From the IMG/VR virus record IMGVR_UViG_3300028835_002718, positions 1 through 36,935 of that record: a stretch of 36,935 nucleotides of DNA. One strand, given 5' to 3'. The position numbers and the translations under genes were made by a program. This stretch comes from a virus. Below the pieces are notes generated by a model that was not told the DNA's origin, searched no databases, and saw only the letters and a program-made list of their open reading frames with translations. Numbering within the stretch: position 1 is the first letter of the stretch; every line of letters starts with the position of its first letter. Shown here piece after piece: positions 1 through 36,935 of this stretch.

Positions 1-144
1 TTGACGCCTTGAGATAGTTCGTCATTTTAGGGGCCGATATTGTGCCGGTCCCGAGATAATACATTCCGTCTTTGTACTGGACGATGTCCTTCTTTTCCTG
101 CTTCTTCCAGAATTTAAGGTTCATCGAAGCCTCCATATTCTGGG
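1..144. repeat. Terminal direct repeat, left copy (circular overlap)
   Basis: The first 144 bases are identical to positions 36792-36935. Both copies cover the 5' end of the portal gene and the last bases of the large terminase gene, so joining them restores one continuous gene order. The simplest reading is a circular assembly read past its start, not a true packaged terminal repeat. Confidence 0.95.
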
Positions 145-1527
145 CTCCGCTGCCGGTTTGATATCGGCCAGGGCATAGATTATCGCCTCGGCCACGTCCG
201 GGGATCTTCCGAGTTTTTGCTTGATCTCCTCCTTCGGTATTATCACGATCTGGCCAGCTGAGTTGGTCTTGTGTTTTAATGCCATCAGTTGCGATGAGAC
301 TTCGCGGTCGTTCGGTAAATCCAGATCCTCCAGAAGCTCCTGGAGTCCCCAATGGATCTCCGCCCGGAGGTTCTTGAAATGGACAACGTCCTTCGGTTTT
401 CCCGAACCGTGGACCTCAACGATTTTTATCCGGAACTTGTATTCGGCCTTTACGAGTTCCTCTTTCCTTTCCTTCGAGACCGCCTTGAGGACCATGGCCG
501 TGTAGAGCTCCTCCTTATCCCTCCGCTGCTCTTTCAGCCGGTCGACAACTCCCCCTCCGACTCCATCGGCATCGACTTTGATCGAGATCCTATCCAGCAG
601 GTCCTTCCACCTGGGAATAATAACGTCCTGGCAGCAACGCCAGATCTCGCCGGTGGTCCTCATCGTGTCGTGTCCCTGGGCCTTGTTGTGGACCCAGACT
701 CTGAGACCCTCCCTTAATACGATTACGCTCTGATCATTCCCGCTTCTGGCCACATCACAGCCTATGTCGACCGGCAGGGTTCCCTTCAAATTCCTCCTCA
801 TAGCCTTCTGGACGTCCTCGTAGGCATAAACGTTGTCAACATCCCCCACGGCCGCCCAGTCGCCCTTCAGGAGCGCCTTCTGCTGGTTGGAAGTCAAAAC
901 CTTCTTCATCCTCGCGATGTAATCCTCCGGCAGATTGGCCTGGTTATCCGTCGGCAGCGCGGGGATGAAGATGTAGTCCTTTTCGTTCCTCTCTATGAAT
1001 AACTCCTTGATCCAGCCGACGTTTGGATTGCAGGAGAGCAGGAAGGAATAGCGGATTCCGGGAAGCCTCAATCTCAGCCTTGTGGCCAGCATCCGGAATT
1101 CCAGCTCCGTGAATTGGTCTCCCTCATCAAGTGCGATCCAGCCATATTCGCCGGACATGAACTTCTCCCAGTCATCGGGCCTGTCGCCTGTCCCTCCGTA
1201 GCGGATTCTCGAGCCGTTTACCATGACAATCATCTTGTTAGAATGATTCCAATCAACCACAAGCCTCTTATCCAAGAACTTCTCCAATTGCGGGAGAACC
1301 GTGTCGCGGAACGATGGCCAGGTCTTCCTCATCAGCAACCCAAAGTTGCCGGCGTAGTCCAGATTGAGCTGGATACCCTCATTGATCAGAGCCCCTGTCT
1401 TTCCTCCGCCCATGCTTCCACCATATAATTTGTACGTCTCCGAGGTCTTATGAAATAGGAGTTGCTTCTCGTTTGTGCGCGGGTCGTAGCGCCGGCTAAG
1501 ATCTACGGTTTGTTCAACGGCTTGCAT
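121..1527 (-). CDS. terL: Terminase large subunit
   Basis: ATPase-nuclease motor that packages phage DNA into the prohead through the portal. The 468-residue protein has a P-loop GGSMGGGKT at residues 36-44, a Walker B with catalytic acid at about 131-138 (IALDEGDQ), and a C-terminal RNase H-like nuclease with acidic residues near D254, D258, D265, D319 and D321 and a late conserved SPDVAEAI segment. Length is typical of the family. It overlaps the small-subunit gene by 14 bases upstream, and its TGA stop overlaps the portal ATG across the circle junction, so the packaging genes are translationally coupled. Confidence 0.95.
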   Translation of the reverse strand: MQAVEQTVDLSRRYDPRTNEKQLLFHKTSETYKLYGGSMGGGKTGALINEGIQLNLDYAGNFGLLMRKTWPSFRDTVLPQLEKFLDKRLVVDWNHSNKMIVMVNGSRIRYGGTGDRPDDWEKFMSGEYGWIALDEGDQFTELEFRMLATRLRLRLPGIRYSFLLSCNPNVGWIKELFIERNEKDYIFIPALPTDNQANLPEDYIARMKKVLTSNQQKALLKGDWAAVGDVDNVYAYEDVQKAMRRNLKGTLPVDIGCDVARSGNDQSVIVLREGLRVWVHNKAQGHDTMRTTGEIWRCCQDVIIPRWKDLLDRISIKVDADGVGGGVVDRLKEQRRDKEELYTAMVLKAVSKERKEELVKAEYKFRIKIVEVHGSGKPKDVVHFKNLRAEIHWGLQELLEDLDLPNDREVSSQLMALKHKTNSAGQIVIIPKEEIKQKLGRSPDVAEAIIYALADIKPAAEPRIWRLR

Positions 1528-1957
1528 TGTTCTCCTTTTTCTTTTTCGGTCTGGGAACGGCTGAGATAACTTTGATGGTTACATTTCCTGACATTTGCAC
1601 TTCCTGTTTATCACTCATTCCCATCCAATTTTTAGCGAGAAATATCTGAACTGAAGCATTATGATTTTCGGTTGCATTCTTATACATTGCCTTCATCAAA
1701 CTTACCTTTTTGTTGGCCGTCCCTTTTTTTATAGCCCACAAAAACTCTGGATATCTCTTCTTCCAGTTCGTAAGACTGTTTGGATGAACCCCAAAGTACC
1801 AAGCAATGTCTTCTTCATTTATTCCCAGGGTAGAAAGCTTCAAGGCTTCGCGTTCATATTCTTTCTTAAATTTACTCGGTCGTCCCGTCTTGGAAGTAGT
1901 CTTCTTCTTTTTCTTCGTGACTTTTTGTGGCTGCTTAGTTGTCTTTTCTTGAGTCAT
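1514..1957 (-). CDS. terS: Terminase small subunit (HTH DNA-binding)
   Basis: Probably the DNA-recognition subunit of the packaging motor. The 147-residue protein begins with a Lys/Thr-rich tail (about residues 1-25), then GRPSKF and a helix-turn-helix region around residues 35-70 in which a 'one residue type, many helices' pattern ends in a WKKRYPEF segment, as in small terminases that sense a site before cleavage. The C-terminus is again basic. It lies directly before and overlaps terL, the usual position. Family assignment rests on the HTH and on context; sequence similarity within small terminases is low. Confidence 0.85.
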   Translation of the reverse strand: MTQEKTTKQPQKVTKKKKKTTSKTGRPSKFKKEYEREALKLSTLGINEEDIAWYFGVHPNSLTNWKKRYPEFLWAIKKGTANKKVSLMKAMYKNATENHNASVQIFLAKNWMGMSDKQEVQMSGNVTIKVISAVPRPKKKKENNASR

Positions 1958-3380
1958 ATTTCTCAGCCTTTCTTCCCGTTAACCTTTCCCAGCGAAGCAA
2001 AATCACCTCGCCATAAATAGGCTCTATTTCAATTGTCCGGCATCTTCTTTTCATTATCTCGCAAGCTATCATCGTTGAGCCGCTCCCACCAAAAGGATCT
2101 CCCACTATTCCATATCTAGGGGAAAGTATTTTGATATAAGGCACTAAAATCTGAATTGGTTTTGTTCCAAAAATTATTCCTTGCCCGCTGGATTTTCCCG
2201 TCTCGGCTGCCCATGTGATATGGTCGTTTATTCGTGCCCAATTTGTTCCTTTTTTCTTATCCCAATATCCCTTTCCTTGTTTTCCGTAAAGGATAACTTC
2301 GTAAGAATCGAGAAGCTTCTGGCCTTTTTCTTTGAGATACTCATCAAACTCTCTTTCATATTCTTCATTCAAAACTGCATTTCCTTTGCTTGCCAAAGGA
2401 GCTATATCGTATTTATTGAAAAATAAATAATTTGCTGAAAATCCCTGGCACCTATTTGGCAGATGCCAGATTATCATGTTTTTAATCTTCCAGTACTTCT
2501 CTATTGCCATCCAGAGTTGAGCTGTATTTCTCCAATTTTCAAAAATGAGTATATTCGCACCTTTAAGTTTTTGATGTTCGTTTGCCATTGATAGCCACTC
2601 ATCATATTCTGGCACGCCTCCTTTTTTCTCTACTCCTAAATAGCTTCTTTGAGATTTATATCCGAATCCTTTGGGCTTTCCTTTATTGTTTGTTTTTCCT
2701 GTACCTAAATAAATCTTATCTTTTTTGAGCTTCGCTCCTTTTTTTGTTTTTATTTTTCTTAATCTTTGCGTATAGGCTAATTTATAAGGCGGGTCGGTGA
2801 ACATAAAATCAAACCGTTCTTCGCCGAACAAATTCTCCCAGATTTCTTTTTTTATGCAGTCGCCGATTATTAACTTATGATCTCCCAGTTGCCAGATGTC
2901 TCCATCCTTCACTCTTCTGACTCCATTTCTCAGGAATTTTTCCAGCTCTTTTTCTACATCAAACTCTTCGTCTATATCTATCGCAAAAATACTGTCAAGC
3001 TCGCCTCTCTCGAATCCAACATCGAGAAGTATCTCTTCGTTGAAATCTGCGAGCAGGTCTAAATCCCATTCTCCGAGATTTTTGTTCAACCTCAAATTTA
3101 GCTCTTCTACTTCCTCTTCTGTCAATTGCCGGTCTGGCACTCGAACATCAACTTCCTCGATCCGTCTTTCTTTCAAAATTCTGCATCTAAAATGTCCACC
3201 AATAATTACGTTATCTTTATTGATGACTAAAGGATCCGCCAGATTAAATTTCTCTATGCTGTCCTCGAGATCCTCTTTCTGTTTTTCTTTTGCCTGTCTG
3301 GGGTTCCTTGACCATTCTTTTAATGCAGACAATTTTCTCCTCTCGTTTTGCCAAGATATCGGGACTCGCTTTATCTCCAT
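1935..3380 (-). CDS. ParB-domain / class-beta DNA methyltransferase fusion
   Basis: The 481-residue protein joins an N-terminal ParB/sulfiredoxin-like domain (residues 1-120, with NPR at 26-28 and GGHFRC at 61-66) to an amino-methyltransferase. Motif IV DPPY is at 196-199 and the SAM-binding motif GDPFGGSGST at 427-436. The DPPY-before-FGGSGS order marks the beta class, which methylates N6-adenine or N4-cytosine. No partner restriction endonuclease is visible, so it is probably an orphan methylase protecting phage DNA or marking packaging or replication sites. It overlaps terS by 23 bases, and the region looks more AT-rich than its neighbours, suggesting separate acquisition. Confidence 0.9.
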   Translation of the reverse strand: MEIKRVPISWQNERRKLSALKEWSRNPRQAKEKQKEDLEDSIEKFNLADPLVINKDNVIIGGHFRCRILKERRIEEVDVRVPDRQLTEEEVEELNLRLNKNLGEWDLDLLADFNEEILLDVGFERGELDSIFAIDIDEEFDVEKELEKFLRNGVRRVKDGDIWQLGDHKLIIGDCIKKEIWENLFGEERFDFMFTDPPYKLAYTQRLRKIKTKKGAKLKKDKIYLGTGKTNNKGKPKGFGYKSQRSYLGVEKKGGVPEYDEWLSMANEHQKLKGANILIFENWRNTAQLWMAIEKYWKIKNMIIWHLPNRCQGFSANYLFFNKYDIAPLASKGNAVLNEEYEREFDEYLKEKGQKLLDSYEVILYGKQGKGYWDKKKGTNWARINDHITWAAETGKSSGQGIIFGTKPIQILVPYIKILSPRYGIVGDPFGGSGSTMIACEIMKRRCRTIEIEPIYGEVILLRWERLTGRKAEKYDSRKDN

Positions 3381-3568
3381 TATTCCACCGCCAGAAAATA
3401 AAAAGCGAATATGACAATCAGGAAAGAGCGGATTGGATTCTGTATGTTCTGGCCTGCGATTCGGAGGATGGTCTTGAACAGGTAAAACTTCGTAGCCCGA
3501 ATTTTGAAATAAACCCGCTCCCGCTCCACGTGATCAAACTTCACAGTCAATCCTTTTGGTGCTTTCAT
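3380..3568 (-). CDS. Small protein with C-terminal hydrophobic segment
   Basis: A 62-residue protein not assigned to a family. The first 40 residues are basic and mixed; residues 45-60 (FLIVIFAFYFLA) could span or anchor in a membrane. The start is supported by GGAGG ahead of the ATG and by an ATGA overlap with the gene before it; its stop shares a base with the methyltransferase ATG. It sits at the end of the group of small membrane proteins around the lysin. Confidence 0.6.
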   Translation of the reverse strand: MKAPKGLTVKFDHVERERVYFKIRATKFYLFKTILRIAGQNIQNPIRSFLIVIFAFYFLAVE

Positions 3569-3789
3569 GTTTTTTCCTCCTCTTCAATTCCTAAATGCTC
3601 CTTTATCCGCTTCAAATCTTTTACAATTTCAACTAACATCTCACTCTTCCGAGATGATTTTCTATGTTTGAGAATATCTGTCAAAATTTGTTTGTCTTTT
3701 CTTCCCCACAAAAACTCGACTATATAATGGGCATATTCTGTGACAAGATGAATCCCTACCAGCGCCGTTGATATAACCGCCCAGTTCAT
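3565..3789 (-). CDS. Small membrane protein with charged helix
   Basis: A 74-residue protein with a moderately hydrophobic N-terminus (residues 1-30) followed by a strongly charged helical tail rich in Lys and Glu that could form a coiled coil. This layout (one membrane segment plus cytoplasmic helix) resembles small phage lysis accessory or XhlA-type proteins, but no motif proves it. The start directly follows the TAA of the preceding gene, and the next gene overlaps it by ATGA. Confidence 0.6.
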   Translation of the reverse strand: MNWAVISTALVGIHLVTEYAHYIVEFLWGRKDKQILTDILKHRKSSRKSEMLVEIVKDLKRIKEHLGIEEEEKT

Positions 3790-3972
3790 TTAAGTCCCCG
3801 CACAGCCATGGCAGGCTGAACACTGCATACAGAACCGCCCGCCGGCGAATTTCTTCCAGATCTCCGCCGTGAAATTCATCCCGTTGCTTTTTTCAAAAAG
3901 AGGCTTTTGATACTCTCGAGGGGTTTTGTCCCCCTGGGGCGATTCTTTACTCGAGGGCGTTTTTAGCTCCAT
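3790..3972 (-). CDS. Small protein with CxxCxxCxxC tail
   Basis: A 60-residue protein of unknown function. Its body is hydrophilic and its last 12 residues hold four cysteines each separated by two residues (CMQCSACHGC), a spacing seen in metal or iron-sulfur sites. An AAAGGAG site lies about 11 bases before the ATG, and the stop directly abuts the start of the next gene. It is placed among the lysis-region membrane proteins. The tightly packed frame supports a real gene, but coding evidence is limited by its size. Confidence 0.5.
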   Translation of the reverse strand: MELKTPSSKESPQGDKTPREYQKPLFEKSNGMNFTAEIWKKFAGGRFCMQCSACHGCAGT

Positions 3973-3987
3973 GTCAAATATTCTCCT

Positions 3988-4188
3988 TTATGGCAGTTTC
4001 TCCTCGATTTTTTCAAGCCTCTCTTTGATGGTCTCAACTGCTTCCTCCAATGTTGCAAGCCTCTCACCGTGCGAAGGATTTTCAGGTTTTCTATTCTTCC
4101 TATACTTTGACCTGTAGTAAAAGACCCGCTCGATGAGGAGGGAAACCATGCCCAATACGGCAACGACTGTCAGGGGATCCAGTTCCAT
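3988..4188 (-). CDS. Membrane-anchored coiled-coil protein, possible holin accessory
   Basis: A 66-residue protein: residues 5-24 form one hydrophobic segment, residues 25-38 are basic, and the remainder is an amphipathic heptad-like helix (ERLATLEEAVETIKERLEKIEE). This organisation matches small phage proteins next to endolysins, such as XhlA-type accessories, though the topology alone cannot establish a role. It starts one base after the end of the two-span membrane protein gene, so the two are probably co-translated. Confidence 0.65.
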   Translation of the reverse strand: MELDPLTVVAVLGMVSLLIERVFYYRSKYRKNRKPENPSHGERLATLEEAVETIKERLEKIEEKLP

Positions 4189-4386
4189 TTACATTTCCCT
4201 CTTTTCGTTGAATTCCTTCCTCTTCTGGAGAAGTCTTTTGCCGGTATAGACGGCGGTTCCGGTGGTGAGCCAGATCGCGTAGGTGTTGAATTGGGGGTTC
4301 GGGTGGTTGTAAGCCCAAGTCAGGAGTATTGCCCAGCCGATAAAAGCAACGGCCGTGTGAAGATCGAATTTTAATTTCTTAGCCAT
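4189..4386 (-). CDS. Two-span small membrane protein, candidate holin
   Basis: A 65-residue protein with two predicted membrane spans (about residues 10-27 and 36-50) joined by a short NHPNPQF turn, and a charged tail. Size, two spans and position near the endolysin fit a class II holin that would release the amidase to the cell wall. No family motif is visible, so the call is by topology and neighbourhood; other small membrane proteins nearby are alternatives. Confidence 0.6.
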   Translation of the reverse strand: MAKKLKFDLHTAVAFIGWAILLTWAYNHPNPQFNTYAIWLTTGTAVYTGKRLLQKRKEFNEKREM

Positions 4387-4390
4387 GTTA

Positions 4391-4615
4391 TCATGTTTCC
4401 TTCACTTTACATTTCTCCGCCAACGGATAGTATCCATCTATCCAAGGAACCGTCTCGTCTGGCAACATATCATTTAACTCTATGGGTCCAATAAAATAAT
4501 TCTCATCCTTACAAGCAGCTTCTGCTTTCTTCGCTGTATCAAACACTCCCACGAACTCCCACTTATCACTACCCTCGTTCGGATTTAACACTTTTCCAGT
4601 CACCCAAAGTTTCAT
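4391..4615 (-). CDS. Conserved small phage protein
   Basis: A 74-residue soluble protein, not assigned. It reads as a compact alpha/beta domain with an EFVGVFDTAKKAEAACKD segment (about 19-36) typical of small phage accessory proteins that handle incoming ion or substrate pairs, but no function is known to me. The start at 4615 is chosen because ATAAGGAGGA lies just upstream; the longer frame to 4705 lies inside the preceding gene and has no ribosome site. Confidence 0.65.
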   Translation of the reverse strand: MKLWVTGKVLNPNEGSDKWEFVGVFDTAKKAEAACKDENYFIGPIELNDMLPDETVPWIDGYYPLAEKCKVKET

Positions 4616-4626
4616 TTTCTTCCTCC

Positions 4627-5352
4627 TTATTTCCCCAAAACGAAACCTGCCAGCAGGCCCAGTATCCCGCCGACAATTCCGCCTGTTTTCAAGCCCTTCC
4701 ACCACTTCGCCTTCCCTCGCTTCTCACTCAAATTGAATTTGCCTTCCCATTCACCACTAATCTCATAGGCATCGGCAAGCTGCTTGCCCCTCTCCTTGTA
4801 TGCCTCGCCAAAATCTTTTATCGCATCTTTGAGGTTAACAACCTCAGCCTGGCTCGTAAAAAACTGGTCCGCCCAGTCAAGAGCTTCCTTTTTAAAATAA
4901 AAAACGTTCTCCAGGACGACGAGATTATCCTTAGCGCAGTCCAATGTAAATACGATCCCCTGTGTCTGTTGCACAACATCTGGGCAGTTTATAATTTCAA
5001 TCGTTCTCACGATGACTTGTGTGGCGGGCATCTCTCGAATCTTCTTTTTCAGTTCCCGCTTCTCAGCCAGCTTCACCCGCATCTCCTGGTCTTTTCTTCG
5101 GATTATCACTTCCTTATCTATAGCCAGGGCATAGTTCTTTTCTGAGGACGCATTTGCTATCGCTTCCCTTTTCTCGCTGTCTCCTATCTTCCCCCACAGT
5201 TCACCGATTTTAATATCCTTCTCTTTGATGCTCTTATTGTAGTTGTGCTTCGCAATCAGACCCGAGATTCCACCATAAGCAAAGAAGAGAAAAACGAGAA
5301 TACCGATACCGACGAGAATTGTTGAGAAATGCTTCTTTATAAAGTTAAGCAT
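4627..5352 (-). CDS. Coiled-coil protein with membrane segments at both ends, spanin/lysis candidate
   Basis: A 241-residue protein. Residues 8-34 form a strong N-terminal membrane span, residues 40-105 are charged and helical (coiled-coil-like), two cysteines flank a short middle region (about 124 and 140), and residues 225-241 form a Gly-rich hydrophobic C-terminus. It overlaps the endolysin gene by eight bases and has a GGAGGTG site. A role in bridging inner and outer envelope layers (spanin-like) is plausible from layout and place, but the C-terminal span is not typical of Rz, so a tail or envelope role remains possible. Confidence 0.6.
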   Translation of the reverse strand: MLNFIKKHFSTILVGIGILVFLFFAYGGISGLIAKHNYNKSIKEKDIKIGELWGKIGDSEKREAIANASSEKNYALAIDKEVIIRRKDQEMRVKLAEKRELKKKIREMPATQVIVRTIEIINCPDVVQQTQGIVFTLDCAKDNLVVLENVFYFKKEALDWADQFFTSQAEVVNLKDAIKDFGEAYKERGKQLADAYEISGEWEGKFNLSEKRGKAKWWKGLKTGGIVGGILGLLAGFVLGK

Positions 5353-5803
5353 AGCACCTCCTTACCTCATCCTTCAAAGATTCCATGTCAAACTTCGTAC
5401 CCGGGCATGTCTTGTTAGGATCGAAGTCATGGTGAGAAAAAATGTCATTGATCGAGAGCCCGAAAAGGTCAAGCCATAAAGCGATTACCTTGGCACCCGC
5501 TTCCAGCATTTCCTTCGGTGGTTGGATTTTATCGTAGTTGCCGATGAAGCAAATGCTGAGTGAGTTGCTGTTGTGTCCTCGGGTGTGGGCGCCTGCGACG
5601 TCCCACATCCGTCCCATCAGGATCTCATAATAAAGTTCGACGCCGCTTTTCACCAGCTCGACGCCGGCGTGATATCCGATGTCGGACATAGGCGGATCCA
5701 GAGTCTGGGTGTGGTATTTGCGGATGGCTCCCCAACTCACGCTTCCGCTATCCCGGGTGAGGCTGTGATGGACTATGATTTTCATAGGGAGAAACTTCGC
5801 CAT
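5345..5803 (-). CDS. Endolysin, N-acetylmuramoyl-L-alanine amidase (Amidase_2)
   Basis: Zinc amidase that cuts the bond between muramic acid and the stem peptide to lyse the host. The 152-residue protein is a single catalytic domain like T7 lysozyme: VHHS at 11-14 gives the first zinc histidine, a GYHAGV segment follows at 43-48, AHTRGHN at 72-78 and SHHDFDPNKTCPG at 123-135 supply the second histidine and the cysteine ligand. There is no cell-wall-binding domain or signal peptide, so a holin is needed. The start is uncertain: neither ATG at 5803 nor ATG at 5785 has a Shine-Dalgarno site. Confidence 0.9.
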   Translation of the reverse strand: MAKFLPMKIIVHHSLTRDSGSVSWGAIRKYHTQTLDPPMSDIGYHAGVELVKSGVELYYEILMGRMWDVAGAHTRGHNSNSLSICFIGNYDKIQPPKEMLEAGAKVIALWLDLFGLSINDIFSHHDFDPNKTCPGTKFDMESLKDEVRRCYA

Positions 5804-5813
5804 AGCACTTGAT

Positions 5814-5819
5814 AATATA
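5814..5819 (-). promoter_or_regulatory. Possible -10 element for lysis/late genes
   Basis: On the minus strand TATATT lies 10 bases before the endolysin ATG, just after a hairpin that could stop upstream transcription. No -35 consensus is found at 16-18 bases upstream, so an activator would be needed. If used, transcription would start within a few bases of the ATG, fitting the lack of a ribosome site. Confidence 0.35.
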
Positions 5820-5869
5820 AACCCTGTTTTTGGGGGGATTCCGGGAAGTGATACAAATTTACAGAAAAG

Positions 5870-5885
5870 GCGTTATTGGTAACGC
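5870..5885 (-). terminator. Weak intrinsic terminator between early and lysis genes
   Basis: Six-base-pair stem GCGTTA/TAACGC with a 4-base loop, followed on the minus strand by CCTTTTC. It lies in the 98-base gap between the 92-residue gene and the endolysin, the largest gap in this part of the leftward run. Confidence 0.5.
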
Positions 5886-5901
5886 AAAACTTGAATGAAT
5901 T

Positions 5902-6180
5902 TTATGGTTTTATGGTCTTGACAATGAATTTTTTTTCATCCGACTTTTTTAGCCAGATCTCTTTTGTGCATATCTGAGGAAGATCGTAGCTTCGGATTTC
6001 CTCGATATCCTTTTCCTTTATCTCATCGAAAACGATTCTAATTTTTCTTATTTCCTTATCTCTAATCGCCTCCAAATGGAATATGTAGTTATCCAGGCGC
6101 ATGACTTTATAACCGCTTTGTTCGAGGATTCTAATGACTCTTTTTTTCGCCCTGTAAAACTTCTGTTTTATGTCTTGCAT
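5902..6180 (-). CDS. Hypothetical protein, possible nuclease-like fold
   Basis: A 92-residue protein not assigned. An amphipathic helix (about residues 5-22) is followed by alternating beta strands with scattered acidic residues (LDNYIFHLEAI, IRIVFDEI), a layout that loosely recalls small PD-(D/E)XK or resolvase-like proteins; no clear catalytic triad is visible, so this is weak. ATG at 6180 is preferred over TTG at 6189 because GAGGA lies at suitable distance. It is the last gene before the hairpin at 5870-5885. Confidence 0.6.
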   Translation of the reverse strand: MQDIKQKFYRAKKRVIRILEQSGYKVMRLDNYIFHLEAIRDKEIRKIRIVFDEIKEKDIEEIRSYDLPQICTKEIWLKKSDEKKFIVKTIKP

Positions 6181-6182
6181 TT

Positions 6183-6509
6183 TCAGCAATTCCTCATCTT
6201 TGCCGTCTCTATCTCTCCCCTGACTTCCTGCGGAACGCGCCGCTTGAATCCGTTCTCGTAGAGCCAGATCCAGCCGCGCTCGATGGCGTGCCTACTGAAA
6301 AACTCTTCAATCTGCTTAAGGTCCATTTTCTCCTTCGCGGCCTTCAGTAAAGCTTTGTATTTTTTATAATAAACTATTGTCCTGTTAATATCATTTCCCA
6401 GTCTCTCAGCTATCACTCTCCATTTAAGTTTTCCCACATCACGAAGATCAACTGCTCTCTCGCCCAATCTCAGCTGCTCCTCTTTGGACCTATACCGAGC
6501 CATGTTCAT
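6183..6509 (-). CDS. HTH-like hypothetical protein
   Basis: A 108-residue protein with a probable helix-turn-helix around residues 25-55 (KLKWRVIAERLGNDINRTIVYY) and a basic C-terminal half. This resembles small phage DNA-binding proteins such as late regulators, and its place just ahead of the lysis and packaging genes would suit one, but this is inference. ATG at 6509 overlaps the stop of the previous gene as ATGA; a second ATG two codons on is possible. Confidence 0.6.
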   Translation of the reverse strand: MNMARYRSKEEQLRLGERAVDLRDVGKLKWRVIAERLGNDINRTIVYYKKYKALLKAAKEKMDLKQIEEFFSRHAIERGWIWLYENGFKRRVPQEVRGEIETAKMRNC

Positions 6510-6706
6510 TTAACCCAGAATTTCCACCATTTCTTTCTATACTCTGAGCAATCATTGTCCTTGTTTTTATCCTGACAAAAATCTTGAATAAGAGTTTTGC
6601 CTCCTGGCTCGAGCCAATTAGCAGGGTTATGTTTGGGGATAGGATTAGATCTACAAATACTAAATACAAGGCGAAATCTACAGTGTTTACAATAAACTTT
6701 ACTCAT
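6506..6706 (-). CDS. Small cysteine-containing protein
   Basis: A 66-residue protein with cysteines at CKHC (6-9), about residue 18, about 44 and about 53, suggesting a zinc-binding fold, and a Trp/Lys-rich C-terminus. Small phage proteins with the same N-terminal CxxC and a C-terminal CSEY segment occur widely but have no known function. The start overlaps the stop of the 44-residue gene at 6703-6837 as ATGA. Confidence 0.6.
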   Translation of the reverse strand: MSKVYCKHCRFRLVFSICRSNPIPKHNPANWLEPGGKTLIQDFCQDKNKDNDCSEYRKKWWKFWVK

Positions 6707-6837
6707 TTTTCATTTCTCCTTTTTATGGGTGGCGGCGATGCCGGGAAAGACACCAAAAAACCCGGTAAGACTGTCAGCAAAAGGCAATTTTGTGGGTTAC
6801 GAATGGATACTTTTTGTGGGAGCGTCTTTTTTTTCAT
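6703..6837 (-). CDS. Possible 44-residue small protein
   Basis: An open frame that exactly fills the gap between two genes: its ATG lies 5 bases after the stop of the upstream gene with GAGGTGA as ribosome site, and its TGA overlaps the next ATG as ATGA. The product starts with MKKK, has a short hydrophobic stretch (LLLTVLPGFLVSFP, about residues 19-32) and ends in a charged tail. The frame is free of stops, and the packing argues for a real gene; the sequence matches no family I know. Confidence 0.5.
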   Translation of the reverse strand: MKKKTLPQKVSIRNPQNCLLLTVLPGFLVSFPASPPPIKRRNEK

Positions 6838-6842
6838 CGCCG

Positions 6843-7124
6843 TCACCTCACAAACGATTCATATATGGCGATTTTTAAATCCCATATTGCCATGGCTAAA
6901 GCGCCCCGTTCATATGCCCATGAACTTATAGGATAAATGTTCCTGGCCACTTCAATTTCGTTTTTTTCAATCTTTAATCTTTCGATTTTTCTGGTGCAAC
7001 AAATTTTTATCCCCCTTTTTATCTTTCCCCCTCCCTCTTTCCTTAGTGCCATAAGGAAATAGAAGCCGAAAAAGAGAGCCGTGGCTATGATCACAAAGGT
7101 GATGATGAGGGCTAGTATGTCCAT
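6843..7124 (-). CDS. Single-span membrane protein
   Basis: A 93-residue protein with one strong N-terminal span (residues 4-27), a basic linker with two adjacent cysteines (about 42-43) and a helical C-terminal half. Function unknown. A GAGGAG site lies about 12 bases before the ATG. It belongs to a run of small membrane proteins between 6.8 and 7.4 kb that may act at the envelope (superinfection exclusion or lysis support), but nothing in the sequence decides this. Confidence 0.6.
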   Translation of the reverse strand: MDILALIITFVIIATALFFGFYFLMALRKEGGGKIKRGIKICCTRKIERLKIEKNEIEVARNIYPISSWAYERGALAMAIWDLKIAIYESFVR

Positions 7125-7126
7125 TC

Positions 7127-7351
7127 TTATTTCTTCTCCTCTTCCGGCTCGGGCTTAATAGCACGTTCATTCCAGAATCTTATTTTCTCGAGCTCGTGTT
7201 TCGCCTCGTTGTATCTCTCTATGATCTCCACCAGGTCGTTGATGTTGATCACCGTGATGTCGACTTTCCTCGGCATGACGAATCTACCCACCAGCACGCC
7301 GGCGATAAAGAAGACGGCGGCTGTGATCAGGATGATGAAAAACTTTTTCAT
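7127..7351 (-). CDS. Single-span membrane protein
   Basis: A 74-residue protein: MKKFF start, a hydrophobic span at about residues 4-24, then a helical region and an acidic, Glu-rich tail. Not assigned to a family. The span could be a membrane anchor or an uncleaved signal; no lipobox is present. Its start overlaps the stop of the previous gene as ATGA, and the next gene follows two bases after its stop, so it is clearly part of the leftward operon. Confidence 0.6.
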   Translation of the reverse strand: MKKFFIILITAAVFFIAGVLVGRFVMPRKVDITVININDLVEIIERYNEAKHELEKIRFWNERAIKPEPEEEKK

Positions 7352-7605
7352 GGCTTTTTCTCCAGTTTTTTTATCTTCCTTTCAAGCTCCCTGATCCTCT
7401 GATCATGTTCTCCGAGCAGATGGATCACGAGCCGTTTTTCCTTCTTGATTATCTTGTGATACAGCTGCTGATGTTTGGGTTTGCAGAAGTCCTGCTGGTA
7501 TGTTTTTTGCCTGAACCGCCTTTTGCACATGCCGAGCTCTGAGAGCTTGCAATCCTTCACTAAGAGGATTGTTTGTGTCTTTTTATTTCGTTGTATGCCA
7601 TGCAT
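7348..7605 (-). CDS. Small zinc-finger-like protein with coiled coil
   Basis: An 85-residue protein. Cysteines at about 18, 26 and 40 and a histidine four residues later, with FRQKTYQQDFCKPKHQQLYH, recall the degenerate treble-clef pattern (CxxC, QxFC, xxCR) common in phage proteins. The last 25 residues form a charged coiled coil (RIRELERKIKKLEKK). ATG at 7605 is preferred; a GTG three codons earlier (7614) is possible, and neither has a strong ribosome site. Function unknown, probably nucleic-acid binding. Confidence 0.5.
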   Translation of the reverse strand: MHGIQRNKKTQTILLVKDCKLSELGMCKRRFRQKTYQQDFCKPKHQQLYHKIIKKEKRLVIHLLGEHDQRIRELERKIKKLEKKP

Positions 7606-7683
7606 GATATACACTCTCAGGCTGTATTTTGAGCTTGATCAGAGACTTTCTCGGGTGAGAAAATCCCAATGCATTGGTAGCGC

Positions 7684-8064
7684 TCATTTTTTTTGCAACC
7701 TTTCAATTTGTGCCACTAACTGAACCAAAAGTATCCTGACGCTCATAGGATATTTTGAAATTATCTCGTCAATCGTTAAGGCTCTTTTTTCGGGAAACTC
7801 CTCCGGCTTCTGCTGCAACATTTCGATCAGTTGGATCGTGGCCTTCATAACATAATGATCTTTCACGGCTGTCGCAGATTGATTTATTCCCTGCAGCCAT
7901 TCGATTAGATCCGGCTGTGGAATGTCTTTTTTGATTGGCCCTTCAGATATTTCTTTGGCAAAAAATATCTTTATCAATTCCCTGATTTGTTTGTAGGCAG
8001 CCACCTTGAAACCAACTGCCTTGTCTAATTCTTTTAAAAGCTCCTTTTCATTTAATTTGCTCAT
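7684..8064 (-). CDS. Helical hypothetical protein
   Basis: A 126-residue, mostly helical, cysteine-free soluble protein with a well-placed AAAGGAGGAA ribosome site. No motif is recognised. The C-terminal half (IDEIISKYPMSVRILLVQLVAQIERLQ) looks like a dimerising helix pair. It lies between the DUF5131-type gene and the membrane-protein run and is probably an early accessory protein. Confidence 0.6.
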   Translation of the reverse strand: MSKLNEKELLKELDKAVGFKVAAYKQIRELIKIFFAKEISEGPIKKDIPQPDLIEWLQGINQSATAVKDHYVMKATIQLIEMLQQKPEEFPEKRALTIDEIISKYPMSVRILLVQLVAQIERLQKK

Positions 8065-8086
8065 TTGGATTCCTCCTTTATCTTAT

Positions 8087-8275
8087 TTATTCGCAATGAT
8101 CCTTGAAGAGAGACCAATCCTCCATTGAAAGCGGATTCAACCCCATCTTCCTCATGTGTCCATGAGCCCACATCGGAGCCTCGAATTCATTGGGCAAGTA
8201 CTTCGGATTCCGCACTCGCCGCGGATCCTTTCTCCGTTCTCCTCCTTCGATACACGGACGCATTTTTATCGCCAT
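8087..8275 (-). CDS. Small hypothetical protein coupled to the DUF5131-type gene
   Basis: A 62-residue basic protein rich in Arg, Pro and Trp, no recognised family. Its ATG at 8275 overlaps the TGA of the radical SAM-like gene (TGATG) with AAGGAG five bases upstream; a GTG one codon earlier is inside that ribosome site and is rejected. The coupling suggests a function alongside the upstream product, but none is known. Confidence 0.55.
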   Translation of the reverse strand: MAIKMRPCIEGGERRKDPRRVRNPKYLPNEFEAPMWAHGHMRKMGLNPLSMEDWSLFKDHCE

Positions 8276-8964
8276 CACTTCTCCTTCAGCAGCAGACGAG
8301 CGAGATTCTTTTTTAATTTGACTTCGGTTATGTCTCTAAGTGCAACGACAAAATTGTCCAGTTCTATGGCCGTAGGCTCCTCGAGCTTATGGCCTTTGCT
8401 GTCGGCGCCGATGCTTACGAACGTCGGTTTTATTTCCCGCAGCCAGTCCAAAAAAACCATGTGATCGAATGCTATGATCGGCTCGATGCTCACCATCTTC
8501 TTGAATCCATCAAGCTCCTTGTTTAAAAATCCAGCTACCCGCGCCCATGCTTGTGGTCCGTATCCGCTTTGGCCGTATTCGCGGTTCGATTCCAGCGTCG
8601 TTCCCAGGATTGTTCGCGGTGGAAATTTCCCCGCAACGTCCACGCCACATGCGGTGTGACAAAAACGGTGTGGATTTTTGCTTTGAAAAATGTAGGTGTT
8701 TTGGTGCTTGTTACATTTCTCGAGCACCCGCAAAATCCAATCGGCCGGCACCTTCTCGGCAAACATGTCCGTGCTGCTGCCCACGAATATCGTCCGGCCG
8801 GATCCCAGGTTATCCGCCAACACCTTTTCATCCAGTCGCAAGGGCCCTACGTCCCGGCCTTTCATAAAACAGTAAACACACTGATGTGGGCATTTGCCGC
8901 GGATCGGATTCCAAGTGAAATCAACCCATGGATACATGTTTCCTTTGGATTTATTTAGGCTCAT
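8275..8964 (-). CDS. DUF5131 / phage Gp37-Gp68-like radical SAM-type protein
   Basis: A 229-residue protein of the family found in many phages as Gp37/Gp68 (DUF5131). The N-terminus has WNPIRGKCPHQCVYCF with C25, C29 and C32 in the CxxxCxxC spacing that holds a 4Fe-4S cluster and SAM in radical SAM enzymes. A GSSTDMF segment, an FQSKNPHRF segment and late SIEPI follow as in the family. The substrate is unknown. The ATG shares bases with the TAA of the preceding 57-residue gene (TAATG), so both are in one operon. Confidence 0.85.
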   Translation of the reverse strand: MSLNKSKGNMYPWVDFTWNPIRGKCPHQCVYCFMKGRDVGPLRLDEKVLADNLGSGRTIFVGSSTDMFAEKVPADWILRVLEKCNKHQNTYIFQSKNPHRFCHTACGVDVAGKFPPRTILGTTLESNREYGQSGYGPQAWARVAGFLNKELDGFKKMVSIEPIIAFDHMVFLDWLREIKPTFVSIGADSKGHKLEEPTAIELDNFVVALRDITEVKLKKNLARLLLKEK

Positions 8965-9137
8965 TATTGTCTCCGTTTTCTGCGTCTCTTTTTTGGAATA
9001 AGGGGCTTGGGAAGGAATACTTTGACGTGATCCACTTCAGGCTTTTTCAGGCTCTTCTCAATCTCCGGAAGGAGCTCTGCTAAAGTATCCGCGGTCTTGA
9101 CCTCTCCTTTGCTTCCATTCTTTAAAATTTCTTGCAT
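8964..9137 (-). CDS. Small basic-tailed hypothetical protein
   Basis: A 57-residue protein with a mixed N-terminal half and a C-terminal tail of Lys and Arg (KKRRRKRRQ) likely to bind nucleic acid. The ATG at 9137 is chosen because GGAGGTG sits six bases upstream; the GTG at 9146 lies inside that site. A 7-residue mini-ORF (9143-9166) ends within the ribosome site, as at two other genes in this genome. Confidence 0.55.
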   Translation of the reverse strand: MQEILKNGSKGEVKTADTLAELLPEIEKSLKKPEVDHVKVFLPKPLIPKKRRRKRRQ

Positions 9138-9142
9138 GTTTA

Positions 9143-9166
9143 TCACCTCCTCTGGTTATGCGACAT
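9143..9166 (-). other. Leader mini-ORF MSHNQRR ending in a ribosome site
   Basis: Seven codons starting at 9166 and ending with AGG AGG TGA, so the ribosome site of the 57-residue gene forms its last codons. No ribosome site of its own is evident. It may be chance or a coupling leader. Confidence 0.3.
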
Positions 9167-9170
9167 AGAT

Positions 9171-9350
9171 TTAAATTTCATCGTCTTCGGCATCTTCAAA
9201 ATTTACTACTTCTTCTTCTATTAACCATTCCTTCCAACAATCTTTCCCACAAAAATGAGCTTCTTTATAACAATGAAAATCAGATTTTACTAATTCAACG
9301 AGACAATTATCACATACCTCAATTTTCCCTCCACACACATTACATGCCAT
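9171..9350 (-). CDS. Small zinc-binding protein (59 aa)
   Basis: A 59-residue protein with CNVC at 3-6, then cysteines at about 13, 16, 27, 34 and 38 and histidines at about 26 and 32, typical of a double zinc-knuckle or treble-clef fold (HFCGKDCWKEW), followed by an acidic tail. A perfect AGGAGG site precedes the ATG at 9350. One of the 21-base palindromic elements (9365-9385) lies just upstream. Probably a nucleic-acid or protein-binding early protein; function unknown. Confidence 0.75.
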   Translation of the reverse strand: MACNVCGGKIEVCDNCLVELVKSDFHCYKEAHFCGKDCWKEWLIEEEVVNFEDAEDDEI

Positions 9351-9364
9351 TCTTACCTCCTGTT

Positions 9365-9385
9365 AGTTAACATAATCCCTGTTAT
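9365..9385. promoter_or_regulatory. 21-bp palindromic element, copy 1
   Basis: Plus-strand AGTTAACATAATCCCTGTTAT, related to copies at 13854, 14037 and 14091 (consensus AGTTRACATAAT-N5-TTAT), with ATAA and TTAT as dyad arms. It lies directly upstream of the zinc-protein gene at 9171-9350 and contains the ATG of the mini-ORF MLTNRR (9353-9373) that ends in that gene's ribosome site. Confidence 0.55.
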
Positions 9386-9391
9386 CGGACA

Positions 9392-9586
9392 TCAGTTCGC
9401 CGTCCCTTTCGGCTGGAATCTTGTCTCCCATTCCGGTTCTTCGCACCTGCACCGCTCACAGAATCGATTGCATTTTTTGCAGTACTTTAGGATTATCTTC
9501 CCTCCGTATAAGGCCGCCTCCAATCGTTCTTCGGCGTCCGGACAAATGCATTTTGAAATATCTTTTTGGCATTTAACGCACCACAT
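9392..9586 (-). CDS. Small zinc-ribbon-like protein
   Basis: A 64-residue protein with four cysteine pairs or near-pairs: CVKC (3-6), CIC (13-15), CKKC (36-39) and CERCRC (43-48), typical of a double zinc-binding module. The gene's ATG at 9586 follows AAAGGAATAGAAG. Function unknown; like its neighbours it may bind nucleic acid or a host protein in early infection. Confidence 0.65.
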   Translation of the reverse strand: MWCVKCQKDISKCICPDAEERLEAALYGGKIILKYCKKCNRFCERCRCEEPEWETRFQPKGTAN

Positions 9587-9589
9587 CTT

Positions 9590-9964
9590 CTATTCCTTTA
9601 TGCTTTCTTTGATTTTCTCTTTAAGATTCCTGTATATCTCCCTGATAAAATACTCCGTCTTGGGAGCGTGAACCAGGCTTTGATAGTGCGGCATCTCCAG
9701 GGCGGTCAGGATCATCCGCTTCTCGCGCCCGGTCAGAGCCACTTTCGGTTCCACGTCCGAATACCTATCCAGTTCTATTTTGAGTTCGCCTATATCTATC
9801 CCCTTCTGTCGGAGTTGGTCCGACTGCTTTGCCCGCTCTTTTATAAGATCGCTTCTATCCAACTTCAACAGTTCGTTTTTTTTCTGCAATTTGAGCACGC
9901 GGCATCCGAAAAAAATGCCTATCCCAGCTATGGCCAGGAGGATGATCAAAACAAATGTTTTCAT
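9590..9964 (-). CDS. Membrane-anchored coiled-coil protein
   Basis: A 124-residue protein with an N-terminal span (residues 4-20, ending GIFFGC), a charged coiled-coil section (about residues 25-65) and a helical C-terminus. The GC at the end of the span hints at a lipoprotein cleavage site, but the residues before it do not fit a lipobox. AAGGAG precedes the ATG, which overlaps the upstream stop as ATGA. Function unknown. Confidence 0.6.
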   Translation of the reverse strand: MKTFVLIILLAIAGIGIFFGCRVLKLQKKNELLKLDRSDLIKERAKQSDQLRQKGIDIGELKIELDRYSDVEPKVALTGREKRMILTALEMPHYQSLVHAPKTEYFIREIYRNLKEKIKESIKE

Positions 9965-10224
9965 GATGTCTCCTTTTTTTCATGGTGTTCGTAGATCCTC
10001 ACAACATCTTCTGCAGCCCTTATGCTCTGGACTTCTTTGAGCATCGGTTTCTTTTTGTTCATTATTCTAGACAAAGGAGTCTCTGAATCAACTGAATGGC
10101 TAATAATTTTTTTCGCTACTTCATAAAGGCACTTACATGGCCTTGCTATAGGTTGACCGTCCTCTTCTATAGTAAGTATCCAACCTGTCATATTACATGC
10201 CTTACAGCCCGCCACATCTTCCAT
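9961..10224 (-). CDS. DnaC-N-like zinc protein of the replication module
   Basis: An 87-residue protein with CKACNMTGW (7-15) and PCKC (about 30-33), the CxxC...CxC pattern in the N-terminal zinc region of DnaC/DnaI helicase loaders and related phage proteins. There is no ATPase domain, so it is at most a truncated or stand-alone version. It lies three bases after the replication initiator gene, which supports a role with helicase loading; this is inference. Confidence 0.6.
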   Translation of the reverse strand: MEDVAGCKACNMTGWILTIEEDGQPIARPCKCLYEVAKKIISHSVDSETPLSRIMNKKKPMLKEVQSIRAAEDVVRIYEHHEKKETS

Positions 10225-10227
10225 GTT

Positions 10228-11145
10228 TTATTTTTTCCCCTCCAAAAATTTTATAAATTCAGCCGGTGAATCCTTATATTTTTTAGCAAGCTGCTGGGCC
10301 TGGTAATAATCAATCTCGAAAAGTCTTTTTGAATAATCAGCGCTTTTTTTATCCTGTTTTTGGAGGGTGCTATAGACGCTATTCAAGAAAGAAGTTGGAT
10401 ATTTTGGTTTTTCCCCGCGGTAATCCTTCCCTACCCGCTGTTGTTTTTTTGCCTCATCAAATCCTTTCTGGGAAATATTAAACCAATTCCGCAGCTGCAG
10501 GTGGATATTTGACTTTGAAGTAAGTGGGTGATCTAACCACCAGGCCACCTTCTTTTTTATTTCATAAACATAATCGACATCCGGGAATTCGATCGACAAT
10601 TTTCTTAAATATAAAATAAGCATAGCGCGCTTTTTTGGGCCAAGGCCCTTTACGGTTTTTAATTCTTCCGTAATTTGTAGCTCTTCTTCGGCGCTGATGT
10701 TTACCTTCTTCTCTACTCTATTCTTATCTACTCTTCTCTTCTCTTCTCTTCTCTTAGCGTCCGTTTTTTGGACATCATGTCCGTTTTGGCGGACATCACT
10801 TTCACTAAGCCTTCTTTTATGGCGCTTTGAAAGCTCATATTCCGGATGTGAAATGACGTAAAGAGTACCGTCGGGCTCTCGCCTGAGTTTATTCACTTCG
10901 GGCTCGAGACATCGGTCAATTGTCTCTTGTATAAGTTTTATGGGCCTATTCAAAAGTCCGGAAAGCCTCTTGATTGGATATGGGATTCCCTCATTGGCCC
11001 TTATGTAACCTTCGTCCTTATAACTCAGTGCGAGGAAGTCTACCCATACCGCACACTGCTCGATCGTCAATTCGTCTCTCGTGGATCCTAAAAGCCACTT
11101 GTCGATCCAAAATGGAAACCAGTCGTCTCCTGTTCTTTTTTTCAT
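10228..11145 (-). CDS. Replisome organiser / replication initiator
   Basis: A 305-residue protein whose N-terminal 100 residues (WFPFWIDKWLLGS..., VWVDFLALSYKDEGYI) match the winged-helix domain of phage replisome-organiser proteins of the lambda O/DnaD-like type. A charged linker at about 115-150 is encoded by iteron repeats and a purine tract (10705-10797), and the C-terminal half is helical, likely contacting helicase or loader. It probably binds its own gene to open the phage origin. The next gene downstream is a DnaC-N-like protein. Confidence 0.8.
   Translation of the reverse strand: MKKRTGDDWFPFWIDKWLLGSTRDELTIEQCAVWVDFLALSYKDEGYIRANEGIPYPIKRLSGLLNRPIKLIQETIDRCLEPEVNKLRREPDGTLYVISHPEYELSKRHKRRLSESDVRQNGHDVQKTDAKRREEKRRVDKNRVEKKVNISAEEELQITEELKTVKGLGPKKRAMLILYLRKLSIEFPDVDYVYEIKKKVAWWLDHPLTSKSNIHLQLRNWFNISQKGFDEAKKQQRVGKDYRGEKPKYPTSFLNSVYSTLQKQDKKSADYSKRLFEIDYYQAQQLAKKYKDSPAEFIKFLEGKK
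10705..10797. other. Candidate replication origin inside the initiator gene
   Basis: Two adjacent direct repeats, GCGTCCGTTTTTTGGACATC at 10757-10776 and a 21-base copy at 10777-10797, each with internal GTCC/GGAC arms, lie beside a polypyrimidine tract (10705-10755) containing five tandem CTCTT units (10731-10755). Iterons plus an easily opened asymmetric tract within an O-like initiator gene is the layout of lambda-type origins. Assignment is by architecture. Confidence 0.5.
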
Positions 11146-11163
11146 TTAATTTATCCTTTTAAT

Positions 11164-11868
11164 TCAATCAAAATAGCAGTAGCATGACTGGTCCAGGACG
11201 AACCCGAAATCCAACTCCTCCTGCCTGTCCTGGTCGGCGACGAACTCCTCGATCGTCATGCCTGTTACATAAGTAAATTTTTCGTGTTTAGAAGTTGAGT
11301 TCTTCTCCAAGCCGATGGCCACTTCCCAAAGTTCGGGATGATATTTTTTCAGCTCTATCCATTGCCGTTTTCTCTGATAGGGGCAGATGTAGCATCCCGA
11401 CTTCTGCGGTACGCCCAAACCGGCTTTCCTTATGATCTTCATGCACTCGTTCCGGTCTATCCCCATGTCGAACAAAGGTGCCGTCTGCCTTCCTCGAAGA
11501 CTCCTCACCCTCCGAGCCTCGCCTGCATCTATCCCCACGTGGATCAGATAATCCGTGTTTAGGGATTGCGCGAACCTTTTGATCGGCCTTATTTTCCAGC
11601 GGTCGGTACACCAGCGGTTCATTCTCGAGGGGATGAAGTTCATTTTCCTGCAGTAGTCAATGAGGGTCATGTAACAATCGCCCCCTTCCAGATAAGTGAT
11701 GTTTATCCCTTTGCTCTCGATGTAGTCCATGTATTGATAGGTGTGTGGCCATTCCGCTCCGGTGTCGGAGAAGACGATGTGATCAGGCATCGGGATCTCC
11801 TTGAGCAGGGCCAGGGCGATTATGGCCGTACTATTCACGCCCGCACCGTAACTGAGGATGGTTTTCAT
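11164..11868 (-). CDS. PAPS reductase-like PP-loop protein (IbrA-like)
   Basis: A 234-residue protein of the phosphoadenosine phosphosulfate reductase/PP-loop superfamily. The nucleotide-binding loop SYGAGVNST is at residues 6-14; a SDTGAEWPHT segment follows at about 34-43, and a cysteine-containing GCYICPYQ segment lies near residue 160. Such phage genes are rarely sulfate-assimilation enzymes; relatives act in nucleic-acid modification (DndC) or with a ParB-like partner (IbrA/IbrB). Here the start overlaps the ParB-like stop as TAATG, supporting a partnership. The C-terminus has a CYCYF motif. Confidence 0.85.
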   Translation of the reverse strand: MKTILSYGAGVNSTAIIALALLKEIPMPDHIVFSDTGAEWPHTYQYMDYIESKGINITYLEGGDCYMTLIDYCRKMNFIPSRMNRWCTDRWKIRPIKRFAQSLNTDYLIHVGIDAGEARRVRSLRGRQTAPLFDMGIDRNECMKIIRKAGLGVPQKSGCYICPYQRKRQWIELKKYHPELWEVAIGLEKNSTSKHEKFTYVTGMTIEEFVADQDRQEELDFGFVLDQSCYCYFD

Positions 11869-13538
11869 TACTTGTCCTTTGCCGGCAAGATCTCGTCCGG
11901 GACTTTCCCAACCAGGTTCACTCCGGACTTCAGGAAGACATCGATGAGCTCCGTCTTCTTACAGCTGTCAAATTTCCCTGCCTTCTTCTTCAGCGTTTTG
12001 GCCATGTAATCCTGAACCTTCTTGCTTTTAAAGATCCCGGACTTCTCTCCGAACTCGAGCATTTCCCGGATCGTTTTATGCTCCAGATAGTCTTTCGTGA
12101 CGGCAAATTCTTTCATCAAATTGATTCCTAGATGCGCAGCTGCAGCAAGCCGGCCCTCGCAAGTTACCGGATATTGTCTCATTATGATCAGGAGAGCGCA
12201 TTTCTGCGTTAGCTCCTGGATCTCCTCGAGCTCCATTTTAGCGATCCACTCAAATAGTTTTTTGTCATCGTGGTAGTCTTTAAACTTGTGTGTCGCAGCC
12301 ATGCGAGCTAGGATCACATGGTCCAATTTGACAAAGGCGTAAAGTCCCATCCGTGCCATTTTTAGATCGGAAGGTTTGAATTCCTCGTATCGCTCCGGCA
12401 GCCGCTTTTTTAAAAACTCTTCCCGGAAGTGCTCGCCATGCCAATAAACTCGAGGGCCTTCCTGTTTCTTTTTTTCTTCTCTTACTGCCGCCCTCTCCGT
12501 AGCCATGCTTGACCGCTGGACTGCCTCAAAGCAGATCTCCTCTCCCACACAAACCTGGCCTTTCGATATTTTCCCGTCAAGATCTATGAGCGTCAAGAAT
12601 TTAGCGCACTCCTTACATTTCTTGGTCGGCTTATTTCTATATTCAAAATTATGAAACTCGTCATACTGGAGATCTTCCCGAAATCGAAATCCATTTGTGC
12701 CGTGGCGCTTCCGATATTTTGATTGCTTCCAGTTGGCCTGGAGGAAGTTGTTCTGCTTCTGCTTAAAGCACTTTTTATCGAGACAATGGATGCCTTCCAT
12801 GGCTCCGACATCCCACAGTTTCTGCTGGACGTCCGAATTCTGGCCACAAGTCGTGCAGCCCTCTTTTTCAATGTCGAAAAGCGCATTCTTGAGCGGTGGC
12901 GCCGTGTTATCGATGTGCTCTTTCAGCTCCCGTCTTGAAGCCTTTATCCTTCCGAATCTACCGCCCATGGCAAATTCGAAGGCCTCCTTCAACTCTTCCT
13001 TATTTTTGAGTCTCCGCAGCTGTTCGAGATGGCTGAATGAGATCTCTTCCTTTTCCCAGGCCTTGAGGATATCCCCTGGGAGCGAAAGGACTGCGATCTT
13101 CCTCCGGATATAGCCGGCGCTCTTTCCGATCCTGGCTGCCAGCTCCGGGACGGACCCCTTTCCTTTCTTCTCAAAATACTGTTTGAATCCCTGGGCCTCC
13201 TCGAATGGAGTCAGGTCCTCGCGCTGCAGATTCTCGATGACCATGAAATCAAAGGCCTCGTCATCCGTGAGCTCTCTTATAATCGCGGGGATTTTTGACT
13301 GGACGTTTTGATTCTTGGAGACAAGGCAGGCAGCTCTATGCCGACGGTCACCGGCGACTACTTCGTAATCGGTGTTCTTGCCCGATTTCGGCCGGACGAT
13401 GATTGGTTCAATGATACCTTTTTGCCGGATGGATTCTACGAGCTCCGTGAATGCGGGCCCGGAGAAGTTCTTCCTGGGATTATTAGGATTTGATGAGATC
13501 TTAGATAATGGGATCTCTTTGTAAGTTTTAGTTTGCAT
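11868..13538 (-). CDS. ParB/RepB/Spo0J-family protein (IbrB-like)
   Basis: A 556-residue protein. Residues 1-115 are a ParB N-terminal domain with NPR at 20-22 and the catalytic-like GDRRHR at 63-68; an HTH (PELAARIGKSAGYIRRKI) lies at about 140-160. The middle holds two cysteine clusters (TCGQ... CLDKKCF and KKCKECA... CVGEEIC) likely to bind zinc. Known ParB proteins of this kind use CTP; chromosomal ones pair with ParA, but no ParA is present here. With the overlapping PAPS-reductase-like gene it resembles an IbrB/IbrA pair. AGGAGG precedes the ATG, with a large inverted repeat upstream. Confidence 0.85.
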   Translation of the reverse strand: MQTKTYKEIPLSKISSNPNNPRKNFSGPAFTELVESIRQKGIIEPIIVRPKSGKNTDYEVVAGDRRHRAACLVSKNQNVQSKIPAIIRELTDDEAFDFMVIENLQREDLTPFEEAQGFKQYFEKKGKGSVPELAARIGKSAGYIRRKIAVLSLPGDILKAWEKEEISFSHLEQLRRLKNKEELKEAFEFAMGGRFGRIKASRRELKEHIDNTAPPLKNALFDIEKEGCTTCGQNSDVQQKLWDVGAMEGIHCLDKKCFKQKQNNFLQANWKQSKYRKRHGTNGFRFREDLQYDEFHNFEYRNKPTKKCKECAKFLTLIDLDGKISKGQVCVGEEICFEAVQRSSMATERAAVREEKKKQEGPRVYWHGEHFREEFLKKRLPERYEEFKPSDLKMARMGLYAFVKLDHVILARMAATHKFKDYHDDKKLFEWIAKMELEEIQELTQKCALLIIMRQYPVTCEGRLAAAAHLGINLMKEFAVTKDYLEHKTIREMLEFGEKSGIFKSKKVQDYMAKTLKKKAGKFDSCKKTELIDVFLKSGVNLVGKVPDEILPAKDK

Positions 13539-13576
13539 TTATGATACCTCCTATTTGAGAGAAGAGAGGCAAGCCT

Positions 13577-13765
13577 TGCTTTATTGCTCTTTCGAGGATA
13601 GCATCATCAGCTATCAGGGTTGTGACTGTGTGCTTGACTAAGACGTCATAATTGCCAAGCAGTGACCAACGACAGGTCACTGCTTGGCAATTATGACGTC
13701 TTAGTCAAGCACACAGTCACAACCCTGATAGCTGATGATGCTATCCTCGAAAGAGCAATAAAGCA
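13577..13765. repeat. Perfect 91-bp inverted repeat with 7-base loop
   Basis: Positions 13577-13667 are the exact reverse complement of 13675-13765, separated by AACGACA (13668-13674), giving a 91-bp hairpin. The outer flanks differ on both sides. It sits between parB and a small gene, whose last 21 codons lie in the right arm. The arms contain smaller palindromes such as GACGTC. It may be a cis-acting structure, a template-switch product or an assembly artefact. Confidence 0.9.
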
Positions 13766-13838
13766 TTTCATGCCCATAAGTCTGAGGAACATAAGGGTCA
13801 GAAGCCGTATAGGCATCTTTCTCTTTCTTTTTAGCCAT
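13701..13838 (-). CDS. Small protein ending inside the inverted repeat (45 aa)
   Basis: A 45-residue protein with a perfect AGGAGGTGATAAATA ribosome site before ATG 13838. The first 24 residues (basic start, then DAYTASDPYVPQTYGHE) lie outside the inverted repeat, while the last 21 (with CSFEDS and CDC) are encoded by its right arm. The tail may therefore not be the original one: the gene may have been truncated or fused when the repeat arose. Function unknown. Confidence 0.55.
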   Translation of the reverse strand: MAKKKEKDAYTASDPYVPQTYGHEMLYCSFEDSIISYQGCDCVLD

Positions 13839-13844
13839 TATTTA

Positions 13845-13862
13845 TCACCTCCTAGTTGACAT
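13845..13862 (-). other. Leader mini-ORF MSTRR ending in a ribosome site
   Basis: Five codons from ATG 13862 (inside a 21-bp element) to AGG AGG TGA, so that the ribosome site of the 45-residue gene forms its last codons. The same arrangement occurs at 9353-9373 and 9143-9166. Confidence 0.3.
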
Positions 13863-13874
13863 AATATAAGTTAT
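13854..13874. promoter_or_regulatory. 21-bp palindromic element, copy 2
   Basis: AGTTGACATAATATAAGTTAT on the plus strand; extended, ACATAA-N6-TTATGT is a perfect dyad. It lies directly upstream of the ribosome site of the gene at 13701-13838, as expected of an operator or promoter element. On the minus strand it contains TATATT. Confidence 0.6.
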
Positions 13875-13883
13875 GTGTCCCAG

Positions 13884-14045
13884 TCATCTTACCCCCTTCA
13901 ATATCCTTTGATTTACCTTTTCACAGTTTTTTGAATCATAATTAAATCTATGTTTATATCGCCATCCAACTTTAGGAATGTGAACTAAAATTTGAGGACG
14001 CAAACAGTAAGGACACTTTCTAGTTTTTCTCATTTTAGTTGACAT
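13884..14045 (-). CDS. Small zinc-knuckle protein (53 aa)
   Basis: A 53-residue strongly basic protein with CPYC at about residues 11-14, a histidine-containing middle and one late cysteine, likely a small nucleic-acid-binding zinc protein. ATG 14045 has AAGGA five bases upstream and lies in a copy of the 21-bp element, so the element encodes MST at its start. An in-frame ATG at 14033 would give 49 residues but has no ribosome site. Confidence 0.6.
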   Translation of the reverse strand: MSTKMRKTRKCPYCLRPQILVHIPKVGWRYKHRFNYDSKNCEKVNQRILKGVR

Positions 14046-14057
14046 AATAGTCCTTAT
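14037..14057. promoter_or_regulatory. 21-bp palindromic element, copy 3
   Basis: AGTTGACATAATAGTCCTTAT, with CATAA-N6-TTATG arms. It overlaps the start codon region of the 53-residue gene, so bound protein or RNA folding there could control initiation. The following TTATGCGACA is shared with 9155-9164. Confidence 0.55.
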
Positions 14058-14090
14058 GCGACACGGAATTCACCCTTAAAAAGCCCAGTC

Positions 14091-14111
14091 AGTTGACATA
14101 ATATAGATTAT
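14091..14111. promoter_or_regulatory. 21-bp palindromic element, copy 4
   Basis: AGTTGACATAATATAGATTAT, with ATAA-N6-TTAT arms. On the minus strand it precedes a 7-codon mini-ORF (MSTDWAF, 14076-14099) and lies 34 bases from copy 3, so the two could be bound together. Confidence 0.5.
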
Positions 14112-14153
14112 CTCCTTCTTTCAACCTATTTTTTCAAACAGACTCAAAGGAAG

Positions 14154-14181
14154 GGGAGGACGCCCTTTACAACGCCCTCCC
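14154..14181 (-). terminator. GC-rich hairpin, possible leaky terminator
   Basis: Stem of GGGAGG-CG arms (14154-14162 and 14173-14181, one G-U or A-C position) with a 10-base loop; on the minus strand it is followed by CCTTCCTTT. It lies in the gap between the gene at 14228-14398 and the element-rich region. A related hairpin with the same CCCTTCCTTT tail is at 32213-32239. Confidence 0.4.
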
Positions 14182-14227
14182 AATTCAATTAAAAAGTAAG
14201 GCCCCCATGAGTTAAAGAGCCTCACGC

Positions 14228-14398
14228 TCATGCGTCCTCTGGCTTGCCCTGTGTGGCTATCTCGACCTCAACATAGGGATTCTTCAGGTCCTTGACGCTT
14301 CCGCATTTCAGGCATCTGACCTTGTAGTCGTCCAAAACCATGTGGCTGGTGATTTTTTTGCATTTGCGACAGTGGATGATCTTGTCGGAATTATTCAT
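14228..14398 (-). CDS. Small zinc-ribbon protein
   Basis: A 56-residue protein with CRKC (about 10-13) and CLKC (about 29-32), a classic zinc ribbon, and an acidic tail. ATG 14398 with AAGGATCC upstream is preferred to the ATG at 14452, which lies in the preceding gene. The start overlaps the end of that gene by eight bases. Likely a nucleic-acid-binding accessory; function unknown. Confidence 0.6.
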   Translation of the reverse strand: MNNSDKIIHCRKCKKITSHMVLDDYKVRCLKCGSVKDLKNPYVEVEIATQGKPEDA

Positions 14399-14702
14399 TT
14401 CTGGATCCTTTTTGATTTTTCGGGGAGAATTCTCTCCATTCAAAGAGGTCAACGTCCAGGATCTTGGTTTCGCATTGTAAGAGGATGTCAGCCATTTTCT
14501 CTTTATTCCAATGCTCTGCTATGGGCTTATCCGCGAACCTGGCTACAACTTCTTTATCGCATTTAGGGCAGTCAAGGAGATCGGCCATCCACACGCGATA
14601 GACCTCCTTATTTTTCTGGAAGAGCTCCTTGACCCAAACGCCGGATCTCATGTTTTTGAATTCGCGGCCACAATCCGTACAGATTATTCTCAGCTCGTTC
14701 AT
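14391..14702 (-). CDS. Zinc-ribbon hypothetical protein
   Basis: A 103-residue protein with CTDC (8-11) and CPKC (about 45-48), a two-knuckle zinc ribbon like those in phage DNA-metabolism operons, followed by a helical tail. It lies four bases after the coiled-coil gene of the recombination module and is probably transcribed with it. Function unknown. Confidence 0.65.
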   Translation of the reverse strand: MNELRIICTDCGREFKNMRSGVWVKELFQKNKEVYRVWMADLLDCPKCDKEVVARFADKPIAEHWNKEKMADILLQCETKILDVDLFEWREFSPKNQKGSRNE

Positions 14703-14706
14703 GGGC

Positions 14707-15342
14707 CTATTCCTCTTTTGGAGTCCGCGTCGCCATACTGCTCTTGTAATAGCTTTTAGGAATTAAGCTTCTGTCAGTGATCTCCCATTTCCATGCTGGA
14801 TAAATCCTAATTCCTGGGATCTGTGCTTGCCCTTTTGTGGTGGCGACGAAATGATTTATTTTCTCTGTATCGACGATCCGCTTGAGGCTCAGGCCCGCCG
14901 GTTTAGGAGGAGGGGCTTCTGGCACCTGTGCCGGGAGCGGGATATCCTCTATTATCGCGTCGGCCTCTTCTTCCATTCCCTGGTCTTGATATTTCTTGGC
15001 CCGCTCCAGGGCGTCGTTCTCTTTTTTCTGTCTCTCCTCCTCGATTTTTTTCGCTTTTTCGTCGGCCTCTCTTTGTTTTTTTGCTATGTCCTCCAGGTAG
15101 GATGTTACGTGGAGCCGGGCTGTTCCCATGGCTTCTTTCAGGGGGTCCGAATATTTCTTTTTCTCTGCTTGTGCGTGTTTAATAATAGGGTCGTATGAGC
15201 CGGCTATCTCGTTTATCATTTCCTTCGCGGTCAGAATAAAATTATTCGCGATCTCGAGCGTTTCATTGTTGTGGACAATGAGGCTCCTTGCCTGGGCCGG
15301 GAAGCCCAGGGCGTTCTTTTTAATTTGTTCAATTTTTTCCAT
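14707..15342 (-). CDS. Coiled-coil protein of the recombination module
   Basis: A 211-residue protein: residues 15-60 are helical, 60-125 form a charged coiled coil (Glu/Lys/Gln-rich), a Pro-rich linker (PLPAQVPEAPPPKPAG) follows, and the last 55 residues form a small domain with WKWEITDRSLIPKSYY. This end-domain is seen in phage proteins encoded next to ssDNA-annealing proteins, but its role is not established. AAGGAGAAAAAAAT precedes the ATG. Possibly a nuclease partner or regulator of the annealing protein upstream. Confidence 0.6.
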   Translation of the reverse strand: MEKIEQIKKNALGFPAQARSLIVHNNETLEIANNFILTAKEMINEIAGSYDPIIKHAQAEKKKYSDPLKEAMGTARLHVTSYLEDIAKKQREADEKAKKIEEERQKKENDALERAKKYQDQGMEEEADAIIEDIPLPAQVPEAPPPKPAGLSLKRIVDTEKINHFVATTKGQAQIPGIRIYPAWKWEITDRSLIPKSYYKSSMATRTPKEE

Positions 15343-15354
15343 ATTTTTTTCTCC

Positions 15355-15612
15355 TTAAAGTGATTTTGATTCGGCTATTCTTTGCCGGTGGGCTTTCTTA
15401 GCCATGATCCATGCAGAAACAGATTTTTTATAGTATTCATTTTGTGCGAGTTCTTTGCTATGTGTCGTGCCAGCCGTTTCTATCCCAGACAGAAGGTCGT
15501 ATGCGTCTCCAGCTTGATCAGCGGTAATCTTTTCAGCACCAAGGTCAAGCAGGATGAGGTGGTGGAATTTGAGCTGGATATATTTGCCCCTTTCATATTG
15601 AGAGTAGCTCAC
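15355..15612 (-). CDS. Small helical hypothetical protein
   Basis: An 85-residue protein, no recognised family. It starts at GTG 15612 with AAAGG nine bases upstream, two bases after the stop of the annealing-protein gene. The sequence is soluble and helical with an early QLKFHHLILLDLG strand/helix. Operon position suggests a DNA-metabolism accessory. Confidence 0.55.
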   Translation of the reverse strand: MSYSQYERGKYIQLKFHHLILLDLGAEKITADQAGDAYDLLSGIETAGTTHSKELAQNEYYKKSVSAWIMAKKAHRQRIAESKSL

Positions 15613-15614
15613 GG

Positions 15615-16739
15615 TTATTTACCTTTATTCAGCTCCTCGATTGCGCTCTTGAAATATTCTATGGCTTCCTTATTTTGCTCTTTCGTCAATTTGGTTGTCT
15701 TGTCTCCGCCGAACATTTCTATAATTTTTCCGATTACTTGATCGGGTGTGAAATCGTGCTTGTCCACTAAGATCACCTCGAGTTTGGTTAGCTCCATTAT
15801 CTCTGCTTGTGTTGGCATTTTTGCTTCTATTTTCTCCGGCGTCTCTGCTGGGGATTCCTGGTTATTTTTCTCGTCACCAGGAAAAACGGCCGGTCCTTTC
15901 TTTTCGGTCGCTTTTTTAGTTTGTTTTTTTATGCTCTCATGGGCCTCGAGCATCGCATAATAAATTTTCGGGATATCCTTGTCTGGGATCTGGTTTGATT
16001 TTTCGTAACCGTTTTCGCCCAATACCTTATAATATAACTGTCCCCCAAGCTGGAGCTTTGCTTCCCCGAACCGCTCGAGCATCTCAAATTTGGTATACAT
16101 GACCGTTTTGTTTTTTATGGTGATGGGGATTGTCTTGAATTCCTCTTTTGGGCCTTGGCTGGACATGGCTGCTATGTCGTTATCCGTCTCTTTATTTTTT
16201 GCTGGTGGCTCGATTTCTCTTACCTTTCCTTTCTTCTGTGCAAAGGCCAGGATCTTAGCTTTTATATCGTCCGGGATGAGCCGAGCCTTGGCGTTTCTCA
16301 GCGCCTTCTGGGATCCCTGTTCGAACCAGAATTTATTGGTTGCGATTTTTCCGTCTCTCCTTCTTATCATGATCCACTGTCTTTTCGTCCCGATTGAGCT
16401 CTCCACTGTGGCCTCGTTGCCCTTTTCGTCGACTACGTGCTTTGAAACTTTGGCCGTGAAAAGTACGAATTCCGGGTGGGTAGGGTCAATCATGAAATCG
16501 ACCGAATCTTCTCTCAGGGCGATCCCTTTCTTTCCCATTTCCTTTGCACAACCATCAATGCCGGCTTTTCCTATGCCCCAGATATCCTTGCCTTCCTGTT
16601 TAAAATGATAAACCCAGGCTTCCACGACCTGGTCTTCGAGCAATTGAATTATTACCTTGTCGTCGAGCTGCTCGAATCTTTCGAAGATATCCTGGGATTC
16701 TATTGTTGCCGGTAATTTTTCATTTTTTTCTTGTGCCAT
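15615..16739 (-). CDS. Probable single-strand annealing recombination protein
   Basis: A 374-residue protein. Residues 35-180 include AWVYHFKQEGKDIWGIGKAGIDG, a beta-rich core and a QKALRNAKARLIPDD segment; a 'KAxRNAxxxLIP' helix ends the core of several phage Rad52-like or recombination proteins. The rest is a charged linker (about 270-310) and a helical end. A role in ssDNA annealing or binding during phage replication is inferred from this pattern and its neighbours. ATG 16739 is chosen because AGGAGGTGGATC lies upstream; the frame to 16814 lacks one. Confidence 0.6.
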   Translation of the reverse strand: MAQEKNEKLPATIESQDIFERFEQLDDKVIIQLLEDQVVEAWVYHFKQEGKDIWGIGKAGIDGCAKEMGKKGIALREDSVDFMIDPTHPEFVLFTAKVSKHVVDEKGNEATVESSIGTKRQWIMIRRRDGKIATNKFWFEQGSQKALRNAKARLIPDDIKAKILAFAQKKGKVREIEPPAKNKETDNDIAAMSSQGPKEEFKTIPITIKNKTVMYTKFEMLERFGEAKLQLGGQLYYKVLGENGYEKSNQIPDKDIPKIYYAMLEAHESIKKQTKKATEKKGPAVFPGDEKNNQESPAETPEKIEAKMPTQAEIMELTKLEVILVDKHDFTPDQVIGKIIEMFGGDKTTKLTKEQNKEAIEYFKSAIEELNKGK

Positions 16740-16860
16740 GATCCACCTCCTTTTTGCTTGATTTGCTGAGTCTGTTTCTTCTCCGGAGTTTAGCCGTGTA
16801 AAATCTATGGCCAATCTTCCGGTCCCGGTCGAAAAAAGTTACGCAATTTTGCAGTCTCAT
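16720..16860 (-). CDS. Small basic protein (46 aa)
   Basis: A 46-residue, strongly basic protein filling the gap between the Cys/His protein and the annealing gene. ATG 16860 overlaps the upstream TGA as ATGA with GAGAGGCG as ribosome site, and the end overlaps the next gene by 20 bases. The longer frame to 16992 runs inside another gene and is rejected. Function unknown. Confidence 0.5.
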   Translation of the reverse strand: MRLQNCVTFFDRDRKIGHRFYTAKLRRRNRLSKSSKKEVDHGTRKK

Positions 16861-17168
16861 GATTCGCCTCTCTTTTCCAAAGCTTCCATCGCCAATGCGT
16901 AGAGGCAGTTGAATCTTTCGCAGTGTCCGGGATTGTGAACTGATAAATACGGATATTCTTTTCCGCAGATAGGGCAGATATCCGTCAGCCATTCGGGTTT
17001 CTTTGGATTGGTAGCCTTTGCCTGCTTCAATATCTCTGGTAGATAGTCAGGTTTATTCTTGACATTGGGAGCGGGGTCTGCTAATAATGGAGTTAACTCG
17101 TTCTTACGTAGACAGTTTTTATCCCTGAGCTCACCTTCCGAGGGTGGGTTCTTTTGTTTTTTTGACAT
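16857..17168 (-). CDS. Cys/His small protein
   Basis: A 103-residue protein. A Pro/Lys-rich, charged first half is followed by CPICGKEY (about 71-78) and NPGHCERFNCLYAL (about 84-97), a CxxC...HCxxxxC zinc-binding pattern. Probably an early nucleic-acid-binding protein. AAGGTGG precedes the ATG. Confidence 0.6.
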   Translation of the reverse strand: MSKKQKNPPSEGELRDKNCLRKNELTPLLADPAPNVKNKPDYLPEILKQAKATNPKKPEWLTDICPICGKEYPYLSVHNPGHCERFNCLYALAMEALEKRGES

Positions 17169-17179
17169 TTTCCACCTTC

Positions 17180-17452
17180 TTAATATTTGGGTTCATACGT
17201 CCGTTTAAGGATGTTTCGCCACATGCCTCGGAGCTTGAGATAGTCACTTTCAGAGTGGAAATCAATTCGTCTTCCCCGTTCGAGTGACAATCGGAGTTTG
17301 AACATCATCCCGTAAAATCGCACCTTGAACTTTAACAACATTATGGGACGCTTGAATGCCCTCGCTGCACACTCTTGCCTAACCTGAAGAGCATCAACCA
17401 TCCCGAGTAGCCGAGCAAAATTTCTCGATTCTTTGTACTGATATTTTCTCAT
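17180..17452 (-). CDS. Basic hypothetical protein
   Basis: A 90-residue protein rich in Arg and Lys with no recognised motif. GAGGTGAAGAG precedes the ATG. It lies between the CII-like regulator and the zinc protein, so it is an early gene; its charge suggests nucleic-acid binding. About 145 bases upstream hold no convincing gene. Confidence 0.5.
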   Translation of the reverse strand: MRKYQYKESRNFARLLGMVDALQVRQECAARAFKRPIMLLKFKVRFYGMMFKLRLSLERGRRIDFHSESDYLKLRGMWRNILKRTYEPKY

Positions 17453-17597
17453 CTCTTCACCTCGTTAAAATTCCCTTCGCCCTATGCCTCCGAGGAGAGC
17501 CTCGTCTGAAGCCCTCCCAGGAAACATAACAGTATCCATAAAAAGTAAATCTTCTTTCCGCTTCACCTCCTTTTTTTCTGGATTTTAAGCCTTCCAA

Positions 17598-17939
17598 TCA
17601 TTCTTCTTTCCCTGAACTTTCTATCGCCGACTGCATGAGTTTGACCATCTGCGTGAACATTTTTAAGGTGCTCTTATCCTTAATTCTGGGAATGGCAGTC
17701 AAGCCACATTCAGATAAGACAAAATCGATATAATCAAAATCCTCCGTGGCATTGGTAAGGTCAGACAGCCTATCCGCCGGAAAAAGCCTATTGCCTCGAA
17801 TCCAGCGATAAAGGGAATCCTTTGATATGCCCATTTTTTCGGCAATCGTTTCCACGGGATATTTTTTCCTGATGATAAAGTTCGTGTACATGAGGCAATT
17901 GAAGCCCGAAATTCCTGATATTTTTAGATTTACAGCCAT
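17598..17939 (-). CDS. CII-like HTH regulator
   Basis: A 113-residue protein with a helix-turn-helix at about 28-58 (YPVETIAEKMGISKDSLYRWIRG), of the kind in phage CII/regulatory proteins, and a helical C-terminus for oligomerisation. Located third in the leftward early run after Cro-like and excisionase-like genes, the position of cII in lambdoid phages. It probably controls the lysis-lysogeny choice or early genes. Confidence 0.7.
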   Translation of the reverse strand: MAVNLKISGISGFNCLMYTNFIIRKKYPVETIAEKMGISKDSLYRWIRGNRLFPADRLSDLTNATEDFDYIDFVLSECGLTAIPRIKDKSTLKMFTQMVKLMQSAIESSGKEE

Positions 17940-17969
17940 TTCTACCTGCCTTATCCTTTGCCTATGGGA

Positions 17970-18197
17970 TTAAAAGCATCTGGTCCGAGATCGCCCGGAA
18001 GCGACGGTCTCATGAACACTTTTAGGCTTGATGTAACGGCTTTCTATGTATCTCTCGATGTCGGATTTCTTGAAGAGTATTTGCTTCCCGTCCCTCATAT
18101 ATCCTATCTTGGCCTTCATCCTGCGGACGGAATCCACGGACCGCATGAGGATGCTCGCAAGTTCTCTGACGGAATAGAATTCCTCCCGGGTGTTCAT
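17970..18197 (-). CDS. Excisionase-like / MerR-type HTH protein
   Basis: A 75-residue winged-helix protein (EFYSVRELASILMRSVDSVRRMKAK, then LFKKSDIERYIESR) of the HTH_17/excisionase type, which binds DNA to direct the integrase towards excision or acts as a regulator. AGGAGAG precedes the ATG, which overlaps the Cro-like stop as ATGA. Being in the early leftward run, it would be made in lytic growth when excision is needed. Confidence 0.75.
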   Translation of the reverse strand: MNTREEFYSVRELASILMRSVDSVRRMKAKIGYMRDGKQILFKKSDIERYIESRYIKPKSVHETVASGRSRTRCF

Positions 18198-18391
18198 TTC
18201 TCTCCTATCAATTTCTTGATCTTGTATAATGTTCTGTCGTGTGGCTTTTCCGTCTTTTCGTTGAGAATATCAGCAACCGCGGAATGGGATATTTTGAGAA
18301 ATATGGCTACTTGTTGGAGTGTAAGATCTCTTTCTAAAATAAAAGTTTTAAATTTTGTTATTAATTTCTTTATTTCGTTATTCCCTTCCAT
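18194..18391 (-). CDS. Cro-like HTH repressor
   Basis: A 65-residue HTH_3 protein (LTLQQVAIFLKISHSAVADILNEK at about 24-47), first gene of the leftward early run and divergent from the repressor. The start is taken as ATG 18391, one to a few bases after the expected transcription start, so the mRNA may be leaderless. ATG 18439 would extend it through the promoter and is rejected. Confidence 0.7.
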   Translation of the reverse strand: MEGNNEIKKLITKFKTFILERDLTLQQVAIFLKISHSAVADILNEKTEKPHDRTLYKIKKLIGEK

Positions 18392-18393
18392 GC

Positions 18394-18411
18394 TTACCAT
18401 TTTATTGGTAA
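18394..18411. promoter_or_regulatory. Operator dyad over the early promoter
   Basis: TTACC-ATTTTATT-GGTAA, a perfect 18-bp inverted repeat overlapping the -10 box. A repressor or Cro dimer bound here would block the leftward promoter. Confidence 0.75.
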
Positions 18412-18426
18412 AAAGCTCTTTGTCAA
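18399..18426 (-). promoter_or_regulatory. Leftward early promoter
   Basis: TTGACA (18421-18426) and TAAAAT (18399-18404), spaced by 16 bases on the minus strand, predict transcription from about 18392, at the Cro-like ATG. Strong match to the sigma70 consensus. Confidence 0.8.
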
Positions 18427-18528
18427 GCATTATTTTCAAGTTTTTTCGATTTTTATTTATTCAAAAATTATGATAAAAAAAACAATAAAAAGCCCAAAAA
18501 AATAACAAGAGGGATGGAGGATGGGACG

Positions 18529-18819
18529 ATGACAACAAAAAAAGATATTGGGTTGGCTATAAGAACTTTGCGTAAAAAAGCTGGCATTAAAACGCAAAAA
18601 GAATTAGGCAAAAAATTAAATCCTAAACCAGTAACGAAAGGAACCATAAATAGCGTAGAAACAGGAAGAGGCAATTACAATATAAATTTACTTTTCAAAA
18701 TAGCCGAAGTTCTCAATTGCGACATAGCAGATTTTTTGGGACATAAAAAACAGGATTCAAAGCTCTTTATATTCGAAGGGACTTTCGATGAATTAAAGGA
18801 CAAAATCAGGCAGGGATAA
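18529..18819 (+). CDS. CI-like HTH repressor (short)
   Basis: A 96-residue XRE-family protein: IGLAIRTLRKKAGIKTQKELG and a second recognition-helix region (TINSVETGRGN) form the HTH at about 5-45, followed by a short tail. It lacks the long C-terminal peptidase domain of LexA-type repressors, so induction would not involve self-cleavage. ATG 18529 has GGAGG at eight bases; the ATG at 18514 is too near its own AGAGGG. It ends in TAATG with the integrase start, so the repressor and integrase are made together. Confidence 0.8.
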   Translation: MTTKKDIGLAIRTLRKKAGIKTQKELGKKLNPKPVTKGTINSVETGRGNYNINLLFKIAEVLNCDIADFLGHKKQDSKLFIFEGTFDELKDKIRQG

Positions 18820-19823
18820 TGGGCCTTGTCAAGCATGGCAAATATTGGTGGTTGGATTTAAGAATTAAGGGCAAGCGGATCCGCCGTTCGCTCAACACCA
18901 CGAACAAATTCGAGGCCCTGGACCGGTTCAAGCAAGCGAAGGACGAGCTGGTCGGCGAGCATCTCGGCAGGAAGACAAGGTTCTCCGTGTTCTGCGAGCA
19001 GTATCTCGAATGGGGATGGGGCGCGAAGCCCCTCTCGATGCAGCGCGAGACGCAGAGGCTGAGGAAAATCCAGGATTTCTTCCAGGGCCTGGAAATTGTA
19101 TACCTGGAGGATATAACCCCTTACCATCTGGAGCGCCTGAAGGCGGAGCTCAAAGGAAGGGGCCTCTCCAAGACGACCGTGAACATGTACATGCAAATCC
19201 TAAGAGGCATGTTCTACAGGGCGATCGACTGGGAAGTGTACGACAAGCCGAATCCTCTGAAGAAAGTCCGCTTTTTCAAGCGTGAGACGCCCGTACAGGC
19301 GCTTTCAAAGGAAGGTATGAGCAAGGTGTTGAAGGCGGCCAGAATCGTCTCACAAAACCCGCGATCACCAGTTCAAAGGGTGTTCTGCGATCTGGTCGTC
19401 TTCGCCATGAACACGGGTATGAGGAAGTCCGAGATCCTGAACCTCAAATGGCATGCCATCAAAGAGGACGAGATTGCCGTGAAGGGCAAGGGGGGCAAAA
19501 GAAGGACCGTCCCATTGAACAAAACGGCGCTTGAGGTCCTAGGCTCCCAACCGAGGAGATCGGAGTGGGTGTTTGACATACCGAACCGCAACCAGCCGAA
19601 CGTCCTCTGGCGGGCAGTGGAGCGGATCAGGAAAATGACCGGGACCGATTTCCATTTCCATCTCTTGCGTCATGCCTTCACGACCTCGCTGGTTGAGAGA
19701 GGCGTGGACTTCATCACCATCCAGGAGTTGCTGGGCCACAGCCGGCTGACGATGAGCCTCATTTACTCGCATACGGATCAGGAGAAGAAGAAGAAAGCGG
19801 TCGAAAAATTGGACATAAATTAG
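18819..19823 (+). CDS. int: Tyrosine-family integrase
   Basis: A 334-residue site-specific recombinase that inserts and excises the phage. The N-terminal arm-binding region is at 1-50, a SAM-like core-binding domain at about 55-145, and the catalytic domain carries R202 (GMRKSEILNLKW), lysine in GKGGKRR (about 222-229), HLLRH at 281-285, H307 (LGH) and nucleophile Y316 (IYSH). All catalytic residues are present. It overlaps the repressor stop by one base and is followed by GGACACA repeats and a terminator. Confidence 0.93.
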   Translation: MGLVKHGKYWWLDLRIKGKRIRRSLNTTNKFEALDRFKQAKDELVGEHLGRKTRFSVFCEQYLEWGWGAKPLSMQRETQRLRKIQDFFQGLEIVYLEDITPYHLERLKAELKGRGLSKTTVNMYMQILRGMFYRAIDWEVYDKPNPLKKVRFFKRETPVQALSKEGMSKVLKAARIVSQNPRSPVQRVFCDLVVFAMNTGMRKSEILNLKWHAIKEDEIAVKGKGGKRRTVPLNKTALEVLGSQPRRSEWVFDIPNRNQPNVLWRAVERIRKMTGTDFHFHLLRHAFTTSLVERGVDFITIQELLGHSRLTMSLIYSHTDQEKKKKAVEKLDIN

Positions 19824-20067
19824 GACACATTGAGAGATAACTTTCGCCGATTTCCTCTGATAAACCCCTTTGCGTAGAGAAGACTCAGAATCCTGCGCCG
19901 ATACTCTGACAACTCCAGCTCTCTTGAGGAAAGGGGCATGGTAATAGCTGATAATAGCCGACAATGGGGGAGAAGAAAAGGACACAAAGCGGACACATCG
20001 GCATAAGGCAAGGGGGATGGGCTTGACGAATCAAGCCCTTATTTTTTAAGGACTCATTCCGGACACA
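19823..20067. other. attP region candidate with four GGACACA repeats
   Basis: GGACACA occurs at 19823, 19980, 19991 and 20061, with GGACA also at 20091 and GGACATAA at 19811. Direct repeats of 7-10 bases beside an integrase gene are the usual form of arm-type sites. The gap from 19824 to 20159 contains no gene, only these repeats, a terminator and a promoter. The core sequence cannot be located without a host junction. Confidence 0.45.
20019..20047 (+). terminator. Intrinsic terminator after integrase
   Basis: Stem GGGCTTGA/TCAAGCCC (20019-20026 and 20031-20038), CGAA loop, then TTATTTTTT. Strong rho-independent terminator for the repressor-integrase transcript, insulating it from the downstream membrane-protein gene. 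Confidence 0.9.
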
Positions 20068-20089
20068 AGAATTTTTCAATAACTTTCTG

Positions 20090-20118
20090 TGGACAATTCC
20101 GCGCAAAAACCTTATATT
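20090..20118 (+). promoter_or_regulatory. Consensus promoter for the membrane-protein gene
   Basis: TGGACA (20090-20095), 17-base spacer, TATATT (20113-20118). Near-consensus sigma70 promoter directing the gene at 20160, which has its own GAGGAGG site; no operator dyad overlaps it. Confidence 0.8.
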
Positions 20119-20159
20119 GTTTAACACATGAGAATGAAAAATAACATGAGGAGGCATAA

Positions 20160-20567
20160 ATGAGAACAAAAATTCTCGCTCTGGGGCTAATTTGCTTTTT
20201 TATCTTTATCCTAACAAGTCCGATTTTTGGAGAAGGCTTTTCTCTCTCAGGAAAAAACACCCGTCAGAAATCTTTTGATGAAGATACTGTCTTCACACTC
20301 CTTCAATACAGTGCATGGTTCTTAATTGATATGGATACAGTCTTTACTTATAGAACAATATGGCGACATGGATTAAGCGCAGAAGCCAATCCTTTTTGGC
20401 GGGGTATCTTAGACAAGCCAGCCCTAGTTTTTGCAATAGATATGGTGATTAAAGTAGGGATTGTGTGGGGAACATCGAAGTTGTACAAGAAGAGTAAACT
20501 GCTTGCATATTGCTTTATTATAGGAGTTAATATCGTGCAAATTTATTGTATCAGTACCCATACGTAA
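20160..20567 (+). CDS. Membrane protein, candidate lysogenic-conversion gene (DUF5658-like)
   Basis: A 135-residue protein: hydrophobic N-terminus (4-24) that may be a signal or first span, then DMDTVFTYRTIWRHG...EANPFWRG at about 57-81, and three further hydrophobic stretches. The 'D..T......G..EaNP' pattern occurs in DUF5658-type small membrane proteins of unknown function. It stands alone on the plus strand between integrase and tail genes with its own promoter, so it can be expressed in the lysogen, as superinfection exclusion or conversion genes are. Confidence 0.65.
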   Translation: MRTKILALGLICFFIFILTSPIFGEGFSLSGKNTRQKSFDEDTVFTLLQYSAWFLIDMDTVFTYRTIWRHGLSAEANPFWRGILDKPALVFAIDMVIKVGIVWGTSKLYKKSKLLAYCFIIGVNIVQIYCISTHT

Positions 20568-20591
20568 TCTAAAAAAAAATATCCCAACTAT

Positions 20592-22958
20592 TCAAGTTAC
20601 CTCTTCACATTTATAGGTTACATTATGACTGTTGATTTTGATATCACGGATGAGACCACGAATATTGACAGTCGTATCCCCGCCTCCAGGTATCGCTTCT
20701 GTCTTCAGTAAAAACTCCGCTTTTATCGTGTCCCAAATCTCAAGCGGGGCGGGGTTGAACGGAGTGTCAAAATCAAAGTACCACATAGGGTCTTTATACC
20801 GAGCAAGAAGAGTGTCGCACATATCATCTATCGAAGTCTGGTCTTGAAAGAGACGATTCTTTATAGATAGAGTATGCTCACCGTAAGCGTCAATCGAGTC
20901 TTGATTGAAAGCCGTTCCTTTCAACTCACTCGGCATTGTCTCTTCCGCACCTTCGGGCAGAGCCTGTTTCAATCCTTCGATGACTATTCTGTTTCTTATC
21001 TCATTCCTATCTTCATAATATTCAGGCTCAGAAATATGTTGTTTCTCAAAAACCAAATCCTCACTGCCCGCACCTTTGGCTGTTGGAAAAGGTTTGAATA
21101 CGGGAGTGCCGTTGTACTTGAAATAAAATCTATAATCGCATCTCTCACACAGCAACTTTATGGCACTGAGACAGGATTTGCCAGCATCGAACCACACCTG
21201 GGGAATGGTAAATCCCGTAGCTGTCTCTTCCATAGCTGCGAGAGCCGCCGCTTGGTCTGCATAAAGTCCAGCTTTGACCATAAGGTCGGCCACAACATTC
21301 TCAGGTGCTTGTTCTGTGTAATAATAGATTTTGAGATTATTTGTGCCAGCCTCGATATCTTTGTCCTCATCGAAATAAAAATATCTGGGCACTGAATCAT
21401 AAAACCAACCCTCCCCCTTCTGTTCTCCTGGCCATACTGGTTCGAAGCCTGACCCTTCATCAAGCTCCACATAATGGACACCTGTACATGCCTCTGGCAT
21501 CTCATACCGATACCATTCAGGTGCAGTTTGTTCTTTTATGGATATCTTATCTATCCTGAATTGACCATTAGTCAAATCACTATAGACAATCCACATTTCT
21601 ATCGTCCCAGTTTTTAGGGCGGTGAAATAAAATGATGCCTCTGTATAAACATTTTCAGATAAACCATATATTGCGCCACAAACTCTATCAGCTCCCCCGA
21701 TGTTTTGATAAATCAAAACGGATATTGATGACCCCGAATCTCTTTTATATTCGAATGAGACTTTGTATTTCTTTCCCTTAGTTACATTTGCATTTATTAC
21801 ATTAGGATTTTTCACGGATGCAAAATCGGCTGGTGCTACCATAGTCATTTTCCCGACATGGGTGCCTGAAGGTGCTGCTCCATCCGCCTGGGAGATAAAA
21901 GCGCAGTTCGCAGGAGTCCATTCATCTACATTGTCATCCTCATGTTCTATCTCCATAGCATCGAACTCATCATATAACTCACCCCCTAGCGTTCCCTCAG
22001 AAGACATGGAATCGAATGTCGCCACTGACCCCCAGTAGTTATCTGGGGGGACTGCGGTTTTTTTGAATTTCGTGTCGGCCAAAGCCCTCGTATAGTCAAG
22101 ACCGCTGATGCTGACTTTTAATGTCCTTCCTGAAAATTTGGGGATGTCGATATGTCCGATTATCCTCGGCCAGTAATAGCCATAGACATCATCATCTAAC
22201 CTTACATGGTCTATTTTCTTGTAAAAGGGAGTGGTGTCTGCGGTTAAGATGTAAACCTGAACCGTATTTATTAAAGCGAGGTTTGGCGGTGCAGGAGTTT
22301 CTCCATCTCCAACTGAAAGCAGAAATTTAAACGCTGTCCATTCTCCTGCCGAAAAAGTCATATCCCACCATCTTGCATTCCCTCCTTCAAAAATACGCAA
22401 TCGTACATTTGTAAACGCAGTGCTTGGCCTATCACATTTAAACCAGAAGGATATGTACGTATTGCTAGACCAATCCCATGTGCCAGTCGGGTTGTAGGTT
22501 GTGAGATATAAATTAGGACTTGTAGGTGCAGCAACCGTATTCTTCAGGGAACCTGTACCCTCTTTCTTATCCGAAGTATCAATTGATAAAGAACCCCCCG
22601 TAGTTGCGTTCCAATCTGTTGTAACATCGCAGGCGGATATAAGAACTGAAGTAAAATACTTAGCACCGACAGACATTCTGACTTTCCTTCCCGCTTCAAA
22701 ATAATCGGTGTAGCCAGACGTCGGGTGCTTAGGATGAAATATCGCACCCTCGTTGTTTATCTCTGCTGAGAGTGTGGCAGCGATAGGATTCGGACTCATC
22801 CCCGCACCAGCATGAGAAATTGAAATTGATTCCAGGTAATTCTTCCCACCCAAATCGCAGATGTTTATCCAACCTGCTTTGTATATCTCGAACTTCAACA
22901 GAGGCTGCTGACCTTTCTGAAGGAGTTGGTCGGTGGTTACGGGAGAGATGGTTTGCAT
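20592..22958 (-). CDS. Tail hub / minor tail protein with two carbohydrate-binding-like inserts
   Basis: A 788-residue protein ending the tail operon. Residues 1-105 and about 260-310 (GHIDIPKFSGRTLKVSISGLDYTR) and the last 250 residues look like a phage hub/baseplate protein. Two beta-rich inserts (about 110-255 and 330-485), each ending in an IDHVRLDDD- or FRIDKISIKE-type strand, resemble jelly-roll carbohydrate-binding modules. Such proteins sit at the tail tip and bind the cell surface. Its stop faces the plus-strand membrane-protein gene 24 bases away, with an A/T run between. Confidence 0.7.
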   Translation of the reverse strand: MQTISPVTTDQLLQKGQQPLLKFEIYKAGWINICDLGGKNYLESISISHAGAGMSPNPIAATLSAEINNEGAIFHPKHPTSGYTDYFEAGRKVRMSVGAKYFTSVLISACDVTTDWNATTGGSLSIDTSDKKEGTGSLKNTVAAPTSPNLYLTTYNPTGTWDWSSNTYISFWFKCDRPSTAFTNVRLRIFEGGNARWWDMTFSAGEWTAFKFLLSVGDGETPAPPNLALINTVQVYILTADTTPFYKKIDHVRLDDDVYGYYWPRIIGHIDIPKFSGRTLKVSISGLDYTRALADTKFKKTAVPPDNYWGSVATFDSMSSEGTLGGELYDEFDAMEIEHEDDNVDEWTPANCAFISQADGAAPSGTHVGKMTMVAPADFASVKNPNVINANVTKGKKYKVSFEYKRDSGSSISVLIYQNIGGADRVCGAIYGLSENVYTEASFYFTALKTGTIEMWIVYSDLTNGQFRIDKISIKEQTAPEWYRYEMPEACTGVHYVELDEGSGFEPVWPGEQKGEGWFYDSVPRYFYFDEDKDIEAGTNNLKIYYYTEQAPENVVADLMVKAGLYADQAAALAAMEETATGFTIPQVWFDAGKSCLSAIKLLCERCDYRFYFKYNGTPVFKPFPTAKGAGSEDLVFEKQHISEPEYYEDRNEIRNRIVIEGLKQALPEGAEETMPSELKGTAFNQDSIDAYGEHTLSIKNRLFQDQTSIDDMCDTLLARYKDPMWYFDFDTPFNPAPLEIWDTIKAEFLLKTEAIPGGGDTTVNIRGLIRDIKINSHNVTYKCEEVT

Positions 22959-23317
22959 CAGATCGCCTCTTCCAGAGACATGGAGGCGAAATAATGTACC
23001 GTCGGAGATTTGGAATCCAGGGTGTCATACTTGAAATCGATTATCGCCACATCGTACCAAGTGGCCGACTCATCGTTGTTTTGCCATCTGAGCATCTGAT
23101 TTAATGCTCGAAGGGCCACTAAACTATCGAGTTCGGATTTGGTTAATTTGGGAAAACTTATTTCCCATCCTTTATATTCTTCAAAAAATGCGTATCTTCC
23201 AGAGCCGTCGCTCATCTCAGCACGTTCAACTTTCTTGTTAATAGTGACGGGATGAGCGATTGCAATAGACGGGAGTGTGATCTCAGAGCCGGTAGGGCCT
23301 AATTTCCTGATAGCCAT
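22958..23317 (-). CDS. Tail protein, possibly distal tail
   Basis: A 119-residue beta-rich protein (ITLPSIAIAHPVTINKKVERAEMSDGSGRYAFFEEYKGWEISF in two parts) between tape measure and hub, where distal tail (Dit-like) proteins are found. The GWEISF-type strand followed by KLTKSELDSLVAL resembles small tail-tip proteins of siphoviruses. Assignment is by place and beta pattern; the ATG shares a base with the tape measure stop. Confidence 0.6.
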   Translation of the reverse strand: MAIRKLGPTGSEITLPSIAIAHPVTINKKVERAEMSDGSGRYAFFEEYKGWEISFPKLTKSELDSLVALRALNQMLRWQNNDESATWYDVAIIDFKYDTLDSKSPTVHYFASMSLEEAI

Positions 23318-25566
23318 TATCCATACCTCTCTGCCTGGCTCTTTACAGCGGCGAAGATTTTCTCGGCTGCCCGCCTGATCGTATTGTCATCAAGCGTCCT
23401 GGCGTTTATCGTCAAATATGTATTGAACACGGGAGCCGGGGCGATAGCCCCTTTCCCCAATGGAATGATCATCCCTGGTCTCCCCGGTACGAACAGCTCG
23501 GGTCCGGCCTCTCCGACTATGGCTGCCTCTTCTATCCTTCCGCCTCTCTGTAGTGCGGGCAACGGGGCGGCCGCAATCGCGGCGATCTGCACCCCGCACA
23601 AAGCCGCTACCACACCAGCCAATATCTGGCCTATGAGCGGTCCGGAAGCAAAGGCCTTCGTTATGGCCTCGGCCATATTAATACCTGCGGCAAACAGGGC
23701 TCCCATTTTTTGTGTTTTAGCGCGCTTTCGTTCAAACTTTCTTCTCTGCTTCTCTATCTTCTCTTCCAGAGCCCCCTGCTTTTCTGCCTTCTTTTCCTCC
23801 AACGCCGCCAGCGCCTCCGCCAACTCCTCCTCGTCCGTGATCGTGGATTCTATCTTCGCCTTCTCCCTCTCATACCAGCTCTCGAGCGCCTCCGTCTTCT
23901 TCCTCTCCTCGTTATCAATTCTCATTGCTTCATTCGCATGGAACTGGTCGAAGACACCACTCAATGCACCTAGAACATTCCGGGCTCCTTCCATTGCCGC
24001 CTGCCATGCCGTCTGCCATTTCTTTAAAAGCCCTTCCACCCAGGCTTCGAACCACTTGCCCCATGTCTCAAACTCTTCCGTCCCGATTTCTGTCTCAAGC
24101 GTGAATTTCGGCATCGTGACGGCGACAGGCGGTATGATAAGCTTAATATCCTTCATCTTTGCCCGCATTTCCGCGGCTCGTACGGAAACATCATGGAAAA
24201 TTTTAGCGACAGCGGTCGCCCATGAGATGAATGGAGGAAGTGATTTATCAGCAGCTTCCTTGAATTGGTCGGGAAGCTCGATCGACAGGTCCTTACCTTC
24301 AAGGCTTATTTTTTTGACCCCTTTTGCGATATCCAACAAAATCGCTTTCAGAATGGCATGTTTCGGATCTGCGATTATTGTCTTGAGAATCATATCCCAA
24401 TTCCCGCCAAACCGCTTAAACAACTCGTTGAATTGCTCGAGGGCCTCTCCGCCCTCTTTCCGCACCGTTATCCACAGGTTCTTGAAATTCTCAGCCGCAT
24501 TGCCCATGACAAGCGCCTCTGTCGCCATGTCGCCCATGGCCTTGACGGCCTCTTTGTGTGTTTTGATAATCTCCCTGATGGAGATAGCGATCCCGAGAAT
24601 GGCCAGGGCCGCGAGTCCTGCCGGTCTTATTAAAGCACCGGCGGCTTTTTTCAACATTCTAAACCCGGCCTCCACTTTTGGTATAGCCATGGCCGTCCCT
24701 CCGAGAATAAGTAACATGCCGCCCAGCTTCGCCGAAAAGTGTGTTAACTTTTCTGTGATTATGGGATAAGCTTCAGCCCACGCCTTGGTTCTTTCAATAA
24801 TATCAGTTATCTTTCCTGCATATTTGGTCGCGATGGGGATGAGTTTTGAGCCGATTATAACCCAGAGGTCTTCAAGCCGGGCGACGAGACGCCGTGTAAC
24901 ATTCGCCAAGCTGCCCGATGTCCGGTCATAATCGCCGATCGCGTTCTTGCTCTGCGAGATGGCAATGGCCAGGGTCGCCTCTGCCTTGGCCTGAAGAAGC
25001 GCCATGCCGGTGAGTTCCTCTTTCCCTTTTTTCAACAACTCTTCCTTGACCATCTCTTCAGTGATGACGATTCCGAGAGCTTTCACGCTTTCCCGTTCCC
25101 CGAGCATCGCCTTTGTCAAGGCCTCGGAGGCGCCTTTGGCTCCGCCCTGAAAATTTGTGAAAGAGGCGAGATCGACGGAGAGTTTTTGAGTTCGTCGCGA
25201 GAGGGAAAGCGCAACTTTGCCCTGCATCCCAAGACCTGTGAGCAGGTCACCGGTGGCGCTCAGCATGTCTTTGGCCGCAAGGGTAGAAAGGCCGTATCTT
25301 TTCGTGAGCTCTTCTGTGGCCTGTTCAGCTTCAGCGCTCGAATCCTTGAAGACGGTGCCGAATTTGGAGTATGTCTCCTGAGCATCCGATGCTTTTTTGG
25401 TTATCATGGCAAGGGCGGCAACAATCGCAACCCCGGCTATCGTCATACCCTTGCCGATTTTTGTGCACTGCTCACCGAACTTTTTCATCCTCGCTTCAGA
25501 AGTTTTTAGCCCCTTTTCGAGTTCTTTAGTATCTGCCCCAATGCGGACTATAAGCGATTTTTTCAT
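23317..25566 (-). CDS. Tape measure protein
   Basis: Sets tail length and reaches the host membrane. The 749-residue protein has a coiled-coil N-terminus, hydrophobic segments at about 43-60, 285-330 and 650-690, a charged helical rod (about 555-625) and the C-terminal signature EAAIVGEAGPELFVPGRPG. By the usual 0.15 nm per residue the tail would be roughly 110 nm, a rule of thumb only. It directly follows the tail chaperone frameshift gene. Confidence 0.9.
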   Translation of the reverse strand: MKKSLIVRIGADTKELEKGLKTSEARMKKFGEQCTKIGKGMTIAGVAIVAALAMITKKASDAQETYSKFGTVFKDSSAEAEQATEELTKRYGLSTLAAKDMLSATGDLLTGLGMQGKVALSLSRRTQKLSVDLASFTNFQGGAKGASEALTKAMLGERESVKALGIVITEEMVKEELLKKGKEELTGMALLQAKAEATLAIAISQSKNAIGDYDRTSGSLANVTRRLVARLEDLWVIIGSKLIPIATKYAGKITDIIERTKAWAEAYPIITEKLTHFSAKLGGMLLILGGTAMAIPKVEAGFRMLKKAAGALIRPAGLAALAILGIAISIREIIKTHKEAVKAMGDMATEALVMGNAAENFKNLWITVRKEGGEALEQFNELFKRFGGNWDMILKTIIADPKHAILKAILLDIAKGVKKISLEGKDLSIELPDQFKEAADKSLPPFISWATAVAKIFHDVSVRAAEMRAKMKDIKLIIPPVAVTMPKFTLETEIGTEEFETWGKWFEAWVEGLLKKWQTAWQAAMEGARNVLGALSGVFDQFHANEAMRIDNEERKKTEALESWYEREKAKIESTITDEEELAEALAALEEKKAEKQGALEEKIEKQRRKFERKRAKTQKMGALFAAGINMAEAITKAFASGPLIGQILAGVVAALCGVQIAAIAAAPLPALQRGGRIEEAAIVGEAGPELFVPGRPGMIIPLGKGAIAPAPVFNTYLTINARTLDDNTIRRAAEKIFAAVKSQAERYG

Positions 25567-26170
25567 TTTATCTTCAGTTCCTTCTTGATTTCCTTAAGCT
25601 CTCGTTTTATCTCCTTTTTCGTCCACACTTTTGGCGGGAACATCTCCGGCAATAGGTCGGAGATTTCAATAGGTTTTCCGCTTATGTAGCTCACTATCTG
25701 CGAGGCGAGCCAGGCAGTCCGGAACCATTCCTTTTTCTCCCTCTTTTCGTAGGCCTCTATTCTCTCGAGCAACTCCTCATAAGTAAGTCCGTCGAATTCC
25801 GCGTGGTCTTTTATGCCGACTTCGAAGGCGGTTTTGCGTGTTTCTTCGAGGGGATCGTCTCGCTTACCTTTTTTTTTACGGGTGTCGCTCCCGAATGTGC
25901 GGTCATGGCTTCTGCGACGATATTGGCGATGTCCGTCTGTGAGTACTCCACGCCGATTTTCTCATCCAGCAGTTCCTCAATCTTCTCTTCCGTCAGGCTC
26001 TCGTCCTCCCACATCAGTCCCGCCCAGGCAAGGAAGAGAAATTCCTCGAGAGCGAATTCCACGAGCTTTGTGAGGTCTCTTTTCTTGAATTTTTCGTTTA
26101 TCAGTCTGGTTGCTTTGAAGCCGAACTTGAGCTTTCGGGGCTTGTCAAGGTTAAGGATATAGTCCTTCAT
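25563..26170 (-). CDS. Tail assembly chaperone GT, made by -1 frameshift
   Basis: Fused chaperone that loads tail tube subunits around the tape measure. Reading starts at 26170 as protein G; at A_AAA_AAG (25868-25874) a -1 slip moves into the second frame, which is open to 25563 and gives 202 residues (101 + 101). The T part contains LERIEAYEKREKKEW and a helical end. The second frame has no plausible start of its own, and its upstream extension is free of stops back to the slip site. Confidence 0.85.
25811..26170 (-). CDS. Tail assembly chaperone G
   Basis: A 119-residue unshifted product. Mostly helical (KLKFGFKATRLINEKF, VEFALEEFLFLAWAGL), it resembles phage gpG/gp14-type chaperones, and sits directly before the tape measure gene as in other siphoviruses. 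The tail after the slip site is Lys/Pro/Ser-rich. Most ribosomes would make this form. Confidence 0.85.
   Translation of the reverse strand: MKDYILNLDKPRKLKFGFKATRLINEKFKKRDLTKLVEFALEEFLFLAWAGLMWEDESLTEEKIEELLDEKIGVEYSQTDIANIVAEAMTAHSGATPVKKKVSETIPSKKHAKPPSKSA
25868..25874 (-). other. Programmed -1 frameshift slippery site
   Basis: Minus-strand heptamer A_AAA_AAG in frame with G (codons 99-101), inside a run of nine A. It is the canonical dnaX-like slippery sequence and lies near the end of G, upstream of the T-frame. Confidence 0.88.
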
Positions 26171-26502
26171 TATGGAAGCCTGACAATGCCGATCGTTACA
26201 TCGGTAACGGCACTGTATGTGATTTGGACCTTGTTGGCGGCGTCATCGAATCTGTCTTTGCGAAACGGACCAATGAATTTCTCGCCTGTAGTGGCTGGAA
26301 CTGCAACCACGACGTCATGATCAACGCCCTGCGAACAGAGTGCCTGAGAATTGATTGTCACGTCGATAGGCGATGCGTTGGTGTTTTTGATGTGGATAAA
26401 GTCACGGCCGCTGTTGACGAATTCGTCTCCGCCAACGTCGGCTGCGACCAACGTCGGGGTTATGCCGGTCAGTACGACTACTTGCGGTGTTAATTCTGCC
26501 AT
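26170..26502 (-). CDS. Tail-associated structural protein
   Basis: A 110-residue beta-rich protein (VVVLTGITPTLVAADVGGDEFVNSGRDFIHIKN in parts) next to the major tail protein; small virion proteins of this pattern ('..FvN.g.~~l~v.N') occur in phage decoration or tail-tube-associated proteins. AGGAGGTAAATAAA precedes the ATG. Its exact role is not known. Confidence 0.55.
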   Translation of the reverse strand: MAELTPQVVVLTGITPTLVAADVGGDEFVNSGRDFIHIKNTNASPIDVTINSQALCSQGVDHDVVVAVPATTGEKFIGPFRKDRFDDAANKVQITYSAVTDVTIGIVRLP

Positions 26503-26535
26503 TTTATTTACCTCCTATTAGATTTTTTCTTTCAG

Positions 26536-26991
26536 TTAGACTGCGGTCTTCAAGAGTGCGCCCGTGCCTTTGAGCGTGAACGAAACGACTCCGGCATCGC
26601 CCTTGGCGCCCGCGAGAGACAGCGACTCGACTGTGGCCTTGCCCATGTAGTTGAAGCCCGGCGTGGCGAACCGGTACTGCTTCTGCAGGCTGCCATCAAA
26701 TGCGGATTCGACCGCCAGCCATCCAGCGTTGTCCTCGATAAGGAATGCGCCGAAGGATATGCCCCAGTTCCTGTCTTCGGGAATATGCTCCTCGTCACCT
26801 CCGCTATCCTTGTCCGTGGTGTCGATTGTCGTAGATCCGCGGTCGAAAGTGGCTTCCCGCTGGCCGCCGACTTTCGTCCATACCGGCGACCCCTCTGTTC
26901 CCGTGTTTATGTACACGAAAACGGCCGCGCCCTTGAACTTAGCCATCCCGAATGCCAGCAGCAAAAGACTCAATAGAATTAGAATGTCCAT
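26536..26991 (-). CDS. Major tail protein with hydrophobic N-terminal leader
   Basis: A 151-residue protein. From MAKFKGAA (residue 16) on it looks like a TP901-1-type tail tube subunit: TKVGGQREATFDRGSTTIDTTDK, a GAFL...WLAVESAF section and a C-terminal VVSFTLKGTG strand. The first 15 residues (MDILILLSLLLLAFG) are hydrophobic; GGAGGTAAAACG before the first ATG shows this part is translated, while the internal ATG has no ribosome site. The leader matches that of the gene at 31264-31713 and may be removed. Confidence 0.8.
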   Translation of the reverse strand: MDILILLSLLLLAFGMAKFKGAAVFVYINTGTEGSPVWTKVGGQREATFDRGSTTIDTTDKDSGGDEEHIPEDRNWGISFGAFLIEDNAGWLAVESAFDGSLQKQYRFATPGFNYMGKATVESLSLAGAKGDAGVVSFTLKGTGALLKTAV

Positions 26992-27003
26992 CGTTTTACC
27001 TCC

Positions 27004-27399
27004 TTATAAGATTTCCTCGGGTAATTGTCTTACCCTGAAGATGTATTTTAGTTCGGCCCGGAAAAGCGCCCTGTGTTGGAATGAATGCTTGACCGCATAG
27101 AGCCAGAACCGCTTGTTCCCCGCCTCTATCTCCTCGTAGCCGCAGCGTATCATGTGATCGAGCGCCCTATGGAGCTCCTCGCGGGTGTCGCTGAAAATTA
27201 GAACGGAGAAGCTGTAGTTCTTCTCGCCCGTTTCCCTGCTCACCGCTTTGGGCGCCTTCGCTCTAAAGTCGGGACAGATAATCCAGCACGTCAGCTCCTT
27301 CTTCGGTTTTTTCGCCGGCTCTTTCTCCCAAACGGAAAAGCCTGTGACTCTTTTGGCTATGATCTTCCCGATGGGTGTGCCTGGTTTGAATATACTCAT
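27004..27399 (-). CDS. Tail completion-type protein
   Basis: A 131-residue protein between the DUF3168-like gene and the major tail protein, where tail terminator or completion proteins lie. The sequence is alpha/beta with a SFSVLIFSDTREELHRALDHMI section; no known motif. The ATG overlaps the upstream stop and has GAGGAGGTG. Confidence 0.5.
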   Translation of the reverse strand: MSIFKPGTPIGKIIAKRVTGFSVWEKEPAKKPKKELTCWIICPDFRAKAPKAVSRETGEKNYSFSVLIFSDTREELHRALDHMIRCGYEEIEAGNKRFWLYAVKHSFQHRALFRAELKYIFRVRQLPEEIL

Positions 27400-27800
27400 A
27401 GTTGCACCTCCTCGATGAGATAACGCAGCTTGAGGATTCCGTGCCTCGTTATCCCGTCGATATCGATTATAAGATCGTACGAGTCGAAAATGTCGTCCCC
27501 GTCCAACACCGCCCGGAAGTCCGGACTCAAGTCGAGCAGGCTCAAAGTCAGGGCCTGCATTATGCCGTCCGCCATCTGCTCCGCCTTTTTCCTTCCACCG
27601 TATCTTGACCAGATATGGATCGTCGAGTAAACCTCCTGTCCGGGTTCGGACTTGGCGGACCAGTCCCGTGCCGTGATCTCTCCCATGACAACATAGTCAT
27701 CCGGCTCCTGCTCGGGCACGTCGTCGAATACCTTGTAGTCGGTCTGTGCCTCTATTCTATCGACTTGGGCCTTATGAAGGATGAGCGTCGGCGATTTCAT
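27396..27800 (-). CDS. Tail completion protein (DUF3168-like)
   Basis: A 134-residue protein with a pattern of DUF3168 tail-completion proteins: an N-terminal helix, TDYKVFDDVPEQ, a VYSTIHIWSRYGG strand pair and a C-terminal ITRHGILKLRYLIEE. It caps the tail at the head end. Start ATG 27800 overlaps the HK97 gp10-like stop (ATGA); the frame to 27917 lies within that gene. Confidence 0.7.
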   Translation of the reverse strand: MKSPTLILHKAQVDRIEAQTDYKVFDDVPEQEPDDYVVMGEITARDWSAKSEPGQEVYSTIHIWSRYGGRKKAEQMADGIMQALTLSLLDLSPDFRAVLDGDDIFDSYDLIIDIDGITRHGILKLRYLIEEVQL

Positions 27801-28273
27801 CTTACCAGGATCTCCCTTATCCTCTTCCAGAACTTGTCCTTCACGGCCAGCCACGCGGGGAAAAGGAACGGCCTTGCTGGCAGGCCCCTCTTCGCTATGG
27901 CCAGACAGATCGGCCATACTGAATCGAACCCGTGTTTCCTCGCCCAGCGTTCGAGCCCTTCGGCATCCGGACCTTTAAAAGGCGGGAAATGGGGCTTTGT
28001 CCCGTATTCGACATATGGGCCGTAGGGAGCTGTGGGCCCCACCTCGGCGATCATGTCATCGGGAGAGCGTTCAACTATTATCGATGTTGCCAAATGACCT
28101 GTATCCCACGCTCTCAAGCCGCCTTTGCCTTCAAGTCTGTCCATAGCCTCTGTCCGCACGTCATGTCCTGCGCTGTAGACCTCCCCTTTGACCTTCCTTT
28201 TTTTCTCCACGCTCAGTTTCTGCAGAGCCTGGGCTATCTCTTTCTCGCCTATGACGTCCACCTTAATCTTCAT
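27797..28273 (-). CDS. HK97 gp10-like head-tail morphogenesis protein
   Basis: A 158-residue protein with the family's pattern: helical N-terminus, RTEAMDRLEG, TGHLATSI, PYGPYVEYGTKPHFPPF and RPFLFPAWLAVKD. Members act in head-tail joining or tail completion. ATG 28273 follows AGGAAGAG and overlaps the upstream stop as ATGA; the ATG at 28288 has no ribosome site. Confidence 0.85.
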   Translation of the reverse strand: MKIKVDVIGEKEIAQALQKLSVEKKRKVKGEVYSAGHDVRTEAMDRLEGKGGLRAWDTGHLATSIIVERSPDDMIAEVGPTAPYGPYVEYGTKPHFPPFKGPDAEGLERWARKHGFDSVWPICLAIAKRGLPARPFLFPAWLAVKDKFWKRIREILVR

Positions 28274-28596
28274 TTCTCTTCCTTGCATAGGATCTCGAGG
28301 ACTTCTCGTCGCTCCTGCAGATCGATGATCGACTCTATTCCCAGCACCCTGTCTCTATGCTTGATCCTCATCTTCACCGTGATGTCATCCCTGTATCTTG
28401 TTTTCACCCCGTGCGTGACCTCAGCCTTGATCTGGTGGGCGTAGAAGTACTCGCGTCCCGTCAGCGGTTCCACGCTAGCCCAGACCGTGACGACATCCTG
28501 CCAGCTCACCGTGTGGCCCTTGTATCCGTCGGGTGTCTTTATCGGTTTCTGGAATGTGATCCTATGCTTCATGTCGCCGATCCTCGCTTTTTTCAT
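28270..28596 (-). CDS. Head-closure / head-tail joining protein (SPP1 gp16-like)
   Basis: A 108-residue beta-barrel protein of the phage head-tail joining family: RITFQKP, a WQDVVTVWASVEPLTGREY section and a RVLGIESI-type end. It seals the connector after packaging. Gene order (gp6-like, this, gp10-like, DUF3168-like) is standard. Confidence 0.8.
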   Translation of the reverse strand: MKKARIGDMKHRITFQKPIKTPDGYKGHTVSWQDVVTVWASVEPLTGREYFYAHQIKAEVTHGVKTRYRDDITVKMRIKHRDRVLGIESIIDLQERREVLEILCKEEK

Positions 28597-29141
28597 ATGT
28601 AATACACCTTGTAGGGAGCCAGAAGGATCTTTGCTTCATCGAACGCTTGTACCCGAGCTTTCACGGTCCCTTCATCCCCTCTGTTTTCGTATAAATGACC
28701 TATCAAGACAAAAAGCGCTTGTTTCAATATCTCCGGAACATCCGCCGCCGCCTCGCCGTAACCGGCCTTGAAGGTCACGATGAAACTGGCGAAATCCCGA
28801 TGGTCTGGCCATACGCAACCGCTCTTGAGTTTCACGCGGCCGGGGGTGTCGACAGACAAATCAATGTCGTAAATAGAGGAGGAAACCTCGGTCTTTACAC
28901 CGGCGTCATCTATGACCTCGATTTTCACAACCTCTTGAAGCGGAGGGTACGGCAATGAAAATGAATCGCTGGGGACATCATAAATCTTCTCCATAACTGT
29001 CGTCATTAATTTCCTGTGAGTCCACTTCTCCACGAACAGACGGGCGGTCGTGATCAGCCTGGAGATAAGCGCATTGTCCTCCGCCGAATCAACGCGCAGA
29101 TGCGTCTTAGCTTCGTCCAGAGTAATGGGTTCAGTGCTCAT
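28593..29141 (-). CDS. gp6-like head-tail connector
   Basis: A 182-residue protein whose N-terminus (ITLDEAKTHLRVDSAEDNALISRLI) and helices match HK97 gp6-type connector proteins, which form a ring under the portal. The beta-rich middle and the final helical part are longer than minimal members. ATGA overlaps both neighbours. Confidence 0.85.
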   Translation of the reverse strand: MSTEPITLDEAKTHLRVDSAEDNALISRLITTARLFVEKWTHRKLMTTVMEKIYDVPSDSFSLPYPPLQEVVKIEVIDDAGVKTEVSSSIYDIDLSVDTPGRVKLKSGCVWPDHRDFASFIVTFKAGYGEAAADVPEILKQALFVLIGHLYENRGDEGTVKARVQAFDEAKILLAPYKVYYI

Positions 29142-30712
29142 TTTCTATATCCTTTCCTCGTAAATTTTGTAGTAGCGAAACGGGGATCTTTGGAATAAAA
29201 GGAACTCGGTTTTTTTGTGTAAATCATCCCCGGTCTCTTCGCCCTTAAAGACACGTCTACCTGCATTTCAAGCAGACAGAGCGAGCTCGGAGTCAAGAGC
29301 ACCGCTATATCCCCTTCATATGCTTTTTCCAACATTGACGAATAGTAGGGGAGAAGGGATACGGGGATATTGCCAGCATAGAGAAATTCAGATATCTCCT
29401 CCAGTGAGTAAAGAGAATTTGGGACCAATATGAAGCTGATGTCTCCTGCGTAGGCCTTCTCTAATATGGCTTTCGGGAAATCCGGCAGAACCAACATAGA
29501 TAGATCGCCGGAATATGATTTCTCCAAAAAGGCCTTGGGGAAATCCGGCAGAATGCCCAGTGTAACTGCTCCCTGATAGACCCTGTCCATGATTAGGGCG
29601 TGTGAGGGAAGTGCTATGAGCGGGATATCGCCGGCATAGACGAACTCACCGGCACCACTGATCAGCTCGTAAATCGAGTTGGGTATCAGCGCAAGGCCGA
29701 TGTCTCCTGCATACGACTTTGATAATGGAGCAATAGGAGAATCGGGCAGTATAACCAAGGCAATGTCGCCGTTGTAAATCCTGTCAAGAATTGAAGCGTA
29801 TGAAGGCAGTATGCCTATAGCCACATCACCCGCATAGACGTACTGGATTGCCAGTCCATAAGCGGAATTCGGAACCAATGCAAGGGCAACGGCGCCAGCA
29901 TATGACTTCTCAAGTGGCGCTTTAGGAGCATCAGGTAGTACGGCAAGCGGCATAGCACCCGCGTAAATTCTATCCAGGATAGAGGTGTATGAGGGCATGG
30001 GTGATAACGGGATATTGCCTCCGTAAACCATGCTCAGAAGTCCTTTCGGCGTGTCAGGTATCGCACTCAAAGGAATGTTACCAGCATAGACAAATTCGTC
30101 TCCAGTAGCTTCAGGAATATCGTGGGTGAACGATATCCAGGGATTATATTGAGCTGTCTCTATCTCATTTATAGGTAAATTAGTCCCACTCGCATCCCCA
30201 AAATCCTGAGTGGCGGTGTAGAGCGTTGTTTTCGTGTTCGATGCCCTTGTCCCAATTTCAACTACAATCCTGTCTCCATTTTGAGAACTGAAAGGTGCGC
30301 TAAGTGTCGTTATCCATATCCCTCTATTTGTAAGAACATCATCAAATTCATTAATCATTGGCCAATAAAGCCAATATCCTCTTAGCGTATTCCCGTCGCC
30401 TGATACTACTTTAACTATCCCAGAAAGTTTAAAATCAGCCTTTGCATTATCCTCCATGCACCGAACTTGAATTCTAAGACCACAACCAGTAAAATCATGC
30501 GCCCCGATTGGATTAGAAACATATTGACGATTCAACACTTCATAGGGACCGGTTGCAACATCTTCCGAACAAGTTTTAATAGCAAAGGCAGAACTTATTT
30601 TAGTCCTCACCATTTCCAATCTATCCGCCTCAGATGTTTTATGCCAGACCGCATCAAAATCAGGGGTTATATCCGGCGCACCAGTTGATGGGAGATAGAA
30701 TATTGTCGACAT
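29138..30712 (-). CDS. Repeat-containing virion protein (13 short repeats)
   Basis: A 524-residue protein. Residues 1-205 are a beta-rich domain (with SSQNGDRIVVEIGTRA and FDDVLTNRGIWITTL) like phage surface proteins; residues 207-484 are thirteen repeats of about 21 residues of the form Y-x-G-D/N-I-x-L-x-x-L-P; the tail is basic. The position among head-completion genes suggests a head or neck fibre. No family was recognised; repeats suggest a beta-solenoid or extended fibre. Confidence 0.75.
   Translation of the reverse strand: MSTIFYLPSTGAPDITPDFDAVWHKTSEADRLEMVRTKISSAFAIKTCSEDVATGPYEVLNRQYVSNPIGAHDFTGCGLRIQVRCMEDNAKADFKLSGIVKVVSGDGNTLRGYWLYWPMINEFDDVLTNRGIWITTLSAPFSSQNGDRIVVEIGTRASNTKTTLYTATQDFGDASGTNLPINEIETAQYNPWISFTHDIPEATGDEFVYAGNIPLSAIPDTPKGLLSMVYGGNIPLSPMPSYTSILDRIYAGAMPLAVLPDAPKAPLEKSYAGAVALALVPNSAYGLAIQYVYAGDVAIGILPSYASILDRIYNGDIALVILPDSPIAPLSKSYAGDIGLALIPNSIYELISGAGEFVYAGDIPLIALPSHALIMDRVYQGAVTLGILPDFPKAFLEKSYSGDLSMLVLPDFPKAILEKAYAGDISFILVPNSLYSLEEISEFLYAGNIPVSLLPYYSSMLEKAYEGDIAVLLTPSSLCLLEMQVDVSLRAKRPGMIYTKKPSSFYSKDPRFATTKFTRKGYRK
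29261..30094 (-). repeat. Protein-coding tandem repeats in an ABC super-repeat
   Basis: Thirteen units of 20-25 codons. Three types alternate: A ends PSYxSILDR, B ends PDxPKAPLEKS, C ends PNSxYxL; the order is mostly A-B-C, repeating every 63-67 residues, with one extra B. DNA copies have diverged. Confidence 0.85.
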
Positions 30713-30713
30713 T

Positions 30714-31247
30714 TTACTTCCTCACCTCCGCTCCTTCGGTTAAATGCCCCGTGAAATTAGCCACTTCAAAGAACACAATTTCCTGTCCTGTGATGACCAA
30801 ACCTGGAGTGATGACAATGAACGAGTATCCGCAATCTGGGTTGAATTTCTTTGTGGGCATGTTTATCCTCGGGACACAATCCTCGTGGCTCTCCTGGTGC
30901 TCCTCACAGAAATCGGCTAGGTTAGCATACACGGCACATTCACCCTTATTGCGTCCCGTTCTGACTACGTGAGAACAGCCGCCCTCTATGAGCTTCTTCT
31001 TTCTATACCCGCAGCAGAATCCACACTTATTACACTGTCCTTGAATCTCGATTGTAAGCTCTGTCGGAATAACATCATCTGGCTTGATTACAATAGGACT
31101 GGCGAACTGGATTTTGGTTATCTCCGCATTCGTGTTCAGAGGCAAATCAGTAGTAGAGCTTTTGAAGTACCATTTGAACCCGCACTCCATGTTCTCCTTC
31201 CGTGCAGGGAGCTTCCCTTCGCCTATTCTCTCGATAACTATTTGCAT
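30714..31247 (-). CDS. Cysteine-rich head-region protein with YkgJ-like segment
   Basis: A 177-residue protein. Beta-rich ends (1-70, 140-177) flank a segment with cysteines at 72, 75, 78, 79, 91, 104, 114, 124 and 139: QCNKCGFCCGYRK, GGCSH, GECAVY, ADFCEEH. This resembles the CxxCxxCC zinc- or iron-chelating domain of the YkgJ family (PF03692). It sits between the repeat protein and a decoration-like gene, so it may be a metal-binding virion protein. AGGAAGGAG precedes the ATG. Confidence 0.7.
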   Translation of the reverse strand: MQIVIERIGEGKLPARKENMECGFKWYFKSSTTDLPLNTNAEITKIQFASPIVIKPDDVIPTELTIEIQGQCNKCGFCCGYRKKKLIEGGCSHVVRTGRNKGECAVYANLADFCEEHQESHEDCVPRINMPTKKFNPDCGYSFIVITPGLVITGQEIVFFEVANFTGHLTEGAEVRK

Positions 31248-31263
31248 TATTCTCCTTCCTAAA

Positions 31264-31713
31264 TTACGAAATCGTTACCTTAGGCGTCACTTTCACACTC
31301 CAGCCATCGTTGACCGTATACGGGCCGTCTGAGAAATCTTCAACCGCAACGAGTTTTCCGCCAGTTCCTGAAGCGCAGTCAGTAAGAAAATAGCCGTAGA
31401 CATCGCCCCAATCTCCGCCGCTCGCCGTGAATATCTTCTGTATATGCAGGAATTCGCCCTTTGTCGCCTGCTCCGTCCAATCGGTGTTAGTAAGAGCGAT
31501 TCTCGCGTAGCCGCTGGCAACTGGGACCTCAGTCAGACCAGCCAGCGTGCCGTCTTCCGCAGGTTCTGTGACATCTTTGTACAACCCTACCCAAAGGTCA
31601 GTCACAGTGTCCTTTTTCAGATAGATGTTGCCTACTTGAGTCTCGCCTTCGTTGCACCATTTCGCCATCCCGAAAATGAACAATGTCAGTAAGAACATTG
31701 TTAGAATATCCAT
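31264..31713 (-). CDS. Decoration/structural protein with hydrophobic leader
   Basis: A 149-residue protein. From MAKWCNEGE (residue 16) it is a beta-rich phage structural protein (LWVGLYKDVTEPAEDGTLAGL) of a type found near capsid genes. The first 15 residues (MDILTMFLLTLFIFG) are hydrophobic and match the leader of the major tail protein at 26536-26991, in both sequence and ribosome site (GGAGGTAAAACT). Whether the leader is removed is unknown. Confidence 0.75.
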   Translation of the reverse strand: MDILTMFLLTLFIFGMAKWCNEGETQVGNIYLKKDTVTDLWVGLYKDVTEPAEDGTLAGLTEVPVASGYARIALTNTDWTEQATKGEFLHIQKIFTASGGDWGDVYGYFLTDCASGTGGKLVAVEDFSDGPYTVNDGWSVKVTPKVTIS

Positions 31714-31740
31714 AGTTTTACCTCCTCTGCCAGACCCTAA

Positions 31741-31760
31741 GGGTTTGATAAATCAAACCC
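31741..31760. other. Eight-base-pair hairpin between head genes
   Basis: GGGTTTGA-TAAA-TCAAACCC, perfect, in the gap between the acidic-tail protein and the leader-bearing gene. No T run follows on the minus strand, so it is more likely an mRNA stability or processing element than a terminator. Confidence 0.5.
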
Positions 31761-31783
31761 CTACATAAAAAAGGGGGGTCAGG

Positions 31784-32110
31784 CTACTTTTTTTCTTTCT
31801 TTTTCGTTTCGGGTGCTGCTTCTTCCTTAGTCTCTGGCGGCTCCTCGACCTTCGTCTCCGGAGGTTTCTCTTCCTCTTCTTCCTTTATTTCCTCTGGGGC
31901 TTCCAGATCCTTGTTCTCCTCCGAGGCTTTCAGGTCCTTTGTCTCTTCCGGTACTTTCTGTTCCTTGTTCTTCTTAGCCCAGCGCTCTCTGATGAAGACC
32001 TGGGCCAGCTCCTCGTGAACGTCGTATTCCTTGCCGGCCTCGTATGTCTTAGCTCGAATGCCGGAAGGGTCCGCGGCTCCTTTGATTGTTTGAGTCATTT
32101 TTATTTTCAT
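31784..32110 (-). CDS. Head-region protein with acidic low-complexity tail
   Basis: A 108-residue protein. The first 50 residues (KMTQTIKGAADPSG, YEAGKEYDVHEELAQVFIRERWA) match short phage proteins found after the capsid gene; the last 55 residues are a Lys/Glu/Pro low-complexity tail. ATG 32110 with AAAGGAGTGAAGG is preferred; ATG 32188 with AAAGGTGA is a real alternative adding 26 residues. Confidence 0.6.
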   Translation of the reverse strand: MKIKMTQTIKGAADPSGIRAKTYEAGKEYDVHEELAQVFIRERWAKKNKEQKVPEETKDLKASEENKDLEAPEEIKEEEEEKPPETKVEEPPETKEEAAPETKKKEKK

Positions 32111-32212
32111 GACCTTCACTCCTTTATAGGGATTAAACGGGAGAGGAACCCTCCCCTGTTTTCTCCAGTTTAAAATCTCAACAGGCATTATTCACCTTTA
32201 AGCGATAGAAAA

Positions 32213-32239
32213 GGAAGGGGACGCTTGCCATCCCCCTCC
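32213..32239 (-). terminator. Hairpin after the decoration-like gene, possible leaky terminator
   Basis: GGGGA/TCCCC core stem (32217-32221 and 32231-32235) with flanking partial pairs; on the minus strand followed by CCTTCCTTTT. It shares the CCCTTCCTTT tail with the hairpin at 14154-14181. It may reduce read-through from the capsid genes. Confidence 0.4.
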
Positions 32240-32275
32240 TGTTAATTTCAATTACCGATTATCAGCTATCAGTTA

Positions 32276-32659
32276 TTAGACAGCAGGTGCGTGGCGCGGT
32301 TTTCCTAAGATGATTGCTGCAAAACCAAGCCCGGTTCCGCCAGTCGTATCAACTCTGAGATAGCGCTTTGTCCCGACATAGGAAAAGTGCTTAATCTCAT
32401 TATCAATCGTTTCCAGCAGTGTGGGTTCTGTACCCACCAGGTCACTATCAGGAACGGCGGCGGCATCGGAAAGAGCGGCATCGTCGCCATGCATCAACTG
32501 AAAGGGCATATCTACGGTGAGGGCTCCACTTCCGCAAACAATCATCGCACCCTCGAACCCTTGGAGGTCGACAATCGCATCTCCTTCTTTCGCTGCAGCA
32601 CCAAGACTTGCGGGGTAGATTGAATACTTTGGTAAATAGTCGTGATATATGTCTTTCAT
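32276..32659 (-). CDS. Head decoration-like protein
   Basis: A 127-residue beta-rich protein (AIVDLQGFEGAMIVCGSGALTVDM, KRYLRVD, LGKPRHAP) of a type commonly encoded after the major capsid gene in siphoviruses. Function not proven. GGAGGAGATGAA precedes the ATG. Confidence 0.6.
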   Translation of the reverse strand: MKDIYHDYLPKYSIYPASLGAAAKEGDAIVDLQGFEGAMIVCGSGALTVDMPFQLMHGDDAALSDAAAVPDSDLVGTEPTLLETIDNEIKHFSYVGTKRYLRVDTTGGTGLGFAAIILGKPRHAPAV

Positions 32660-32671
32660 TTCATCTCCTCC

Positions 32672-33895
32672 TTATGCAGATATTTTCATTTTGTAGATCG
32701 CCTCTGCTTGGACGACCTGTCCGCCGACTCTCTTCCGGGCATGGAATCTCACGCAGTTTTCTGTGGCCGCGCTGTAGGGATCCCTCAAGATGGCGAGGGC
32801 GATTCTGTCCGCGATGGTGTAGCCCTTCTGGAAGTCGCCGAAAAGAACGGGATACAACCCGGCGCCGACGTCCGGCATGTCCACGGCCTCCACAACTTCA
32901 GAGCCAAGGATGTTCCAGACCGGCGATTCGCCGAGCCTTCTCAAGAGATACTGACCGTCCTCTGCGGATTTGAGGATCGAAGCAGCGAGCATGGTCGTTC
33001 TGTTCAGGACGAACTTGCCTCTCTTGGCATAAACCGATTTCGGGGCGAAATACAAAGTGAAGAATCCGTTGGCTGTTAACAAAGTTGCATGGCCGCTGAT
33101 GACCTCGCCGACATCCTTGTTGGCCAGTATGCCTTCGGGCTTTCCGACTGCGTCTCCAGAGACGAAACCTATCCCCTCGGCCACGCCGAACTGTTCGCCG
33201 AACTCAAGCCGCAATTCAGATTCGAGATTGAAATCCGAGTCCTCGAGATCCCAGTTCGAGATGTCCACAAACGCGTAAAGCTCGTGATTAGGGAGCTGCT
33301 CCATTCCGTATGTGAGGCCCGTGGTCTCTGTCTTGGTTCCTGTCTCTCCAGTCCATTTGGCAGCGAAGACTCCGGTCCGTTTTCGGACTTTGATGCTCTC
33401 CTTGCTGGTGGTCCGCACCCTTGCGATGAGGCGGATCGGCGAGAATTCTACGACGTCCTTCAACAGCTCGCCGCTGATTTCAGCACTTGCCAGATATCCG
33501 CCGAGCGTGGCATCGGAAAGCTTCATGACCTTGAGCTCCTCGGCGTGTTCGACTGCCTTCCCGTTCCTGCACCAGTCCATCAGCTCCTTGAAGCCGAGGA
33601 CTTCATTTTCTTCCTTGGAAGAGGACAGGGTGATGAGTTTTTTCTGCTGGACTTCGATCTCGTCGACCTTCTTGGTCACGTTCCCGATGGTCTCCTTCAG
33701 CTCGTCGTTTTTGGTCTTCTGTTCGACGCCGTGCTTTTCAAGGGTCTCGGCCTTCTCCCGAATGACCTTGATCCCTTCCTGGATCTCGTTGAAGACCTTC
33801 TCCTGCTTTTCCTCCTTCTCCTTCTCCTCTTTCTGCCGTTTCTCTTCCTGTTGCTTCTCTTCCTCTTCCAGTTTTTTCTTTTCTTCTGGGGTCAT
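32672..33895 (-). CDS. Major capsid protein (HK97 fold) with N-terminal delta domain
   Basis: A 407-residue protein. Residues 1-95 form a long charged coiled coil acting as a delta (scaffold) domain cut off by the prohead protease; the rest carries the HK97 fold signatures (LGGYLASAEISGELL, FVSGDAVGKPEGILA, ILGSEVVEAVDMPD, LFGDFQKGY). No separate scaffold gene is present, consistent with the delta domain. It overlaps the protease gene by four bases (ATGA). Confidence 0.93.
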   Translation of the reverse strand: MTPEEKKKLEEEEKQQEEKRQKEEKEKEEKQEKVFNEIQEGIKVIREKAETLEKHGVEQKTKNDELKETIGNVTKKVDEIEVQQKKLITLSSSKEENEVLGFKELMDWCRNGKAVEHAEELKVMKLSDATLGGYLASAEISGELLKDVVEFSPIRLIARVRTTSKESIKVRKRTGVFAAKWTGETGTKTETTGLTYGMEQLPNHELYAFVDISNWDLEDSDFNLESELRLEFGEQFGVAEGIGFVSGDAVGKPEGILANKDVGEVISGHATLLTANGFFTLYFAPKSVYAKRGKFVLNRTTMLAASILKSAEDGQYLLRRLGESPVWNILGSEVVEAVDMPDVGAGLYPVLFGDFQKGYTIADRIALAILRDPYSAATENCVRFHARKRVGGQVVQAEAIYKMKISA

Positions 33896-34791
33896 TTTGA
33901 GTTACCTCCTGTTATGGTTTTGAGCTCGTCTGCTATCTTCTCGAGGCGCGAGTGGAACTTGTCCGGCTCGGCCTTACGGGACGGCTCGCTTACAAGAGTG
34001 GAGATCTCCTCCGGCTCTATGACGAGTGTCTCCCCACAAGAAACGCATTTGAGCTCCAGACTTTTATTGCTTACGGCGGCCTCGAATCTCCCCTCATGCT
34101 TTCCGCAATGAGTGCGGGCTTCTGAGGCCGGCCATTTGTCTTTCGGATAAAAATATTCGTATTCCTCCGCCTTGCCGTCTTTCCGGACTCCGTATCTGAC
34201 CGTGTAGGGCTTTCCACCATGTCTCCGCTCTTCGCTCCTGTATCTGACATAGTCTCCGCCTCCGACTCTGCAGATGTGGTTATCTGGGGACGGCTTCATT
34301 TCAAGGTCTCCGTCCTCCTCCTTAATCCCCTCCAGCAAGGCCATCTCGTTCATCGGGAAGAGCGTCAGCGCGCCCTCTTTGAGCTTTACCTCCTTCAGCC
34401 TTCTTACCAGCATCCCGTCGATCATCTCGTTTATGTGTTTCATCGTCTTGTATCCCATGGAGAGGCCCATCTTGATGCCTTTCCCGAAGAGCTTTTTCGT
34501 GACCAAGTAGGCCTTCTTCCCTCCTTCGAGGTCGAGAAAGAACGCGCCTTCTGCCTTGAGTCCCTTATCGTCCTCCTCGGCGCCGAATGATCCGACAACG
34601 AGATCCGGATGGCTTGGCCTGTGTCCCCAATTCAAGGAGAATCTTTTCCTCTCCCTGAGCGTCTTTTTGAACGCCCCGGGGTCGACGATGTCGCCTCCAG
34701 CATCCATATTGCCGAACACGGAGAGATACCCCGAGAATTCTCCCTCCTCGTTGAGTTGCTTAATTTCGAATTCGAAAGTTTTTATTTCCAT
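33892..34791 (-). CDS. Prohead protease (HK97 type) with C-terminal cysteine/His domain
   Basis: A 299-residue serine protease (family S78/U35) that cuts the capsid delta domain during maturation. H57 (NWGHRP) and S111 (GLSMGY) fit the catalytic pair. Residues 175-250 add a domain with NHICRV, YFYPKDKW and SEARTHCGKHEGRFE, and LKCVSCGE follows; such an extension is seen fused to phage proteases but its role is unknown, perhaps zinc-binding. Confidence 0.9.
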   Translation of the reverse strand: MEIKTFEFEIKQLNEEGEFSGYLSVFGNMDAGGDIVDPGAFKKTLRERKRFSLNWGHRPSHPDLVVGSFGAEEDDKGLKAEGAFFLDLEGGKKAYLVTKKLFGKGIKMGLSMGYKTMKHINEMIDGMLVRRLKEVKLKEGALTLFPMNEMALLEGIKEEDGDLEMKPSPDNHICRVGGGDYVRYRSEERRHGGKPYTVRYGVRKDGKAEEYEYFYPKDKWPASEARTHCGKHEGRFEAAVSNKSLELKCVSCGETLVIEPEEISTLVSEPSRKAEPDKFHSRLEKIADELKTITGGNSK

Positions 34792-34795
34792 TCCG

Positions 34796-35683
34796 TTACC
34801 TCCTCACCATATATGAAACGGCACACTCACATTGAGGATGGGCCGTCGGGTGTTCATGTCCGCTCGGAAACGCGTCGGATAGGGCAATGGGCCCCACGCC
34901 TTCGTTCTCCTCGCAGATCCCGCAGGGGTTCGAACCACCGGCCATCCAGGACTTCTCCGGAACTCCCGGCAGCCACCCTTCGGCAGCGGCTTGTTTCATC
35001 GAGTCCAGCTGGCCGAAGTTGTAGGCGTTCGAGAGTTCTGTCCTGGCGATCCTCGCTGCTCTCGACTTATGGAGAGATGCGGCGTATCTTTCAACTCGCT
35101 TGGTTATGGCCCCCGCGGTCACTCCCTGTTCCTGGAGCGCGCTCATAAGCTTCGAGAGCCGCAAGGATTCCTTCATGGTCAGGCCCACAATCGGCTTTAT
35201 CCTCTGCGCCAGGATATAGGGGCTTGTCACGCCCAGGGCGATCTGGTCCTGCAGGAGCGCGTGGATCGAGCCCATCTGCGCAGCTGTGAGGTTTACAATC
35301 AGTTTGCCGCCTTCATTGTCCACCCATGTTTTGACTGATGTCATGGTCGAATCGAAGCCAAACTCCTTGCGCTGGATCCGGTTGACCTTCTTCGCTATCG
35401 AGTCGCCGGCGACCGCTATGCTCTTGACCCATTCCGCAGTGATATCGTCCCGCACGAACTCTTTAATCATCCTGGTCCACGGATTCTCCCATTCCGGCGG
35501 CACTGTGTTGGCTTCAAGCGCGAGTCTCACGGTGTCGATACTCACGATCTCACTCTGCCTCTTCCACATAGCCTTGGCCGGTGAGGAGATTTTCCTCTCT
35601 TCTTCGTTCAAATACCGGCGCAACCAGACGAGCGACCTCACATCCGTGATGATCATCCGTCCGACTTTGTGCTCTTCAACCAT
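34796..35683 (-). CDS. Phage head morphogenesis protein (SPP1 gp7 family)
   Basis: A 295-residue minor head protein of the SPP1 gp7/Mu F family: helical N-terminus, ARTELSNAYN near 215, and a C-terminal GSNPCGICEENEG...HPTAHPQCECAV zinc-like motif. It is carried in with the portal and may aid DNA exit. ATG 35683 is chosen (TGATG overlap with portal stop, GGAGG four bases upstream); the ATG at 35686 is nearer to the site and less likely. Confidence 0.88.
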   Translation of the reverse strand: MVEEHKVGRMIITDVRSLVWLRRYLNEEERKISSPAKAMWKRQSEIVSIDTVRLALEANTVPPEWENPWTRMIKEFVRDDITAEWVKSIAVAGDSIAKKVNRIQRKEFGFDSTMTSVKTWVDNEGGKLIVNLTAAQMGSIHALLQDQIALGVTSPYILAQRIKPIVGLTMKESLRLSKLMSALQEQGVTAGAITKRVERYAASLHKSRAARIARTELSNAYNFGQLDSMKQAAAEGWLPGVPEKSWMAGGSNPCGICEENEGVGPIALSDAFPSGHEHPTAHPQCECAVSYMVRR

Positions 35684-36915
35684 CATTCCTCCTCTATGGA
35701 ATCCCCGGTCACATCATCGAGCGGAACGATGGTCGCCGGCACCGTGAGTTTATCGGCACCTTTCTCCTTCGCCTTTTCGAATTTGATTATTTTCCTTCCT
35801 TCGTTTCTTGATATGACGCCTTTGTCCACGCTCTCGTTGACCCTCTTCCACTGGGCATCCTTGTCCTCGGAGAGCGCCTCGAGATCGCTTGTGTCGTAAT
35901 CGAGGAACAACTTCCCTTTCTCGCTTTCTTCCTCGAACTCCGGCACGAGCCAGATGTTCAAAGCATCCTTCAGGGTTTTGAGATGAGGCAGAGTCGCTTT
36001 TGTATATAAGCCCTTGTGCGCCTCTTTTATATTGCTATAAGTCTTATTCTCGGCGTCTCCCAGAAGCTCCGAGGCGACATTGAAGACGCTGCATATTTTC
36101 CTGAGCGTTGACTTCGTCAATGGCATGAAGTTTATGTCATCCGGAGAGAACGCCAGCTTCTTTGGTTCCATACCGCCCTCCAGGATCAGAGGGTTCATCA
36201 CGTTCTCGTAGCCCAGGACATTCTCCTTCACCTGCTCCTTCAGAAACTCCCGCTGCTCGGGTTCCAGGGTCCCCGGCGTGCTGAGCGCCACGGCCGGCAT
36301 CGCTCCCTTCTCCAGGAGCGCGAGCATCCATGCCTGGCTGAACGAGGCGATGTCTATCTGGCCGGCGATGGAGGATATGGGAGAGAGTCCGAGGAGCTCG
36401 TCCGCGGGATTGAACAGCTTTATGTGCAGCACCTCGTCGGGGTCGAGCTGGTGGATCTTCCCCTGTGAATAATAGTCGTATCTCTGCACGCCGAGCGGTC
36501 CGGGCTGGATAGTCACCTTGTCAGGACGCATGTTCTCAATTTCGCCGTAAGTCCTAAAGGAACCGATGATTTTTCGAGAATAAAAGTTCCCGGACAGAAG
36601 GAGATAGTTCAGGTACTCTTCGATGAATGTCGACCATGACAATGTCTTCGACGGCCGTTTTGTGAACCTCACGAGCGCATGGTCCGTAATCTCGATGATA
36701 TCCTTCCCCTCCTGCCTGAATACGTGCCACGGCACTTCAATGGCCGCCATCGTTATTAGCCCGATGCAGCCGTAGACGGCCTCGTTTATCATTGACGCCT
36801 TGAGATAGTTCGTCATTTTAGGGGCCGATATTGTGCCGGTCCCGAGATAATACATTCCGTCTTTGTACTGGACGATGTCCTTCTTTTCCTGCTTCTTCCA
36901 GAATTTAAGGTTCAT
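35683..36915 (-). CDS. Portal protein (HK97 family)
   Basis: A 410-residue portal that forms the DNA entry ring. Features include the N-terminal NEAVYGCIGLITMAAIEVPW, the VLHIKLFNPADELLGLSPI segment, a CSVFNVASELLG helix and a charged C-terminus. Start ATG 36915 has GGAGG five bases upstream and overlaps the terminase TGA as ATGA; the ATG at 36927 lacks a ribosome site. Its 5' end lies in the terminal repeat, so the gene is whole on the circle. Confidence 0.93.
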   Translation of the reverse strand: MNLKFWKKQEKKDIVQYKDGMYYLGTGTISAPKMTNYLKASMINEAVYGCIGLITMAAIEVPWHVFRQEGKDIIEITDHALVRFTKRPSKTLSWSTFIEEYLNYLLLSGNFYSRKIIGSFRTYGEIENMRPDKVTIQPGPLGVQRYDYYSQGKIHQLDPDEVLHIKLFNPADELLGLSPISSIAGQIDIASFSQAWMLALLEKGAMPAVALSTPGTLEPEQREFLKEQVKENVLGYENVMNPLILEGGMEPKKLAFSPDDINFMPLTKSTLRKICSVFNVASELLGDAENKTYSNIKEAHKGLYTKATLPHLKTLKDALNIWLVPEFEEESEKGKLFLDYDTSDLEALSEDKDAQWKRVNESVDKGVISRNEGRKIIKFEKAKEKGADKLTVPATIVPLDDVTGDSIEEE

Positions 36916-36935
36916 CGAAGCCTCCATATTCTGGG
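36792..36935. repeat. Terminal direct repeat, right copy (circular overlap)
   Basis: Exact copy of positions 1-144. Removing one copy gives a 36,791-bp circle in which the portal start codon (36915, equivalent to 124) overlaps the terminase stop codon as ATGA. Confidence 0.95.

Follow-up and report, generated by a model that had tools for sequence, protein, structure and literature searches.

Two unrelated virion proteins encoded in the viral record IMGVR_UViG_3300028835_002718, which was analyzed over its full length of 36,935 nucleotides (hereafter the window), begin with the same type of N-terminal leader. Hydrophobic and about 15 residues long, this leader is probably real and portable as a module. 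Protein A has a tail-tube body and protein B a body of the Gp80 fibre type; the start MDIL-x9-FG-MAK and an identical Shine-Dalgarno (SD) sequence are common to both. The relevant features are listed below, where L numbers denote related loci.

26536..26991, minus strand: protein A, 151 aa, hydrophobic leader (residues 1-15) and tail-tube body
26947..26991, minus strand: A leader MDILILLSLLLLAFG, 45 bp inserted after the SD and ahead of the ancestral start; absent from L013, L138 and other relatives, present in L012 and L135
26944..26946, minus strand: Met16 codon of A, at which translation ancestrally began; replaced by CTG in L012 and by ACG in L135
26993..27003, minus strand: SD of A, GGAGGTAAAAC, older than the leader and found in leaderless relatives
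31264..31713, minus strand: protein B, 149 aa, hydrophobic leader (residues 1-15) and body of the Gp80 / GP4 fibre-I type
31669..31713, minus strand: B leader MDILTMFLLTLFIFG, 15 codons; homologous leaders in L002, L003/L004, L006 and L005/L007/L008
31666..31668, minus strand: Met16 codon of B, the ancestral start of the Gp80 body, without its own SD; leaderless relatives start there with their own SD
31715..31725, minus strand: SD of B, GGAGGTAAAAC, correctly spaced for Met1
31679..31702, no strand assigned: an inverted repeat of 8 bp that falls within the B leader and is probably incidental

Resemblance of the two leaders

The initial annotation had described a leader and ribosome site shared by two virion proteins. 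The open reading frame of B lies exactly where it placed it, its partner is A, and the two leaders match better than chance. The sequence GGAGGTAAAAC occurs exactly twice in the window, once before A and once before B. The leaders are identical at 8 of 15 residues and 26 of 45 nucleotides, with permutation p-values of 0.0019 for amino acids and 0.0047 for codons. When gene starts of the window are compared two by two (1225 comparisons), the A/B pair comes out first both over positions +4 to +60 (31/57 identical; mean 15.4, sd 3.6) and over -15 to +60 (46/75 identical; mean 23.6, sd 4.2). The A leader shares 8-9 of 15 residues with the B leaders, which share 5-12 of 15 among themselves.

That homologues of both proteins might start at MAK without the leader, with the match explained by chance hydrophobicity, was borne out in its first half only. 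MAK is the usual leaderless start in both families and most homologues start there, but the frame, the length, the acidic residue 2 and the FG are kept in close relatives, so that the match is not one of chance hydrophobicity. An apparent third copy at position 7124 (MDILALIITF...) was rejected, as it seems to be an ordinary N-terminal membrane segment. It belongs to a 93-aa protein (6843-7124, minus strand) with an MDIL start and a longer hydrophobic stretch, for which no PHROG or Pfam match was found.

Identity of the two bodies

The bodies of A and B are unrelated, as had been stated from the sequence. They fall into different Pfam families (PF06199 and PF23140), and BLASTP found no real match between them. 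A profile comparison of A and B gave E=3e-6, but the profiles are very shallow and the convincing part of the match is the leader.

The A body matches PF06199 (1.2e-17; 64.7 bits against a cut-off of 23.8) and phrog_1407 (3.4e-25), and its fold matches the GTA tail tube 6tba (1.3e-6), the monocin tube 8qhs (3e-6) and lambda gpV (2e-5). It thus resembles the TP901-1, GTA and monocin tail tubes in both profile and fold. It differs from them at the N-terminus, since sampled relatives outside a small clade start at or near MAK without a hydrophobic leader. The B body matches PF23140 (4.4e-7; 30.7 bits against a cut-off of 27), as do all seven of the aligned B-family members, and the profile match begins at residue 23, past the leader. 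The best PDB match of the B model is the podophage GP4 fibre I, gp80 (8jou; probability 1.0, E 0.01, TM 0.47-0.51, model pLDDT 64), which B resembles in sequence profile and, less clearly, in predicted fold. Distant members of this family examined in bacterial genomes mostly do not have the hydrophobic leader found on B. The structure models were built from 7 and 12 sequences, and the AlphaFold models draw the leader as a helix at low confidence.

A single gain of the leader in tail-tube proteins

The search for A relatives recovered more than 50. The starts of relatives were chosen by SD, and statements on their bodies rest on these starts. The examined relatives have an SD directly before a start at or near MAK, save L012 (88% identical, leader MDILILLSLLLLAFG) and L135 (64% identical, leader MEILILTSLSLFAFG). 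A scan of IMG/VR with the pattern GGAGGTAAAACNATGGAYATTCTA returned the L012 contig only. The leadered tail tubes of the window, L012 and L135 form one clade with support of 100/100, which corresponds to one gain. L013 and L138 possess the same upstream context and SD as the window without the leader; the leader is therefore a 45-bp gain between the SD and the start.

This has consequences for the proposal that the 5' block was duplicated or shuffled as a module. The leader behaves as a discrete module, but a duplicated block that takes in the SD is not supported, as leaderless relatives already have the SD. Duplication of the whole 5' block was rejected on the ground that A had its SD before the leader, and the identical SD is no evidence of copying since the leaderless relative L013 has AAGGAGGTAAAACAAA directly before its ATG.

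The leadered genes have an SD before Met1 and none before Met16. The ancestral ATG has been replaced in L012 and L135 while the leader was kept, so the leader cannot be skipped there by use of the old ATG. A start at MAK with an untranslated leader was rejected, as Met16 has no SD and the internal Met is lost in these two relatives. Given where the SD lies, the reading frame and the fact that the internal start was lost, we strongly infer that the leader of A and B is a translated N-terminal segment of the protein. Because MAK starts are so usual, an upstream start could easily be trimmed in gene calling, and caution is needed that the true leadered start is not lost to a MAK start.

Between the window and L012, the A leaders differ by four nucleotide changes, all synonymous, with amino acid changes at 0 of 15 positions in the leader and 18 of 136 in the body. 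D2 is replaced by E in L135. Around the A start (-60 to +45; 26947-27051 in the window), the window and L135 are 90% identical in DNA, against about 72% in the flanks; this tract could reflect extra constraint or a recombined segment. The contigs of L012 and L135 are too short to show B, and the leadered sequences all come from metagenomic contigs.

Repeated gain and loss in the Gp80 family

The B relatives L002, L003/L004, L006 and L005/L007/L008 carry leaders of 15-16 residues that end in FG. L009, L010, L011 and most other relatives start at the body with their own SD. Leaderless L010 adjoins leadered L006 in the tree with support of 100/98. The tree calls for five leader changes, of which well supported branches force three or more; its bootstrap is not fully settled. 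Judged from the tree, the B-family leader is gained and lost several times. Comparison of 5' blocks across other phages, as the initial annotation had recommended, supports a leader separable from the body, gained once in A and repeatedly gained and lost in the B family.

Other hydrophobic leaders are attached at the same junction in L095 (a Brocadiaceae MAG) and L103/L104, with an SD before each first codon. L104 encodes two Gp80-type genes side by side (7520-8411), a leaderless paralogue and a copy with a 23-residue hydrophobic N-terminus. On the reverse strand of L242 (6562-6984), a distant Gp80-type protein with the leader MEILMLLLLVCLFG matches PF23140 at 7.3e-6 (26.8 bits, against a cut-off of 27), and its relatives in two circular phage records start without a leader. 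The leaders of L095, L103/L104 and L242 are dissimilar, yet share the junction, begin with an acidic residue and have no K/R.

A scan of bacterial genomes with B alone gave no match, and one with the B alignment gave two MAGs. The PF23140 search in two phyla matched 2 of 384 and 12 of 392 genomes; no window-type leader was seen among the readable start regions of the matching genomes, in what is a crude listing. Cultured phages provided one weak B relative (Marzo, 39%), with no leader evidence there. Two other genes were also noted. L008 encodes, directly upstream of its leadered B (at 4127-7969), a protein of 1280 aa that carries an ordinary export signal (KKTLLFLILFLSVFLCGFA). In the window, positions 29138-30712 (minus strand) encode a 524-aa protein of VYAGDIPLxxLP-type repeats, and a similar protein follows B in L006.

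Selection on the leader and its character

The B leaders differ at 34/84, 15/84 and 50/84 sites in codon positions 1, 2 and 3, respectively, as expected of a protein under selection. T occupies codon position 2 in 8-11 of 12 codons, and residues 3-14 all fall within the hydrophobic/T/S set. The probability that neutral drift between B leaders would keep an open frame, hydrophobicity, D/E2 and G15 is 0.0003-0.04, depending on the pair. The B leaders outpace their bodies in sequence change, though not in character, and the A leaders change no faster than their bodies. Single tests are modest; combined, they indicate that the leader is kept by selection on the protein.

K and R are absent from all leaders, and D or E is present near the N-terminus. 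Both A and B display the charge asymmetry of an N-out/C-in anchor, with D/E before the hydrophobic run and K at residues 18-19 after it. The uncharged run of 14-16 residues is borderline for spanning a bilayer, and the leaders of L103/L104 are longer and less hydrophobic. No leader has the basic n-region of a type I Sec signal peptide, and no lipobox (L-x-x-C) was found at the leader junction in the A and B sequences examined. AFG, IFG or VFG precedes residue 16 in window-type leaders, as judged by eye, and not in L103/L104.

Occurrence of the motif in other proteins and origin of the resemblance

A scan with the leader motif alone, blind to the body, returned relatives of A and B and many small single-pass membrane proteins with an M[DE]I[LF] start. 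The globular proteins recovered were Gp80, the tail tube and one major capsid protein. The last is an HK97-type protein (L241, 2986-4488, minus strand; PF05065, 1.5e-42) with the start MDIFLMILTGLAFFGG / MDIFLMILTGLAFFGGLGL and a good SD. The case is single, and alignments to the nearest phage relatives start no earlier than residue 132; its N-terminus is perhaps a candidate leader of the same kind. With broader leader patterns, the matches were again relatives of A and B and small membrane proteins, together with chance hits. No phage structural protein with such a leader was found in the literature searched, with most subscription journals lying outside the search.

A and B may have acquired hydrophobic N-termini independently, the DNA resemblance being coincidental, and we regard such convergence as a substantial possibility that falls somewhat short of even. 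The Gp80 family took on several dissimilar leaders, MDIL/MEIL starts are common among small phage membrane proteins, and the permutation p-values are modest. Against this, the matches are positional (D2, L4, F14, G15), the lengths are equal, and the A leader lies inside the spread of the B leaders. Convergence concerns origin rather than function and can be combined with any of the functional readings below.

Proposed function of the leader

Phage tails are normally thought to be built from soluble cytoplasmic subunits. That one module fits two unrelated folds suggests that the two proteins share a partner, and we tentatively favor, at less than even confidence, a portable N-out/C-in hydrophobic segment that would bring virion subunits to the inner membrane during assembly. 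A segment of about 15 residues, composed of an acidic residue, about 12 hydrophobic residues and FG, was added before the existing start codons of two unrelated virion proteins and then retained. Its acidic N-terminus, the absence of K/R and the K right after the hydrophobic stretch would direct N-out/C-in insertion. The inserted leader would keep the body on the cytoplasmic side of the inner membrane, and tube and fibre subunits could thereby be concentrated at a membrane-bound assembly site, as are T4 proheads. Insertion, topology, a role in assembly and possible later removal of the leader are what we infer from these residues. The membrane direction with the body inside is favored by the charge pattern, by the likeness to N-termini of small membrane proteins and by the difference from export signals in the same phages, which begin with K/R.

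T4 offers a precedent: its proheads are initiated at the inner membrane by way of gp20, with YidC cross-linked (PMC9958956). The T4 system (gp20, gp40, YidC) is alike in that virion assembly is held at this membrane (PMC9958956). In T4 it is the portal that is bound, whereas here tube and fibre subunits would be bound through an added leader. Several points speak against a membrane anchor: at 14-16 residues the run is short for a helix that spans the bilayer, a tube whose subunits all kept their anchor would be hard to release, and the literature searched contained no tailed phage whose tail tube is membrane-anchored. A broader version, in which a leader acquired repeatedly by Gp80 fibres, once by a tail tube and perhaps by a capsid protein directs head, tail and fibre assembly at the inner membrane, appears unlikely to us.

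The serious rival to membrane direction is an assembly arm of the YSD1 type, in which the leader would be retained and pack on neighboring subunits, lengthening the tube's N-terminal arm and fixing the fibre in its adaptor. The tube protein of the siphophage YSD1 has an arm that points headward and extends to subunits n-1 and n-2, and the first 8 residues of this protein promote the formation of rings (PMC7385642). The arms of the YSD1 tube and auxiliary proteins are N-terminal extensions present in some relatives only, as here (PMC7385642). The A leader, at least as conserved as its body between the window and L012, also fits such an arm. The YSD1 arms, however, are each specific to one protein, whereas here one pattern is placed on two unrelated folds; close relatives do without the leader, and the B leaders diverge freely with hydrophobicity alone kept. 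We consider the assembly arm rather doubtful, if still worth weighing.

A cleavable Sec-type signal peptide, with an h-region of about 12 residues and a cut at A/I/V-F-G|M that would restore the ancestral N-terminus and export the protein or part of it, seems quite improbable. The leader is like Sec signals in h-region length and, as judged by eye in window-type leaders, in its G at -1 and A/I/V at -3, and the export-signal protein of L008 stands directly upstream of a leadered B. Sec signals have a basic n-region, in place of which the leader has an acidic residue 2, whereas genuine export signals in the same phages begin with K/R (MRTKILALG, MKKTLLFLIL). Moreover, L103/L104 have P after ALA, and export of a tail tube would be senseless for a tail built in the cytoplasm. 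Least probable of all is an element after the SD that tunes initiation or early elongation with hydrophobic residues as a by-product, since apart from the 90%-identical DNA around the A start the evidence opposes it: codon position 2 is the most conserved in B leaders while the other two drift, D/E2 and G15 persist, and neither conserved RNA structure nor an Rfam match accompanies the leader.

With membrane direction or an arm, a leader on the fibres and every tube subunit of one lineage would mean a new siting of assembly or a new kind of virion arm. The leader is a defined 15-residue element and is open to testing.

Inverted repeats and RNA structure

The 8-bp inverted repeat reported within the B leader exists, with arms at 31679-31686 and 31695-31702. 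Folding of this stretch is ordinary (z=-1.5), and the matching stretches of the relatives L002 and L006 fold no better than shuffles; the repeat is therefore probably incidental. A functional repeat is unsupported, as the structure does not recur in relatives. An Rfam search gave no match. Just upstream of the SD of B, positions 31738-31763 hold a 12-nt inverted repeat that is 92% complementary. A much larger, near-perfect inverted repeat is found at 13568-13774, with two 100-nt arms that are 96% complementary and 7 nt apart. It encodes the same peptide on both strands and is either an assembly artefact or a real palindrome.
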